A stretch of DNA of 64,000 nt from Candidatus Bathyarchaeota archaeon (GTDB lineage: Archaea; Thermoproteota; CALKCG01; B24; DRYS01), in assembly GCA_025058595.1 (NCBI GenBank), contig JANXEK010000006.1:1-64000 (forward strand). The letters run 5' to 3'. Positions 1 through 64,000 of this stretch are shown here, piece after piece; position 1 is the first letter of the stretch; every line of letters begins with the position of its first letter. The notes below the pieces were generated by a model. The model was not told the DNA's origin. It ran no database searches and saw only the letters and a program-made list of their open reading frames with translations. A program made the translations under genes and the position numbers.

Positions 1-245
1 TGTTCTGCACCAAATAGCTTTTTTGCTCTATCTACGGCTATTTTCTCTATCTCATCGTAGAATTCGCATCCGCTATAATACCTCCTCCCAGGATAACCCT
101 CCGCATACTTATTGGTCAACAGGCTTGCCTGAACCTCTATAACCGCTTCGTATGCATAGTTCTCAGATGCTATAAGATCTATACCGTATAGCTGTCTCTC
201 GTTCTCTTTCACGATTACTTCCGCTATCTCTGGATCTATATCCAT
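1..245 (-). CDS. glyA: Serine hydroxymethyltransferase, N-terminal part (gene runs off the left edge)
   Basis: Manual reverse-strand translation [81 protein letters not shown]; canonical SHMT motifs LIASEN and [13 protein letters not shown]. Start codon uncertain. Confidence 0.9.
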
Positions 246-289
246 CAGCTTTACAACATCTAAGATAATACTTCACCTCCTGGTCACAT

Positions 290-1759
290 CTACAGTTCTA
301 TCTTTCCTCTACCGGGTATCCAATCTATAGTCCGTCCGAGTATACCTTTTTTCTCTCTATACTGGTAGATCTCGCGTACAAGTTCGGCTAGAACCCTCCT
401 CTTCTCTAGAAGTCTAGGAGTGCCTATATCGCTCCTATGGAATAACCTCCATCCATCTAGGAGCTTCACATAGGGTATGCATCGCTCAGCTATCTCCGAA
501 GCTTCTTCTATACTATCAGCTTCAGCGTATATTTCGCATGCTCTAGATCCACCCGTTACAAGCATACCATCCACCGTATCTACAGAACTCCAGAAAAGCT
601 TCCCTCCTCTCCTAGCTATAGCTTCCTCATCCACGACTATAGGATGACCCCTAGCTAAATCCCTCCTATCAGGATAGCCGAGCGGAGCTATACATTTAAC
701 CACCGTAGCTTTTTCACGAAATTCGAGTTTAACCTTCGAAAGCTTCCGTTCGATTATAGCCTCGCATATCTCTACCATATCCGTTTCGAGTAGAGGGAGG
801 ATATTCTCCCCTTCAGGCTGTCCGAATCGACTATACATCTCTATTATAGTCGGACCCCATTTATCTGTTAACATCATCTGTCCAGCGATTACTCCACGAT
901 ACAACTCACCGGTTTCTTTCTGTACAGCTTCAACCATCTTCTTAACGATCTCGACCGATCTACTATATTCCTCCATAGTTATGAACGGTAAGATTAACCC
1001 TTTACCGCATATGGAACCCATACCACCTGTTTCAGGTCCTAGATCATCTTCGTATGCATGTTTATTATCCTGAACTAGAGGCATAGGGAGTATAGTCTCC
1101 CCGTCACTGAAGCATTGAAGTGTATACTCCGGGCCTTCAACCTTCTCCTCAAGTAGAACCCTATCCTCTATATCTACATAGCCCCTCATGTGCTCCTTAA
1201 CAACTCTTTCGGCATGTTTAGCCTTAACTTCTCTCTTCTCTTTAGAAAGGTATACCTGTACGTCTGCTATAACCTTAACACCCTTACCTCCAGCTTGTCT
1301 AGCAGGCTTTATAGCTAAACTCTCAGCGTATTCGCTTATATACGCTATAGCATCCTCGACGTTTTTGAAGGATTTGAATCTAAGCCTTCCAGGGATTTCA
1401 TACTTCCACATAAGCCTCCTCATATAAGCTTTAGACATCTCTACCTCAGCTACGGCTCTATGCGCACCTATACATCCTATACCTCTTCTCTCAACCTCAT
1501 CAGCTACTCCATGGAATAAAGGTTCTTCAGGACCTATAAATACGAAATCTACGTTCAATTCTTCAGCGTAGTTCGCTACCTGTATGGGATCTATCGGGGA
1601 ACCTCTACGATACCCTCCGTAACTCTGCTCGCATACCTTAGCTATCCCAGGATTAATGAGATGCATTAAAGCGTAGATCTTAGGCTCCTTCACGCTTCTA
1701 GCTAAAGCTTCCGCTATCGCATGCTCCCTAGATCCATCACCTACAAGTAGAACTTTCAC
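290..1759 (-). CDS. purD: Phosphoribosylamine--glycine ligase
   Basis: MKVLLVGDGSREHAIAEAL N-terminus, ATP-grasp signature (LAIKPARQAGGKGVKV, IIEMYSRFGQPE). Confidence 0.93.
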   Translation of the reverse strand: MKVLLVGDGSREHAIAEALARSVKEPKIYALMHLINPGIAKVCEQSYGGYRRGSPIDPIQVANYAEELNVDFVFIGPEEPLFHGVADEVERRGIGCIGAHRAVAEVEMSKAYMRRLMWKYEIPGRLRFKSFKNVEDAIAYISEYAESLAIKPARQAGGKGVKVIADVQVYLSKEKREVKAKHAERVVKEHMRGYVDIEDRVLLEEKVEGPEYTLQCFSDGETILPMPLVQDNKHAYEDDLGPETGGMGSICGKGLILPFITMEEYSRSVEIVKKMVEAVQKETGELYRGVIAGQMMLTDKWGPTIIEMYSRFGQPEGENILPLLETDMVEICEAIIERKLSKVKLEFREKATVVKCIAPLGYPDRRDLARGHPIVVDEEAIARRGGKLFWSSVDTVDGMLVTGGSRACEIYAEADSIEEASEIAERCIPYVKLLDGWRLFHRSDIGTPRLLEKRRVLAELVREIYQYREKKGILGRTIDWIPGRGKIEL

Positions 1760-3046
1760 CTAGCCACCCCCGAGATCAGGATACACTCCTGTAAAACATC
1801 CAAGACACAGTGAATCCTTACGTAAACCAATAGCCTCGACAAGCCTATCCACGGGTAGATAGCTGAAGCTATCCGCACCTATAACTTCAGCTATCTCCTC
1901 AGATGTTAGAGCTCTACCTATAAGTTCATCCTCAGGTGGAACAGCCGTACCATAAGGACATCTAGCCTTTATAGCCGGGCTACCTATCCTTACATGAACC
2001 TCTTTCGCGCCTTTTCTCCTAAGCAGGTATACGGTATTCCTCAGAGTTGTACCTCTAACTACGCTATCATCTATTAAAACGACTTTCCTCCCCCTGATAG
2101 CGGCTTTAATCGGGTTAAGCTTAAGCTGAACACCCATCAATCTCTCTAACTCCGTAGGCCTTATCGCCGTCCTCATACTCCTACCCGTTCTATAAAATCC
2201 CATCTCTACAGGTATACCTGCAGTTCGGGAGTAAGCCATAGCAAACGGTATCGCCGTCTCAGGTACTCCTATAACTACATCGGCTTCCACAGGGTCCATC
2301 TCAGATAGAATATGTCCTATCCTCCTCCTCACATCGTATACATGTATACAGTTGATTATAGAATCCGGTCTAGCATAATATACGTATTCGAATGAACAGT
2401 ACGCCCTCCTTCCGCTGTTCGTAATCCCTCTTCTCACATCAAACTTCTCGATAACGAATACCTCTCCTGGCTCTATATCCCTAGACAGATCCGCCCCGAT
2501 CACATCTAAAGCGGAAGATTCGGAAGCTAGTACCGCTAAATCGAAGCCAAGCCCTCCTACGCATAGAGGCTTAATACCGAGAGAGTCTCTAGCCGCTAGC
2601 ATCCGCCCATCGCTAGTGATACATACGAAACTATATCCCCCTTTGAACCTCTCTAAGATACTCAACCCGGCCTGCTCTATATCGCTCTTACCTATTTCAT
2701 CCAGTAAGAGTCTAGCTAATCCGTGGAAATCCGCATCGATTAGACCTCCGGAAACGTATAAGATGAGCGTTAATCCATTCTTAGATGCTGTAATAGGCTG
2801 TTCAAGCTCTTTGCCAGTAGATACACACCCACACCCTACGTATCCTTTAAGCTTACTGATACTAGACTCTCTGAATCCATCCTCGACTAAACCTTTAGAC
2901 GTCTTCGTATAGAGGTTACCATCCATCCAGGTCGTTATAGAGCTATATTCCTGCCCTCTATGTTGAAGCCCCATCAAACCATAATATACAAATCTAGATA
3001 CAGACCATAACTCGTCGAACGCGTATAAACCTAGGATTCCACTCAC
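1760..3046 (-). CDS. Amidophosphoribosyltransferase paralog with degenerate glutaminase site
   Basis: PRPP motif VVLIDDSVVRGTT and Fe-S-type Cys context (LCLGCFTGVYP) present; N-terminus is MSGILG rather than MCGI/VxG. Start GTG overlaps the upstream purF stop (GTGA). Confidence 0.88.
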   Translation of the reverse strand: MSGILGLYAFDELWSVSRFVYYGLMGLQHRGQEYSSITTWMDGNLYTKTSKGLVEDGFRESSISKLKGYVGCGCVSTGKELEQPITASKNGLTLILYVSGGLIDADFHGLARLLLDEIGKSDIEQAGLSILERFKGGYSFVCITSDGRMLAARDSLGIKPLCVGGLGFDLAVLASESSALDVIGADLSRDIEPGEVFVIEKFDVRRGITNSGRRAYCSFEYVYYARPDSIINCIHVYDVRRRIGHILSEMDPVEADVVIGVPETAIPFAMAYSRTAGIPVEMGFYRTGRSMRTAIRPTELERLMGVQLKLNPIKAAIRGRKVVLIDDSVVRGTTLRNTVYLLRRKGAKEVHVRIGSPAIKARCPYGTAVPPEDELIGRALTSEEIAEVIGADSFSYLPVDRLVEAIGLRKDSLCLGCFTGVYPDLGGG

Positions 3047-4470
3047 TTTTTAACCCACCTCCCACTCAGAAGCTTAGGATCAACCCTTATCGGGTAGATA
3101 CCAGTTAGGCATGCTAAACAGAGTTCAGATTCATCCATGCCTATGGATTCCATCAATCCATCTACCGTCATGTAGGTTAAGCTATCAGCTCCTATACTCC
3201 TCCTGATATCTTCTAGACATTTATCGTAAGCTATAAGCTCATCATAAGTCGGAAAATCTACACCCATATAGCATGGCGAGATTATAGGTGGACATGTAAC
3301 TGCGAGATGTATCTTGTTAGCGCCAGCTTTACGGATGATGGAGATTAGTGTCCTCGAAGTTGTCCCCCTTACTATGCTATCGTCGATCACTACGACACGT
3401 TTCCCCCTTAAAACCTCCTTTATAGGATTGAACTTCACGGCTACGTACTCACCCCTCTCTTCAGGCATTATGAAGGTCCTCCATACATATCTATTAACAC
3501 CGAACCCCTCAGCTAGCGGGATCCCACTCTTCCTTGTGAAACCTAAAGCAGCTATCCTGCTGGTCTCAGGTACTGGTACGACTATATCTGCATCCGCGCT
3601 GCATAATTCTGCAAGTTTCTCTCCAAGCCTATACCTTACATTATATACGCTTATACCTTCTATCGTAGAATCTGGACGCGAGAAGTACACCCATTCAAAC
3701 ATACAGTGTGCATGCTTATCGCATTTCACACAATCCATCTCTACAGGTTCATCATCTACTAGAATCGCTGTACCTGGAGGTATATCCCTCATAAATCTAG
3801 CTTCGACGACATCGAGGGCTGAGCTCTCAGATGAAAAAATATAGTTTGAATTCCCTCTAACACCCATACATAGAGGTCTAACTCCATACGGGTCTCTGAA
3901 AGCTATGAGTAGTCCATCCTCAGTTAGAAGTATAGCCGAATATGATCCGATAAGCTTTCGCATAGTGCTTTCGATGGCGTCTATTAAATCCTTCCCTCTT
4001 CTGAGATATCTCGATATAAGATAGCCCATAACCTCTAGATCAGATGTCGTAGAGAAATGGTATCCTTCGCTTTCAAGCCTCCTTCTGAGCTGTTCATAGT
4101 TAGCGATAGTTCCGTTGAAACATATCGAAAATCGTGGTTTACCGTCAAACTCCATAGGCTGGCTATTCTCCAACCTATTTGCGCCGTATGTAGAATACCT
4201 TACATGACCTAACCCACGTATACCATCGAGAAGCTTCAACTTTCTCTGGTCGAATACCTCCGTAACTAAGCCTAGCTCTTTATGAGTACGTATGCCATCA
4301 CGACTAACTACACTGATCCCAGCAGATTCCTGTCCTCTATGTTGAAGAGCCAATAATCCATGAAATATCAGCTCAGCTATACTAAAATTAGATAAAGCGT
4401 TAGAAGTAGCTCCGAATACCCCGCAGCATTCTTTAGACTTCAACCCCCTTCCTCCAAACTTATATTCCAT
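3043..4470 (-). CDS. purF: Amidophosphoribosyltransferase (canonical)
   Basis: Short propeptide then CGVFGA, LQHRGQESAGI, GHVRYSTYG, FNGTIANY; VVVIDDSIVRGTT; LCLACLTGIYP. Confidence 0.94.
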   Translation of the reverse strand: MEYKFGGRGLKSKECCGVFGATSNALSNFSIAELIFHGLLALQHRGQESAGISVVSRDGIRTHKELGLVTEVFDQRKLKLLDGIRGLGHVRYSTYGANRLENSQPMEFDGKPRFSICFNGTIANYEQLRRRLESEGYHFSTTSDLEVMGYLISRYLRRGKDLIDAIESTMRKLIGSYSAILLTEDGLLIAFRDPYGVRPLCMGVRGNSNYIFSSESSALDVVEARFMRDIPPGTAILVDDEPVEMDCVKCDKHAHCMFEWVYFSRPDSTIEGISVYNVRYRLGEKLAELCSADADIVVPVPETSRIAALGFTRKSGIPLAEGFGVNRYVWRTFIMPEERGEYVAVKFNPIKEVLRGKRVVVIDDSIVRGTTSRTLISIIRKAGANKIHLAVTCPPIISPCYMGVDFPTYDELIAYDKCLEDIRRSIGADSLTYMTVDGLMESIGMDESELCLACLTGIYPIRVDPKLLSGRWVKK

Positions 4471-4712
4471 TCGTTGTGAACCCTGCTGATTAGCGTTTTA
4501 TACATATATATGGAAATTCTCAATGGAAATATCTATATAAACCTTTCATATAGCAGAAGTCCAATCAATAATTTTTTACATATATATGTCAATAGGATAC
4601 CATTGTCTACCCTTGACCTTAGAGTATGGCTGCCCGGCATAACGATGCATCAATACCTCAGATTCGTTAGCTACTCAAAACCTTATTATGTCCGCAGATG
4701 AAAATATAGGTT

Positions 4713-5261
4713 ATGCCTCTTATAAAGCGTATAGATTTCTACTTTGATCGCTTCGGATCTGAGAATACGTTATACGTAATCGAAGCTGTTAAAGATAGAG
4801 TGAAAGAGTTAGGGTTAAAGTGGGTTGTCGTAGCGAGTACTAGCGGAGCTACAGGTTTGAGATTCGTAGAATCCCTTAAAGGTTTAGCAGATACCATAGT
4901 AATATCCTATAAGAGTATGGATAGAGTTTTCGCGGAAAAGATACAGGAGTTAGGTGGTTCTATCGTGGAGAATTGTAGTACCCCACTGAGTAATCCTAGG
5001 TTTAAACAGGCTAGAGATATACTATACCTCATGGGTCAAGGGTTTAAGGTAGCTGTCGAAGTCGTACTGATAGCTACAGATTTAGGGTTATTAGAAATAG
5101 GTACGGATGTGGTTGGGGTTGGAGGTACCGAGAAGGGTGCGGATACCGCTATAGTGATGAGAGCTGCTCCATCTAATAGTTTAGTGAGAGGGCCTGGAGA
5201 GAGGAGACCTGTTATCAGGGAGATAATAGCTATGCCTAGGGTTAAGATGTGGTGGTTTTAG
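4713..5261 (+). CDS. Pyruvate kinase alpha/beta (C-terminal)-domain-like archaeal protein
   Basis: Conserved domain feel: VASTSGATGLRFVESLKG, VVGVGGTEKGADTAIVMRAAPS. Confidence 0.7.
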   Translation: MPLIKRIDFYFDRFGSENTLYVIEAVKDRVKELGLKWVVVASTSGATGLRFVESLKGLADTIVISYKSMDRVFAEKIQELGGSIVENCSTPLSNPRFKQARDILYLMGQGFKVAVEVVLIATDLGLLEIGTDVVGVGGTEKGADTAIVMRAAPSNSLVRGPGERRPVIREIIAMPRVKMWWF

Positions 5262-6255
5262 ATGCTTTCAATCTAATCCTATTATAGCTATTAATAATCT
5301 CTACCGGCTCCCTAGAGGTTAGGGATATACCAGTTGTACAGGTAAGCCAGCATCCGCTGCAATTCTCTATGGTATGCTCTATCTCATCTCGTTTCGCATC
5401 GATTATTATCTCTAGATCTTCTTCGAGTATATTCCCTAGGATTACATCATCCCTAACGCTACAAGGTATTAAAGCCCCATCAGGCTGTATCGCTATGTAG
5501 AGTCTACCAGCATCGCATATCTTGTATACTTCTCCAGACATATACCTAGCCATTCCATCTATGTAGCTTTTCGGAAGCGGTATAGAAGGATTCACTCTTC
5601 TCTTGAATTCGTATAGTTCTTCGATTAGTTTCGACGATAGCTCTATATCTATCATCTGAGGAGGGTTAACCGGCTGTATGGTGAAGAAGTCTACTTTATC
5701 GTTTAGACTTCTCCATAACCTAGTTATTCTACGAATGTTATCCCGTGTGACCACGGTATTGATACCTATGGTAGCTCCATACCTCTTAAGTGTAGTTATC
5801 GCTTCTATCGCTCTATCGTATACACCGTGGATACCTCTTACTTCATCGTGTAGTAGACCTATATCGTCTAAGGATACGATGATGTAATCGAAGGCTTTGC
5901 TTAATTTTTTAGCGTTTCCTTCGTTTACAAGCATTCCGTTAGTGTTCACAGATGTGATCATACCGTAATCTTTCGCTTCGAATGCAAGTTCTATTAGATC
6001 TTCCCTCAATAGGGGTTCTCCTCCGCTGAATCCTAATCCTGGTATACCTGCATCACCTATCTTTTTAACGATCCTAACAGCATCTTCATGGCTAGCCTCC
6101 TTATATCCACTTCGCCTCCATATATTGCAGAAACTACATCTCAAACTACATCTTAGGGTAACGTTATAGAATGCAGCTAAAGGCTTCCATGCCCCCAGCT
6201 TAAATGCTATATATCTACTTACCATCTTTATGTAGGGTTTCATCCAAACCATCAT
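5242..6255 (-). CDS. Radical SAM protein with SPASM-like C-terminal cysteines
   Basis: CSLRCSFCNIW (CX3CX2C), GFSGGEPLLREDL, C-terminal CDAGR...CSVRD...CSGCWLTC. Confidence 0.85.
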   Translation of the reverse strand: MMVWMKPYIKMVSRYIAFKLGAWKPLAAFYNVTLRCSLRCSFCNIWRRSGYKEASHEDAVRIVKKIGDAGIPGLGFSGGEPLLREDLIELAFEAKDYGMITSVNTNGMLVNEGNAKKLSKAFDYIIVSLDDIGLLHDEVRGIHGVYDRAIEAITTLKRYGATIGINTVVTRDNIRRITRLWRSLNDKVDFFTIQPVNPPQMIDIELSSKLIEELYEFKRRVNPSIPLPKSYIDGMARYMSGEVYKICDAGRLYIAIQPDGALIPCSVRDDVILGNILEEDLEIIIDAKRDEIEHTIENCSGCWLTCTTGISLTSREPVEIINSYNRIRLKASKTTTS

Positions 6256-6398
6256 AAGGTATTACTAATTATCTAATGCTCCCACTTATATTAAGCTAAG
6301 CTCTACCAGAATTCTAGAGAGGGGAAACTATTATCCATTAACATCTAACAATCCTATATACTCGGCAAGTATTTCCTAGAATCTGTCTGCCTAGCTAC

Positions 6399-8177
6399 CT
6401 AAGCTGTATCTGTAGGCGTTGTTTCCTCTATCGTCTTAAGCTGCATCCTATACATTTCTATTATCTCTGTGGTTGTAGTAGCATCTTCCGCGCTTTTATC
6501 TTCTCTAAATCTTACGAGCCTCGGAAATCTTATAGCTAATCCACTTTTAGGTCTTATAGCTTCGAACCCGCATGTATGCATCGGGCTTAGGGTTATCTCA
6601 TCGCCTATAACCTCTGCTACGATCACAGGTACAAACCAATAATCCGCCTCTATACTGGATTCTACGCGTGGATGTTTATGGTTTATAAGGTATGGCTTAA
6701 ACATCTCTGGTAGCTTCGCTAGATCTTCATCTGTAAACCCTGAACCTAGCTTACATACGGTTTCGAATCTATCCTTATCTGAGTTATATGCAGCCATAAG
6801 GAGTGCTCCGTATGTTCCTGCACGTTTACCTCTACCTGCAAACGCGCCTACAGCTACAAGATCTACGGTATCGGTCATCTCAGATCTATAAGATCTCTTC
6901 CACTTAATCCACTGCCATCCTCTCTTACCAGCTTCGTATATGCTATTTGGAAGTATCGATTTGCATATAAGCCCCTCAGTCCCCTCCTCTATAGACTTAT
7001 GGAAGAATCTTTCTATCTCTTCAGGGTTTCCGCTTACTATGTATTGTGCTAATTTAACTCTATCGGTTTCCTTGATTACCGATTCTAAAAGCTTCTTCCT
7101 CTCTAGATATGGTTTAACCGTTAAATCCTCTCCATCTAGGTAGAGGATATCGAATAGGAATAGCGTTACAGGTATTTCCTCGGCGTATCTCTCTATATCG
7201 TATTTTCTCCTCCTCTGAGCTACAACTTGAAACGGTAGTAGCTCCCCCGTATTAGGATCTACTGGTACCGCCTCCCCATCCAATATAGCTTCGTTAGCTA
7301 CCACACACTTCTTAAGAGCTTCGACTATATCTGGAAACTGTTCTGTTATATTCTCCTGCCTCCTAGAGAATAGAATTACCGCTCCGTCGGCTATATGGGC
7401 TTGAATCCTTAACCCGTCATACTTGTATTCAGCTATACATCTTCCGTTAAGCTTTTCTAGGATTTCGTCAAGGGATGAAAGCCTTTCGGCTAACTGTGGC
7501 TTTATAGGTCTCCCTATAGCTATTTTTATATTCTTTACGGCATCTATCCCGCCTTCGGCTAGAGTTTTAGCAATAAGCCCTATATCCGACGTTATATTGT
7601 ACGCCCTTTCTATAGTATCCCTTAGCTCCCGGCTGCCTCCATATGCCACTGCTAATGCATCTAGTATAGTCATCTCCGCTACACCGAGTCTAAGTCTACC
7701 TGATACTATCCGTGAAAGGTATTTCGCCTCCTTCGGTGTGGAATCGGTTAACAATCCTGCGAAAAGTTTAATCTTCGTATCTTGTGCTCCTTCACCGGAG
7801 ATTCTACACATCTTCTCTAACGTTATGTATACCTTCTCGACTGTAAGCGGTTGACTGAATAACGTAGCTTTACGTTTAGTCGATAGTAACTTCTCTGCTA
7901 CAAGTCCAGAATCCCCCAACGCTTTATACTCCTGCTCCACCTTTAAATCGGGGATACCTGTAGCTAAAACTACCGCCCTTAGAACGAGTTTATCCGCTAA
8001 CCCCACCTCTAGCCCTACGTAGGAAGGATATACCTCGCCTAGTGTAAGGTATACTACTTTATCCATAAGGTTTGGAGGAGTTTCACTGAATAAATGTACC
8101 AATATATCTATCATAGCAAGTCTACTCGTGGTAGCTTCAAGTTTCTCAAAATGCTCCACTAACGCTTTAAACAGCAT
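6399..8177 (-). CDS. lig: ATP-dependent DNA ligase
   Basis: AEYKYDGLRIQAH (motif I), LDGEAVPVD, GTEGLICKS, WIKWKRSYR. Confidence 0.95.
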   Translation of the reverse strand: MLFKALVEHFEKLEATTSRLAMIDILVHLFSETPPNLMDKVVYLTLGEVYPSYVGLEVGLADKLVLRAVVLATGIPDLKVEQEYKALGDSGLVAEKLLSTKRKATLFSQPLTVEKVYITLEKMCRISGEGAQDTKIKLFAGLLTDSTPKEAKYLSRIVSGRLRLGVAEMTILDALAVAYGGSRELRDTIERAYNITSDIGLIAKTLAEGGIDAVKNIKIAIGRPIKPQLAERLSSLDEILEKLNGRCIAEYKYDGLRIQAHIADGAVILFSRRQENITEQFPDIVEALKKCVVANEAILDGEAVPVDPNTGELLPFQVVAQRRRKYDIERYAEEIPVTLFLFDILYLDGEDLTVKPYLERKKLLESVIKETDRVKLAQYIVSGNPEEIERFFHKSIEEGTEGLICKSILPNSIYEAGKRGWQWIKWKRSYRSEMTDTVDLVAVGAFAGRGKRAGTYGALLMAAYNSDKDRFETVCKLGSGFTDEDLAKLPEMFKPYLINHKHPRVESSIEADYWFVPVIVAEVIGDEITLSPMHTCGFEAIRPKSGLAIRFPRLVRFREDKSAEDATTTTEIIEMYRMQLKTIEETTPTDTA

Positions 8178-8263
8178 CTCTCCGATTTATGATGAGATAT
8201 AATATCGATCGATATAAGGATTGTATATCTATGTGGATTCCTTTAGCTATCCTTCACAGAATC

Positions 8264-9349
8264 CTAGTTAATCATAAAACTGGAAAAATCCTTATAGCCT
8301 ACAGTCTTAGCCGTCGCCTCCGCCTCAACTAAGCTATTGAACTGAGTAGAGATAAGCAGTCTACCTCGATTAAACCTTCTAGCTATCTTCACGATGTTTT
8401 CAGGTTTCATCCCTAGAAGCACCAGGTTCAACCCACCCTTTAGTATCCTATCATATAGATGGAACCAGCATGGATCGTCTACGTCAGGCTTACCAGCTCC
8501 TGGAGTCCATTGTATAGCTTTTAACCCGGGTAGAGCTTTTATCCTATCGAGATGCGGGATCTCACCTGGACCATCCAGGTGGTATACAGGATATTCTAGT
8601 CTTTCGCAGAGTCTAGTTAAAGGTTTAAACCCTATTTCTTCGAATAATTTAGGCGACATATAAACTGAGAGATCGCATTGTATAGGATATCCTATATCAG
8701 GGTATAGGATATGCATCCAACAAGACATTACCCCTAAACTTGAAAGTATGATTCTGGAGTGTCTATCGTATACTTCGATCCATGCATCTACTACGGTATC
8801 TAATAGCTTCTTCACTTTAGTTCGATTCCTAAAACTATCTATAAACAGTTTATCGACCCCCCTAAGTATACCAGCTACATCAGTAGGTCCACCTATATCC
8901 GTGATACCGACTACAAACCTTTCCTTTCCTCGTCGGCAACCTTCTACGGTAAGCCTATCTGCAAGCTTCCAGTAATTTCCTCTGGGTTTAGCTTCAAGTG
9001 TATCTAAGTAGCTCCAATCAAACCCTCCTTTGAACCATACGGTATCATCCATGGGTATTGGTTTAGCTCCTAGGAATGCTGCGAGAGCGCCTGGCCCTAA
9101 GTTTATCCAGAACCTTGGAAATCCATCTCCGATGAATACTGTTCTGAGTATCCATTCCTCAAATGAATCTAGAGCTTCTATCGGATCCCTCCCTCTCTTA
9201 AACAGTTTAACTATGCTCCATGAATCCCACGGACTCCAGCGATATTCGTATCCAGGTTTAGGTGCTGAAGCTATCAAAACTATGTCGGTATAGGCTTCAC
9301 CTTCGAACCATGCTTTAAAGTTATCCTTCAACCGATCTATATAGTTCAC
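8264..9349 (-). CDS. Uroporphyrinogen decarboxylase (URO-D)-family-like protein
   Basis: URO-D/corrinoid methyltransferase-like layout (YHLDGPGEIPHLDRIKALPGLKAIQWTPGAG). Function not assignable. Confidence 0.6.
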   Translation of the reverse strand: MNYIDRLKDNFKAWFEGEAYTDIVLIASAPKPGYEYRWSPWDSWSIVKLFKRGRDPIEALDSFEEWILRTVFIGDGFPRFWINLGPGALAAFLGAKPIPMDDTVWFKGGFDWSYLDTLEAKPRGNYWKLADRLTVEGCRRGKERFVVGITDIGGPTDVAGILRGVDKLFIDSFRNRTKVKKLLDTVVDAWIEVYDRHSRIILSSLGVMSCWMHILYPDIGYPIQCDLSVYMSPKLFEEIGFKPLTRLCERLEYPVYHLDGPGEIPHLDRIKALPGLKAIQWTPGAGKPDVDDPCWFHLYDRILKGGLNLVLLGMKPENIVKIARRFNRGRLLISTQFNSLVEAEATAKTVGYKDFSSFMIN

Positions 9350-9423
9350 TCGAGATCAAATACAATACGCAAATATCCTTTACTTAAATTTTATGCTTAT
9401 CTTATAAATACCAAAGTAGATGT

Positions 9424-10923
9424 TTAACTCAAACATATCTTAATCCTTGCATTTGGATTTACATAATCAAATTTGAATGAAACTATATTATCTCTGAATG
9501 TTGACAGATCTATCGGTTCACCGTATTTCACGGTATACGAATCTACCTCTGCTTTAATAACAGGTAGATTTAAATCATATGAGTATACAGTGAGTTTAAT
9601 ATCGCCTCTTTCCCCTCTCGAACGTATAATCATCCTAGGCTCCTTATAGCCGTATAGCGGTATACCGCCCCATACCGTATCTCCAACATGTCTACCTAGT
9701 AGTTGGAAGTATATCGGTTTCGATCGTGAAGCAAATATTCTACTTTGATCTAACAATATAAGTTCCCTTACACCCGTATCGATCGGTGTAGCATCATCAG
9801 CTGCGAGGTTTGCTTCATTTGATAGAGCGACTATCAGTTTTTCGCCTATAGATTCGAAACCCGTGATTCTAGCTCCGAAAATCGATGCTACATGTATCGA
9901 CGGTGGTGTTATGTATAACAGTATAGATGGACCTACGATGAAATCGAAAGCTTCCTTAAGTTTTTCTTCGAAATCGTTCCTCGGATGAACGACTCCATGC
10001 GTATAACCGTTAAACGCTACGAGTACCCCTCCTGCTATCGATTTAGCCATAGTCCTGGTAGGGCTGTACCCTGTATATCCAAAGTCGAAAAGCCTTACAA
10101 ACATTAATTCCTCGATATCTCCTGTAGGATCGCCTACTATCACACCCCCCCTAACGAAGAAGAAGATACGGGAATAAGCTGAGGTGGCGCATCCGGGGTA
10201 TGGCCACCATACGCTTCCCCCGTCTACGGATGATTCTCTATAGTTTATCTCCTTTACCTCTAGCTTCTTTGTGACGAGATCTATCATCTGTATAGCTTCT
10301 ACACCTCTTATCCAGCTTCTAGTGGCATCGAAGCATACCTGATCTAGATATCGTGTACCTTTCAATCCAGGTATACTACTTATACAATTCATCCTCTCTT
10401 CCTCTCTATCCATGTAGTAGATACCTAGATTTCTATGCCCATCAGCTCTACCTACAAAGAGCCCATCGCCTACTGGATCATAGATTATCTCGGATACTTC
10501 ACCAGCCCATTCAGTTTCATGGTTAACGGAATCTGTCCATAGGACCTTCACATGATCTTCGTATATATCGTAGGAGTGTAAGTGGCTAAATTTGTTATGG
10601 AAGAGTATCTTCCCCCTCCTATTGGTTTTACCTGAATATACCGCCGGTGCGTGAACCCATCCTCCGAAATATATCTTATCATCTACCGTCTCGACTGCAT
10701 TATACGTATCTCCACCTGAACGTGGACCAGGTTTCACTCCTACTTGATCAAACCTATATACTCTACTTCGATCCAATCCTATGAAATGAGCTTCAGCTTC
10801 GAAAGCTAACGTAAAGTATAGCATACCCTTATAATATCTAAGCCCGAATATACCCCCTGAACCCCATTCAGGACCGTATCGTTGAGTATAACGGAAATCG
10901 GTTATTCTATCTATTAGACCCAT
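9424..10923 (-). CDS. DUF2139-like archaeal protein (beta-propeller-like)
   Basis: MGLIDRITDFRYTQRYGPEWGSGGIFGLRYYKGMLYFTLAFEAEAHF; resembles the crenarchaeal DUF2139 family from memory. Confidence 0.6.
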   Translation of the reverse strand: MGLIDRITDFRYTQRYGPEWGSGGIFGLRYYKGMLYFTLAFEAEAHFIGLDRSRVYRFDQVGVKPGPRSGGDTYNAVETVDDKIYFGGWVHAPAVYSGKTNRRGKILFHNKFSHLHSYDIYEDHVKVLWTDSVNHETEWAGEVSEIIYDPVGDGLFVGRADGHRNLGIYYMDREEERMNCISSIPGLKGTRYLDQVCFDATRSWIRGVEAIQMIDLVTKKLEVKEINYRESSVDGGSVWWPYPGCATSAYSRIFFFVRGGVIVGDPTGDIEELMFVRLFDFGYTGYSPTRTMAKSIAGGVLVAFNGYTHGVVHPRNDFEEKLKEAFDFIVGPSILLYITPPSIHVASIFGARITGFESIGEKLIVALSNEANLAADDATPIDTGVRELILLDQSRIFASRSKPIYFQLLGRHVGDTVWGGIPLYGYKEPRMIIRSRGERGDIKLTVYSYDLNLPVIKAEVDSYTVKYGEPIDLSTFRDNIVSFKFDYVNPNARIKICLS

Positions 10924-10966
10924 CGAATCGATTTTACTTATGTCTAGTTTAAAAAATCTTTACGAT

Positions 10967-12190
10967 CTATTCTCCGTAACCTTTAACCATAGATACGAAA
11001 TCATCCATACCATCAGAGTAGACTGAGGCTACTAGCGTATCTCCGTCTTCTATAACGGTATCAGGTTTAGCTCTTATCCATCTCCCTCCTCTCATAACCG
11101 CGACAATCCATACACCCATACTACTCTGCTCACTCACTTCTCTCAGAGTTTTACCAGCTATAGGTGAACCTTCTGGAACTTCTATCTTAACTATCGTTTC
11201 ATCTGTTTCCTCTAGACTTCTCTTCAATACTGGGTGAAGTCCTCGACCTAAAATTAACGTGTTCGCTATCCTAGCCGCAGCATCAGCTATCTCTTCGATT
11301 ACTAGTGCCGTCCTTATCAATCCTAAAACGCCTTTCGTATTCTCTAACATAGGCTTCATAGATAATATGAAGAGTTCGAATTCCGTATGTTTTTCATCCA
11401 TATATTCCTCTAACACTAAAACCTCTTTTGCCAGCTCGTTGCTACTCAATAGTATGGATGAATATGCTAGATCTAACATAAGCTCAGATGTATCTTTAAG
11501 CTCTACAAACCTTCTAACAGCCTCTTCAAGCTCCTTCGTAGTGATACCTTCGATATCCGGATACTTGCATCTTAATTCCTCTCCCATCTCCTCGAACTCC
11601 TCTATACCCTTAGCAGTTCCTCTAGCGTATAGTACATCCCCCTCTACTATGACGTCATCCTCATCTGGATTTACTATCAAGTTCTTCCCCCTTCTTATAG
11701 CTATGATATCTACACCTACATCAGATATTAGCCTCGAGCTTCCTATCTTCATACCGGCTAGCTCCGAATCCACCCCCACTCTAACGCATGTAAGCTTCTC
11801 GCTTACACGGCTGAATGCCTCCCTTAATAACGGATGCACCTTAATCCCCCTAAGAGTGATTATCGCTAAATCTCCGGCTGCATCCGATATCTTATCGGTA
11901 GCCGATGCTATACTGAGGATCGGTAGTAGGTTTTCAGCATTTTTCACACTCCTACTTGCCGCCATACAGTTTATCTGTAGGAGTTGTACGAGATAATCCA
12001 TCCTCTCCTCTAACTCTAAGACTTCTTCTGCTAACTCTTTATCATCGAATAGTATGGATGAGTATGCTAGGTCTAACATAAGCTCAGATGTATCTTTAAG
12101 CTCTACTAAGAGCTCTCTAACGGGTATAGGTTTATAGGAGATCTTCTCCTCATCTTCATCGAAGGAGTTGAGTTCTGAGAGACGTTTCAA
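10967..12190 (-). CDS. Tandem PhoU-like / TrkA-C domain protein
   Basis: Two copies of (ELKDTSELMLDLAYSSIL...EEVLxLEExMD) each followed by a TrkA-C-like segment (AGMKIGSSRLISDVGVDIIAIRRG...; AGKTLREVSEQSSMGVWIVAVMRGG). Confidence 0.82.
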   Translation of the reverse strand: MKRLSELNSFDEDEEKISYKPIPVRELLVELKDTSELMLDLAYSSILFDDKELAEEVLELEERMDYLVQLLQINCMAASRSVKNAENLLPILSIASATDKISDAAGDLAIITLRGIKVHPLLREAFSRVSEKLTCVRVGVDSELAGMKIGSSRLISDVGVDIIAIRRGKNLIVNPDEDDVIVEGDVLYARGTAKGIEEFEEMGEELRCKYPDIEGITTKELEEAVRRFVELKDTSELMLDLAYSSILLSSNELAKEVLVLEEYMDEKHTEFELFILSMKPMLENTKGVLGLIRTALVIEEIADAAARIANTLILGRGLHPVLKRSLEETDETIVKIEVPEGSPIAGKTLREVSEQSSMGVWIVAVMRGGRWIRAKPDTVIEDGDTLVASVYSDGMDDFVSMVKGYGE

Positions 12191-12312
12191 TTTACCCTTT
12201 TCCTACTAAGAATTTTCGATCCCTCCTTCTAAATAAATTTTTAGGTTAGTCCTATGTCATTACGTCTGGGCTTTATCAGCTCTAAGTAGATAGTTTAGAG
12301 AGGATCGAGGAT

Positions 12313-13497
12313 ATGACGCGAAGGATAGACTTAGAGAATAGAGAGCTCAAAGTGTTTAAGGAAAGCCTGTTAGCTCTTCAAACAGCTTTAGGTGGTCTCC
12401 TCGCTGGTAGTATAGCTGCTTTTTGGATCTCCGTGTTAACGGCCTACTACTGGACTGTAATGCTCTACCCTATGATCATAAGCGTTAGGGGGGCTATCAA
12501 CGGCATCCTAAGCGGAAGGCTGAGTACAGGTCTTCATCTAAAACTTGTGAGTCCGAAGCTTAGAGGGAATACACAGTATTTTCATGCCATCTTAGCTGCT
12601 CTATTCACTACGACGATGTTTATGAGTATCCTAGGCGGCTTTATAATATTTCTACTCTCGCACATGTTTTACGGCGTGGAAGTGTATCTCCTCTTAGTGA
12701 TAGTATCCGTAGCCGTAGTATCCCAGTATGCTACCACTCTTATAACGGAGCCTTTAACATCGTTCTTCTCATTCATGCTTTATAGACGCGGGTTAGATCC
12801 AGATGTAGTGACCTACCCTATCTCATCTACTATGACGGATATAATAGCTACTTTCATGTATATTCTAACTTTGCTATCTATTAGAGGAGGATATACGTGG
12901 ATCCTGCTCCTGCTCACCGTAGTATTCATATCGACAACTATCTACATAGCTTTCATATTTAAGAGAGATAGGGATTATATGGAGGTTATACGTGAAACCA
13001 CCCTTACCATTTGTATAGTTTCGCTACTATCCTCCATTGGAGGGGTATTTCTATCTAGGGTTAGAGGTATCATCGAGGAGAAGCCTGGTATAGTAGTGGT
13101 CTACCCAGCTCTCATAGATACTATAGGAGATATAGGGGCGAGTTTCGGATCTATATGTACTACTAGGATCATACTAGGTCTGATCGAGCTGAAGATTAAA
13201 GGTGTCGTGAAGCTTTTATGGGAGATACTTCTGATAACATCCGCCGCCTTCATAATGTTCGTATTATACTCTATACTATCCTATGTAACCGGTGGAGGTT
13301 TCCTCTCAATCCTAGCTATAATCCTAACATTTCTTCTAGTCGCACCTATCGTTATCGTTTTCTCGTTCGTTATGGCGATAGTTACGTTTAGACTTGGGTT
13401 AAACCCAGATGACTTCGTAATACCGTTAGAAACAACGTTCACCGATACTATGCTAACCGTTATCTTGTCGTCAATTCTCTATATGATGATTGGATAG
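12313..13497 (+). CDS. MgtE/SLC41-type divalent cation transporter
   Basis: Two repeats of multi-TM segments with PxxxxTxxD-like signatures (YPISSTMTDIIAT, YPALIDTIGDIGAS, IPLETTFTDTMLT). Divergent from the PhoU/TrkA-C gene. Confidence 0.8.
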   Translation: MTRRIDLENRELKVFKESLLALQTALGGLLAGSIAAFWISVLTAYYWTVMLYPMIISVRGAINGILSGRLSTGLHLKLVSPKLRGNTQYFHAILAALFTTTMFMSILGGFIIFLLSHMFYGVEVYLLLVIVSVAVVSQYATTLITEPLTSFFSFMLYRRGLDPDVVTYPISSTMTDIIATFMYILTLLSIRGGYTWILLLLTVVFISTTIYIAFIFKRDRDYMEVIRETTLTICIVSLLSSIGGVFLSRVRGIIEEKPGIVVVYPALIDTIGDIGASFGSICTTRIILGLIELKIKGVVKLLWEILLITSAAFIMFVLYSILSYVTGGGFLSILAIILTFLLVAPIVIVFSFVMAIVTFRLGLNPDDFVIPLETTFTDTMLTVILSSILYMMIG

Positions 13498-13826
13498 AGT
13501 TCATATTCTCACGTATAGTTTAACCTTTAAATCTCGATTCTATATAGATAGACATATCTCGAGCTATCTTTAGAAGTAGGTATCATAATCTATAGTTCGG
13601 TAACTCTTCGAATTGACATCTTCAGCTTACCTAATCTGAAGATTTCATTAGATATGTAGTAGGAAGAATACTATGAATGGATCTGAAGGGAACGTTAATG
13701 GCTGATGTATGCAGATATTCATGGTTATACCATCAGGGGTACCGCTTTCTACCTTCATTTCGACCAAAGCTAGACTGAAGAGGGTTAAAGCTATAGATAT
13801 CCATGTACTCACTAGCTACGTAAGTC

Positions 13827-14960
13827 TTATGCTAATCCTAGCTCCTCGAATACGTAAACCCTAATATTCTGAGGCTTTCTAGCTACCTCCGCCATTCTAC
13901 GACCTACTATTACGTCGATCTTCTTCTTAAGAGCGAGATCTAGTATCCTCTGTGAGATTACCCCGTCGAATATTACTGCTCTAACGTTCTCGGTAGATTC
14001 GATTTTTTCGGCTAGCTGGCTTACAGATATCCTATCCAATACTTCACCCTTTTCGTTTAATAATAATCCTTCGAGTGTATCCTTTACATCAGAAGCAAAC
14101 TTCTTGAGAATATCTACGTTAAGCTCTACTCTACCTTTATAAGATTCTATAGGTGTTCTCCGTTCTAGCGCTTCTAAGATTTCCTTCGGGGTTAGATCTT
14201 CAACCTCCTTATCTGGCGGTGCTCTAGCTACGTAATCTATCTTTATACCCTTCTGTAGTAGTTCTTGTAGGATGAGATCGCCCGCTCTATCCCCATCGAG
14301 GAGAACTGTAACTTCCTTCTTAATCTTAGTTAGCTCTGCTACGGATTCAGGTATCTTTATACCTTCAATAGATATCACGTTCTCTACATTAGCTCTAAGC
14401 AGGTTTATCACGTCAGCACGTCCTTCGACGAGTATAAGCGTATCATCTTGAAGAGCTCTAGGACCCATAGGTATGCCCTCTTCACCGAACGGTATAACCT
14501 CAGTTTTACCCGATGCTATCCTCTCTAATTCTCTACGTATATTCTCTATCGTTGTAGCTGAATCTATATTCCAGTTCTGCAGGATCTCCTTAGCTCTTTT
14601 AACGATGAACTTACGTTTCTCCTCCCTGACATCCTCTATCCTATCCAGCTTCACTTCAGCTTTATACGGCCCTACCCTATCTATGCTTTCAAGTGAAGCA
14701 GCTATTAGAGCTACCGAAACTCTATCTAGCGATGTAGGTATCATGATTTCGCCTAGAGTCTTATTCTGCTTCTTCGAAAGCTTAATCTCTATCCTCCCTA
14801 TCCTTCCGTTCTTCTGAAGTTCTCGAAGATCTAGTTCAGCTCCAAAAAGTCCCTCTGTTTGACCGAAAACAGCCCCTACAACATCCGGTTTATCTACTAG
14901 CCCATCTACCTCGAACTTCGCGTAAACAACATATTTAAGAGATAAGCCTTGTTCACCCAT
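13827..14960 (-). CDS. dnaG: Archaeal DnaG (Toprim, primase-like)
   Basis: LILVEGRADVINLLRANVENVISIEG, VTVLLDGDRAGDLILQELL. Confidence 0.93.
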   Translation of the reverse strand: MGEQGLSLKYVVYAKFEVDGLVDKPDVVGAVFGQTEGLFGAELDLRELQKNGRIGRIEIKLSKKQNKTLGEIMIPTSLDRVSVALIAASLESIDRVGPYKAEVKLDRIEDVREEKRKFIVKRAKEILQNWNIDSATTIENIRRELERIASGKTEVIPFGEEGIPMGPRALQDDTLILVEGRADVINLLRANVENVISIEGIKIPESVAELTKIKKEVTVLLDGDRAGDLILQELLQKGIKIDYVARAPPDKEVEDLTPKEILEALERRTPIESYKGRVELNVDILKKFASDVKDTLEGLLLNEKGEVLDRISVSQLAEKIESTENVRAVIFDGVISQRILDLALKKKIDVIVGRRMAEVARKPQNIRVYVFEELGLA

Positions 14961-15251
14961 ATGCTACACCGATACGTTATAGATAGAGAGTGGAGACCCT
15001 GCTAAAAAATATTTTGATTCATCCATGGTAAAGATTGGAATTAGAGATTTCACCCTTAATAGTGTTCAGTGGAATCCTAGCTATACATTGAAATAGCTAT
15101 ATATCGATAAATTCTTCTATATAAATTTTAAGTGTTATTATAAATATTATTTCATCACTTATTACAATTAAATTTTCAATATATATATTTATAGAACAAT
15201 TTTAATCTAATTTAAATCGATTAGAAATAATGTTTTACTCGTTACCTAATC

Positions 15252-15354
15252 GGGGGCGGCTGTGTCCCCATACACTAACGGCTAGATATCATCGACCGGG
15301 TGCTCCACCCTGCTCCATCCAGTACTCTTCGTATGGGGCTTAATCTGCCGCCCC
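15252..15354 (+). ncRNA. Candidate structured RNA (or tyrS leader element); orientation inferred
   Basis: GC-rich block behind a very AT-rich stretch. Two nested perfect 8-bp helices: GGGGCGGC(15253-15260)/GCCGCCCC(15347-15354) and CCCCATAC(15266-15273)/GTATGGGG(15331-15338), plus inner hairpin GGGTG-CTC-CACCC (15298-15310). Confidence 0.5.
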
Positions 15355-15412
15355 AAGATAGAGTTATTAGACTCTTTTCTTAAATTAAGGTTTATCTTCG
15401 AGGGAGATCGTC

Positions 15413-16492
15413 GTGGATGTAGAGGATAAGCTTCGCTTAATTACTACTGGTTTAGAAGAGGTTATAACAGAGTCTAGGCTTAGATTTATGTTAGAGGAGG
15501 GTAGGAGACTTAGAGGTTATATCGGCGTAGAACCTTCAGGTTTATTTTCAATCGGATGGCTTATATGGGCTGAGAAGTTTAAGGAGCTAGTAGATGTAGG
15601 CGTAGATATGGTTCTGTTAGAGGCGACATGGCACGCGTGGATAAACGATAAGCTTGGAGGAGATCTTGGAAATATCAGGATCTGTGCGGAGTATATAGAG
15701 CATTGTCTTAGAGCTATAGGCGTAGATATAGGTAGAGTCGAACTGGTTAAAGCAGATAGTATGGTTGGGTATCCAGATTACTGGGCTTTAGTATTGAAAG
15801 TCGCTAAGAATCTAAGTTTAGCTAGGGTTAAGAGAGCTATAACTATAATGGGTAGGAGATCCAGCGAAGCACGTATGGATTTCTCGAAGCTTATATATCC
15901 ATGCATGCAGGTAGCAGATATATTCTATCTCAACCTAGATCTATGTCTAGGCGGTATGGATCAGAGGAGGGCTCATGTACTAGCTATAGAGATTGCTGAG
16001 AAGCTAGGTTATAGAAAGCCTGTAGCGTTACATACCCCTCTGCTTATAGGTCTATCAGGTATAGGTAGGATGGATGTAACGAGTATAAGCGAAGAGGATT
16101 GGATCTCTGTTAAGATGAGTAAATCGAAGCCTGAAACCTGCATTTTCATCCATGACGATGAAGATACTATAAGGAGTAAGATTAGAAAAGCGTATTGTCC
16201 ACCGAAGGATGTTCGAGGCAATCCTATAACCGAGATCTGTAGACTGCTACTCTTTAGGAGAGATGGATATAGGCTTAGGGTAGAAAGGAGGAATGCCATG
16301 TATTTAGAGATCGAATCATATGGAGAGCTTGAATCTCTATACGTTAAGGGCGAGATTCATCCGTTAGATTTAAAGGAAGCCGTAGCTGAAGCTTTAGCAG
16401 AAAAACTTAAACCTATCAGAGATTACTTCAATAGGAACAGTAGTGCCTACAAGCTTCTTAAGGTGTTAGAGAACATGACTGTGACGAGGTGA
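15413..16492 (+). CDS. tyrS: Tyrosyl-tRNA synthetase, archaeal type
   Basis: GVEPSG, LLEATWHAWINDKLGG, YPCMQVADIFYL, GGMDQRRAH, KMSKSKP, RKAYCPP. GTG start. Confidence 0.88.
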   Translation: MDVEDKLRLITTGLEEVITESRLRFMLEEGRRLRGYIGVEPSGLFSIGWLIWAEKFKELVDVGVDMVLLEATWHAWINDKLGGDLGNIRICAEYIEHCLRAIGVDIGRVELVKADSMVGYPDYWALVLKVAKNLSLARVKRAITIMGRRSSEARMDFSKLIYPCMQVADIFYLNLDLCLGGMDQRRAHVLAIEIAEKLGYRKPVALHTPLLIGLSGIGRMDVTSISEEDWISVKMSKSKPETCIFIHDDEDTIRSKIRKAYCPPKDVRGNPITEICRLLLFRRDGYRLRVERRNAMYLEIESYGELESLYVKGEIHPLDLKEAVAEALAEKLKPIRDYFNRNSSAYKLLKVLENMTVTR

Positions 16493-16510
16493 AGATCTCT
16501 GAATCGATGT

Positions 16511-16891
16511 ATGATGGAATGCTACGAGGAGGCCTATAAAATTTTAAGGGAGATGAAATCATACTGTAGCGATAAGATTTTGATAGTCGAAGGTACTAAG
16601 GATCGTGAAGCTCTTGAAGCTATCGGTTTAAACCTTAACATCCTGGTTATTAAAAACGGTGATAGCTTAGAGAGGATGATCGAAAGATTGGAAGGTGTAG
16701 ATGAGGTGATCATCCTTACAGATTTCGATCCTCAGGGTGTAGAATTAGCGTATAAGATAATGAGTAGACTCGAATCGGTAGGTGTTAAAGTTAACCTAAC
16801 ATACTGGCTTAAGCTTAGAAATCTTTTGAAGCGTGAAATCAAAGATATAGAGGGGTTGAGGAAGCTCCTCGAAATTTTACCATCCATATGA
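16511..16891 (+). CDS. Stand-alone small Toprim domain protein
   Basis: KILIVEGTKDREALEAIG ... EVIILTDFDPQGVELAYKI. Confidence 0.82.
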   Translation: MMECYEEAYKILREMKSYCSDKILIVEGTKDREALEAIGLNLNILVIKNGDSLERMIERLEGVDEVIILTDFDPQGVELAYKIMSRLESVGVKVNLTYWLKLRNLLKREIKDIEGLRKLLEILPSI

Positions 16892-16942
16892 TGAATCCGG
16901 AGTTTTCGGGGAAACGTATATCTAGATAAGGCTGTTAGGTAT

Positions 16943-17242
16943 ATGATTTGGACGGGGATGATCGTAGTTATTAAGAGGGATGGTAGAAGAGAGGAGTTTA
17001 TACCTGAGAAGATAGTTGTCAGTTGTCTAAAATCCGGTGCGTCTATAGATGCAGCTCGGAGGATAGCTAAAATCGTGGAGGGTAGAATACTGGACGGAGG
17101 CTTAACGGAGGTTTCAGCTAAAGAGCTGACGAAGATGGTTTTAGATCTATTGAAAAGGGAGAATGAGGAATGGTATAGAAACTGGATAGTATTCGATAAG
17201 GCTGTTAAGAGGAGGGCTACCGAAGAGGAGCTTAAAACTTAG
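16943..17242 (+). CDS. Stand-alone ATP-cone domain protein
   Basis: VVIKRDGRREEFIPEKIVVSCLKSGASIDAARRIAKIVEGRI...; start may be internal (MIVVIKRDGR). Confidence 0.8.
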   Translation: MIWTGMIVVIKRDGRREEFIPEKIVVSCLKSGASIDAARRIAKIVEGRILDGGLTEVSAKELTKMVLDLLKRENEEWYRNWIVFDKAVKRRATEEELKT

Positions 17243-17288
17243 AAAAGTTATGTGAGCGATTAGGTTAGGTTTAGATACGGTAAATGCT

Positions 17289-17975
17289 ATGTCCTATAGC
17301 TTAGAATCGATTATACACGAAGTTAAGGATCGTCTTAAGATACCTCTAGAATTATACGTCAAAATAGCTTCATACGTTAGAGATATGCTTGGTCTCGATA
17401 CAGCTGGTCATGGATGGCTTCATGTCGAGAGAGTCTGTAGATCAGCTATTAGGATAGCATCGATCGAAGGTGGCGATCTAGATACGATCTTACTAGCAGC
17501 TTTACTCCATGATATAGCTATCCTTAGGGAGGTATACGAGGGTATTGATCACGCGGAGGAGGGAGCTAAGATAGCTTGTTCGGTTCTAGAAGATCTAGGT
17601 ATCCCTAGCGATATTATAGAGAAGGTTGTTTACGCTATAAGAGTTCATAGGTTTGGAGCTAGTATAACCCCTGGTACCATAGAAGCTTGTATACTCCAGG
17701 ATGCCGATAGGTTGGATGCGTTAGGAGCTATAGGTGTAGCTAGAGCGTTCGCTTACGGCGGGTTCAGGAGTCTACCTATGTATCTTCCAGGTGAGAAGCC
17801 GAGTGCATATGATCCGTTCAAACTTAAATCCACCTTTACACATTTCCATGAGAAGCTCCTCAAGTTGAAGGATTACATGAATACAGAAACTGCTAGAAAG
17901 ATAGCTGAAGATAGACATAGATTTATACTAATTTTCCTAGAGAGATTTCTAGATGAAGTTGAAGGGAGAGTTTAA
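17289..17975 (+). CDS. HD-domain hydrolase
   Basis: HGWLHVERVCRSAI...LAALLHDIAI...IDHAEEGAKIA...LQDADRLDALGAIG. Confidence 0.88.
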   Translation: MSYSLESIIHEVKDRLKIPLELYVKIASYVRDMLGLDTAGHGWLHVERVCRSAIRIASIEGGDLDTILLAALLHDIAILREVYEGIDHAEEGAKIACSVLEDLGIPSDIIEKVVYAIRVHRFGASITPGTIEACILQDADRLDALGAIGVARAFAYGGFRSLPMYLPGEKPSAYDPFKLKSTFTHFHEKLLKLKDYMNTETARKIAEDRHRFILIFLERFLDEVEGRV

Positions 17976-17977
17976 CG

Positions 17978-18766
17978 ATGCTCAAACTTATAGGGTTAGG
18001 GTTGAACGTATATGGCATAACGCTTGAAGGTTTAATCGAAGCTAGATCGAGCGATAAGGTATACGTAGAATTATATACAAGTATCATACCTGGTCTAACC
18101 TTAGATATCCTTAAGGGGGTTATCGGTAAAGAGTTAAACTTACTTAAACGTAGGGATCTTGAAGATGGATATGAACGTATTATCGAGGAAGCTGGTAGGT
18201 GTGACATCGCGTTATTAACCCCCGGCGACCCGCTTATAGCTACCACTCATATGTCCCTAGTGATTGAAGCATATAAGAGAGGTATACCTGTAAAGGTAGT
18301 TAATTCTGCTTCGATAATCTCCGCTATTTCGAGTGCTACAGGCTTGCATATATATAATTTCGGCAGAATAGTAACTTTAACCAAGGTTAGAGGCGGAGCT
18401 CTTCCTCTAACTGTTTACGAAGTTGTCGAGGATAACCTGAGTAGAGGTCTGCATACATTAATACTCTTAGATCTTGACGTGGAGGAAGGATATTGGGTGA
18501 GTATAGGTGAAGCCGTAGAGATCCTCGAGATTATGGAGGCTAGGATGGGTAGATCTGTTTTCGGTAGCGATAGGTTAGTAGTAGGTGTTGCTAGGGTTGG
18601 ATCCACGGATTTTATCGTTAAAGCTGATAGGTTATCTAAGATTAAGTATTACGACTTCGGAGGTCCACCACATAGTTTAGTTGTACCTGGTAGGTTACAT
18701 TTCATGGAGGTTGAGGCGCTGCTATGCCTCGCAGAAGCACCCCGGGATCTTCTGAGGAAGAGTTAA
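17978..18766 (+). CDS. dph5: Diphthine synthase (EF2 diphthamide biosynthesis)
   Basis: MLKLIGLGLNVYGITLEGL, LLTPGDPLIATTH, GLHIYNFGRIVTL, HSLVVPGRLHFMEVEAL. Confidence 0.94.
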   Translation: MLKLIGLGLNVYGITLEGLIEARSSDKVYVELYTSIIPGLTLDILKGVIGKELNLLKRRDLEDGYERIIEEAGRCDIALLTPGDPLIATTHMSLVIEAYKRGIPVKVVNSASIISAISSATGLHIYNFGRIVTLTKVRGGALPLTVYEVVEDNLSRGLHTLILLDLDVEEGYWVSIGEAVEILEIMEARMGRSVFGSDRLVVGVARVGSTDFIVKADRLSKIKYYDFGGPPHSLVVPGRLHFMEVEALLCLAEAPRDLLRKS

Positions 18767-19014
18767 AGGTGAGAGTTTTAAGGTATATACAGGGTATGTA
18801 TAGAGTTCTATCAGAAGCTAAGTTTACGGAGGTTCCTGTCACTATCTCCCCGTCAGAGGTTAAGATGCTAATCGACTGGGTTAAAAGTTATGTAGAGGAT
18901 TCAAGAGCGTTCCTAGATAGAGGGGATGTAGCTTCGAGTTTAGTAGCTGTATGCTATGCAGAAGGGATTATGGAAGCTTTAAGGCTCCTTAAGTTAGCCG
19001 AATTCGAATGGTGA
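18724..19014 (+). CDS. DUF357-family protein
   Basis: Short helical archaeal protein: SEVKMLIDWVKSYVEDSRAFLDRGDVASSLVAVCYAEGIMEALRLL. Overlaps dph5; start may be downstream. Confidence 0.75.
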   Translation: MPRRSTPGSSEEELKVRVLRYIQGMYRVLSEAKFTEVPVTISPSEVKMLIDWVKSYVEDSRAFLDRGDVASSLVAVCYAEGIMEALRLLKLAEFEW

Positions 19015-19021
19015 AGATAAG

Positions 19022-19468
19022 ATGGGTAAGAAGGTAATAGCATCCGGGGTTTTCGATATAATCCATATGGGACACGTATATTTTCTAAGGAAAGCTAAAG
19101 AGATCGCAGGTTATGATGGAGAGCTTATAGTGGTAGTTGCTAGGGATTCTACTGTGAAAGCTAAGAGTGGTAGATCGCCTGTGATACCGGAGGAGGAGAG
19201 ACGTACTATAGTAGAGGAATTGAAACCAGTAGATCGAGCTATCCTTGGCTATGAACCGCCTTCGATTCGAAGAGTAATCGAAGAATATCGACCTGATGTT
19301 ATAGTATTAGGATATGATCAGGATGAAATCGAAGAGGAGGTTAGGAAGGCTATAGCTGATTTAAACGTTAAAATCGAACTTATTAGGATAGATAAATTCA
19401 AACATTCTAGCGTATCGAGTTCTACGGATATCAGAGGAAAACTTGAATTATACAGAGGTGATAAGTGA
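19022..19468 (+). CDS. ribL: FAD synthetase, archaeal RibL type
   Basis: ASGVFDIIHMGHVYFLRKAKEIAG, VVARD, LGYDQDE. Confidence 0.85.
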   Translation: MGKKVIASGVFDIIHMGHVYFLRKAKEIAGYDGELIVVVARDSTVKAKSGRSPVIPEEERRTIVEELKPVDRAILGYEPPSIRRVIEEYRPDVIVLGYDQDEIEEEVRKAIADLNVKIELIRIDKFKHSSVSSSTDIRGKLELYRGDK

Positions 19469-20147
19469 AGTGGTAGACAATAGAAGGATGAAACCCTTAT
19501 ATCTATTAGCTTTAATCAAGCTTACAGAATTAGGTGCTCATAGAAAATTCATAGAGATCTCTACGAGAAGGTTAGGCTCTATTTTAGGATTGAGCCAGCA
19601 ATCCGCTTCCAGACTTTTAAGGAGACTCGAGGAGGAGAAGCTAATAGAGAGGGATAAAAGCTTCAAGAGCAGTAGGGTTAAGGTGACTATGGAGGGATTT
19701 GTCCCCATTATAGATCTATACAATATGCTTAAAAATATCCTAGAAAAGCCAACCATACTAGTGTTCCGCGGTACAGTCTTCTCAGGTCTAGGTGAGGGGG
19801 CATACTACGTTAAAGTATATTCTAAGTTTTTCCTGGAGAAGCTAGGCTTCATACCGTATCCAGGTACCTTGAATGTGAAACTTAAAAGCTTGGACGATAT
19901 TAAGATCGCTAGAAGCATACTTATGCTTCCAGGCATTAACATTAAAGGGTTTAGTAACGATAGTAGGAGTTATGGTGATGTTAAATGTTATAAAGCATAC
20001 CTTAGAGGTGAAGAGGTATACATTGTATTCCCTGAGAGAACGCATTATGGGGCGGATGTAATCGAAATAATCTCTGCTGAGAATATTCGTGAGAAGCTTA
20101 AACTTAGAGATGGTGACATCGTAGATGTCGAAGTTCCAGTATCCTAG
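19443..20147 (+). CDS. ribK: CTP-dependent riboflavin kinase with N-terminal winged HTH
   Basis: LGLSQQSASRLLRRLEEEKLI HTH; then GEGAYYVKVYSKFFLEKLGFIPYPGTLNVKL. Confidence 0.9.
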   Translation: MNYTEVISEVVDNRRMKPLYLLALIKLTELGAHRKFIEISTRRLGSILGLSQQSASRLLRRLEEEKLIERDKSFKSSRVKVTMEGFVPIIDLYNMLKNILEKPTILVFRGTVFSGLGEGAYYVKVYSKFFLEKLGFIPYPGTLNVKLKSLDDIKIARSILMLPGINIKGFSNDSRSYGDVKCYKAYLRGEEVYIVFPERTHYGADVIEIISAENIREKLKLRDGDIVDVEVPVS

Positions 20148-20778
20148 GTTAAATCTGAATAGATTCGAAAGAGCTCAGAAAATAATAGCTTCCAAAGTTA
20201 TCACTTCAGATATATTTCGTAGTCCTCCGAGACGGGTTGCTGGTGTAGATGTAAGTTTTAGGGGTGAGCTGGGCTGTGCTGCTTCAGTCGTAGTAGATAT
20301 CCTATGTATGGAGGTTCTAGATGTAAGCTATGCTATAGGTGAAGCTCCTATACCGTATTATCCAGGTTTTCTAGGTTTCAGGGAGGTCCAGTTATCGATG
20401 AAGTCTATTAAGAGATTGAGAGAGTGGTTCGATATACTACTTTGCAACGGTCACGGTATAGCTCATCCTAGATTCTGCGGTTTAGCATCGCATATAGGTG
20501 TAGTGTTAAATATCCCTACTGTAGGTGTAGCTTTGAACCCGTTGAAGGATTTCGAATACGAGAAGCCTTCTAGAGAGGGGGAGGCTAAACCTATATTCTA
20601 TTCAGGTAGGCATGTCGGATACGTGATACGTCGTGGTGCGAAGTACCTATTCATATCACCCGGTAATATGGTTTCTCCTGATTCTTCTCTAGAGATAGTC
20701 AAGATATGCTTAGGTATCCATACACTCCCCGAACCTCTGCACCTCGCTCACATATACTCTAAGAGCTACTTATGGTAG
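20125..20778 (+). CDS. nfi: Endonuclease V-family protein (catalytic Asp->Asn variant)
   Basis: RVAGVDVSF, PYYPGFLGFRE, NGHGIAHPRFCGLASHIGV, PTVGVAL. Confidence 0.88.
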   Translation: MSKFQYPRLNLNRFERAQKIIASKVITSDIFRSPPRRVAGVDVSFRGELGCAASVVVDILCMEVLDVSYAIGEAPIPYYPGFLGFREVQLSMKSIKRLREWFDILLCNGHGIAHPRFCGLASHIGVVLNIPTVGVALNPLKDFEYEKPSREGEAKPIFYSGRHVGYVIRRGAKYLFISPGNMVSPDSSLEIVKICLGIHTLPEPLHLAHIYSKSYLW

Positions 20779-20872
20779 TTCGCACCTTACATTTGATTTT
20801 AACATGTCAAATATACACGTCTATTATAAAAGAATTTATATCAAAGATGTTTTAACATATGATACTTAGTGT

Positions 20873-22183
20873 ATGTATGTGAGAACCGGTATGAAGGTAG
20901 TAGCCGCCGCTCTATTATGTCTTATAACCGGTATTATCGTAGGTTATCTCGTCGGAAGTAGGTTCGGCGTAGTTCCATCAGCGGAATATGAAAGGATTAG
21001 AACTGAGTATACATCTCTAAAAGCAGCGTACGATAAATTGAGTAGTGATTACAGTAATGTGTTAGCCGAGCTTAACGTGCTGAAGAAGCCTTTGAAGGTT
21101 GGTTTCATATATGTTGGGCCTATTCTCGATTACGGGTGGACACGTGCTCATGATGATGCTCGTAGGTATCTGGAACAGATATTCCCTTGGATCGAAACTA
21201 TACCTGTAGAAAGGGTTCTCGAGGCTGATTGTCCAAGGGTTATCGATAGGCTTATAACAGAGGAGAAATGCGATGTCGTATTCACTACGAGCTTTGGCTT
21301 TATGGATGCAACATACGAAGCTGGCGAGAAGTATCCAGATAAAATATTCTTCCACTGCTCCGGCTATAGGAGGAGAGCGAATGTAGGTACATACTTCGCA
21401 GAGTTCTACCAGCTATACTATCTCAATGGACTTATAGCAGGTGCTCTAACGAAAACCAATAAGATAGGATATGTTGCGGCGTATCCGATACCTGAGGTCG
21501 TTCGTCATATAAACGCTTTTGCTCTAGGTGTTAAAGAGGTTAACCCCGATGCTAGGGTGGATGTTAGATGGCTATTCGCATGGTATGATCCATCTAAAGC
21601 TAGGGAAGCTGCTGAAGCACTTATAGCATGGGGTGCAGATGTGTTAGCGTTTACGGAGGATTCTCCTACAGTGGTCGAGGTTTGCGAAGAATATACGACT
21701 AAACGCGGTAAGCCTGTATACTCCTTTGCTCACTACAGTCCTATGCTTAGATTCGGGGAGAACTCCTGTGTTAGCGGGCAGCTTGTACGATGGGAGGTTA
21801 TATACGCGGATATCCTCTCGAAGATACGATCTGGATACTATACCTCAAAGAATCTGGAGAACGTAGATTATTGGTGGATGCTTAGGGAGGGTGCCGTAGA
21901 ACTTGGAGCTGATTACGGTGTGCCTATAAACCCGAAGTTCATCCCTATACTTAAAGGGAAGTATATGGATCATCCAGAGTTCGGTAGGATAAGTATCTAC
22001 GATCTTGTGATGAAGAGGTTAGAGCAGATGTCCGAGGATACCGTTATATTCGATCCGTTCACAGGGCCTATCTACGATAATAAAGGAAGTCTTAAGGTGA
22101 AGCCCGGCCGTAGGATGACTCACGATGAATTATGGACGATAGATTGGTTTGTAGATAATATCATCGCTGAGGTACCTAGATGA
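20873..22183 (+). CDS. BMP-family (PnrA-like) ABC transporter substrate-binding protein
   Basis: N-terminal TM anchor, then VGFIYVGPILDYGWTRAHDDAR, TTSFGFMDATYEAGEKYPDKIFFHCSGY; directly upstream of the ATPase and two permeases. Confidence 0.9.
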   Translation: MYVRTGMKVVAAALLCLITGIIVGYLVGSRFGVVPSAEYERIRTEYTSLKAAYDKLSSDYSNVLAELNVLKKPLKVGFIYVGPILDYGWTRAHDDARRYLEQIFPWIETIPVERVLEADCPRVIDRLITEEKCDVVFTTSFGFMDATYEAGEKYPDKIFFHCSGYRRRANVGTYFAEFYQLYYLNGLIAGALTKTNKIGYVAAYPIPEVVRHINAFALGVKEVNPDARVDVRWLFAWYDPSKAREAAEALIAWGADVLAFTEDSPTVVEVCEEYTTKRGKPVYSFAHYSPMLRFGENSCVSGQLVRWEVIYADILSKIRSGYYTSKNLENVDYWWMLREGAVELGADYGVPINPKFIPILKGKYMDHPEFGRISIYDLVMKRLEQMSEDTVIFDPFTGPIYDNKGSLKVKPGRRMTHDELWTIDWFVDNIIAEVPR

Positions 22184-22239
22184 TCCCATAGATTTTCTAA
22201 GAATCCCTCTAACCTCCTTTATACGGGGGTCTGCGATCT

Positions 22240-23721
22240 GTGATGGAAGAACTAGTAAGGATGGTGAGGATAACAAAACGTTTCTCTAACGTAGTAGCTA
22301 ATGATTCCATAGATTTTACGTTGTATAGAGGCGAAGTTCACGGTTTGCTCGGTGAGAATGGTGCTGGTAAATCAACCCTTATGAACATACTGTACGGGTT
22401 GTATAAGCCGGATGACGGTGAGATTTATGTGGAGGGGAGGAGAGTTTACATAAATTCGCCTAAAGACGCTATAAGGCTTGGTATAGGGAGAGTTCCTCAG
22501 CTTCCAGAGCTGGTTGAAAGTTTAACCGTAGCTGAGAATTTAACGGTGTTACTACCCGGCCTCCATGCCAGTAGCGGTTTAGACTATATACTGGAGGTAG
22601 CAAGGAGGTATGGTATCTCGCTAGATTTCGATGCCATAGTCTATCATCTATCCTTCGGGGAGAAGCATAAGATTGAGTTGATTAAAGGTATAGTAAGGGG
22701 TTCTAAGATACTCATACTAGATGAGCCTACTACGATGCTCTCACCATGGGAGGTTAATTCGCTCTTCGATTGTATATCGAAGATGAGGGATGAGGGTAGG
22801 GGTATAGTCTTTGTATCGCATAGGATACCAGAGGTCTTAAGGATAGCTGATAGGATTACCGTACTGAGGAGGGGTAGATGTGTTGCATCTGTTACTAGGA
22901 ACGAGGTCGATGAACATGAGCTCGTCAGGCTTATGATCGGTACGGATATCGATAGGCATACGGTTAGGGATAGGGTGGAGCTGGGGGAGGAAGTGCTTCG
23001 GGTTGAGGATCTCCATGTACTGGATGATATGGGTGGTGAAGCTGTTAGAGGCGTAAACTTCTACGTTAGAAGAGGCGAGATATTCGGTATAGCAGGTGTT
23101 GCTGGTAATGGGCAGAGGGAACTTGTAGAAGCTATAACAGGTTTAAGGGATGTTAGTAGAGGTAGAATCCTTATAAAAGGTGAAGAGCTATCCTCTCCGA
23201 GGCGTTTCCGTCTATATGGATCGCATATACCTGATGAGCGTATCGGATTAGGTTTATTACCTTCGTTTACGGTTCTAGATAATATCGCCTTAACATTCTA
23301 TAAGAATTTTTCGAATAATGGTTTTATTAAGTTTAACGAATTGAAATTGCATACTGAAAGGCTCGTCGAAACATACGATGTCGTCACTCCTAGCCTAGGA
23401 ACTCTAGCAGGTAAACTCTCTGGAGGTAATATAGCAAGGCTGATCTTAGCTAGAGAGCTTTCAAGCGATAAAGATCTGATCGTCGCGGTTCATCCGACTT
23501 TCGGTTTGGATATCGCTTCAACCAACAAGGTTAGAAAGCTTCTACTCGAACTTAGAAGGAAATCAGCTGTGCTCCTAGTATCTGAGGATCTAGAAGAAAT
23601 ACTTCAACTTAGTGATAGGATAGCCGTTATGTATGGAGGAAGATTCGTAGACATCGTAGAGGCGGATGAGGCGGATCCTGAGAAGATAGGGTTAATGATG
23701 AGCGGTGTTATGGGGTCATGA
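22240..23721 (+). CDS. Nucleoside/sugar ABC transporter ATPase (two NBDs)
   Basis: LLGENGAGKSTLMNILYG, ILDEPTTMLSPWE; second NBD LSGGNIARLILAREL. Confidence 0.92.
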   Translation: MMEELVRMVRITKRFSNVVANDSIDFTLYRGEVHGLLGENGAGKSTLMNILYGLYKPDDGEIYVEGRRVYINSPKDAIRLGIGRVPQLPELVESLTVAENLTVLLPGLHASSGLDYILEVARRYGISLDFDAIVYHLSFGEKHKIELIKGIVRGSKILILDEPTTMLSPWEVNSLFDCISKMRDEGRGIVFVSHRIPEVLRIADRITVLRRGRCVASVTRNEVDEHELVRLMIGTDIDRHTVRDRVELGEEVLRVEDLHVLDDMGGEAVRGVNFYVRRGEIFGIAGVAGNGQRELVEAITGLRDVSRGRILIKGEELSSPRRFRLYGSHIPDERIGLGLLPSFTVLDNIALTFYKNFSNNGFIKFNELKLHTERLVETYDVVTPSLGTLAGKLSGGNIARLILARELSSDKDLIVAVHPTFGLDIASTNKVRKLLLELRRKSAVLLVSEDLEEILQLSDRIAVMYGGRFVDIVEADEADPEKIGLMMSGVMGS

Positions 23722-24803
23722 AGGTTAAGATGATACATGGTTTGAAGATAGAGAGACGGGAGGAACCGGGTTTACCAGCTAGGATTCTTCTAAAGGTTCT
23801 AGCTGTAATCCTCTCATTCCTTTTCTCGGCTATATTATTCGCTATCAGCGGTATCGATCCATGGTACGCTTATACGCTTATATTCGTAAGATCGTTTACA
23901 TATTCAGGGTTAGCTGAGATAACGACTAAGCTGATCCCGATACTGCTTTGCACGGTAGGTCTTATCGTAGCGTTTAAAGCTGGTATATGGAATATAGGTG
24001 CCGAAGGCCAGCTACTTCTAGGAGCGGTAGGAGCGACTTGGATAGCCCTCTTCGTAGACGTATACGATCCGCTTCGTCTACCTCTAGCTTTACTGGTAGG
24101 CATGATATTCGGGGCTTCATGGGCGCTTATACCCATAATATTGAAAGTTAGATTGAACGTGAACGAAATAGTTTCGACGCTTATGATGAATTATGTAGCT
24201 AGCGGGATAGTAGACTATCTAGTTTACGGGCCGTGGAAGGGTGCTCGTGAATGGGGATTCCCATATACAGATAAATTTCCAGATACCGTATGGCTTCCGC
24301 TTATACCAGGTACAAGGATACACTGGCCTACACTCATATTCGGTGTGTTTTCATCTATAATGGTGTATATGCTATTCTCTAAAACCGTTTTAGGCTTTGA
24401 GATGAAGGTATGCGGTCAGGGAAGGAAGATTGCAGACTATCTAGGTATGCCATATGGTAGTAGACTGATGATAGCTATGGTTATAAGCGGAGGGTTAGTA
24501 GGTTTAGCCGGCGTAGGGGAGGTATGCGGTGTGCATAGACGTTTAAGGTATGCATCCTCGATATCCTCCGGGTATGGATACACAGCTATAATAGGGGCAT
24601 GGCTTAGCGGGTTGAATCCTCTAGGCTCCATCCCATCCGCATTCCTCCTCGCATTTCTACTAACCGGTAGAGATATAATCCAGGTATCCCTAGGTCTTCC
24701 GTTTGCAACCTCGAATATATTCAACGGATGCATCCTTCTATCGATGCTCGTGGTCGAAGCTTTGGGAAGGTACCGTGTAAGGTGGGGTAGATGGACTATA
24801 TAA
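23718..24803 (+). CDS. Nucleoside/sugar ABC transporter permease
   Basis: FKAGIWNIGAEGQLLLGAVGATW, VNEIVSTLMMNYVA signature of YufP/BMP permeases. Confidence 0.9.
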   Translation: MKVKMIHGLKIERREEPGLPARILLKVLAVILSFLFSAILFAISGIDPWYAYTLIFVRSFTYSGLAEITTKLIPILLCTVGLIVAFKAGIWNIGAEGQLLLGAVGATWIALFVDVYDPLRLPLALLVGMIFGASWALIPIILKVRLNVNEIVSTLMMNYVASGIVDYLVYGPWKGAREWGFPYTDKFPDTVWLPLIPGTRIHWPTLIFGVFSSIMVYMLFSKTVLGFEMKVCGQGRKIADYLGMPYGSRLMIAMVISGGLVGLAGVGEVCGVHRRLRYASSISSGYGYTAIIGAWLSGLNPLGSIPSAFLLAFLLTGRDIIQVSLGLPFATSNIFNGCILLSMLVVEALGRYRVRWGRWTI

Positions 24804-25708
24804 CGGAGTTCATCGCTATGATGATAAGCGCTAGTACGGCTATCCTACTAGCTGCTTTAGGCGAGATATACGCTGAACGTTCAGGCGTATTGAATCTAGG
24901 TGTAGAGGGTATGATGGCTGTAGGTGCTACTATAGCCTTCTACGCAACTCTATCCACAGGTAATATTATCATAGGCCTGCTCTCAGCTAGTATATCGGGT
25001 ATGCTTCTATCCCTCATACATGGGTTCATCTCGATAACGATTAGATCCAACCAGGTGATATCTGGTTTAGCTCTATCCATGATGGGTTTAGGTATAAGCT
25101 CCCTTATAGGTAGGAATCTTATAGGTACCCCTCTACGTAATTCCTTAGGCATTATAGAGGTAGCTTTACTATCCGATATACCTGTCATAGGAGCATTCTT
25201 CAGACAGAATGCGTTAACGTTTTTCTCATATATACTCACAGCTATCCTATGGTATATACTCTTCAAGACTAAGATAGGCATAGCTATAAGGATGGTAGGT
25301 GATAACCCTAAGTCTGCCGACTCGCTAGGTATAAACGTATACACTGTTAGATATAGATGCACCCTACTCGGAGGCGCTTTAGCAGGTTTAGCTGGGGCGT
25401 ATCTAAGTGTAGCATATACGCCTACGTGGATAGAAGGTATGACAGCCGGTCAGGGATGGATAGCTCTCGCTCTTACGGTATTCTCCGCCTGGAATCCACT
25501 CTACGCTCTTATAGGCTCTTATCTATTCGGCGGGATAAGGATACTACAATTCAGATTACAACCACTAGGCTTATCCCCTCCTCTCCTATCCACTCTACCA
25601 TACCTATTTACGATAATATCGTTAGCACTCCTTAACATTGAGAAGATTAGATGGAGGATAGGTGCGCCTCAACATCTTGGTAAACCATACCATAGGGAGG
25701 AAGCCTAG
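24791..25708 (+). CDS. Nucleoside/sugar ABC transporter permease
   Basis: ERSGVLNLGVEGMMAVGA, SNQVISGLALSMMGLG. Confidence 0.9.
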   Translation: MDYITEFIAMMISASTAILLAALGEIYAERSGVLNLGVEGMMAVGATIAFYATLSTGNIIIGLLSASISGMLLSLIHGFISITIRSNQVISGLALSMMGLGISSLIGRNLIGTPLRNSLGIIEVALLSDIPVIGAFFRQNALTFFSYILTAILWYILFKTKIGIAIRMVGDNPKSADSLGINVYTVRYRCTLLGGALAGLAGAYLSVAYTPTWIEGMTAGQGWIALALTVFSAWNPLYALIGSYLFGGIRILQFRLQPLGLSPPLLSTLPYLFTIISLALLNIEKIRWRIGAPQHLGKPYHREEA

Positions 25709-25726
25709 GTGAAGGCTATACGCTTA

Positions 25727-26359
25727 TCATCCTGTAAGCTTCGATAGAGCTTCGATAAGCTTCTTCTTACCCGATTCGAAGAATAGCTCGCTCTCGGTAG
25801 TCTCCACCATCCTCCTAGCTACATCGATCTTATGTCTAAGCCTACCGGATAGAGCTGGCGGCCCTTCTATGAGGAGTAATTCCTCGTATATCCACTTCAT
25901 AATCCTAGAATATTCTTCAGCATTCACGAAATCTCCCCTCCTCAGATACTCTAATACACCCCGTCTAAGCTCGCCTACGAGATCTGCTAAACCTAATATA
26001 TAGGTAGATGGGCTTACGTTCAGCTCCTCTGGAAGCTTAGGTATTATCCCATCGGTACAGCATAGATAAAGGTATGCTTCTACATACTCTTGGCAAGCCA
26101 TCCTATACGATTCCATCCCGATTACCTCAGGACGCGATAATACCAGGCTTCTAAGGGTGTTCAGTCTAGACTCGGCTTCTCGTAGGTTTGTATACGCTTT
26201 CTCCGTCTCACCTCTATGACGATTAAGTATAGATAGCTTAGAGTATCTTATAACCTCTCTACAGAGTAACCTGATCTTCTCATCTAACTCTGACTCTAAG
26301 TTCAGCTCCCCCCTCAACTTCTCGAACATCCCCGTCAGTACATCACGGCTTACTACCAT
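25727..26359 (-). CDS. Translin-family protein
   Basis: All-helical, REVIRYSKLSILNRHRG..., YLGLADLVGELRR, EEYSRIMKWIYEELL typical of archaeal translin homologs. Confidence 0.78.
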   Translation of the reverse strand: MVVSRDVLTGMFEKLRGELNLESELDEKIRLLCREVIRYSKLSILNRHRGETEKAYTNLREAESRLNTLRSLVLSRPEVIGMESYRMACQEYVEAYLYLCCTDGIIPKLPEELNVSPSTYILGLADLVGELRRGVLEYLRRGDFVNAEEYSRIMKWIYEELLLIEGPPALSGRLRHKIDVARRMVETTESELFFESGKKKLIEALSKLTG

Positions 26360-26428
26360 ATCGAATCTATGCTGAGAGACAACTGATAATTAAGTCTTAA
26401 ACTTGCCTAATACTCTAATCCGGTCAGC

Positions 26429-27355
26429 CTACTTGGCGAGTAAAGCTACACGGCTAGGTTCGAATACATCTACCAACCGATAGCCGGTAGCCCTAGCTAA
26501 CTTATACGCGAAACTTACCACATCCTCCAGTGTAGGCATAGCATCTCTAGGTAATCTTCTAATGGACTCACCAACCCACATATACGCTTTCGGCTCTATG
26601 AAATCTGGGTTAGCCTTCTCTATGAGCTTCGCATAGCCGTCCACTCTATCCATATTCCACCCTCTAACTAAAGTTATCCTTATCACTCTCCGAGAATTTA
26701 CGAAGGTTGAGAATAGCTCCAAACTCCTGAGAACCCTATCCCACCCGTCAGGTACTAGGGGTGTCTCAAGTCTCCTGAAAGTATCTTCATCTGGACTGCA
26801 TAAGCTTATGTAGAGGTTCGTCGGATGCGACGATAACTGTTGAAGATTATCCGGCGTCGTTCCTTTAGTTACGAGGAAGCTCGTCATATTCCTACGTTTA
26901 GTCAGCTCTATGAAATCGGATAGGTATGGATAAAGGAGGCTTTCGCCTATAAGGCTTATCGCTATGTTCGTAGGGTTGAAAGCCTCCTCTAGCATAGATT
27001 TATCGATTTTAGGATTGCCTTTAAAACCTATGAGTAAACCTCTTTGAGCTTTCACCATCTCATCTATGAGTAATCTAGGCTCATCCCATCTAACGCTGTC
27101 CCCAGGTAATATCTTCATACCTTTAAAACTCCTCCAGCAATATAGGCATCTATTTAGACACCAGTAGAGAGCAGTAGTACATTGCAGGCATCTATGACTT
27201 TGTACGCCATACCATTTCTGCTTAAAACAGTATCTTCCACTCCTTAACGCTTCCCTTGTCCATTCGCAGATCTTGACAGCGCTATGCCTGTATAAACCTA
27301 CTATTCTATAGCCTTGACGATAATAGGTTTCTTCTAACTCTTCAGAAAGCTCCAA
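26429..27355 (-). CDS. taw1: tRNA 4-demethylwyosine synthase (TYW1/Taw1)
   Basis: YRIVGLYRHSAVKICEWTREALR, CLQCTTALYWCLNRCLYCWR (radical SAM CX3CX2C), GFKGNP, EPKAYMWVG. Confidence 0.93.
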   Translation of the reverse strand: MELSEELEETYYRQGYRIVGLYRHSAVKICEWTREALRSGRYCFKQKWYGVQSHRCLQCTTALYWCLNRCLYCWRSFKGMKILPGDSVRWDEPRLLIDEMVKAQRGLLIGFKGNPKIDKSMLEEAFNPTNIAISLIGESLLYPYLSDFIELTKRRNMTSFLVTKGTTPDNLQQLSSHPTNLYISLCSPDEDTFRRLETPLVPDGWDRVLRSLELFSTFVNSRRVIRITLVRGWNMDRVDGYAKLIEKANPDFIEPKAYMWVGESIRRLPRDAMPTLEDVVSFAYKLARATGYRLVDVFEPSRVALLAK

Positions 27356-27479
27356 CCCAACCTACCACCGTATAGCTCCTATTTCATACGATACGCTAAC
27401 GTATACTTCGAAGTAAATTTTTCTCGAAGAATATCAGCCTAAGCTTATAGCTCGCTATCCCTATATAATCTAATCGGCT

Positions 27480-28559
27480 ATGAAAACCGTCTATGGCGAT
27501 ATCCTAGAAGGTGGGGGGCAGATACTAAGGTTCACTCTACCGATAGCAGCTATAACAGGTACGCCTATCAGGATAGTTAGGATAAGAGCTAAGAGGCCTA
27601 ATCCCGGTCTTGCGAGGCAGCATATGATCTCTGTCGAATCTGTAGCTAGGCTATCTAGCGCTAAGTTGGAAGGATTAAGGCTAGGTTCTCAGGAGTTAAC
27701 CTTCATACCTGGCTCTATTAGAGGTGGGAGGTACGATTTCGATATAGGTACCGCTGGAAGTATAACTCTAGTTCTACAAGCTCTCCTACCCGTGATGGCT
27801 TTCACCCGCGATTACGTAGAGGTTACGATAACCGGTGGGACGAATAATCCTATGGCTCCCCCGATAGATTACCTAGAGAGGATACTGCTACCGGTACTCA
27901 GGATGATGGGGTTCGATCCACGTATAGAGCTGCTACGTAGAGGCTTCTACCCTGTAGGTGGTGGTATAGTTAAAGCTAGCTCTACATCCATAGAGGGGAT
28001 GTTGAAGCCTATACGTATCGTAGAGTTCGGTTACGTTAAACGTATAGCTGGGATAGCTTATAGCTCGAGACTTCCTTCACATATAGTGGATCGTATGGTA
28101 TCTACGGTTGAGAAACTCCTATCTAGGAGAGGATATGATATCGTATTGGAGAAAGAGATTCTCCAACCACCTAACCCTAGATGTGCAGCTAGCCCCGGAT
28201 GTGGAGTACTACTCTACGCAGAACTATCCTCCGGTGCTAGGATAGCTTCAGATAGTTTAGGGGTTAGAGGTAAACCTGCAGAGAAGGTAGCTGAGGAGGC
28301 TGTGAAAGATCTTGAATCTCAGATAGAAGTAGCTTATCCTGTGGATAGGCATCTAGCCGATCAACTTATAATATGGATGGCTCTAGCAGGTGGAGAGTCT
28401 AGTATAGCTACGACCGAGTTAACCCTTCATACGGTTACGTGTATAGAACTCGCTAAGCGATTGCTGGATGTAGAATTCGAAGTGGATGGAGGGGAAGGGA
28501 AGCCTTCCAGGATAACATGTAGAGGTATAGGTTTAAAAGCGGAGAAGAGCCCCCCTTAG
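27480..28559 (+). CDS. rtcA: RNA 3'-terminal phosphate cyclase
   Basis: EGGGQILRFTLPIAAITGTPIRI, RPNPGLARQHM, GGTNNPMAPP, PVGGG, LTLHTVT. Confidence 0.94.
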   Translation: MKTVYGDILEGGGQILRFTLPIAAITGTPIRIVRIRAKRPNPGLARQHMISVESVARLSSAKLEGLRLGSQELTFIPGSIRGGRYDFDIGTAGSITLVLQALLPVMAFTRDYVEVTITGGTNNPMAPPIDYLERILLPVLRMMGFDPRIELLRRGFYPVGGGIVKASSTSIEGMLKPIRIVEFGYVKRIAGIAYSSRLPSHIVDRMVSTVEKLLSRRGYDIVLEKEILQPPNPRCAASPGCGVLLYAELSSGARIASDSLGVRGKPAEKVAEEAVKDLESQIEVAYPVDRHLADQLIIWMALAGGESSIATTELTLHTVTCIELAKRLLDVEFEVDGGEGKPSRITCRGIGLKAEKSPP

Positions 28560-28570
28560 ATCCTCCACCT

Positions 28571-28966
28571 TTAACCCCTCTCTATACGTATCCTCTCCCC
28601 CTCTTCGACTCTGCGGAAAACCTTCGGATCACCCATAATCCTAGCGAATACGTTCACAGGACTATAAGCTCTAGGTTTATCGCATCTACTCATCGGAGTT
28701 AACCCGAAGAATATGCATACCGCTCTACCTGGAGGCCAGAAAGCTATATCACCCACCTCTACGTCTTGCGACGGGTTCTCCAACCCGATATTCAACCCGA
28801 CATCAAAGTATACTTCATCACCCCATCTTCGAGCTATACCTTCGATCGGTAGCGATCTCCATATAGCTTCACAGGTCTTAGGGTTATCTTCATCCCTAAG
28901 TTCGGCGTAAACTTCACCTATACTTCTAGATACGATTCTTATCCGTCTAGACATATCTAGATACAC
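28571..28966 (-). CDS. Cyclophilin-like fold protein (TM1367/DUF3830-like)
   Basis: GEVYAELRDEDNPKTCEAIWRSLPIEG...VGDIAFWPPGRAVCIFFGLTPMS. Confidence 0.75.
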   Translation of the reverse strand: MYLDMSRRIRIVSRSIGEVYAELRDEDNPKTCEAIWRSLPIEGIARRWGDEVYFDVGLNIGLENPSQDVEVGDIAFWPPGRAVCIFFGLTPMSRCDKPRAYSPVNVFARIMGDPKVFRRVEEGERIRIERG

Positions 28967-29057
28967 CTAGTATAGGTTACGACGACTACACTATTTTAGG
29001 TTTTCAACACATCCCATACCTTTATATCATCCAGGTATATCTAAGACTCTGTACGTT

Positions 29058-30692
29058 ATGTCTAGGAGTGATACCGTTAAGTCGGGTTTAGAGAGAGCTC
29101 ATCATCGTGCTTTATTGAGAGCTTTAGGATTAGGATCCGAGGATTTTGGTAAACCGTTCATCGGTATAGCATGCAGCTATACCGATCTAGTTCCAGGCCA
29201 TATGCATCTAGATAGGTTAGCCGAAGCTGTTAGAGAAGGTATTAGGGAAGCTGGGGGTGTTCCATTTGTATTCAATACGGTAGCGATCTGCGATGGGATA
29301 GCTATGGGTCATATTGGTATGCATTTCAGTTTACCCTCTAGGGATTGGATAGCTGATACTGTGGAACTTATGGTGGAAGCTCATAGACTCGATGGATTGG
29401 TAGCGATAGCTAGCTGCGATAAGATTCTGCCAGGTATGCTTGTAGCTATAGCTAGACTCGATATCCCGAGTATAGTCGTTACAGGGGGGCCTATGCTATC
29501 AGGATCATTCTACGGTAGAACTCATCTAGGTATATCGTCGGCTGCCGAAGCGGTAGGCTTGTATAAGCGTGGGGTTATATCCGAGGAGGAGTATAGGATG
29601 GTAGAAGAGTATTCATGCCCGACGTGCGGTTCTTGTAACGGTCTATTCACGGCTAATACTATGGCTTGTCTAACCGAAGCCTTAGGATTAGCCTTACCCT
29701 ATACTGCTACCATACCCGCTGTATATAGTAGCAGGTTAGCTTTAGCTAGGGAGGCGGGACGTAGGATAGTCGAGCTTGTACGCGAGGATCTAAAGCCATC
29801 AGAAATCCTATCATGGAAATCCTTCCATAACGCTGTAGTAGTCGATATGGCGTTAGGTGGATCGACGAACACCGTCCTACATATACCTGCTATAGCTAGG
29901 GAGTGTGGGATCGAGATATCGCTAGATCTATTCGATCAGGTTAGCCGTAGGGTTCCGCATATATGCGATCTCATAGGTTTAGGCGGAAGGTATGATATGC
30001 TAGATTTCCACTTAGCCGGAGGGGTTCCCGCCCTCCTTACAGAGCTTAGAGATCTACTATACCTGGATACGGTGACCGTTACAGGTAGGACTATAGGTGA
30101 GAATATACGGGGAGCTAGAGTGTTAGATAGACGAGTTATACGCTCCGTAGATTCGCCTATACATCCCGAGGGAGGGATAGCTATACTTAGAGGGACGCTG
30201 GCACCTGATGGAGCTGTACTGAAGACTGCAGGCGTACCTTCTAGTATGTTGAGTTTCAAAGGTTACGCTAAGGTATACGATTCAGAGGAGGAAGCGTTGA
30301 AAGCCGTGATGGAGGGTGGTTTAAAGGAATACGATATACTCGTAGTTAGATATGAGGGACCGGTAGGTGGACCAGGTATGCCTGAGATGCTGCAGATAAC
30401 GGCTACCGTAGCAGGGATGGGGTTAAGCGATAAGGTAGGCTTGGTAACCGATGGGAGATTCTCCGGGGCGACGCATGGATTATGCATAGGGCATGTAGCA
30501 CCTGAAGCCGCTCTCGGCGGACCTATAGCTCTAGTCGAAGATGGTGATGTTATAAGCATAGATGTAGCGAGTAGAAGGATCGAGTTGAATCTTTCTAGGG
30601 AGGAGCTAGATAAGAGGAGAGAGAAATGGAAGCCGAAGTATAAGCCGCTTAAAGGTGTTCTTCTAAGGTATGTAAAGCTTCTTGGATTCTAG
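29058..30692 (+). CDS. ilvD: Dihydroxy-acid dehydratase
   Basis: [55 protein letters not shown]. Confidence 0.95.
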
Positions 30693-31627
30693 AGATCCGA
30701 AAGCTTCCGTATGGAGACCTCGGTTAACCACTTCGTATATTTAGAGAATTTTCCTCTAACAGTCTCTTCGAATATACGTCTTATATGCTCCGTTACAGGC
30801 CCCTCCCCTCCCCCTCCAACCCTCCTACCATCTATCTCTAGTATAGGTGTTATCTCCGCGGCGGTACCTGTTAGGAATGCTTCATCGCAGGTATATAGTT
30901 CAACCCTAGCTATAGGCCTTTCATGAACCGTATAACCTAGATCAGATGCTATCTCCATGACGGATGCTCTAGTTACTCCCTCGAGTATATCTGAATATAT
31001 CGGTGGAGTGTAAAGCTCTCTATCCTTAACTATGAAGAGGTTTTCTCCGCTCCCCTCAGATACATATCCATTATTATCTAACAGTATAGCTTCATCATAT
31101 CCTGATTTCAACGCTTCGATCTTCGCTAAGACTGAGTTTATATAGTTTCCGCAAGCTTTAGCTTGTGGTGGTAGAGAGTATCCAGGTATCCTACGCCACG
31201 AAGATACGCAGCATCTTACACCACCGCTCGATAGATATTTACCGAACGGAAATACGGCGATAGCTACTTGGATAGGATTGTTAAGCGGGTTTAAACCTAT
31301 GTATCCATATCCACGGAACACTATAGGTCTTATATAGCAATCCTCCCTTACATCGTTTATCATAATCAACTCGATTATAACCCTACAAATTTCATCTACA
31401 GTATATGGTATATCCATGAAATATATTTTAGCTGATTTGAATAACCTCTCTATATGCTCCTTAAGCCTGAATACATACATTTTACCGTTAGATGCGTATG
31501 CCCTTATACCTTCGAATACACCTGTACCATAGTGTAGCGCATGCGTAAGTATATGCACCCTAGCTTCGTCCCAAGGTTTGAATTCTCCATCAACCCATAT
31601 CCAGTTTGTCTTCCTTAACGCAGCCAT
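30689..31627 (-). CDS. ilvE: Branched-chain amino acid aminotransferase
   Basis: [42 protein letters not shown]. Confidence 0.94.
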
Positions 31628-31660
31628 ATCATCATCTCCCCATAAACTAGAACTAATAGG

Positions 31661-32968
31661 TTATAACTGCATTTGCATTTTTAACTCCTTCATCAGATAT
31701 TCTACACGGAAATATCTGTAAGCCTCCTCATCTGTATCGAAGCAGAAGTATACTTTCTGATAATTGTCAGCAAGCGATTCAGTCGAATATCTTACTTCAG
31801 ATGGACTTCTCCTGCTAAGCACAATATCCGCTATAAGATGGGCTATCTCATCCATACAATCCTCCTTCATACCCAACCTCGTAACCTCTTGTACCCCAAG
31901 CCTTATACCGGAGGCCTCTCCTTCATCTCTATCCCAAGGCATAGGCATAGGATTAACTATTATATTCGCTTCCTCGAGTATATTGCTTATACCATTTGCC
32001 CTGCCCCTTCCTACATCGATTATTACTTGATGCGATTCGGTGAAATTCTTATCTGAGCATATGACCTTAACACCTTTATCGTATAGTGCTTCGGCGAGTC
32101 TCTTAGCGTTCTTCGTAACCTGATCTGCATAGGAGGCGCCGAAAGCCTGCATTTCACAGGTCGTCACAGCTAAAGCTGCTACACGATTTATATGATGGTT
32201 ATTAACGAGTTGCCACGCCGAATGATCTATAGCTTCACTATAGTCTCTCTTACACAATATTATACCTCCTTGAGGACCGAAGAAGGTTTTATGCGTACTA
32301 CCCGTAACTATATCTGCACCTTCTCTTAACGGATCCTGGAATCTTCCTCCAGCTATCAAGCCGAGTACGTGAGCCGCATCGTATGCTAATATACCCCCCT
32401 CCTCTTTAACTACCGGCATCAACTCTCTTACCGGGTGTGGAAATAGTATATCAGAAGCACCTAGAAGCACTATCTTAGGTTTAACCCTTCTGATCAGCTT
32501 CTCAGCTCCATCTACATCTACGTTGTACGCTTCCTGATCGAACGGTAATGGTACCATCGATACCCCATGTACTAAGCTACATTCCCTGAAGCTACTATGC
32601 CCTCCATCCATAACGGATAGAGCCATTATAGAGTCTCCAGGTTTCGTTAACGCATTCACCACTATTAGGTTTGCTAAAGTTCCGCTTATCGGAACATAGT
32701 TTACATGTTCAGCTCTGAATAGCGATCTTAGAAGGTATCCTGTTAACGCTTCTATCAAATCTACATATCTACATCCTCTATACATCCTTGTATAAAGGAA
32801 GCCTATAGCATATCTATGCCCTAGATCAGTGGATAAGAGCTTCCTAACTAGCCCGCTAGTTATATTCTCGCTAGCTATCAGGTTTATACATCTAGATCTA
32901 TAGAAGTGATGCTCCTCAACATACGATAGTAGATCCATCAAAGCTCTTAGATGATGCAAGGTCAGCAC
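31661..32968 (-). CDS. Second, divergent serine hydroxymethyltransferase-family protein
   Basis: INLIASENITSGLVRKLL, VVTGSTHKTFFGPQGG (PLP lysine), YDAAHVLGLIAGG; lacks the [15 protein letters not shown] motif. Confidence 0.85.
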   Translation of the reverse strand: MLTLHHLRALMDLLSYVEEHHFYRSRCINLIASENITSGLVRKLLSTDLGHRYAIGFLYTRMYRGCRYVDLIEALTGYLLRSLFRAEHVNYVPISGTLANLIVVNALTKPGDSIMALSVMDGGHSSFRECSLVHGVSMVPLPFDQEAYNVDVDGAEKLIRRVKPKIVLLGASDILFPHPVRELMPVVKEEGGILAYDAAHVLGLIAGGRFQDPLREGADIVTGSTHKTFFGPQGGIILCKRDYSEAIDHSAWQLVNNHHINRVAALAVTTCEMQAFGASYADQVTKNAKRLAEALYDKGVKVICSDKNFTESHQVIIDVGRGRANGISNILEEANIIVNPMPMPWDRDEGEASGIRLGVQEVTRLGMKEDCMDEIAHLIADIVLSRRSPSEVRYSTESLADNYQKVYFCFDTDEEAYRYFRVEYLMKELKMQMQL

Positions 32969-33210
32969 CCCAGAGGCTATTTAACACGGAGTTTCTTCTA
33001 GATATCTCAAATAGATTTAAGCTTTCCGTATACGAGCTGTATGGATCCTAACCGATTATAGTATCTCCATAGGATTTACGTAGCCTAGCCTTCACACCCT
33101 ATTTTGGCTATCGAAGTATAAGGTATCGATTCTTTAAAGCGTGATGTATCCATGTATATCGTATATCGCCTTATATGAGGGAGTAGAGTAACTTATCGGA
33201 GAGTGAAGCT

Positions 33211-34854
33211 TTGAAAAACGGTAGTATAAGGCTAGACGTTATAGATGAGACCTGGAAAAACTACCTAGACTACCTAGAGAGGAGTCCGTATTCCATCTCA
33301 AGGCTTGTACACAGTTTATCTCCTCGTTCCTCTATCGATAGTATGAAGTACGTAAGAGTGGAGCATCTCTCGTATACTTTATGGGGTTTCCAAGAGAGGA
33401 TTCTAGAACGTATAGTAGGCGATACCCTTATAGTAGGTTTACCTACAGGTTTAGGTAAAACGTATATAGCAGGCGCTTTTCTCCGTAAGGTAAGCTTGGA
33501 AAAGCCTATACGAGTACTGTTTCTCGTTCCATCGATACCTCTCGGTGTTCAACAAACGTTATTCGCAAGGGAGAAGCTCAACGTAGAGGCATTTTTCATA
33601 TCTGGAGAGTTGCCTAGGTATAGAAGAGCTAAACTTAAGGTATGGAATGCAGGCTTCGTCGTATGTACACCGCAAACGTTCTTCAACGATATACTATCAG
33701 ATTATCGTGAACAGTTGATCGCAGCTAGAAGCGTGAACGATCCCGCTGACTTTCTAAGAGGCCATGGATTGAATAGCTTCCCGTACGATATCGTTATAGC
33801 GGATGAATGCCAGAGATACGTAGGGTTAACCGATGGATACTCCATACTCCTAGCGGCTAAAGCATCAGGTAGTAGGATACTAGCTCTAAGCGCTACACCT
33901 CTACTTCACGATGCTAGAAGGTATAGCGAGCTTAAGAAGATCTTCGATGATATACAGGTGTTCACCGTAGAGGATCCAGAGATAGAGAGGTCTATACCTA
34001 AGAGAGTTTTGAAGGTAGTAGAAGTCGAGTTACCTTCAAAAGTTAAGTTACTCTACGATACTATCACACGAATCTCCGATAGCATCGTACAGGAGATACG
34101 AGCATCATACGGGGATGGCCATGAATATATGAGATGCGATGAGCATGAAGAATGTAAGAAGGCTAGATCCCTCAAGATACTAGCATTCAGACTGGTAGAG
34201 GATGGAGCGAGTAGCGTGATACGCTATCAGACCTGGCGTTTACCTGAAGTTAAGAGGAAATACCCTGATACCGATATATCACCTTATAGACTATTTCTAG
34301 AAGTCCTGAAGGATACACCGAACCATAAACTCGGGCCTCTCCTCACGATACTATCTAAAAGCCGGTTCGAGAAAGCTATAATATTCGTAGAGCCTATACA
34401 GGCTGCTAAACAGATAGGATCACTGCTTCAAGGTATCTACGGTGTAGATCATGTAGCGATTCTGGTAGGTAAGGAGATGATGGATCTTACGAAGCAGACG
34501 GCAGCTCTACTACACTTTAAGGGTAAAGCAAAGATACTGGTAGCGACATCGGTGGCTGAGGAGGGTTTAGATGTACCCTCAGCCGACTTAGAGATATGGA
34601 TCGATCCGCCTTCTAATCCTAGAAAGTGGATTCAAAGGTTTGGACGTATACTCAGACAGCCTGGGGGTAAGAAGGAAGCTGTAACCTATGCTATAATCTC
34701 ACGTGATACACATGAGGAGAGTAAGTTGAGGTCTATATCGAATAAAGCTGCCAGATACTATGGATTCACCCAGATGATACTAGAGGAGGATCTAGTTAAG
34801 CAGAAGTATTTAACGGACTTGCTACATAGAAACTATTTGAAGTCTGAGGGTTGA
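33211..34854 (+). CDS. Superfamily 2 helicase (Hef/XPF-helicase-like)
   Basis: VGLPTGLGKTYIA (Walker A), VIADECQRY (DECQ box), SATPLL, WIQRFGRILRQPGGK (motif VI). TTG start. Confidence 0.85.
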   Translation: MKNGSIRLDVIDETWKNYLDYLERSPYSISRLVHSLSPRSSIDSMKYVRVEHLSYTLWGFQERILERIVGDTLIVGLPTGLGKTYIAGAFLRKVSLEKPIRVLFLVPSIPLGVQQTLFAREKLNVEAFFISGELPRYRRAKLKVWNAGFVVCTPQTFFNDILSDYREQLIAARSVNDPADFLRGHGLNSFPYDIVIADECQRYVGLTDGYSILLAAKASGSRILALSATPLLHDARRYSELKKIFDDIQVFTVEDPEIERSIPKRVLKVVEVELPSKVKLLYDTITRISDSIVQEIRASYGDGHEYMRCDEHEECKKARSLKILAFRLVEDGASSVIRYQTWRLPEVKRKYPDTDISPYRLFLEVLKDTPNHKLGPLLTILSKSRFEKAIIFVEPIQAAKQIGSLLQGIYGVDHVAILVGKEMMDLTKQTAALLHFKGKAKILVATSVAEEGLDVPSADLEIWIDPPSNPRKWIQRFGRILRQPGGKKEAVTYAIISRDTHEESKLRSISNKAARYYGFTQMILEEDLVKQKYLTDLLHRNYLKSEG

Positions 34855-35747
34855 GTTTAAGGTTAAGCCTTAAGGTATACCCCCGATTAGAGGATGAAGA
34901 TTTCAAGGTACTCGCAGCGATAGAGTTAGGCATGTCTAGCCATGCTTATACACCTATAGATTACGTAGCTAAGCTTAGCGGTCTTCACGAGAAAGAATTA
35001 TCCTATAGACTACGTAAACTGAATAAGCTTAAGGTGATTCTATCCAGCCGTTCGCCTCAACCTAGCTTCGCTATAAACTCCATCGCATACGACTGCCTAG
35101 CTTTACGTTCACTGGTTAAATCCGGGGTGATCGAAGCTATCGGCAGTCCTCTAGCTGAAGGAAAAGAATCTGATGTATATCTAGGGTTATCGTCTGATGG
35201 GGCGAAATTGGTTCTCAAATTCCTACGTATAGGTCGTATAAGCTTTAGACAGACGAGGAGGTTAAGGAGTTATATAGAGCAGCGTGATCATATCTCATGG
35301 CTATACCAATGTAGGTTAGCCGCTTTTAAGGAGTATGAAGCCATATCTAGCCTATATAAACTCGGTATCAAAGTACCTAAACCTATAGCTTACAATCGTC
35401 ATCTTCTAGTATCTAGCTTCTTCGATGGGATCGAACTTGCGTTTTGTAGAGAGTTGGAGCAGCCCGATAAGATATTAGCAGACATCCTCGATGAGGTTAG
35501 AAGAGTATATATGGAAGCATATATGATTCATTGCGATTTGAATCAATACAACGTTCTCGTATCATCTGAAGGTGATATATGCATAATAGATTGGCCTCAA
35601 TATATAACGTCTAGCCATCCAGAAGCGTTAAACTATCTTAAAAGAGATATAAGAAACATATCTTCCTTCTTCAGAAGGAAGTATGATATACATCTAGATA
35701 TCGATAGAGCAGTAAACTATGTTACAGGTCTATCCTCTACGCTATAG
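34851..35747 (+). CDS. rio2: RIO2-type serine/threonine protein kinase
   Basis: N-terminal wHTH, GSPLAEGKESDVYLGL, HCDLNQYNVLV, CIIDWPQYI. TTG start overlapping the helicase end. Confidence 0.92.
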   Translation: MSLRLSLKVYPRLEDEDFKVLAAIELGMSSHAYTPIDYVAKLSGLHEKELSYRLRKLNKLKVILSSRSPQPSFAINSIAYDCLALRSLVKSGVIEAIGSPLAEGKESDVYLGLSSDGAKLVLKFLRIGRISFRQTRRLRSYIEQRDHISWLYQCRLAAFKEYEAISSLYKLGIKVPKPIAYNRHLLVSSFFDGIELAFCRELEQPDKILADILDEVRRVYMEAYMIHCDLNQYNVLVSSEGDICIIDWPQYITSSHPEALNYLKRDIRNISSFFRRKYDIHLDIDRAVNYVTGLSSTL

Positions 35748-36991
35748 GATACTTCCCTTCTGCTAGCTCTATGCAGAACTTATCTATATTCTCCAGCTCT
35801 TTAGATACGCAATCTTCTACATCTTCTTCTAAACTCTTTATATCCAATCCCTCATCGGTAATCAACTGGACAGCAGCTATCTTAGGCTCGTTTATAGGCT
35901 CCCCTATCTGACTTAAAAGCCAGACATACACTTCTTGTAAGCCGCTTAAACTAGTATAGATCTTATTAGCTATCCTATGCGTGAGAACATTGTATATCTT
36001 ACCTATGTGGGAAACAGGATTCTTACCGGCTGCAGCTTCGGAACTTATAGGTCTATTGAGGGGTATAACTCCGTTCACCCTATTCCCTCTACCAACCTGA
36101 CCCGAATCCGCGCTATCGGCGGATGTACCTAAGACGGTCAGATATAATCCATCTATACCTCTCCCCATCCTATCTAGAGTATTCAGTTTAACTTCGATCC
36201 TATCGAAGTACCCTTTATGGAAGAGAACCTCCCTTAACTCCTCTAAAACCTCTTCCTTCCTTCTGAAATATGTAGATTCACAATCTATGAATTTATCTAT
36301 GAAAGCCATCGATATCGTGAGATCAAGTTTATCCTCGTATCTCAACCCCATAACTTTAATATCTTCACCAGTTTCAGGATGTCTCCTCTTAAATTCTGGA
36401 GAGTTTAGGAACCTCTCAACCTCATAGACTATACGTTCAACCCTACTCATGGGAGCATAACCAACCGCTGCCGATGTATCGTTAGCCTCTAAATACCTTC
36501 CCCCTCTAGCGAATATATCCCTCAGAGCTTGTGATCCGGGTTTAATCTCTACTTGATATACCACGTGAATATCTGGATCTACGAATCTCATATTACGTTT
36601 AAACCATTCTTTAGCGGCGGAGACAGCTATCTCATCTACCGGTATAACCTCCTCTTCGACGCTCCATGTAGCTCTATCGCCAAAGATCAGCTTCATAGGC
36701 CTCTTAATCAAGCCGCCGCCAAACCTATTCTCCGCCTCTCCTGCGGCTAATAGACCTTTATCGAGGTTATGATGGAGTATCTGCCCATACCTCTTTATAT
36801 ATTCGAAACTAAGTCTAACAGATACACTATCCATTATAGCATCGCATATATAATCCGGGTGGCCTAAGCCTATGAGGGCTATCTAACCTCATACGAGGCT
36901 AGATAGCTTTCCTCTCGACTATCTCTACTCTACGCTTCTCTACCGGCTCCCCCCTCAACCTTTCTACAACTATCTTAGGCATACCAGTCAT
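35737..36991 (-). CDS. mat: S-adenosylmethionine synthetase, archaeal MAT; two exons (36909-36991 and 35737-36871) separated by a 37-nt BHB-type intron
   Basis: Exon 1 translates [27 protein letters not shown](K); exon 2 resumes (K)[24 protein letters not shown]...[23 protein letters not shown]. Spliced length 1218 nt (405 aa), normal for archaeal MAT. ORF track starts late at 36834. Confidence 0.9.
36872..36908 (-). other. Candidate archaeal bulge-helix-bulge intron in MAT pre-mRNA (37 nt)
   Basis: Minus strand: ...GUCGA-GAGG-AA|A-GCUAUCUAGCCUC-GUAU-GAGGUUAGAUAGC-CCUC-AU|A-GGCUUAGGCC... Central 4-bp helix GAGG/CCUC, two 3-nt bulges AAA and AUA, 13-bp intron hairpin. Contains in-frame TAG, length not divisible by 3; removal restores VERKGLGHPD. 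Confidence 0.85.
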
Positions 36992-37064
36992 CCTGCCTCC
37001 GCATATAAGCTAATATATTCAGAGCTTAAATGCATTACTCCATCTACACGATTCGATATAGCAA

Positions 37065-37310
37065 CTATGCCTCGAACGATATGTAGAGTATATTACTTCC
37101 TCTTATAAAGATCCTACCGTAATTAACCCTCAATTCACCATCCCTATACTCCTCAGCGTCGTCGAGTAGTAGGTTCATATACGCGTCACATGAAACTACG
37201 ACACCAGAGTACTCTATGTTATTCTTAAGTTTAATCTTTACACGGGAATTTTTAAGCTTAGAAAGTACGTTCATAGGTTTAACTCCTGAAGCCATCATCT
37301 CACCTTTCAC
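37065..37310 (-). CDS. Lsm/Sm-like archaeal protein
   Basis: LKNSRVKIKLKNNIEYSGVVVSCDAYMNLLLDDAEEY...IFIRGSNILYISFEA (Sm1/Sm2 motifs). Confidence 0.93.
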   Translation of the reverse strand: MKGEMMASGVKPMNVLSKLKNSRVKIKLKNNIEYSGVVVSCDAYMNLLLDDAEEYRDGELRVNYGRIFIRGSNILYISFEA

Positions 37311-37380
37311 ATCGTACGCTTTCCCACTCGACTTCTATACCTGTTCAAGCTTAATAAGATTTCCCTTAGACCGTATACAC

Positions 37381-38232
37381 CTAGCTAGGCTTCGAAGGCT
37401 TCTCTATAAGCTTTCTCTTATAGAGAACCTCCCCTCTACGGTTATGTGGAGATCTATACACGGTATCCATCCCCTTCTCGATCTCTCTAGCCTCAGAAGC
37501 CTGTCTAGCGGCATAACTCATAAGCTCGTGCGCGGCGGCTACTATAGACGTATACTCAGTCCACTCCTCTATCTTGAAGCATCCTTCGACCGTTAGATCG
37601 GCAACCTTAACGGCGGCTTCGTATGCAGCTATAGCTTTAGCCCGAGCGTAGGGGTTAGCGAATTGACCTGCTTCGACTGCTACCTTCCTATCCACTATGA
37701 TCCTAGGTAGCTTCAACTCTTCCCCCCTCTTCAAACAATCTATCACCTTATCTAGCTCCATCTGTATAACCCTGAACGCACCTGTAACTGCTAGAACCTT
37801 TATTAGATCAGCGTTGTATATAGCCATCTCGACAGGATCCAGAAACTCTCTCCTAGCACCTATCATAGAGTCTCCGAGAACTATTATATACCCATACCCA
37901 CCCTCCTCAAGCTCCTTAATAATCCTCCTAGAAGGAGCATCTGATACGACGATAGTAGGTATACCAGCATCTCTAAGTAGACTCCTCATCCTCCTAGGTC
38001 CAGGTAGGCCGGCGTTAGGACTTACCGCTATAGCTAAAACTGGTTTGAACTGTATAAGAGCTTTAGCAACCTCCTCTGCATCATCCTCCCCCATCTTAGC
38101 GCCCGAAGAAACTATCCTAACGCTTAAATCATCCCTATCAGCCCTCTCATCGAGTAGATACTCTATCAACGGAGATGAAGCTATACATCCAAGCTTACCA
38201 AACCCTATCCTTATAACCCCGCTCATACCCAC
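37381..38232 (-). CDS. mtd: F420-dependent methylene-tetrahydromethanopterin dehydrogenase
   Basis: IRIGFGKLGCIASSPLIEYLLDERADRDDLSVRIVSSGAKMG, PNAGLPGPRRMRSLL, FANPYARAKAIAAYEAA. Confidence 0.92.
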   Translation of the reverse strand: MGMSGVIRIGFGKLGCIASSPLIEYLLDERADRDDLSVRIVSSGAKMGEDDAEEVAKALIQFKPVLAIAVSPNAGLPGPRRMRSLLRDAGIPTIVVSDAPSRRIIKELEEGGYGYIIVLGDSMIGARREFLDPVEMAIYNADLIKVLAVTGAFRVIQMELDKVIDCLKRGEELKLPRIIVDRKVAVEAGQFANPYARAKAIAAYEAAVKVADLTVEGCFKIEEWTEYTSIVAAAHELMSYAARQASEAREIEKGMDTVYRSPHNRRGEVLYKRKLIEKPSKPS

Positions 38233-38358
38233 CCATCTATGCTACCCTTCTATCCACCTATATAGAACTTTCCTATATATTAGATGGACCAACCCATCTA
38301 ATAGCTAGGAATAGAAGTTAAACACCTCTAGATCTCCCTAGAGGTTTTCCAGATTGAA

Positions 38359-38593
38359 ATGGATGTAACTATCACTAAACATGCCTTAAAGAGGATGATG
38401 GAGCGAAGATATAAGCCAGCGTTCACCAAGGAATACCTTCAACAAGTACGAGAGTTTTCCTTAAATGAAAAGCCGAAGAAACAACTACATGATCTATGTG
38501 CCGTCTAGGGGGTGGCTTGTTGGGCTTATAGAACGTGGTAGCTTTATCGTAAAAACTTTCATGTCCAAAGCTTATAATTCCAAATTGTTTTAG
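38359..38593 (+). pseudogene. Frameshifted DUF4258-like small protein gene
   Basis: MDVTITKHALKRMMERRYKPAFTKEYLQQVREFSLNEKPKK then +1 frame NYMIYVPSRGWLVGLIERGSFIVKTFMSKAYNSKLF*; span 235 nt = 3n+1. Confidence 0.6.
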
Positions 38594-38713
38594 GATAGGA
38601 TGGATGATGGTTTACTTAATCATAACCCTCTGTTCAAAGATCAAGGATGACAGCGTTCAGTTACCTCCAATTCCAAAGTCTTAACTCCATATGACTATAT
38701 TGACGACATAAAT

Positions 38714-39154
38714 TTGGCAAGGGTTTTTATCGCAGCGCGAGAGAAAATATTGAAGCGACCTGAAGCATTACTTAGTTTAAAGGAAATCTACGTGTTCGAC
38801 CTTTACGTTCGCGCTGGGAAAGTTTACTCAAAAATTTATCGCCTACATTATCGGCAGCTAAAAGATATGCTTCTTGAGGGCAACCACGGTGTAGTTAACG
38901 GTCTTGAAAAGGCAGGGAATATCAGGCGACCTTCAGTAAGGCCATCGCGAAAGAGAGTGGCATACTGTACACGGCTCCGTTGTGGATGGTTATTTTACCC
39001 CGTATATATGACGCTATATCCAGGAAGCTCAACCCAGAACATGCTTATTTATGTTTTCGGGGGTCGCGACTATACGCAGTTCATTAAGAAAACTCAAGCG
39101 TGGAAAAATAAAGGAGGGATCAAATTTTTGAAAGTTATGGACGAGCAGGGGTAA
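38714..39154 (+). pseudogene. Degenerate accessory ORF, unknown family
   Basis: The second half reads more protein-like in another frame (KGREYQATFSKAIAKESGILYTAPLWMVILPRIYDAISRKLNPEHAYLCFRGSRLYAVH*), suggesting a frameshift. Confidence 0.4.
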
Positions 39155-39221
39155 AGTGGCTAGGCGAAAAACTATGTGAGCTTACAAAGTCGCTTCTGAA
39201 TGGAAGCCTAGAAAATTCAAT

Positions 39222-40056
39222 ATGAGATACCCCTGGCACCTTGATAAGTCAAGAGGGAACAAAGTGATGAAGCTAAACTTGCGTTGTAGTCAAGGAAGAA
39301 TCGAGATCATCGCTGAACTTTTCTCCCGTCTCGGATTTGACGGCATAACTTGCTTCGTCTATCTTGAGCCGGAGTACTTAGCACTGAAAAAGGTCTACGA
39401 AGAGTTCAACGTCCAGCCAAGATTTCTGAATTTAATTGCACTGTCAGCTGGCACGATAGATTTCCAGCTGGGATTTGGTGGTGCTGACAGATTCTGGAAC
39501 GCACTATACGAAACAGCGAAGATGCTTAAGAACCTCAACGGCGTCGAGCATGTTGAAAGCTTAATGTTACAATTCCTGCGTGATCCGGTCAACGCCAAGT
39601 TCTTGAACATAAAGAACAAGAGAATAAAGAAGATTTTCAGATAGGGTTTCGCAAATTGGTTTGTCAAAACTATGGAAAACTTAAGGATGAATCCTATAAA
39701 GTTATGGAGCGTATTAGCTAGCTTTCTTAACAACTCAATGAATAAGAAGACAATAGTATTCTCAATGAAGACCTGCGACATTGCCAATATCATATGTTAT
39801 GGCGACTTTTTTCAGAAGTGCATGGAGCCTCGTTCTAAACAAAGTTAGGAATAATCTTAGCAGAAGCATCGATCTCCTACGTTTAGACAGTATTGTCTGG
39901 CAAGCTGGAAAGGTAATGTGCAAATCCAAATATGAAATGGAAACCAGTCGAAAAAACTTGGAGGAATACTTGGTTAATAAGGTTGGAATAGAACAAACTT
40001 TAGCAAAGGAAATCGCAACACAACTAACCAGATTTATTGATCACATTCCACGTTGA
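39222..40056 (+). pseudogene. Decayed AGOG-like 8-oxoguanine DNA glycosylase
   Basis: Frame 1 ...ELFSRLGFDGI...LSAGTIDFQLGFGGADRFWNALYE...KKIFR then in-frame TAG (39642-39644), continuing GFANWFVKTMENLRMNPIKLWSVLASFLNNSMNKKTIVFSMKTCDIANII; another frame gives IDLLRLDSIVWQAGKVM. Order and motifs match archaeal AGOG, but the catalytic-Asp (IPIPVDxRV) block is missing. Confidence 0.6.
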
Positions 40057-40496
40057 GGGTAGAAGTATGAAAGTAAAGCGATCAAAATGAAATTCCAACA
40101 TATGAGGTATATGGAAAGCGCAGAGTAAACCCGAATAAGAAAATATCTATGTGATCTAACTGTGACTTTTCTGTTATTAGGTTTATACTTTTGCTTATTC
40201 CATGAACGCTTACCGTAAAACTTCACTTTCTCCTATTCCAAGGTTTTTGGCTATACGCTTCGACAAACGCTTATTTTCATCACCTAGAATTTAACCCGGC
40301 TTCCGCTCGCATAAGCAATTAAATCTACATGATTATCATTCCATAATTTTATTTCTGTTAGTTGCAGTAAACCGAAATGATGTATCGTTGTTTTTGAAAC
40401 ATCTTTTAATTAAATACCTAAATTTATATTGGTAGCGATGGAGTGTTTTATTGGTACTTCGAGCTAGCTCTACTCTTGGAACATTAATAGAAGTTT

Positions 40497-40725
40497 TACC
40501 ATTTCCAAAGATAATTCTTAATGTTAACCTTAAGTTTTACGTTAATTCCGTTATAGAAGAGCAGACTATTGAGCACTTTCTTAAATCTGGATAGGTAGGA
40601 GCCAGCCTTACCCTCACGCTCCATGCGTCCAATGAAATCGGTAAAGCGCCCATGAAAGCCTTAGTCCTGGCAACCTTAAGAGTAGCCTTGGGATTAGTTT
40701 TATTAACATCACAGTAAATGTCGAA
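40497..40725 (-). pseudogene. Archaeal tyrosine recombinase fragment, core-binding domain (inner part)
   Basis: FDIYCDVNKTNPKATLKVARTKAFM [frameshift] DFIGRMEREGKAGSYLSRFKKVLNSLLFYNGINVKLKVNIKN. Confidence 0.75.
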
Positions 40726-40751
40726 ACATGCTTCCCTCTAATTGATAGGGT

Positions 40752-40868
40752 ATGAAGGCTAAGTATGCGTATCTGCTCGAGGATACAGATGTTAGGTGCT
40801 GGTTTGAAAATTTGGCGGCTAAACCTATCGTAACTGTAACCGTCTATCTTAGGACTTTGGGTTTTTGA
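40752..40868 (+). pseudogene. Archaeal tyrosine recombinase fragment, extreme N-terminus, inverted relative to the 40497-40725 fragment
   Basis: MKAKYAYLLEDTDVRCWFENLAAKPIVTVTVYLRTLGF*; matches the DPDVRRWYENxxRGSxVTADVYLRRLG start of archaeal integrases. Confidence 0.75.
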
Positions 40869-40890
40869 GGATTCACTTAAAAATTTAGAG

Positions 40891-40965
40891 TGGGCCGGGC
40901 CGGATTCGAACCGGCGGCCTTCCGCGCGTCAGGCGGACGTCCTAACCAGACTGGACGACCGGCCC
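40891..40965 (-). tRNA. tRNA-Val (anticodon GAC)
   Basis: GGGCCGG TC GTCC AGTCTGGTTA GGAC G TCCGC CTGACGC GCGGA AGGCC GCCGG TTCGAAT CCGGC CCGGCCC A; all four stems pair. Confidence 0.96.
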
Positions 40966-40988
40966 GTCTCTCCTACCGTTATTTCGCA

Positions 40989-41879
40989 CTATAGTTTCCC
41001 TATTAAAGCTTCTCTCAGTAGAGGGGCGACAGATATCTTTGTAGTTACGGCTGGGACGGAATCTGTACTCACTACCTCGTCTACGCCAGCTTCCTCCATC
41101 AGTTTTAACGCATCCCCCCTGAGGAGGGCATGCGTTACTCCGACGTAGACCTTTCTAGCTTTCATCTTCTTCGATATTCTCGCGGCGTTCGCTACCGTCC
41201 CACCGGTACTTATTATATCATCTATTATTATGATATCCATACCTTCAACTTCTAATAACTTCTCCCTCGTCTCTATCCTACCCGTATATCTATCCCTACT
41301 TTTCTCTAGCGCATCGTATGGTACTCCTCCTAGAGCTTTCGACGCCTCTTCCACCCTCTTTATAGCAGCCTCCTCGTCATCTGGAGCTAGGAGGAACGGC
41401 CTCGATACCTGTCTATTTTCTACAAAGTATCTAGCTATCAATGGTGAAGCTGTAAGATTGTAAGCTGGCACCGTATAGTACTCTAACACCTTTAGGTTGT
41501 GTATATCGACCGTGTATATAGCATCTATACCTATCCTACATAGGATCTCAGCTAGAAGTTTAGAGGTAACAGTTTCACCTGGAAGATATCTTTCATCCTG
41601 CCTACTGTATGCAAGGTATGGCGCGAAAACTACTATCTTAGAAGCTCCAAGATCTCTAGCCGTATGAACTATCGCTAGTAGCTCGAATATATGCTCATTC
41701 TGCGGTGGATAGAGGCTCTGGACAACTATCAATTCCTCCCCGGAGATATCTTCATGGAACCTAAAGTAGAACTCTCCATCAGGGAAATGCTTCCATGAAC
41801 TTTCGACTACGCCTACACCAAGCTGCTCAGCTACCCTACTCGCTAGCTCCTGGGAACTAGGCCCAGCTACGACCTTCAT
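40989..41879 (-). CDS. prs: Ribose-phosphate pyrophosphokinase
   Basis: MKVVAGPSSQELASRVAEQLG, FAPYLAYSRQDERYLPGE, VDIHN, DIIIIDDIISTGGTV. Track start 41945 probably too early. Confidence 0.93.
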   Translation of the reverse strand: MKVVAGPSSQELASRVAEQLGVGVVESSWKHFPDGEFYFRFHEDISGEELIVVQSLYPPQNEHIFELLAIVHTARDLGASKIVVFAPYLAYSRQDERYLPGETVTSKLLAEILCRIGIDAIYTVDIHNLKVLEYYTVPAYNLTASPLIARYFVENRQVSRPFLLAPDDEEAAIKRVEEASKALGGVPYDALEKSRDRYTGRIETREKLLEVEGMDIIIIDDIISTGGTVANAARISKKMKARKVYVGVTHALLRGDALKLMEEAGVDEVVSTDSVPAVTTKISVAPLLREALIGKL

Positions 41880-41953
41880 CTCAAACCACAGAAGATTTTT
41901 ACAGAAGCACTTATACTTAAATAATGCATCCATCCCATAGAACATCGTCTCCT

Positions 41954-42691
41954 TTACATCATACTCTTACCGCATACAGGGCATTCAGGGTTCTTAGAGA
42001 TGTCGAATACATGGAACGTTAAAGAATATACGTCTATGAAGGCCATCCTACCTATAAGATTCGACCCCCATCCTAGTATAAGCTTAATAGCTTCCGCTAC
42101 CTCTATCGAAGCTACGACGCCTACCGCAGCAGGTAGTACACCGACTTTCTCGCATCTAGGTATATCGTCGTCCGATACGCCTTTAAACACGCATTCGAAG
42201 CAAGCTGTTTCACCCGGCTTAAATACACTCACAGATCCATAGGTTTCTATGACGCTAGCATATACGTACGGTATACCATGTTTAAGGCATGCTTTATTCA
42301 CTATACGTCGTGCTCTGAAATTATCCAGTCCATCTAGAACTACATCCATCCCGCTTATAACTTCCTCGATAGAATCTTCATCGATCTGGCAGGCTAAAGC
42401 TTCTACATCAACCTCAGGGTTCAATCTGCTAATCCTATCCCTAGCTGCATAGGATTTAAACTCCCCTAGATCATCCATATCGTAGAGGATCTGCCTATGA
42501 AGATTAACCTCTTCGACCACGTCCTTATCGACTATCCTAAGCCGTCCAACCCCCATTCCTGCTAGATACAACGATACTATGGAGCCTAAACCTCCAAGCC
42601 CTACTATACATACACTAGCCCTCCTAAGCTTCTCCTGCCCCTCAAAACCAAAATCTTTCAGGACTATCTGACGAAGATATCTCTCATACAT
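41954..42691 (-). CDS. ThiF/MoeB/HesA-family E1-like adenylyltransferase
   Basis: RYLRQIVLKDFGFEGQEKLRRASVCIVGLGGLGSIVSLYLAGMGVG, DLHRQ-like NLHRQILY, C-terminal CPVCG. Confidence 0.92.
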   Translation of the reverse strand: MYERYLRQIVLKDFGFEGQEKLRRASVCIVGLGGLGSIVSLYLAGMGVGRLRIVDKDVVEEVNLHRQILYDMDDLGEFKSYAARDRISRLNPEVDVEALACQIDEDSIEEVISGMDVVLDGLDNFRARRIVNKACLKHGIPYVYASVIETYGSVSVFKPGETACFECVFKGVSDDDIPRCEKVGVLPAAVGVVASIEVAEAIKLILGWGSNLIGRMAFIDVYSLTFHVFDISKNPECPVCGKSMM

Positions 42692-42741
42692 ATCAGACCT
42701 AAAAATCTAGAGAAATACAAGTAGGATAAAAGCTTCCCCAT

Positions 42742-43206
42742 CTAGATTATATAGCTTTGATTCTCAAGATCTAGATCACCGATAATCTCTAATCCCCCCT
42801 CCCCATCCCCGCTCCAAGCTTTACGTCTACCGACTAGAGTCGATATACCGTACCTAGCTATACGCGTAGCTAAACTATCCTCTCCGAATAACCGGTTACA
42901 TATATCGACCGTAAGATGGTATGTATAATCTTCATCGAAATTGAATGAGTGTAAATATTCGTGTAGAAGTAATGGGAATAAGTAGGCTTCTATCGAATCC
43001 ATATCGTTGATCCTGGAGAATAATTCATCCAGAATATCTCTATTGACGACTATGTAGTGTGTACCCAGAGGATGATATGCCTCTATATGTGGAGGTAGCC
43101 TCTGTATAGCTAGCGTTAACCCAGGCCTCTCTATACCTAAGATACGTTTAACAGCTTGCTTAACCTTACGAAAAACCCTTCTACATTCGCCTATATCTAC
43201 TACCAT
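42742..43206 (-). CDS. Archaeal zinc-metalloprotease-like protein
   Basis: LLLHEYLHSFNFDEDY (HExxH). Confidence 0.65.
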   Translation of the reverse strand: MVVDIGECRRVFRKVKQAVKRILGIERPGLTLAIQRLPPHIEAYHPLGTHYIVVNRDILDELFSRINDMDSIEAYLFPLLLHEYLHSFNFDEDYTYHLTVDICNRLFGEDSLATRIARYGISTLVGRRKAWSGDGEGGLEIIGDLDLENQSYII

Positions 43207-43523
43207 AAATCAACTCTCTCGAAAGAAAGGCTTCGCTCCCTAATAAACGTTCGGTCTAACCAGCCATGAGTAGGATTAATTAGCTTCTACGGCTACAATA
43301 TCTATCGACCCCTCCCAGAATCGATCCCTGCTTAAAAGCGGGGACCCATGGCTGACGGGCCTACCTGAGAATAGCCTTTAATCTAGAGGCTACGATGATG
43401 GATAGGTTAACCCATCCATGGGACAGCTGGATAGAGAGGTTCAACCAGTCGGCGTAACATTTAGACTAAAAGTTAGTGATGAATAAAAATATAGGGGATA
43501 AACCGATTATCAATACGTCGATA

Positions 43524-44039
43524 CTATTTCTCTATCGCTACCCTGCTTAGTATAGTTATTCTAGTTACCTTACTTAATCCAAGATTTACCTCTACGTAGG
43601 CTACCCCCTCACTATCCTTACGTAGGATCACTGTAGCTTCCGTCGCCTTTAACGCTACTTCTCCATTCCCTTGCACCACAACTTTAATATTAGGTATTAT
43701 CGCCGTTACATTATAACCTTTCTCTAAGAGATCTCTTACATCTTCATCACCGTTTAATATATTTAATATATTCGTTTTATATTCCTCGCTAACCTCTATT
43801 CTATTATATATTTTCATTAACTTATATCTGTTAACTAGATTGTCATTCCTAAATATACGTAAACTTTTGATAATCCTACCATTAGTAACTTGTAGTACAC
43901 GCCCCCCATCTTCATCGCTATATGTAGCTACAGAGGTAGATCTAACTTCATAGCGAGATCTATACGCTTCTGAGATTATAGGTATAACCGCTATCATCGC
44001 GATAGCTAGTAACACTGTGGCGATAACAGTCTTCCTCAT
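43524..44039 (-). CDS. Secreted or membrane-anchored protein of unknown function
   Basis: N-terminal signal/TM MRKTVIATVLLAIAMIAVIPIISEAY. Confidence 0.6.
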   Translation of the reverse strand: MRKTVIATVLLAIAMIAVIPIISEAYRSRYEVRSTSVATYSDEDGGRVLQVTNGRIIKSLRIFRNDNLVNRYKLMKIYNRIEVSEEYKTNILNILNGDEDVRDLLEKGYNVTAIIPNIKVVVQGNGEVALKATEATVILRKDSEGVAYVEVNLGLSKVTRITILSRVAIEK

Positions 44040-44151
44040 GCCATCACCGATACGACTACTATACTAATCTTCGAGATAAGGGATTCTACGGGGAGATTAG
44101 AAGAAGGTGTTTCATAGTGTTTCGCCGATCGTTTCCTCCATTTTCCATCGA

Positions 44152-44922
44152 TTAAAATTCAGCCTCGACTAACGCCTCTTTACATCTACAACCCCTCTCT
44201 CTAGGTAGATATCTGATAAAGGTTAACTCAACTATCCTAGCTATGTATGGAATACACGTTTTAGCTGTTGCTAAAACTTCTTTCGTAGTAAGTCTGTCTT
44301 GGAGTCCAGCAGCCCGGTTGGTCACCAGACATATCGTCGCATAGCATAGTCCAAGCTCCCTAGCTAGGGTTGCTTCAGGGCACCCGGTCATACCTACCAC
44401 ATCGAAACCTAGCGATGCGAACATAGCGATCTCAGCTGGCGTCTCGTATCTAGCACCCTCTGTAGCTACATAGACCCCTTTATCCCATAACCTCTCTGGG
44501 CATACCTCTGACGCTGCTTCTAATATAGATCTACGAAGCTCGGGACAGTAGGGTTGAGATACATCTATATGAACAACCTTAGGCCCATCATAGAATGTAT
44601 ACCTCCTACATTTAGTGAAATCTACGTAATCGTGTGGTACTACTATATCCCCTGGCTGCATATACCTTTTTATACCTCCTACAGCGTTCAAACCTACTAT
44701 CCTTTCGACTCCAAGCTTATAGAAGCTGTAGATGTTAGCTCTATAGTTCACCTTATGCGGAGGATATTCATGTCTTACTCCATGTCTAGGTAAGAAAGCT
44801 ATATCTACACTCTCTAGCTTACCGGTATACAGTGTTACCGAACCGTAGGGTGTCCGTATATCTACGACATCCTCTAGCTTCATAATAGATTCAAATCCGC
44901 TTCCCCCTATTACTCCATACAA
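44152..44922 (-). CDS. mtnP: S-methyl-5'-thioadenosine phosphorylase
   Basis: GVIGGSGFESI, LPRHGVRHEYPPHKVNYRANI, GMTGCPEATLARELGLCYATICLVTNRAAG. Confidence 0.94.
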   Translation of the reverse strand: MYGVIGGSGFESIMKLEDVVDIRTPYGSVTLYTGKLESVDIAFLPRHGVRHEYPPHKVNYRANIYSFYKLGVERIVGLNAVGGIKRYMQPGDIVVPHDYVDFTKCRRYTFYDGPKVVHIDVSQPYCPELRRSILEAASEVCPERLWDKGVYVATEGARYETPAEIAMFASLGFDVVGMTGCPEATLARELGLCYATICLVTNRAAGLQDRLTTKEVLATAKTCIPYIARIVELTFIRYLPRERGCRCKEALVEAEF

Positions 44923-44925
44923 GCT

Positions 44926-46101
44926 TCACCGCCTCTCAGTTAGGAGATAGCCATATCTCGCTTTTAATCTATGCGTTAAAACGGTCATCCCAGCTATCGA
45001 TGCTATACTTAACAGTATCCATACTATAAGTTGTATAAGGTATGGATCGAAGAAGCTTCCAGGTAGCTGTACGGTCATATACGTTACCTTCCTTACAGCC
45101 TCTGCTAGCATAAAGATAGTAGTAATAGTCGGGATACTACCCCAGAAGCGTTCATCTCTAGTTACAAAGAAGTAAGCTGCTCTACCTACAGTAAACAGAG
45201 TTAACCCTATGGCGAAATAGGTTAGAGATTCGTTTATAAACGCGAAGGATAGCTCGTTTAAATGTGATAGTAGAAAATCTATATTGCTAAGCTGCTCTAA
45301 AGTATAAAATTGTGTTATCCTACCTAAACCTCGAATAACCCCTATGATGATAAACGATACGAATATCACTGCCGATGTGATGTTGAGTAGCATAGACGGG
45401 TTTCTAGAAACTGTTCGGATAGCTTGGGTTACAGCTTCATCTACGCCAAATCCTCTAACCAAAAGAGCAGATCCGATTATGAATAATGTTATTATCTGAG
45501 CATATGTTAAGAAAGGTATAGTAGGGTATACCGTAGATAGTAGGAAGAACGTCGTAAAAACAACCATGATCATACCTGGTAAGCCTAAAACCCATTTAGC
45601 ATACCTCTCATCTGATAATATAGTTTTCAGGTATGTGAGAAGGATGAACCATGTCGTCTCTAATGTTTCGCTATGCTTAACGGCGAACCTTCTAACTGAT
45701 ACTATAGGTACGAAGGATTGGATTATAGGAGCTACGGTTTGATCGCTATACCCGTCTGATACTAGTATCGCTGCGTTTGCTTTAAAAGCCTTTACTACAT
45801 TCTCGACTTCTTCAGCTATTTTTCGATCGGATTCCACTCCTCCCGCCGTAGAACCTGCTACTACCGCGGCTTCATACTCTTCATCCGGATTCTTCTCTCT
45901 TAGGCTTTTCAGGATTCTCAGAGTTTCAAACATCGTATTAGCATCAGCTTCAGAGGGATCAGCCGTTAGTAAACGGATAGCAGCTTCCCTGATAGAGTTT
46001 TCACCGATTATAGGTGTCGCAACACCCGTCTTCCTTCCTACATCATTATCATGATCTATACATAAGACAATTATACGCTTACTACCGCTCACCTTCTTCA
46101 T
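44926..46101 (-). CDS. DUF373-family archaeal membrane protein
   Basis: IIVLCIDHDNDVGRKTGVATPIIGENSIREAAIRLLTADPSEADANTMFE plus multiple TM segments. Confidence 0.88.
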   Translation of the reverse strand: MKKVSGSKRIIVLCIDHDNDVGRKTGVATPIIGENSIREAAIRLLTADPSEADANTMFETLRILKSLREKNPDEEYEAAVVAGSTAGGVESDRKIAEEVENVVKAFKANAAILVSDGYSDQTVAPIIQSFVPIVSVRRFAVKHSETLETTWFILLTYLKTILSDERYAKWVLGLPGMIMVVFTTFFLLSTVYPTIPFLTYAQIITLFIIGSALLVRGFGVDEAVTQAIRTVSRNPSMLLNITSAVIFVSFIIIGVIRGLGRITQFYTLEQLSNIDFLLSHLNELSFAFINESLTYFAIGLTLFTVGRAAYFFVTRDERFWGSIPTITTIFMLAEAVRKVTYMTVQLPGSFFDPYLIQLIVWILLSIASIAGMTVLTHRLKARYGYLLTERR

Positions 46102-46933
46102 CCCCTCTAAACATAGAGAGAGCCTCTATCTCAATCCTAGTGAGTCTCCCTCCTCGTTTAAGCTTCCTTTCAGCCTCCTCAGCTATAGCTTTCAACATCT
46201 GCTTTCCTCTCTCCACCTTCTCATTCTTCACTTTTTCATACTCAGTTTTAATCGATTCTATTAACTGCTTTTCTCTTATACGTAATTCATTCAAATTATT
46301 TGCAATACCATTTAATTTAGTTTTAACTTCTTCCTTCTCTTTAATCAATTTATATAGCATATCTTTCTTATCTATTATATTTAATCTAATATTATTTATC
46401 TTTATCTTAAGATCATTTATATAATTTCTAAGATTGGCTGCTTCAAACTTTAAATATTCTTCTTCTAATTTAATAGACATAAGAAATTCTCTCTTCTTAC
46501 CTATCTCTTTATATATCTTCATATCTAGAGATAGCTGTTTCATTTCTTTAATAATATTTTTTTCCCAGTTAGGATCGGTTGGATGTATTTGGATCATATG
46601 ATCTAGTTCTCTTAATCTATTTTTAACATAGCTATAAGGTTTACTCGCTCTTTCTCTAATCATATTTATTTCTTCGTAAATTTTCCTTTTTGCGAGTTTC
46701 TTCTCTTTTATACTATTTTTTATATTATTTAATTTTTCTATTGCCTCTTTCATATCATCTTTAATCTTACGGTAATCCTTTCTTAGATTATCGATTTCCT
46801 CATTTAGTAATCTAAATCTATAGTTTATACTATTCATTCTCTCTTTTAATTCATAAAATATTTTTTCTAAATTTCTTCTTTCTTCTGAGACTCTCTCTAA
46901 CTCCTCCTTAACCCTACCTATGTCTTCCCTCAA
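46082..46933 (-). CDS. Long coiled-coil protein
   Basis: Continuous heptad-like E/K/L/R-rich sequence; ends overlapping the DUF373 start. Confidence 0.75.
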   Translation of the reverse strand: MREDIGRVKEELERVSEERRNLEKIFYELKERMNSINYRFRLLNEEIDNLRKDYRKIKDDMKEAIEKLNNIKNSIKEKKLAKRKIYEEINMIRERASKPYSYVKNRLRELDHMIQIHPTDPNWEKNIIKEMKQLSLDMKIYKEIGKKREFLMSIKLEEEYLKFEAANLRNYINDLKIKINNIRLNIIDKKDMLYKLIKEKEEVKTKLNGIANNLNELRIREKQLIESIKTEYEKVKNEKVERGKQMLKAIAEEAERKLKRGGRLTRIEIEALSMFRGDEEGER

Positions 46934-46975
46934 ATCTTATCCGGCTAGCTAAATACTAGTATCCAGTTCTCATAA

Positions 46976-47212
46976 TTAAACGTTAGAGAGTTCCTCCCAT
47001 GTAGTCATCGTTATCTCTCCACCACATTTCTCGCACCTATATTTTCTTTCGATTAACGTCAACCCCATAGCTTTATTATGCGAGATCATTCGTTCTCCTA
47101 CCTCGGAGTATACGTGCGTACAGAAAACCATTCTTGCGTAGATCTCTTCGAGTTCTTCAGCGTTTATCCTACCCGATCTATTTATCCTATTAAGCTCGAT
47201 CCATTTCTCCAT
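46976..47212 (-). CDS. Small zinc-ribbon-like conserved archaeal protein
   Basis: ERKYRCEKCGGEITMTTWEEL. Confidence 0.55.
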   Translation of the reverse strand: MEKWIELNRINRSGRINAEELEEIYARMVFCTHVYSEVGERMISHNKAMGLTLIERKYRCEKCGGEITMTTWEELSNV

Positions 47213-47605
47213 GTTAACTCACAAAATCCGGCTGTCTCGGCAGACTATTTAAATAGCTAACACTCGAAAATAGCTGAGTAATAACGCTAAGCCTATCTTT
47301 TTATGGATATATAACAGAGTCTTGCATAGCCCCTCCCCCATACATGTATTACTGACGAATATATCTACGCTTACCGTGTCGATATCGAGGCATCATAAAT
47401 GCCTATGTCTCCTCTTGTCGCTATCCGTAATTATATACAGTTCCAGGTAAAATGTTAGATTAAACCGGATCTAAAAATTCTTTGGAACAGATGTTAATGT
47501 ATTCGTACATGGAGACTCTAGATAGCTTAACAAATTCATAAGCTATCTAGGGAGATGAAGATAGCATTAATGGTGGAGGAAAAGTTTATATCATGATGAA
47601 CGGCT

Positions 47606-47962
47606 ATGTTTCGACTACAAATCGGTATGAGGTTTTGTCCTATTTGTGGGTCGAGGGTTAGGAGTGAAAGAAGCGGCTCCTCCATAATATTCACCTGTCC
47701 TAAGTGTGGTTATACTTACAAGGCTGGTGAAAGCGAGGTTAAGGAGGAAAGCCTTATCTCTCTCAAGGAGAAGGAAGTTATCTCAGTCGTAGAGAGTAGT
47801 ATCGATACGTATAAGCCGCTACCTACTACTACTATCGAATGTCCTAGATGCGGTTATATGAAAGCCTACTGCTGGATATCTCAAACTGAAGATATAGATA
47901 GAGATGCGACAAAATTCTTCAGATGTGTAAGATGCGGCTATGTATGGAGAGAGTATACTTAA
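47606..47962 (+). CDS. TFS/RPB9-like zinc ribbon protein (transcript cleavage factor paralog, altered acidic tip)
   Basis: MRFCPICGSRVRSERSGSSIIFTCPKCGY; C-terminal IECPRCGYMKAYCWISQTEDIDRDATKFFRCVRCGYVWREYT. Likely start is the internal MRFCPICG (47624). Confidence 0.85.
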   Translation: MFRLQIGMRFCPICGSRVRSERSGSSIIFTCPKCGYTYKAGESEVKEESLISLKEKEVISVVESSIDTYKPLPTTTIECPRCGYMKAYCWISQTEDIDRDATKFFRCVRCGYVWREYT

Positions 47963-49680
47963 TATCCATATTGTGGATGGAATGTGTATTTTAAAACAAT
48001 CCTAGAGAGATCTACATTCGGATCATAGACTCTATGTATAGTTATCCTATTTATTTCAGATAATCTTCTTATATTATCAGGATAATACCCTCCCTGTTGA
48101 ATGTGAAGGAGTACTATTTGATGTTCATAATCAACTATTTTTTCAAGATCCTTATAAGCTTCTTCTATATTCTGAAATCCTCCATCAGTTATTATCACTA
48201 TAAAGCATCTGGTTCTAGCATCTTCTACAAGCTTTCTAACGATATGAGTAGGTAGTATAGTCAATTCTCCTTGATGATACGATAATAGAATCTCCTTCAG
48301 CTCATCATCATCGTTCCAGCTAGCCTCCAAATATTTAGAAGAAAAGTTTACTATAGAGGCTTTACCACCGTTTCTAATGGCATTTATGTAGGCTATGAAC
48401 CCAGCTATAGATGCAGGATCGTAGGCGGGGGTCATACTACTACTCGTATCTAATACTACGACTACATAAGGTGAAACCCCCTCCTTAGGTATAGCTCCAC
48501 CTTGAAGCTCTGTCTGAACCCATTTAGTAGTATTCACCTCTAATCGGAGTCTACCCTCATCTACGCTAGCTTCGATATCTAGATCCTCTATCTCATCTTC
48601 TATAGACCATTCTATAGGGTATGCATCATCCTTAACCCTAATACCCCTTTCACCTATATACATAGAATACTCTAGTATAGTCGCTAAAGCTCTAGCTTTA
48701 TACCAGTATCTAAGCCATAACGCTTCTTCAAGCTTATCCTTATTGAGCTTCCTTAACAGCTTACTGTACCTAGTCGGGATTCTCGGCTCTCTAATTCCGC
48801 TTACCCTACTAATCTTTTCTCCGCTTCTCTCAAACATACTACGTCTCCCCGCTAGCTTCTTCTCCCCGGTTAACCTAGGTTTTATCCATTCTTCGTATAA
48901 CGCTTTAGCTTCCTCCCTATTCTTAGCTTTACCTAAAGCCTCCTCAGCTATCCTATCCACTCCTCTATCTCCTAAATCCTCCCTTAAGATGATAGGCATC
49001 CTCCGCATCCTATCTACAACCCTCCTATCATATAACACTCCTTTATACCATCCAAGCCTGTAGAGTATCGCCGCTACATCTCTAACCTTTGCTATCCAGG
49101 TCTTAGGTTGAACTATCACACCGGCTATCATACTTCCATAGACTTCGAGTTCCTTCGACAGCTTCCTCCTTCTTATCTTTGGATGGAAAACTCTATACAC
49201 AGCATAATATATATCGAGCGGGGGTTTAAGCTCACCAGCGGATAGATCGACTAATACATGATAAGGTTCTTCCTCGAACCTCGCTGGAAGATATATGCAG
49301 TCCACCTGTATATCAGAGAATAACGTCAAGGCTAGTTTCGCTATCGCTCTACTAGAAACCACCTCTAGAGCAGATCTATAGAGTAGATCGGCGGTAGCTA
49401 TATCGTACGGGCAGTAGTGTGCATGCGAGAGGGTATGTCTATAGTACCATAGAAGGTAGAGTTTAGGATTATCAGCTCTGAGAGCCTGCTCCGCAGGTAT
49501 ACCTACAAATCCCTTTATAGAGCTAAACCCTTCGCTCCATCCCCTACTGGCCGCTCCTAGGAAACTGCATGGAGGCTGAAATAGCTCCTGGAAAGCTTGC
49601 CTATAGGCTTCGATAGCATCTTTGAGTAGGTGTTCTACGTCTCCTACTTTAGATCCTTCAGAACCCCTTCTGAAGACCAT
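47959..49680 (-). CDS. VWA (CoxE-like) domain protein
   Basis: VVVLDTSSSMTPAYD (MIDAS DxSxS), FIVIITDGGFQN; partner of the adjacent MoxR-like ATPase. Confidence 0.85.
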   Translation of the reverse strand: MVFRRGSEGSKVGDVEHLLKDAIEAYRQAFQELFQPPCSFLGAASRGWSEGFSSIKGFVGIPAEQALRADNPKLYLLWYYRHTLSHAHYCPYDIATADLLYRSALEVVSSRAIAKLALTLFSDIQVDCIYLPARFEEEPYHVLVDLSAGELKPPLDIYYAVYRVFHPKIRRRKLSKELEVYGSMIAGVIVQPKTWIAKVRDVAAILYRLGWYKGVLYDRRVVDRMRRMPIILREDLGDRGVDRIAEEALGKAKNREEAKALYEEWIKPRLTGEKKLAGRRSMFERSGEKISRVSGIREPRIPTRYSKLLRKLNKDKLEEALWLRYWYKARALATILEYSMYIGERGIRVKDDAYPIEWSIEDEIEDLDIEASVDEGRLRLEVNTTKWVQTELQGGAIPKEGVSPYVVVVLDTSSSMTPAYDPASIAGFIAYINAIRNGGKASIVNFSSKYLEASWNDDDELKEILLSYHQGELTILPTHIVRKLVEDARTRCFIVIITDGGFQNIEEAYKDLEKIVDYEHQIVLLHIQQGGYYPDNIRRLSEINRITIHRVYDPNVDLSRIVLKYTFHPQYGY

Positions 49681-50822
49681 TTTTCCTCAAGCCTCCTAAG
49701 CTCTTCAGCGAATACGGGATCTTCTAGGGATAGCTCTTTTGCGTAGCTATATAGTTTCTGATCGAAATTCTCGGATAGTTTAAGTAGTATAAGCCAATGT
49801 CCTCTAGCCTCTCTATCCTTCACTTTCTCCCTCTCCTTGGAGAGGATCTCAGCCCAGTTACTGAGTAGATTCCTCGAATCCGTCAGGGATGCTCTATGTA
49901 TTAGCGTCCAAGGTATAAGCTCCCATAGAGAGCCTTCAGATAACTCTCCTTCAAGCCATAGCTTAGCCTTAGCTAGCTCTGTAAGCGATATTACGCTCCT
50001 CTCGCTCGGCGGTTCACGTATCTTACTGCATGTCTCTCTAACGAAGTGGCATCCACTACATAGGGCCGGAGGCTTAACATCCGCAAACTCTTTATCCCTT
50101 ATACAAGCTTGAAGATCTCTTACGACCATATTTATCATACCCAGGGTTTCGACATCTAATTCTATCTCAGAAACCTCGCTACGTATCTCTTCAAGCTCGC
50201 TCACATCTAATACTTGAGGCATACTTTCTACGAGCATACCTCCAAACTTCTTCAAAACCTCTTCCAATCTGAACTTCTCGCTTAAGCTTAGAGTCCTCAA
50301 TAGTATGCATATATCGAATCTATCGTAGAACGGTGGTGGATGGATAAACGTACCCGCGTCGTTCGGGTTCTCGTTAGCTATAAGTATATAGTCGCCTATC
50401 TTCATCCTCCTACCGTAGGACCAAACCTCACCGAATTGCATGAGATGGTATATCCCAGCAGTAGTGTAAGGGTTCAACCTATTAACCTCATCCAAGCCTT
50501 TACCCCTACTCTTCACAAACTCAGACCATACGATCCTCTCAACCCCCTCCCTCTCGAGCGAAGGTATATGAAGCCTACCTATAACCTCACCTCTTCTAAC
50601 CTCAGATGCACCCGATATAACTACGAAATCATCCCCGCACAGCCCTTTAAGTAGTAGCAGCATCAGGGTGGATTTTCCCGCTCCTCTAGGAGCTCTTATA
50701 AGTGTAGCACTTCTCCGATGCAACTGATTGAGTACGGCAACTTCGACCGCTCTCTCATTCCCTATAAACCTAGATTTTACCTCCGATATCAGTGTCCTAA
50801 CCTTAGTTTTCAAACTGCCCAT
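49644..50822 (-). CDS. MoxR/Mg-chelatase-like AAA+ ATPase
   Basis: LIRAPRGAGKSTLMLLLLKGL (Walker A), DEVNRLNPYTTAGIYHLMQFGEVW, LIANENPNDAGTF. Confidence 0.87.
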   Translation of the reverse strand: MGSLKTKVRTLISEVKSRFIGNERAVEVAVLNQLHRRSATLIRAPRGAGKSTLMLLLLKGLCGDDFVVISGASEVRRGEVIGRLHIPSLEREGVERIVWSEFVKSRGKGLDEVNRLNPYTTAGIYHLMQFGEVWSYGRRMKIGDYILIANENPNDAGTFIHPPPFYDRFDICILLRTLSLSEKFRLEEVLKKFGGMLVESMPQVLDVSELEEIRSEVSEIELDVETLGMINMVVRDLQACIRDKEFADVKPPALCSGCHFVRETCSKIREPPSERSVISLTELAKAKLWLEGELSEGSLWELIPWTLIHRASLTDSRNLLSNWAEILSKEREKVKDREARGHWLILLKLSENFDQKLYSYAKELSLEDPVFAEELRRLEEKWSSEGVLKDLK

Positions 50823-50823
50823 A

Positions 50824-51111
50824 CTACCACACCCCTACAGCTTTAGTTAAGAGTAATCCTAGTAGCACTAATATGGTTGCAATCAGTATCTTCAAGTAGA
50901 ATCTAAGTTTATCCACAGTCGATGTTAGCAGTTCTATTTCCTTTCTAAGCATATAAGCTTCAGATGATGATAATAGGAATCTACCGTAGCTTCGGCCCAT
51001 ATAGAATTCTGGAAGAGAGATCCTTTCAGCTTCAACGGTAGGCGGCTGGATGAACCCCCTATACCTCTTAGCTTTAGCCTCCATATACCTTCTGAATAAC
51101 TCCCCCATCAA
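50824..51111 (-). CDS. Small C-terminally membrane-anchored protein in the MoxR-VWA operon
   Basis: C-terminal TM LRFYLKILIATILVLLGLLLTKAVGVW; stop 2 nt before the MoxR start. Confidence 0.6.
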   Translation of the reverse strand: MMGELFRRYMEAKAKRYRGFIQPPTVEAERISLPEFYMGRSYGRFLLSSSEAYMLRKEIELLTSTVDKLRFYLKILIATILVLLGLLLTKAVGVW

Positions 51112-51166
51112 GCCGGATATAGACTGGAAGGTTTAAATTTAATCTTTCCTCGAAAGCAGGGTTGAT

Positions 51167-52198
51167 CTAGATGCTTCTATATTGAAGCTTCATCTTCAGC
51201 TCTATAAGATCCTTCAATATGTTGTGAGCGGTTTCGATACCGCCTGCACCTTTACCTATCATCGTTATACTTCCCAGATTCTCTACATGGAATGTTAACG
51301 CGTTCAAATTGCCAGAAACAGCTAACGGGCTATTTCTAGGGATCTCGACCGGAGCTACCCATGCCCTCCCCCTCTTAGCATCTACAGAACCTAGAAGCTT
51401 AACGGTAGACCCTCTCTTACAGGCTTCAGTTAAATATTCCTTTGTCATCCCTCTTATACCTTTAACTTCTACATCCTTCAAGGTTATCCTAGCGCCCATT
51501 ATATGTACGGCTAATATGACGATCTTACAAGCTGTATCCCACCCATCTACATCCATCGATGGGTCTGCTTCAGCGTATCCAAGCCTCTGAGCTTCTCTTA
51601 AAGCTTGTTCGAACGATAACCCATCCTCCATCGAAGAAAGTATATAGTTACACGTACCGTTGAGTATCCCCTCTAAACCTAAGATACGATCTCCAGCTAA
51701 ACATTTCTCAGCAAACCTTATAAACGGTGTCCCTCCACCTACCGTTCCACTGAACATCAACCCTCTTCCGGTGTGGTGAGCTAGCTCCAGTAGGCTAGGC
51801 ATAGCTAGAGCTAACGGACCTTTATTAGCCGTAACTACGTGTAAACCGGATTTCAGAGCCTCCCTTATATGAGTTAACCCAGGTTCTCCATCCACTATGT
51901 TCGTAGGTGTAACTTCTATAACTACATCTACATCTACAAGTCTATCCGATATTATTTCGACTGCTTTAACCCCTATCCTACCGTAATCTGGATAGAAGCC
52001 TACGCTACCCCTAGATCGCTTAGCCTCCTCTAGCTTCGAGTAATCTAACCCTCCTGGGTTTATCGCTACGCCTCTACTATCCGCGACAGCGACGAGCTTT
52101 GGATATAAACCGATTCCTTCTAGATGGTTCCTCCTAGATTCTAGAAGTCTAGCTACCGCTCTACCCACATTACCGTAGCCTAATAACGCTATCCTCAT
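51167..52198 (-). CDS. hom: Homoserine dehydrogenase
   Basis: MRIALLGYGNVGRAVARLLE, VVTANKGPLAL, GTVGGGTPFI, GILNGTCNYILSSM. Confidence 0.94.
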   Translation of the reverse strand: MRIALLGYGNVGRAVARLLESRRNHLEGIGLYPKLVAVADSRGVAINPGGLDYSKLEEAKRSRGSVGFYPDYGRIGVKAVEIISDRLVDVDVVIEVTPTNIVDGEPGLTHIREALKSGLHVVTANKGPLALAMPSLLELAHHTGRGLMFSGTVGGGTPFIRFAEKCLAGDRILGLEGILNGTCNYILSSMEDGLSFEQALREAQRLGYAEADPSMDVDGWDTACKIVILAVHIMGARITLKDVEVKGIRGMTKEYLTEACKRGSTVKLLGSVDAKRGRAWVAPVEIPRNSPLAVSGNLNALTFHVENLGSITMIGKGAGGIETAHNILKDLIELKMKLQYRSI

Positions 52199-53436
52199 AT
52201 CATCAGTATCCTCCTTAGATCTTCAAGGTTAGGATCGACTTCTATAGGAGACTCGCAGATCTTCAAAACTATCTCCGGATCCTTCAATCCGTGACCTGTA
52301 GCTATACATACCGTTACTTCATCCCTATCGATAACACCATCTTCTACTAACCTTCTCACACCCGCTATAGAAGCAGCACTAGCAGGTTCTACGAATAAAC
52401 CCTCCATCCTAGCGATAAGCTTCTGTGCGTCTAGTATTTCTTCATCAGATACATCGATCATAGAACCTCCAGATTCGCGTACAGCTCTAAGAGCTTTCTT
52501 CCAGCTAACAGGGCTCCCTATCCTTATAGCTGTAGCTATAGTCTCTGGGTTCTCGATAGGCTCGATAACCCAGCTCATGGATCTATACGCTTTTACGAGG
52601 GGATTTGCTCCCTTCGCTTGCACTCCGTGCATCCTAGGTAATTCCTCTGTCAATCCTAACATCCTAATCTCGTTGAACCCCTTCCAATATGCAGATATAT
52701 TCCCAGCGTTACCTACCGGTATCACTATGTTATCTGGGTTGAAGCCGAGCTGATCGAATATCTCTAGAGCAGCCGTCTTCTGCCCTTCTATCCTGAAAGG
52801 ATTCACGCTATTGAGGAGATAGATTCCGCTATCTTCTAAGCAGAGTTGTATAGCAGTCTTCAGAGCCAAATCGAAGTTTCCTCTTATAGCTAAAACCTTA
52901 GCTCCGTATACCATCGCCTGCGATAATTTACCCACCGCTACCTTTCCAGCCGGTACTAATACATAGCATTTTAAACCTGCCCTAGCTGAATATGCAGATA
53001 AGCTGGCGGCCGTATTACCGGTCGAAGCGCATAAAGTTGCTTTAAACCCAAGCTCTAAAGCTTTAGAAACACCTACAGTCATCCCCCGATCCTTGAAGCT
53101 GGCAGTAGGATTATCGCCTTCACATTTAACGTATAGATTCTCCAACCCTATTATCCTAGTTAGATTACGGCATCTCAGTAGCCGTGTACCCCCTTCACCC
53201 ATACTAACTATCTTTGAATCGTCGAATATAGGTAGAAGCTCTCGATATCGCCAAACGTTGAAAGGGCGTCTACACCATAACCTCGTATCTACTATGCTAC
53301 TCAATTTCCCTGCATCTAGCCGGATCTCTAGTAGCCCACCGCATCTGCTACACGTATATAAAACTTCATTTACCCCGTAACTCTGACCGCAGTCTATACA
53401 TCTTACATCGAAGTATTCATCCAACTTCATAGACAC
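52195..53436 (-). CDS. thrC: Threonine synthase
   Basis: Zinc-ribbon N-terminus, NPTASFKDRGMTVGVSKA (PLP), CASTGNTAASLSAYSARAG. Confidence 0.93.
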   Translation of the reverse strand: MSMKLDEYFDVRCIDCGQSYGVNEVLYTCSRCGGLLEIRLDAGKLSSIVDTRLWCRRPFNVWRYRELLPIFDDSKIVSMGEGGTRLLRCRNLTRIIGLENLYVKCEGDNPTASFKDRGMTVGVSKALELGFKATLCASTGNTAASLSAYSARAGLKCYVLVPAGKVAVGKLSQAMVYGAKVLAIRGNFDLALKTAIQLCLEDSGIYLLNSVNPFRIEGQKTAALEIFDQLGFNPDNIVIPVGNAGNISAYWKGFNEIRMLGLTEELPRMHGVQAKGANPLVKAYRSMSWVIEPIENPETIATAIRIGSPVSWKKALRAVRESGGSMIDVSDEEILDAQKLIARMEGLFVEPASAASIAGVRRLVEDGVIDRDEVTVCIATGHGLKDPEIVLKICESPIEVDPNLEDLRRILMI

Positions 53437-54349
53437 CTCTACCCATCCTTGTAATGTATATCCTGCATCCTATATCCCTATCCTCGAAGAGTCTTCTGAA
53501 TGATTCTGCTATAGATCCCAATTCATCACGGTACGCTATAGCTATGTAGGCCGGTCCTGCACCGCTTAAAGCTACACCGATCCCAAGCTTTTCAGCTAAC
53601 ATACGTACCTCATCGTAAAGCTGTGCAAAGCCATGGTGAGCTCTAATACGTTCAACTCCCTCATCCCTCATGCCATCTCTAAGTAAATCTACACGCCCTA
53701 AGATCAAGCCTAATACAGTTAAACTTCCATAACCTACGTTACGATATGCAGACGATAAATCTATCGTAGAAGGTAGGATTTTCCTTGCTTCATATGTTGA
53801 TGCCTTACCTATACGCGGTAGAATAACGACTACGCCTAGCCTATCGTCAGGTTGGAATGGATAGATCCTTGGAGGTGTACCGGCTATTATGGTGAACCCT
53901 CCATATATGGCTGGCGCTACGTTATCTAGATGAGGTGTTCCAGCGGATACAACCTCACCGAGCGAAGCATACCGTACGAGCTCATCTCTGGATAGCTTCA
54001 AATCGTATAGCCTATTTAACGCATAAGCCACAGCTGAAGCTGTAGCGGCAGATGAACCTAACCCTGATCCTGGAGGTATATTCTTCTGGATCCTTATCCT
54101 GATGTTATCTTCTAAGCTGAAATCCTTCATCATCTTTAGAGCCACATATCCCCCCGTATTCCTTTCAGGATCTAGCGGTATCGGATAACCTTCCACGGAT
54201 ATCTCTATAACCTTTCCTCCCTTGGGAGTTATCGAAACATCCACTATATCATATGGATCTTCTAAAGCTAGACCGAAGCAATCAAAGCCAGCTCCAAGAT
54301 TAGCGGATGAAGCAGGGGCCTTCACCCTCATACTTTCCATATTAACCAC
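53417..54349 (-). CDS. thrB: Homoserine kinase (GHMP)
   Basis: VKAPASSANLGAGFDCFGLAL, IPPGSGLGSSAATASAVAYALN. Confidence 0.94.
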   Translation of the reverse strand: MVNMESMRVKAPASSANLGAGFDCFGLALEDPYDIVDVSITPKGGKVIEISVEGYPIPLDPERNTGGYVALKMMKDFSLEDNIRIRIQKNIPPGSGLGSSAATASAVAYALNRLYDLKLSRDELVRYASLGEVVSAGTPHLDNVAPAIYGGFTIIAGTPPRIYPFQPDDRLGVVVILPRIGKASTYEARKILPSTIDLSSAYRNVGYGSLTVLGLILGRVDLLRDGMRDEGVERIRAHHGFAQLYDEVRMLAEKLGIGVALSGAGPAYIAIAYRDELGSIAESFRRLFEDRDIGCRIYITRMGRGVYEVG

Positions 54350-54410
54350 GCTCTAAGCTACCTCTAGATCGCTTTATTCTCGGTAATTTAACGATTTCGC
54401 ATTCATTACG

Positions 54411-55520
54411 CTATCCCCTTCTATGTTTATACTCTATATAGCATGCCCCCTCCACAGATACCATGCATGGACCTATAGGGTTTAAAACTGTACAGATACT
54501 GGAGAACAGTGGACAGTCTCTCGGTTTAACTAAACCTCTAAGCACCTCCGAGCATAGACAACCTTTAGGTTCATCGTAATCTCCATACAACTCTAGTTCA
54601 TCCTGGAAAACTAACCTAGCTTCTCGATCCTCATACCTTCTCCTGAGACGCATACCTGAATTCTTTATTTTAGAAAGCCCCCTCCATTCAAGATCGATAG
54701 TCTCGAAAGCCTCCTCGATAAGCTTCAAAGCTTTAGGATTGCCCCCCCTCCTTACAGCTCTACTATACTCATTCTCAACCTTAGCTTCACCTCTCTTAAT
54801 CTGTCTAGCAAGCATATAGACCGACATCAGTACATCGAGGGGCTCGAAACCGGATATTACATGCGGTATCGGAAACTTAGATACTATCCTCTCATACGGC
54901 TCGATTCCTATGATCGTGCTCACATGTCCAGGATCTATGAATCCATCGATCCTCGTCTCGCCTAGGGATAATAAAGCTTCTATAGCCGGCGGTATACGTC
55001 TATGACAACTTAAGACGTAGAAGTTCTTAGGTGGATCGGATAGTATCGTGTAGGCTGTAGCTGGAGCCGTAGTTTCAAACCCGACCGCTAGAAAAACTAC
55101 ATCTCTATCTGGGTTCTTCACAGCGATATCGACGGCATCATCGATACTATAAACTATCCGTACATCAGCCCCCTCTCCTCTGAGTGAAAGTAGACTTCTC
55201 CCTCTGACCCTCACCTTAGCTGCATCGCCATACGTAGCTATGATCTTCCCTTTCATAGCTAACACCATAGCCTCCATATACTCTCTAGCGGTGGTAACGC
55301 ATATTGGGCATCCTGGGCCTGCTATAAGCTCTATACCATAAGGCTCCAATAAAGCATCCAAACTATACCTTACTATAGTATCCTGGTGTGTACCACACAC
55401 ATTCATAAACCTAGCTTCAACGTTAAGATCCCTAATCCTCTCGAGCACCTTGGAAGCTGTCGATCGATCCCTAAACCTAAACATAGCTAAACCTCGATAC
55501 GTACACCTTCGATTATACAA
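54411..55520 (-). CDS. hypD: Hydrogenase maturation protein HypD
   Basis: FMNVCGTHQDTIVRY, LIAGPGCPICVTT, VVFLAVGFETTAPATAY. Confidence 0.95.
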   Translation of the reverse strand: MYNRRCTYRGLAMFRFRDRSTASKVLERIRDLNVEARFMNVCGTHQDTIVRYSLDALLEPYGIELIAGPGCPICVTTAREYMEAMVLAMKGKIIATYGDAAKVRVRGRSLLSLRGEGADVRIVYSIDDAVDIAVKNPDRDVVFLAVGFETTAPATAYTILSDPPKNFYVLSCHRRIPPAIEALLSLGETRIDGFIDPGHVSTIIGIEPYERIVSKFPIPHVISGFEPLDVLMSVYMLARQIKRGEAKVENEYSRAVRRGGNPKALKLIEEAFETIDLEWRGLSKIKNSGMRLRRRYEDREARLVFQDELELYGDYDEPKGCLCSEVLRGLVKPRDCPLFSSICTVLNPIGPCMVSVEGACYIEYKHRRG

Positions 55521-55861
55521 TCTCTACCCTTAATAAACTTCGACACACCATTACATCGAGGGCATCGAACGATCGGCGGAGAGTAATGGTATAATGGGTT
55601 ATCTTCGCATTCAATTATCCATCGATAACTGCATTCCATACATTCAGCCTCAGCCTCCTCCTCAGATATCGTAAATGCTACACCGTCTAAGAGAGGTTCC
55701 ATACTGGCTATAGCTTCTAGAGAAAACCTAAGCTGATCCGGGTTTACGAACGAAAACCTACCTATTCTTATCCTAATCTCCAATATCTTCTTAGCATATC
55801 TTCGCTTAGCTTCTGATAAAACTATATCTATTATCTGTGATGCTATCGAGAATTCATGCAT
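55487..55861 (-). CDS. hypA: Hydrogenase nickel incorporation protein HypA
   Basis: MHEFSIASQIIDIV, zinc site CMEC...CPRC. Confidence 0.93.
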   Translation of the reverse strand: MHEFSIASQIIDIVLSEAKRRYAKKILEIRIRIGRFSFVNPDQLRFSLEAIASMEPLLDGVAFTISEEEAEAECMECSYRWIIECEDNPLYHYSPPIVRCPRCNGVSKFIKGRDCIIEGVRIEV

Positions 55862-55889
55862 ATATCTACCACTACCGAGATGAACTATT

Positions 55890-56621
55890 CTATAAACCTA
55901 GTGCATGTATAACTTCATCTACACCAACCCCATCTCTACATCTAGCTTTAACGACGTAAGCTTTAGGATTTATACTCCTTACATCTTGTAGGAGTTTATC
56001 TGGATCTACCTTCATAGCTTCAGCTAAATCCATCTTATTTATGACTACTATATCTGCATCCATAAACATGAATGGATGTTTAACGACTGTATATGGCCCC
56101 TCCGTTACGCTCACCACAACTATACGTTTATGGCTTCCTAACGGAAACTCAGCCGGGCATATAAGGTTGCCTACATTCTCTATGAATATAAGATCTAGAT
56201 TAGATAGATCAAGCTTCTCTAACGCTCTCCTTATCTGGCTTGCATCGAGATGGCACTCCCTACCAGTATTAACCTGTATAGATAATATACCCTCCTTAAG
56301 AATTATATCTGAATCTATACTAGAAGTTAAATCCCCCTTTATTACAGCTATACGATACTTAGCTTTAAGTCTCCTACAAACCTGTAGTATCAACGTAGTT
56401 TTTCCGGATCCTGTAGCGCCCATAACATCTATAGCTCTAACCCTATTATCATCTAGAATCCTACGATTCTCATCGGCTAACATCATATTGCGCTTTACTA
56501 TACTCTCCTCTAACTCTATATCGAGCACCTCCCCTTCATCCTCTCCTACAACAATCCTACTCAACCCATCCCCTCCGCATTCGAACCTAGATCTTCCTCC
56601 ATAGATAGTATCTTCTTCCAT
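55890..56621 (-). CDS. hypB: Hydrogenase nickel incorporation GTPase HypB
   Basis: DVMGATGSGKTTLI, GKxLT-like IKGDLTSSIDSD, ENVGNLICPAEF, VINKMDLAEA. True start probably TTG near 56570. Confidence 0.94.
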   Translation of the reverse strand: MEEDTIYGGRSRFECGGDGLSRIVVGEDEGEVLDIELEESIVKRNMMLADENRRILDDNRVRAIDVMGATGSGKTTLILQVCRRLKAKYRIAVIKGDLTSSIDSDIILKEGILSIQVNTGRECHLDASQIRRALEKLDLSNLDLIFIENVGNLICPAEFPLGSHKRIVVVSVTEGPYTVVKHPFMFMDADIVVINKMDLAEAMKVDPDKLLQDVRSINPKAYVVKARCRDGVGVDEVIHALGL

Positions 56622-56815
56622 AACTCTAAGGTTTTGCGAGCATAATCTTCCGGTACGATCTGAATAGCATAACCTGCATGCACAAGAACGTAATCTCCAG
56701 GCTTCACCTCCTCGAGTAGAGCAAGGTTAACCTTTCTGATAGTACCATCCCCGAAATCCACCTTACCGGTAACTCCATCTACTTCGATAAGTAGACCGGG
56801 TATCGCTAAACACAT
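56561..56815 (-). CDS. hypC: Hydrogenase maturation chaperone HypC
   Basis: MCLAIPGLLIEVDGVTGKVDFGDGTIRKV, PGDYVLVHAGYAIQIV. Confidence 0.95.
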   Translation of the reverse strand: MCLAIPGLLIEVDGVTGKVDFGDGTIRKVNLALLEEVKPGDYVLVHAGYAIQIVPEDYARKTLELWKKILSMEEDLGSNAEGMG

Positions 56816-56976
56816 CTAGCTCCATCACCCGCAGCTCCCACGTCTAATCTCAACTTCACATAGGTATTAAGCTTTAATCGAACATCGTTTACAGACCTAT
56901 GTGAATCCTATCCTCTATCCATAGAGATACTTCATACTCATATAAATCGATGGTATGCTATAGGATAGACGTAACC

Positions 56977-57315
56977 TCATTCATGGATTATTCTCTCTAT
57001 CTCCTCTAAAAGCTTAGCTATACGTCCACCTTTCTCCGTAAGTCTTATAACCCTTACACCCCTGCTCTTATCCTCAGCTATAAGACCTTTATTTAGCAAT
57101 CCTTCGACCGCTCTATAGAGTGTCGAGGGGCTCATCAAACCTTTCTTAATCAGTTGAGTTATCATCTGAGGTTTACCCGAAGATAGTAGAGTTAATAATA
57201 GTTTAGATTCATGTTCTGTTAATACCATGTATATTCCTCCGATGAAAAATACTAGGATTAAACAGTATATAGAGGTTCTTAAGCTGAAGTGGACGCGAAT
57301 ATCGGCTCTCACCAT
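56977..57315 (-). CDS. Winged-HTH transcriptional regulator (MarR-like)
   Basis: LLLTLLSSGKPQMITQLIKKGLMSPSTLYRAVEGLLNKGLIAEDKSRGVRVIRLTEKG. Confidence 0.8.
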   Translation of the reverse strand: MVRADIRVHFSLRTSIYCLILVFFIGGIYMVLTEHESKLLLTLLSSGKPQMITQLIKKGLMSPSTLYRAVEGLLNKGLIAEDKSRGVRVIRLTEKGGRIAKLLEEIERIIHE

Positions 57316-57496
57316 GATATGATAGTCTGAATCCCAGCTCGTAGGGTTAGCTAACCCCTATTTACTTCAACCATAGCATATATAGGAAGAGCAAGTCATC
57401 GAATTATATATCATCGCATATTTATTGTTACGGAAAGCTACATACTGTTGCTACCGGAAAACTTATCTACTATATCTATGAGGTTATCTACCTATC

Positions 57497-58270
57497 GTGG
57501 TTTTGGTTATGGGCGAATTAAAGAAGAAGCTAAAGGATGGCAGACTCGCTCTAGGTACATGGATAACTATAAACCATCCAGATGTAGTAGATATACTTTC
57601 GGTTCTACCGTTCGATTGGTTCGTATTCGATATGGAGCATTCTCCGCTAGATATAAGTGATCTAGAGGTTCTCATGATGCCTTTGAAGGGTACCGAGATA
57701 ACGCCTATAGTAAGAGTGCCATGGAACGATATGGTCGTCATAAAGAGGGTTTTAGATGTAGGAGCTGAAGGCGTACTCATTCCATGGGTTAATTCACGTG
57801 AGGAAGCTGAAGCCGCTATAAGGTATGTAAGTTATCCTCCTAGAGGGGTTAGAGGAGTGGGTCCTAGAAGATGTATAATGTATGGGAAGAGGCCCTTCCT
57901 AGACTACTATAGGAAGTTCGAAGATGAGGAACTCGTATTGATAGTGCAGATCGAAACTGCTAAAGCTATAGAGAACCTGGAAGGTATACTCTCGGTTGAA
58001 GGCATAGATGTAGCTTACGTAGGCCCTATGGATCTATCGGTTAACCTAGGTATACCTACGATGTTCGATCATCCGAAGTTTAGAGAAGCTCTGGATAAGG
58101 TACTAAAGGTATGCGAGAAGTATGGCGTAACGCCGGGTATCCATACATTCAGTATAGAGCAGGCTAAGATGTATGCGGAGGAAGGGTTTAGATTCATAGC
58201 GTTGATGAGCGATCAGAGAGGTTTAATCTCGATCTTTAAATCTACACTTTCAGAATTCGGTAGATCATAG
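57497..58270 (+). CDS. HpcH/HpaI aldolase-family protein
   Basis: LGTWITINHPDVVDIL, FDWFVFDMEHSPLD, VRGVGPRRC, VQIETAKAIENL. Confidence 0.92.
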   Translation: MVLVMGELKKKLKDGRLALGTWITINHPDVVDILSVLPFDWFVFDMEHSPLDISDLEVLMMPLKGTEITPIVRVPWNDMVVIKRVLDVGAEGVLIPWVNSREEAEAAIRYVSYPPRGVRGVGPRRCIMYGKRPFLDYYRKFEDEELVLIVQIETAKAIENLEGILSVEGIDVAYVGPMDLSVNLGIPTMFDHPKFREALDKVLKVCEKYGVTPGIHTFSIEQAKMYAEEGFRFIALMSDQRGLISIFKSTLSEFGRS

Positions 58271-58314
58271 CGTAGCGGTATAGCGTAACATCTAGATTTC
58301 CAGTTATAAACTTT

Positions 58315-61300
58315 TTATGTCTCCCCGCTACGTTTGCCAGTTAACGTTCTCATACCTCTCGGTAACCTTAATTCTTTAAATAGATTATCGAGTTCCATTA
58401 TTTTAACGTTGATGCTCTTCAATTGTTCTTCTAAAGGTGAAGCTTTTTCGATATACTCTTCTTCGCTAAGTTCCCCTAACTTCCTTGCGACATCAAGCTT
58501 CTCTAACTCCAAGCTTATACGTTTAACTTCATCTAAAAGTATATCGTAGTATGGTTCAAGCTCTAAAGCTAAAGGTCTAAGCTTACGCATAAGCTCCTCT
58601 ATCTGCGTGGTATATTTTCCATGATACTCTTCGTATATCGCGGATGAAACTTTAGGTCTCATAGACTCTAATTTCTCCAATTTACTTTTTACAAGTTTAA
58701 TTTCATCTTGTATAAGTTTAACCTCCGCTAATATGTCTTCCGGTGTTTTCTCCTTCTTTGTAGGGGCTGTCCTCACTATTTTTATCTTCAACTTAGATTC
58801 CTTCCACACCGTATAGCCTAAGCTGAGCTTCTCAAGCCTATATAGAAATTCATGGAGAGCTTTAGATCCTCTGAATTCTGCTGAAAACTCTACTATCGGA
58901 TATATAGTCTCATCCCTCCTAACGCCTATAAGCCTACAGTCTATCACAAGCTGATTCTCAGATAGTATAGGGAATCTAAATTCGAATGTTCCATCCTGGA
59001 AGAGCTGCCCCGAGGCTTTCGTAGATTTAAGCCTAGTTGAGAATAGCTCGTCAAAGTATGCGTAGAGGAGATCCCCCTCAAACATCGTAGTTCTTATCGG
59101 TAGCGGGAACTCCCCCCTCTCACCGATTATCCTAAGATCCCTCTCTACGCTCCTCCTAGACTCTCTGCTTACGAGAGCTAATGTTTTAGCTCTCTTAGTC
59201 GAGATATAGACTGATAGTAGAGGTATCACCGTACCTATGAGTAGCGATAGTAAGATCGTATGAGTCCCCCATGGTATAGACTCTAAGCTTATCACCCCCC
59301 ATATAGATGGAACTAGCATCGATATCCTATCCAACAGTAGGTACAATAGGTATGTCCCGAAGTATCCTATGAAGCTAGAGAATAAACCGAGTATCAGCCC
59401 CTCGGTTAAGAGCATATTCGTTATAGATCTGGGAGTACCTCCTAGTACCGCTAAAACTCTAAGATCCCTACTCCTCTCGTATATAGTCGAATACATAGTG
59501 AGATACACCATCATACATATTATGGCTATAGGTACTACGACGCCACTTAGACCTATAACCCTATACATATGGACTTCCTCATACGATACTAGATATCCAT
59601 CTACGGGTACGCGTACATCGCAACCGAAAAGGTGGACGATTTCCTCCGCCTTACTAGCCAAATCTATACCTTCATCTGTAGGTATTATGAAGAGCCAGGG
59701 TATATCGAAAACATTTATACCTGCTACCGTCATCGGTAGACTATTCACCGTAACTATAACGACATGATCTGGGTTTTCGAACATAGGTCTTCCGTCAGGT
59801 CTTTTAACTTCGGATAGAGCTCCTGGGTTGAATAAGCCTTTAACTTTCACCCTACCTACCGGTATGTGTATATCGCCCCCTTCAGTCCATAGGATTAGAT
59901 TAACCTGTACAATCTCTCCTATAGGTATACCGAGGGTTGAAGGTATAAGTGCAGCCGTCTCGTTAGATACTAGATATCCGCCTAGTACGTAGGTATCTAG
60001 CTTATATAGCTTCGCGAATACCTCTGGATATATACTATACACTTTCATCATACTCCAGCTCGTATCTCTATAGATGATTTCAGCTTCTGCGCTTGCAGCT
60101 CTTTCGAACGAGAAATCGATAGTAGCCATACAGTAGGATATGTTTGCGATCCACTTCTGCGTATTCAGCCAAACTATTATATCTTGGGTTATAAACCGCT
60201 TCTCATATATATCCGTATATAAAGCTATAAATCTATTGTAGGGTGTAGCTTCGAATAGCTCTCTTCCGGTCTCCATAACACCATGCACACCTATAACTCG
60301 AATGAAAGATACGCATGCTCCTACTACGATGGCTATACTCAGAACCACTAATAATGTACGTTTGATCCTACTCTGAAGATTCCTTATCGCTAGGTTTATG
60401 GGCAGTTCTACTCTAGATGATGCGATTAAAGCTGATAGGTAGAAGAATATGAATGCTATGGTTCCAGCTGAGAAACATGCTATAGCGGAAGATATAGGCT
60501 CTATATACGATATCTTTACACCTAGGAGCGTAGATGTAAACATTATAAACCCTGCTCTAAGCTCAGGTAGCGTATAGAAGAAGATACCGGCGAATATGAA
60601 GAATAAAGCGATATGAAACGGGAATCTTATCCTCTCCCTTTTAACTGTTAGATTTAGTATCAAAGTCGAGAATCCGTATGAAAACGCTAAAGCTAGGAAT
60701 ACTCCTAGAACTACAATCCTATCCTGATTACTAAGTTTTCCGTTTAAGTCTAAGAGTTTACTCTGTAGAATGCTTACCGTAAACATCGCTTCGCGATACA
60801 GTCTCTTATCGAATAGTGTATCTAGATACGCTAGGTATGATCTTATGGATTCAGCCTCTCTCCCCTCATCATATAGATCTAAACCTATCTTAGAATACCA
60901 CTCTACCTTATCGAGGGTTCTAGTTATCCAATCGTTAAGGTTATCAAAAGTATAGATCTTCATCCAATTTACTAGGCTATCATCTTCTCCTACCTTTACG
61001 GTCGTCGTATACCCTCTATAGGTAACTCTCCCCATCATCCTTAAGATAGTTAACCTTACAGGATAATCTAATGGTACAAAATATACATTCTCGTATGCCG
61101 GATAACCCGCCGATACGTTTACAGGTATAGCGCTCGGCTCTACTATAAGATCCAGCTTCACAGGATTATTATAGTTTGAAAAAGGGTCTGCACAACTTAC
61201 ATTCACAAGCTTAGCTTTAGCTAAAGTCAATATGAACCTGTAAACCGTCCTATTATTATACTCCGATAATATTTCAGGATCGACACTTAATCCCGTATAT

Positions 61301-61674
61301 CTAGTCTCACCACCAGTTCTGATAGCCGTATGCCGAATGTTCTCTATCCTGAATTTCTGGATACTTGTGACTATGTAATCTCCATATACGATCAGACTTC
61401 TCAGCGATGGAGGAGCGATCGATCTATTCACGGTTAACCTATACTCCATATATCCAGATCCATTAGTTAAGTCATCTACCGTTAGGGTCGAAAACTCTAT
61501 TTTTAAACGTAGATATGGTATAGGTGACCCTTCTATAGCGTTAACGGCGAATACTCTAACTACGTACTCCAAATTCTTCCTGCCATCGGAAGCGTAAACG
61601 ATAGAATTTATACTAAGTAGAAGCTGGATAATGAATACTACCAAGATGAATAGAACGATCCTATTCCGCGGCAT
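58315..61674 (-). CDS. Large FtsX/MacB-type permease with C-terminal coiled-coil extension
   Basis: N-terminal signal, NLAIRNLQSRIKRTLLVVLSIAIVVGACVSFIR, YSTIYERSRDLRVLAVLGGTPRSITNMLLTEGLILGL; C-terminal coiled coil ending with a SHOCT-like LGELSEEEYIEKASPL. Confidence 0.8.
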   Translation of the reverse strand: MPRNRIVLFILVVFIIQLLLSINSIVYASDGRKNLEYVVRVFAVNAIEGSPIPYLRLKIEFSTLTVDDLTNGSGYMEYRLTVNRSIAPPSLRSLIVYGDYIVTSIQKFRIENIRHTAIRTGGETRYTGLSVDPEILSEYNNRTVYRFILTLAKAKLVNVSCADPFSNYNNPVKLDLIVEPSAIPVNVSAGYPAYENVYFVPLDYPVRLTILRMMGRVTYRGYTTTVKVGEDDSLVNWMKIYTFDNLNDWITRTLDKVEWYSKIGLDLYDEGREAESIRSYLAYLDTLFDKRLYREAMFTVSILQSKLLDLNGKLSNQDRIVVLGVFLALAFSYGFSTLILNLTVKRERIRFPFHIALFFIFAGIFFYTLPELRAGFIMFTSTLLGVKISYIEPISSAIACFSAGTIAFIFFYLSALIASSRVELPINLAIRNLQSRIKRTLLVVLSIAIVVGACVSFIRVIGVHGVMETGRELFEATPYNRFIALYTDIYEKRFITQDIIVWLNTQKWIANISYCMATIDFSFERAASAEAEIIYRDTSWSMMKVYSIYPEVFAKLYKLDTYVLGGYLVSNETAALIPSTLGIPIGEIVQVNLILWTEGGDIHIPVGRVKVKGLFNPGALSEVKRPDGRPMFENPDHVVIVTVNSLPMTVAGINVFDIPWLFIIPTDEGIDLASKAEEIVHLFGCDVRVPVDGYLVSYEEVHMYRVIGLSGVVVPIAIICMMVYLTMYSTIYERSRDLRVLAVLGGTPRSITNMLLTEGLILGLFSSFIGYFGTYLLYLLLDRISMLVPSIWGVISLESIPWGTHTILLSLLIGTVIPLLSVYISTKRAKTLALVSRESRRSVERDLRIIGERGEFPLPIRTTMFEGDLLYAYFDELFSTRLKSTKASGQLFQDGTFEFRFPILSENQLVIDCRLIGVRRDETIYPIVEFSAEFRGSKALHEFLYRLEKLSLGYTVWKESKLKIKIVRTAPTKKEKTPEDILAEVKLIQDEIKLVKSKLEKLESMRPKVSSAIYEEYHGKYTTQIEELMRKLRPLALELEPYYDILLDEVKRISLELEKLDVARKLGELSEEEYIEKASPLEEQLKSINVKIMELDNLFKELRLPRGMRTLTGKRSGET

Positions 61675-61677
61675 GAT

Positions 61678-64000
61678 CTACCCCTCCTTAGCAAGCCTTC
61701 TAAGCTTCTCGGTATACTCTGCCTTCAACTTCCTATATATTTTCTCTTCTATCTCTCCGTTCGCGTAAAGCTTCTCAAGCTTGTTAAGCATACTCTTCAA
61801 TTTAGAGTATTCTACCGAAACTTCTCTAGTTCTATGTCTCCATATAAATCCTAAAACGATCCATACACCCATGAATACACTTATATACCCGTATACGTTT
61901 GATATAAATCCGCATCTAGCGGAGAGGCTCATCGTATCTATAAGCTCTATCCTATCCTTATACTCGTAGAGTCCGCTTAATACATGCACTTCATACATAC
62001 GGTTTAACGGAAGCTTGATGTTTACAGCCTTGGCATCTTCCTGCTCGAACCTCAACGTGAATACCTTTTCCTCGAACCTATATAACGGCGTCGTCACTAT
62101 CCTTATATGAGTAACCTCCACTATACTATCTCTTAACGGATTTAACCATACATCTAAGGGTATAACGGTTAGGGATGCTACTTTCGCTACCGTTTTAACC
62201 TCTCCGGTACTTTGTGTTATCTCTAAAGAATCTTGCGAATATACGAGTTCACCGAGGTACTCCACTCTTACTGAATATACTCCAGAGGGTATATAGTAAA
62301 AGGTTGTACATCCATAGGTATCAGTATATCCAATACGCATTACACCCTTCTCAGATTCTATAATGTATACCGTTGCATTATATAATGGATCGTTATCTAG
62401 ATCTAATACCCTAACCTTTACATTGAGAGTTACTAAAGATAATCTGAAAATTTCCCCAGATCTCTGTACATCTATACATTGTTTGAGGAGCATCTCCCCT
62501 AATCCTCCTACGACGTACACTGTATACGTACCGTTAAATACGTTTCCTATTCTTGCCCGTCCATCCACTCCGGTTGTGTTAGCATACGTTATCTGTTGAT
62601 TATCGTGAGATACTAATACTACCAGTAGGTTAGGTAAGGGTTTACCTACTGGGTCGGCTACTTCAATCTCTAAATCGTATGCCCATGTATATATCGGTAC
62701 TATCCTGCTGCTCTCTATCAACCCCTCCCAATAGCCTATAAGCTTAGAGTATGTTAGAGCCTTAACGCTATAAAATCCTGGGTTTAGCTTAATCTTACCA
62801 TATCCAGTTTCATTTAATGTTAAGGCGTATACCTCTCTCTTATACTCCCTGGATTCGATAGTTAGAGATACAGGGTATCGGGTAGGTATAGTAGATTTTC
62901 CGTCGTAGTCAACCGCTCTGAATGTAACATCTACGAAGGGTAGTAGATATGGCAGCCTTATGGTTATCGGGAAGTATGCATAGCTACTACCTATAGATGA
63001 ATTTACATAGACCATCAGTAGATAGTTTCCTTCCCTAGTGAACTTTAAACGCCATGCTAAATTGTAGGATGATCCGTATGCAAGATTATATAGGGTCCTC
63101 GTAGTCCCCTCTAAACTCTCCATATACACCGTATGAGATTCTAGGGAGATCGTTACATTATGTAAATTCGACAAGGGTAGTAATCCTACCTCGAATCTAA
63201 ATTCCTCATCCACCTCCACTAACACCGGTGATTTAATCGATATTAGGATCGGCGGATTCTCTACGCTCACTACAGGGTTGTACTTCATACGCATTAAATA
63301 CGTCGTGAGATCTGTTCTGGTGATATATGTATCAGATACTTGAAGTCTGCAAATATACTTATCGAGCAGAGGAGTAGATATAGGTGTCCTCTGAAATGCT
63401 ATCAGATCGTAGCTAGGTATATCCGATTTAACGATTATACGTGAAATAAAAGTGCTAGGTTTTAAGTAGATTATAAGTCCCCCTCTAAGTTTTTGCGATG
63501 ACAGATATACCAAATCTGATGGAGGGATAGATATACCTAAGCCTGCTCTCGCTATATTTAATTCCTCTGTCGTGTTATATACATAACATTTTTGGAATAA
63601 ATTTTTCGGTAGGAGGATATGGATAGGCATCATCGTACCTGCTTCCATACACTTCACATAAACTTCCGAATCTATGTGTGGAGTATATGCATAGAACCTT
63701 ATCGATACATTCAACTCTAGTCTACCATATACAGTCTTATACCTAACTTCTACCATAAGCGGCCCCTCGATCAGCTCCCAATCATATACTTTCCTCAGAT
63801 TTATCGAATCTATAGTCGATCCATTAGCAAGTACAAACCTCAGATTAGGAAATCCCCACGAAGGATCTATTAGGTCAATCCCTTCGGTACTGCTAATCAG
63901 CCTATATATACCTATGGTCGAATTCGCATCGATATATGCCTTATAGAAGCTATTCTCTACAATTATATATGTCTTATTATTAATAATTTTCGTTGTCTTA
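61678..64000 (-). CDS. Large surface/membrane protein (partial, runs off the right edge) with carboxypeptidase-regulatory-like repeats
   Basis: The frame is open through the window edge (...KTTKIINNKTYIIVENSFYKAYIDANSTIGIYRLISSTEGIDLIDPSWGFPNLRF...GPLMVEV), so the track start 63756 is internal. Repeats (DPVGKPLPNLLVVLVSHDNQ, VRVLDLDNDPLYNATVYIIES), single C-terminal TM. Confidence 0.8.
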   Translation of the reverse strand, partial: KTTKIINNKTYIIVENSFYKAYIDANSTIGIYRLISSTEGIDLIDPSWGFPNLRFVLANGSTIDSINLRKVYDWELIEGPLMVEVRYKTVYGRLELNVSIRFYAYTPHIDSEVYVKCMEAGTMMPIHILLPKNLFQKCYVYNTTEELNIARAGLGISIPPSDLVYLSSQKLRGGLIIYLKPSTFISRIIVKSDIPSYDLIAFQRTPISTPLLDKYICRLQVSDTYITRTDLTTYLMRMKYNPVVSVENPPILISIKSPVLVEVDEEFRFEVGLLPLSNLHNVTISLESHTVYMESLEGTTRTLYNLAYGSSYNLAWRLKFTREGNYLLMVYVNSSIGSSYAYFPITIRLPYLLPFVDVTFRAVDYDGKSTIPTRYPVSLTIESREYKREVYALTLNETGYGKIKLNPGFYSVKALTYSKLIGYWEGLIESSRIVPIYTWAYDLEIEVADPVGKPLPNLLVVLVSHDNQQITYANTTGVDGRARIGNVFNGTYTVYVVGGLGEMLLKQCIDVQRSGEIFRLSLVTLNVKVRVLDLDNDPLYNATVYIIESEKGVMRIGYTDTYGCTTFYYIPSGVYSVRVEYLGELVYSQDSLEITQSTGEVKTVAKVASLTVIPLDVWLNPLRDSIVEVTHIRIVTTPLYRFEEKVFTLRFEQEDAKAVNIKLPLNRMYEVHVLSGLYEYKDRIELIDTMSLSARCGFISNVYGYISVFMGVWIVLGFIWRHRTREVSVEYSKLKSMLNKLEKLYANGEIEEKIYRKLKAEYTEKLRRLAKEG

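Follow-up and report, generated by a model that had tools for sequence, protein, structure and literature searches.

A stretch of 37 nt on the minus strand (36872-36908 of the window, which is the whole 64,000-nt DNA that was analysed) interrupts the only gene found for methionine adenosyltransferase (MAT), the essential enzyme producing S-adenosylmethionine (SAM), in this genome of a small, uncultured archaeal lineage. With high confidence, the stretch is read as an archaeal bulge-helix-bulge (BHB), or tRNA-type, pre-mRNA intron that would be cut by an (alpha beta)2 splicing endonuclease (EndA) and sealed by the ligase RtcB. The MAT transcript would fold into the BHB, after which the heterotetrameric (alpha beta)2 EndA would cut both of the 3-nt bulges after the second nucleotide. 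RtcB would then join GAGAGGAA to AGGCUUAGG, giving ...VEIVERK-GLGHPD..., and the 37-nt intron would be released, probably as a circle. If the mRNA stayed unspliced, its translation would stop three codons into the intron. We infer cleavage, ligation and circularisation from the sequence, from its conservation among relatives and from the enzymes that the genomes encode.

The gene is an archaeal-type MAT in two pieces, and its sequence and frames place it at 35737-36991 on the minus strand. By its translation, exon 1 (36909-36991; 27 codons and 2 nt) ends in ...VEIVERK and runs, three codons into the 37 nt, onto a TAG in frame. Exon 2 (35737-36871, stop codon included) opens with GLGHPD, 37 nt downstream and in another frame, and matches PF01941 with 510.8 bits over profile positions 25-395. 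Without 36872-36908, the gene encodes 405 aa; this product scores 632 bits against the NCBIfam equivalog NF003363 (methionine adenosyltransferase; cut-off 557) over profile positions 3-402, and it aligns nearly end to end with the solved archaeal MATs. Removal of the insert is thus predicted to restore a conserved protein, as is expected of a BHB pre-mRNA intron. Two ATGs, at 36991 and 36982, are candidates for the start codon. The second would give 402 aa, as in the relative G001, and in the closest relative only the counterpart of the 36982 ATG stands in frame.

In both exons, the differences between relatives fall mainly at third codon positions, which indicates that the two are under purifying selection as one protein. 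The profile search found one PF01941 match in the genome (1.45 Mb in 66 contigs, 91.6% complete), namely the split gene itself; a second copy in the missing part is conceivable. In G001, which is 93% complete, the MAT match is also single. Directly upstream of MAT, on the same strand, are a gene for an LSm protein (37065-37310) and one for methylene-H4MPT dehydrogenase (mtd; 37381-38232). Because mtd lies near MAT, MCR was sought across the class, and none was found; mtd is present in the class without MCR.

The insert and the flanking exon bases fold as GAGG-AAA-[13 bp]-CCUC-AUA, and one of the pairs is G-U. The central helix is formed by the exonic GAGG (36911-36914) and the intronic CCUC (36874-36877). 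The hairpin (36878-36907) has a 13-bp stem, in which 36907-36895 pair with 36890-36878, and a GUAU loop (36894-36891). From the geometry and the restored reading frame, the cut in the 5' bulge AAA (36908-36910) is predicted between 36909 and 36908. The geometry likewise places the cut in the 3' bulge AUA (36871-36873) between 36872 and 36871. With a 4-bp helix and two 3-nt bulges, cutting after the second bulge nucleotide yields the exact MAT joint. The third nucleotide of the 3' bulge, an A in all five intron-bearing genomes, completes the Lys codon at its third position. The fold is unusually stable (z of -3.96 and -4.43), and none of 200 shuffles was equally so. When both strands of the 64-kb window were scanned for a BHB whose removal repairs an open reading frame, 36872-36908 came out far ahead, with 14 inner pairs (one of them a loop-closing G-U) against 10 for the runner-up. 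The outer exon-exon helix, which belongs to the strict hBHBh' form, is weak and variable, and it is predicted in only part of the intron-bearing genomes.

The sequence-only reading of this DNA had proposed a 37-nt BHB intron at these coordinates, an exon 1 running into a TAG with its continuation in another frame, and a 405-aa product containing VERKGLGHPD. Sequence, coordinates, frames and fold all agree with that description, the product passes the NF003363 cut-off, and the outer helix is as weak as had been noted.

The class of 'Ca. Bathyarchaeota archaeon B24' (the genome G005, contig LUCB01000001.1) is represented in the collection by seven genomes, including the present one and G001-G006. 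All are apparently draft assemblies, five of them in dozens to hundreds of contigs. A MAT match is present in six of the seven, and in five of these six an insert occurs at the identical nucleotide. Its length is 37 nt here, 35 in G001, 33 in G002 and G004, and 31 in G005, leaving 1, 2, 0, 0 and 1 modulo 3, respectively; an early in-frame stop is present in every version. The MAT of G003 has no intron and reads straight through.

In the alignment of the inserts, 94.5% of the cells are paired. Both strands of the central helix pair in all five genomes, the nine pairs beside the bulges are intact in every one, and ten pairs of the hairpin are altered on both sides. No shuffle out of 500 reached the covariation score, and the score was lost when the partner was slid by one to three columns. 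The alignment comprises five sequences drawn from two families, and its counts do not stand for as many independent events. For G002 and G005, shuffles reach total folding energies just as good, yet the BHB core pairs; the case of these two genomes thus rests on geometry and position. In the MAT tree, the class is monophyletic and adjoins intron-less Bathyarchaeota. The intron-less G003 groups, with modest support (81/81), with the intron-bearing G002, G004 and G005, which favours one gain followed by a loss in G003. The intron thus appears to have been kept in two families and lost in that one genome.

Two EndA paralogues and RtcB were found in each genome of the class except G006, which is 72% complete. 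In the alignment with the EndA of Aeropyrum pernix (3p1z), the alpha paralogue of the present genome, the predicted catalytic subunit, has the His of the HAP motif. By residue numbers counted on that alignment, it also has the Lys44 and Arg46 that belong to the Crenarchaea-specific loop. The loop, with its lysine, enables EndA to cleave relaxed BHB motifs (PMC6379350, PMC12397907), and such relaxed forms are cut by (alpha beta)2 EndA (PMC6379350). The second paralogue does not have the aligned His and is, as expected, a likely structural beta subunit. Taken together, the loop residues and the His-less partner predict an (alpha beta)2 EndA well fitted to a BHB whose outer helix is weak. The earlier suggestion that the motif may belong to a relaxed class fits well with such an enzyme. 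For EndA and RtcB, the evidence consists of gene presence and key residues. As a side observation, the RtcB of G004 is split over an intein-like open frame of 1002 aa (L142/L143, G004:C46:40697-43471), and this splicing ligase would itself need protein splicing.

The class also holds what can be taken as an internal positive control for BHB pre-mRNA splicing. An intron in cbf5 is present in all seven genomes at the classical crenarchaeal site, the same one at which the experimentally confirmed crenarchaeal intron sits (PMC2738675). In the genome of the window, it lies at L150:1525-1604 (G000:C7, about 33.7 kb) and is a BHB of canonical geometry (CCCU-AGA, hairpin, GGGG-AUA-UCCC).

The alternatives have to be weighed against this evidence. 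That the insert is a sequencing or assembly artefact, or that the gene is a pseudogene decaying by frameshifts, is hardly credible. The assemblies are draft metagenomes, but five separate genomes carry precise, differing and covarying inserts at one site, which contradicts both error and decay. In addition, both exons are under selection and the gene is the sole MAT match in its genome. A second intact MAT (together with a lack of spliced RNA) and random frameshift decay in relatives had been raised beforehand as signs against an intron. The genome gave no second match, and the relatives gave precise insertions in four further genomes, with stems that covary and lengths in all three phases, as well as one intron-less gene. 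An insert that is translated, by stop read-through or a programmed frameshift, into a MAT with about 11 additional residues is scarcely more than a nominal possibility. G002 and G004 do stay in frame but for one TAA. The present genome, G001 and G005, however, would need additional frame shifts of differing sign, no conserved slippery site is seen, and the added residues would adjoin the invariant GHPD motif. Ribosome bypassing, as known on gene 60 of phage T4, would have the ribosome hop over the hairpin on an RNA that is never spliced. In favour of this idea, to which we give a very small chance, the gap is short, contains a hairpin and has a stop shortly downstream of the codon from which the ribosome would take off. 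Against it, three of the five genomes have a landing triplet (ATA, ACA or AGA) that differs from the take-off codon AAA, hopping has no use for the 4-bp helix and the 3-nt bulges that are conserved here, and EndA and a cbf5 BHB intron exist in the class. The identical site and the compensatory stems across genomes make read-through and bypassing alike very unlikely, and one mechanism, BHB splicing, accounts for every version of the insert.

Two other kinds of intervening sequence were rejected. An intein would be a long in-frame insert with protein-splicing motifs, whereas this one is of 31-37 nt and contains a stop; for a self-splicing group I or II intron, 37 nt is too short to hold a catalytic core, and there is no Rfam match there. 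A further proposal accepts the BHB intron and adds that it is retained because regulated splicing limits the SAM supply. The early in-frame stop in each version would suit this, as would retention in two families with apparent loss in G003. Still, an early stop in an insert of 31-37 nt is near chance expectation and neutral retention suffices, so the proposal is considered unlikely. If true, EndA/RtcB activity would control the SAM supply, and splicing of the tRNA type would act as a switch on a core enzyme of metabolism.

Outside the class, no like interruption was seen in the other inspectable MATs of the Thermoproteota. An initial survey of 61 genomes gave an incomplete MAT outside the class only in G007 (intein) and G013 (contig edge). 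In the phylum survey of 397 genomes, none of the best matches listed (about 150) shows an interruption at this motif; more than 100 lower-scoring ones lie beyond these, and an occasional additional case may have escaped among them. Genomes with two matches were rejected as cases of a BHB intron at this site, the matches being second copies, contig ends, splits elsewhere (e.g. G340) or the G007 intein. The insert in G007 (contig JASEET010000004.1, L037:1109-3586) is intein-like, with LAGLIDADG and a weak intein-splicing match. Its position, GHPDYI|C, is seven codons away from that of the intron, so that one motif hosts two kinds of intervening sequence. It was also observed that 124 of the 397 genomes (family f6 and others), many near-complete, have no PF01941 match; these would have a divergent MAT or another source of SAM.

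Further BHB introns were sought, by a simple rule asking for a BHB and for repair of the ORF, in about 575 kb, made up of the window, about 396 kb of G001 and class loci. Only those of MAT and cbf5 were sensible there; the candidates L169 and L171 were adjacent overlapping genes and were rejected. The Rfam scan of the window returned tRNA-Val only, with no match at the insert.

The cbf5 pre-mRNA intron was described by Yokobori in 2009 (PMC2738675) and reportedly, before that, by Watanabe in 2002. It is known in Desulfurococcales and Sulfolobales (PMC2738675), and the cbf5 intron of the present class falls outside both of the orders assigned by the 2009 survey. Short cbf5 frames in several other genomes of the phylum hint that this intron may be more widespread than reported. 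By the 2020 count, cbf5 was the only other archaeal mRNA BHB intron besides a Haloferax 5'-UTR case, and the only confirmed intron within an archaeal coding sequence (PMC7714728). Predicted introns in other archaeal protein genes have been mentioned (PMC2738675). The open literature (subscription papers and preprints lay outside the search) gave nothing linking BHB introns with SAM synthetase, in line with the earlier remark that MAT was not known as an established spliced case. The kind of intron is known; judged by the open literature, MAT as its host gene is new, and so is the lineage.

A second host gene, and an essential metabolic enzyme at that, would mean that ordinary protein genes are open to colonisation by BHB introns. 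The MAT intron would be a lineage-bound gain with a likely loss, and the gain and loss of archaeal mRNA introns becomes testable by comparison. Annotation pipelines will call such essential genes truncated or frameshifted.

The MAT intron resembles that of cbf5 in several ways. Both introns sit at the most conserved motif, relaxed motifs are common in cbf5 as well, and lineage-specific loss is found there too. The two differ in that MAT is a metabolic enzyme and cbf5 an RNA-modifying one, in their lineages, and in that the MAT intron is known from sequence whereas that of cbf5 has cDNA proof; no sequence relation between them was seen. With the BHB introns of archaeal tRNA and rRNA, the MAT intron shares the geometry, the cut after the second bulge nucleotide, and EndA with a ligase. 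Its exons, however, are coding sequence, with no tRNA body to guide the enzyme. The unconventional splicing of HAC1/XBP1 in eukaryotes employs IRE1 instead of EndA and is signal-regulated. It likewise acts on mRNA, with protein enzymes and a tRNA-type ligase (ligases: PMC4090602). In HVO_1309 of Haloferax volcanii, EndA acts on an mRNA too, but the BHB sites there are in the 5' UTR (PMC7714728), whereas in MAT the coding sequence itself is split.
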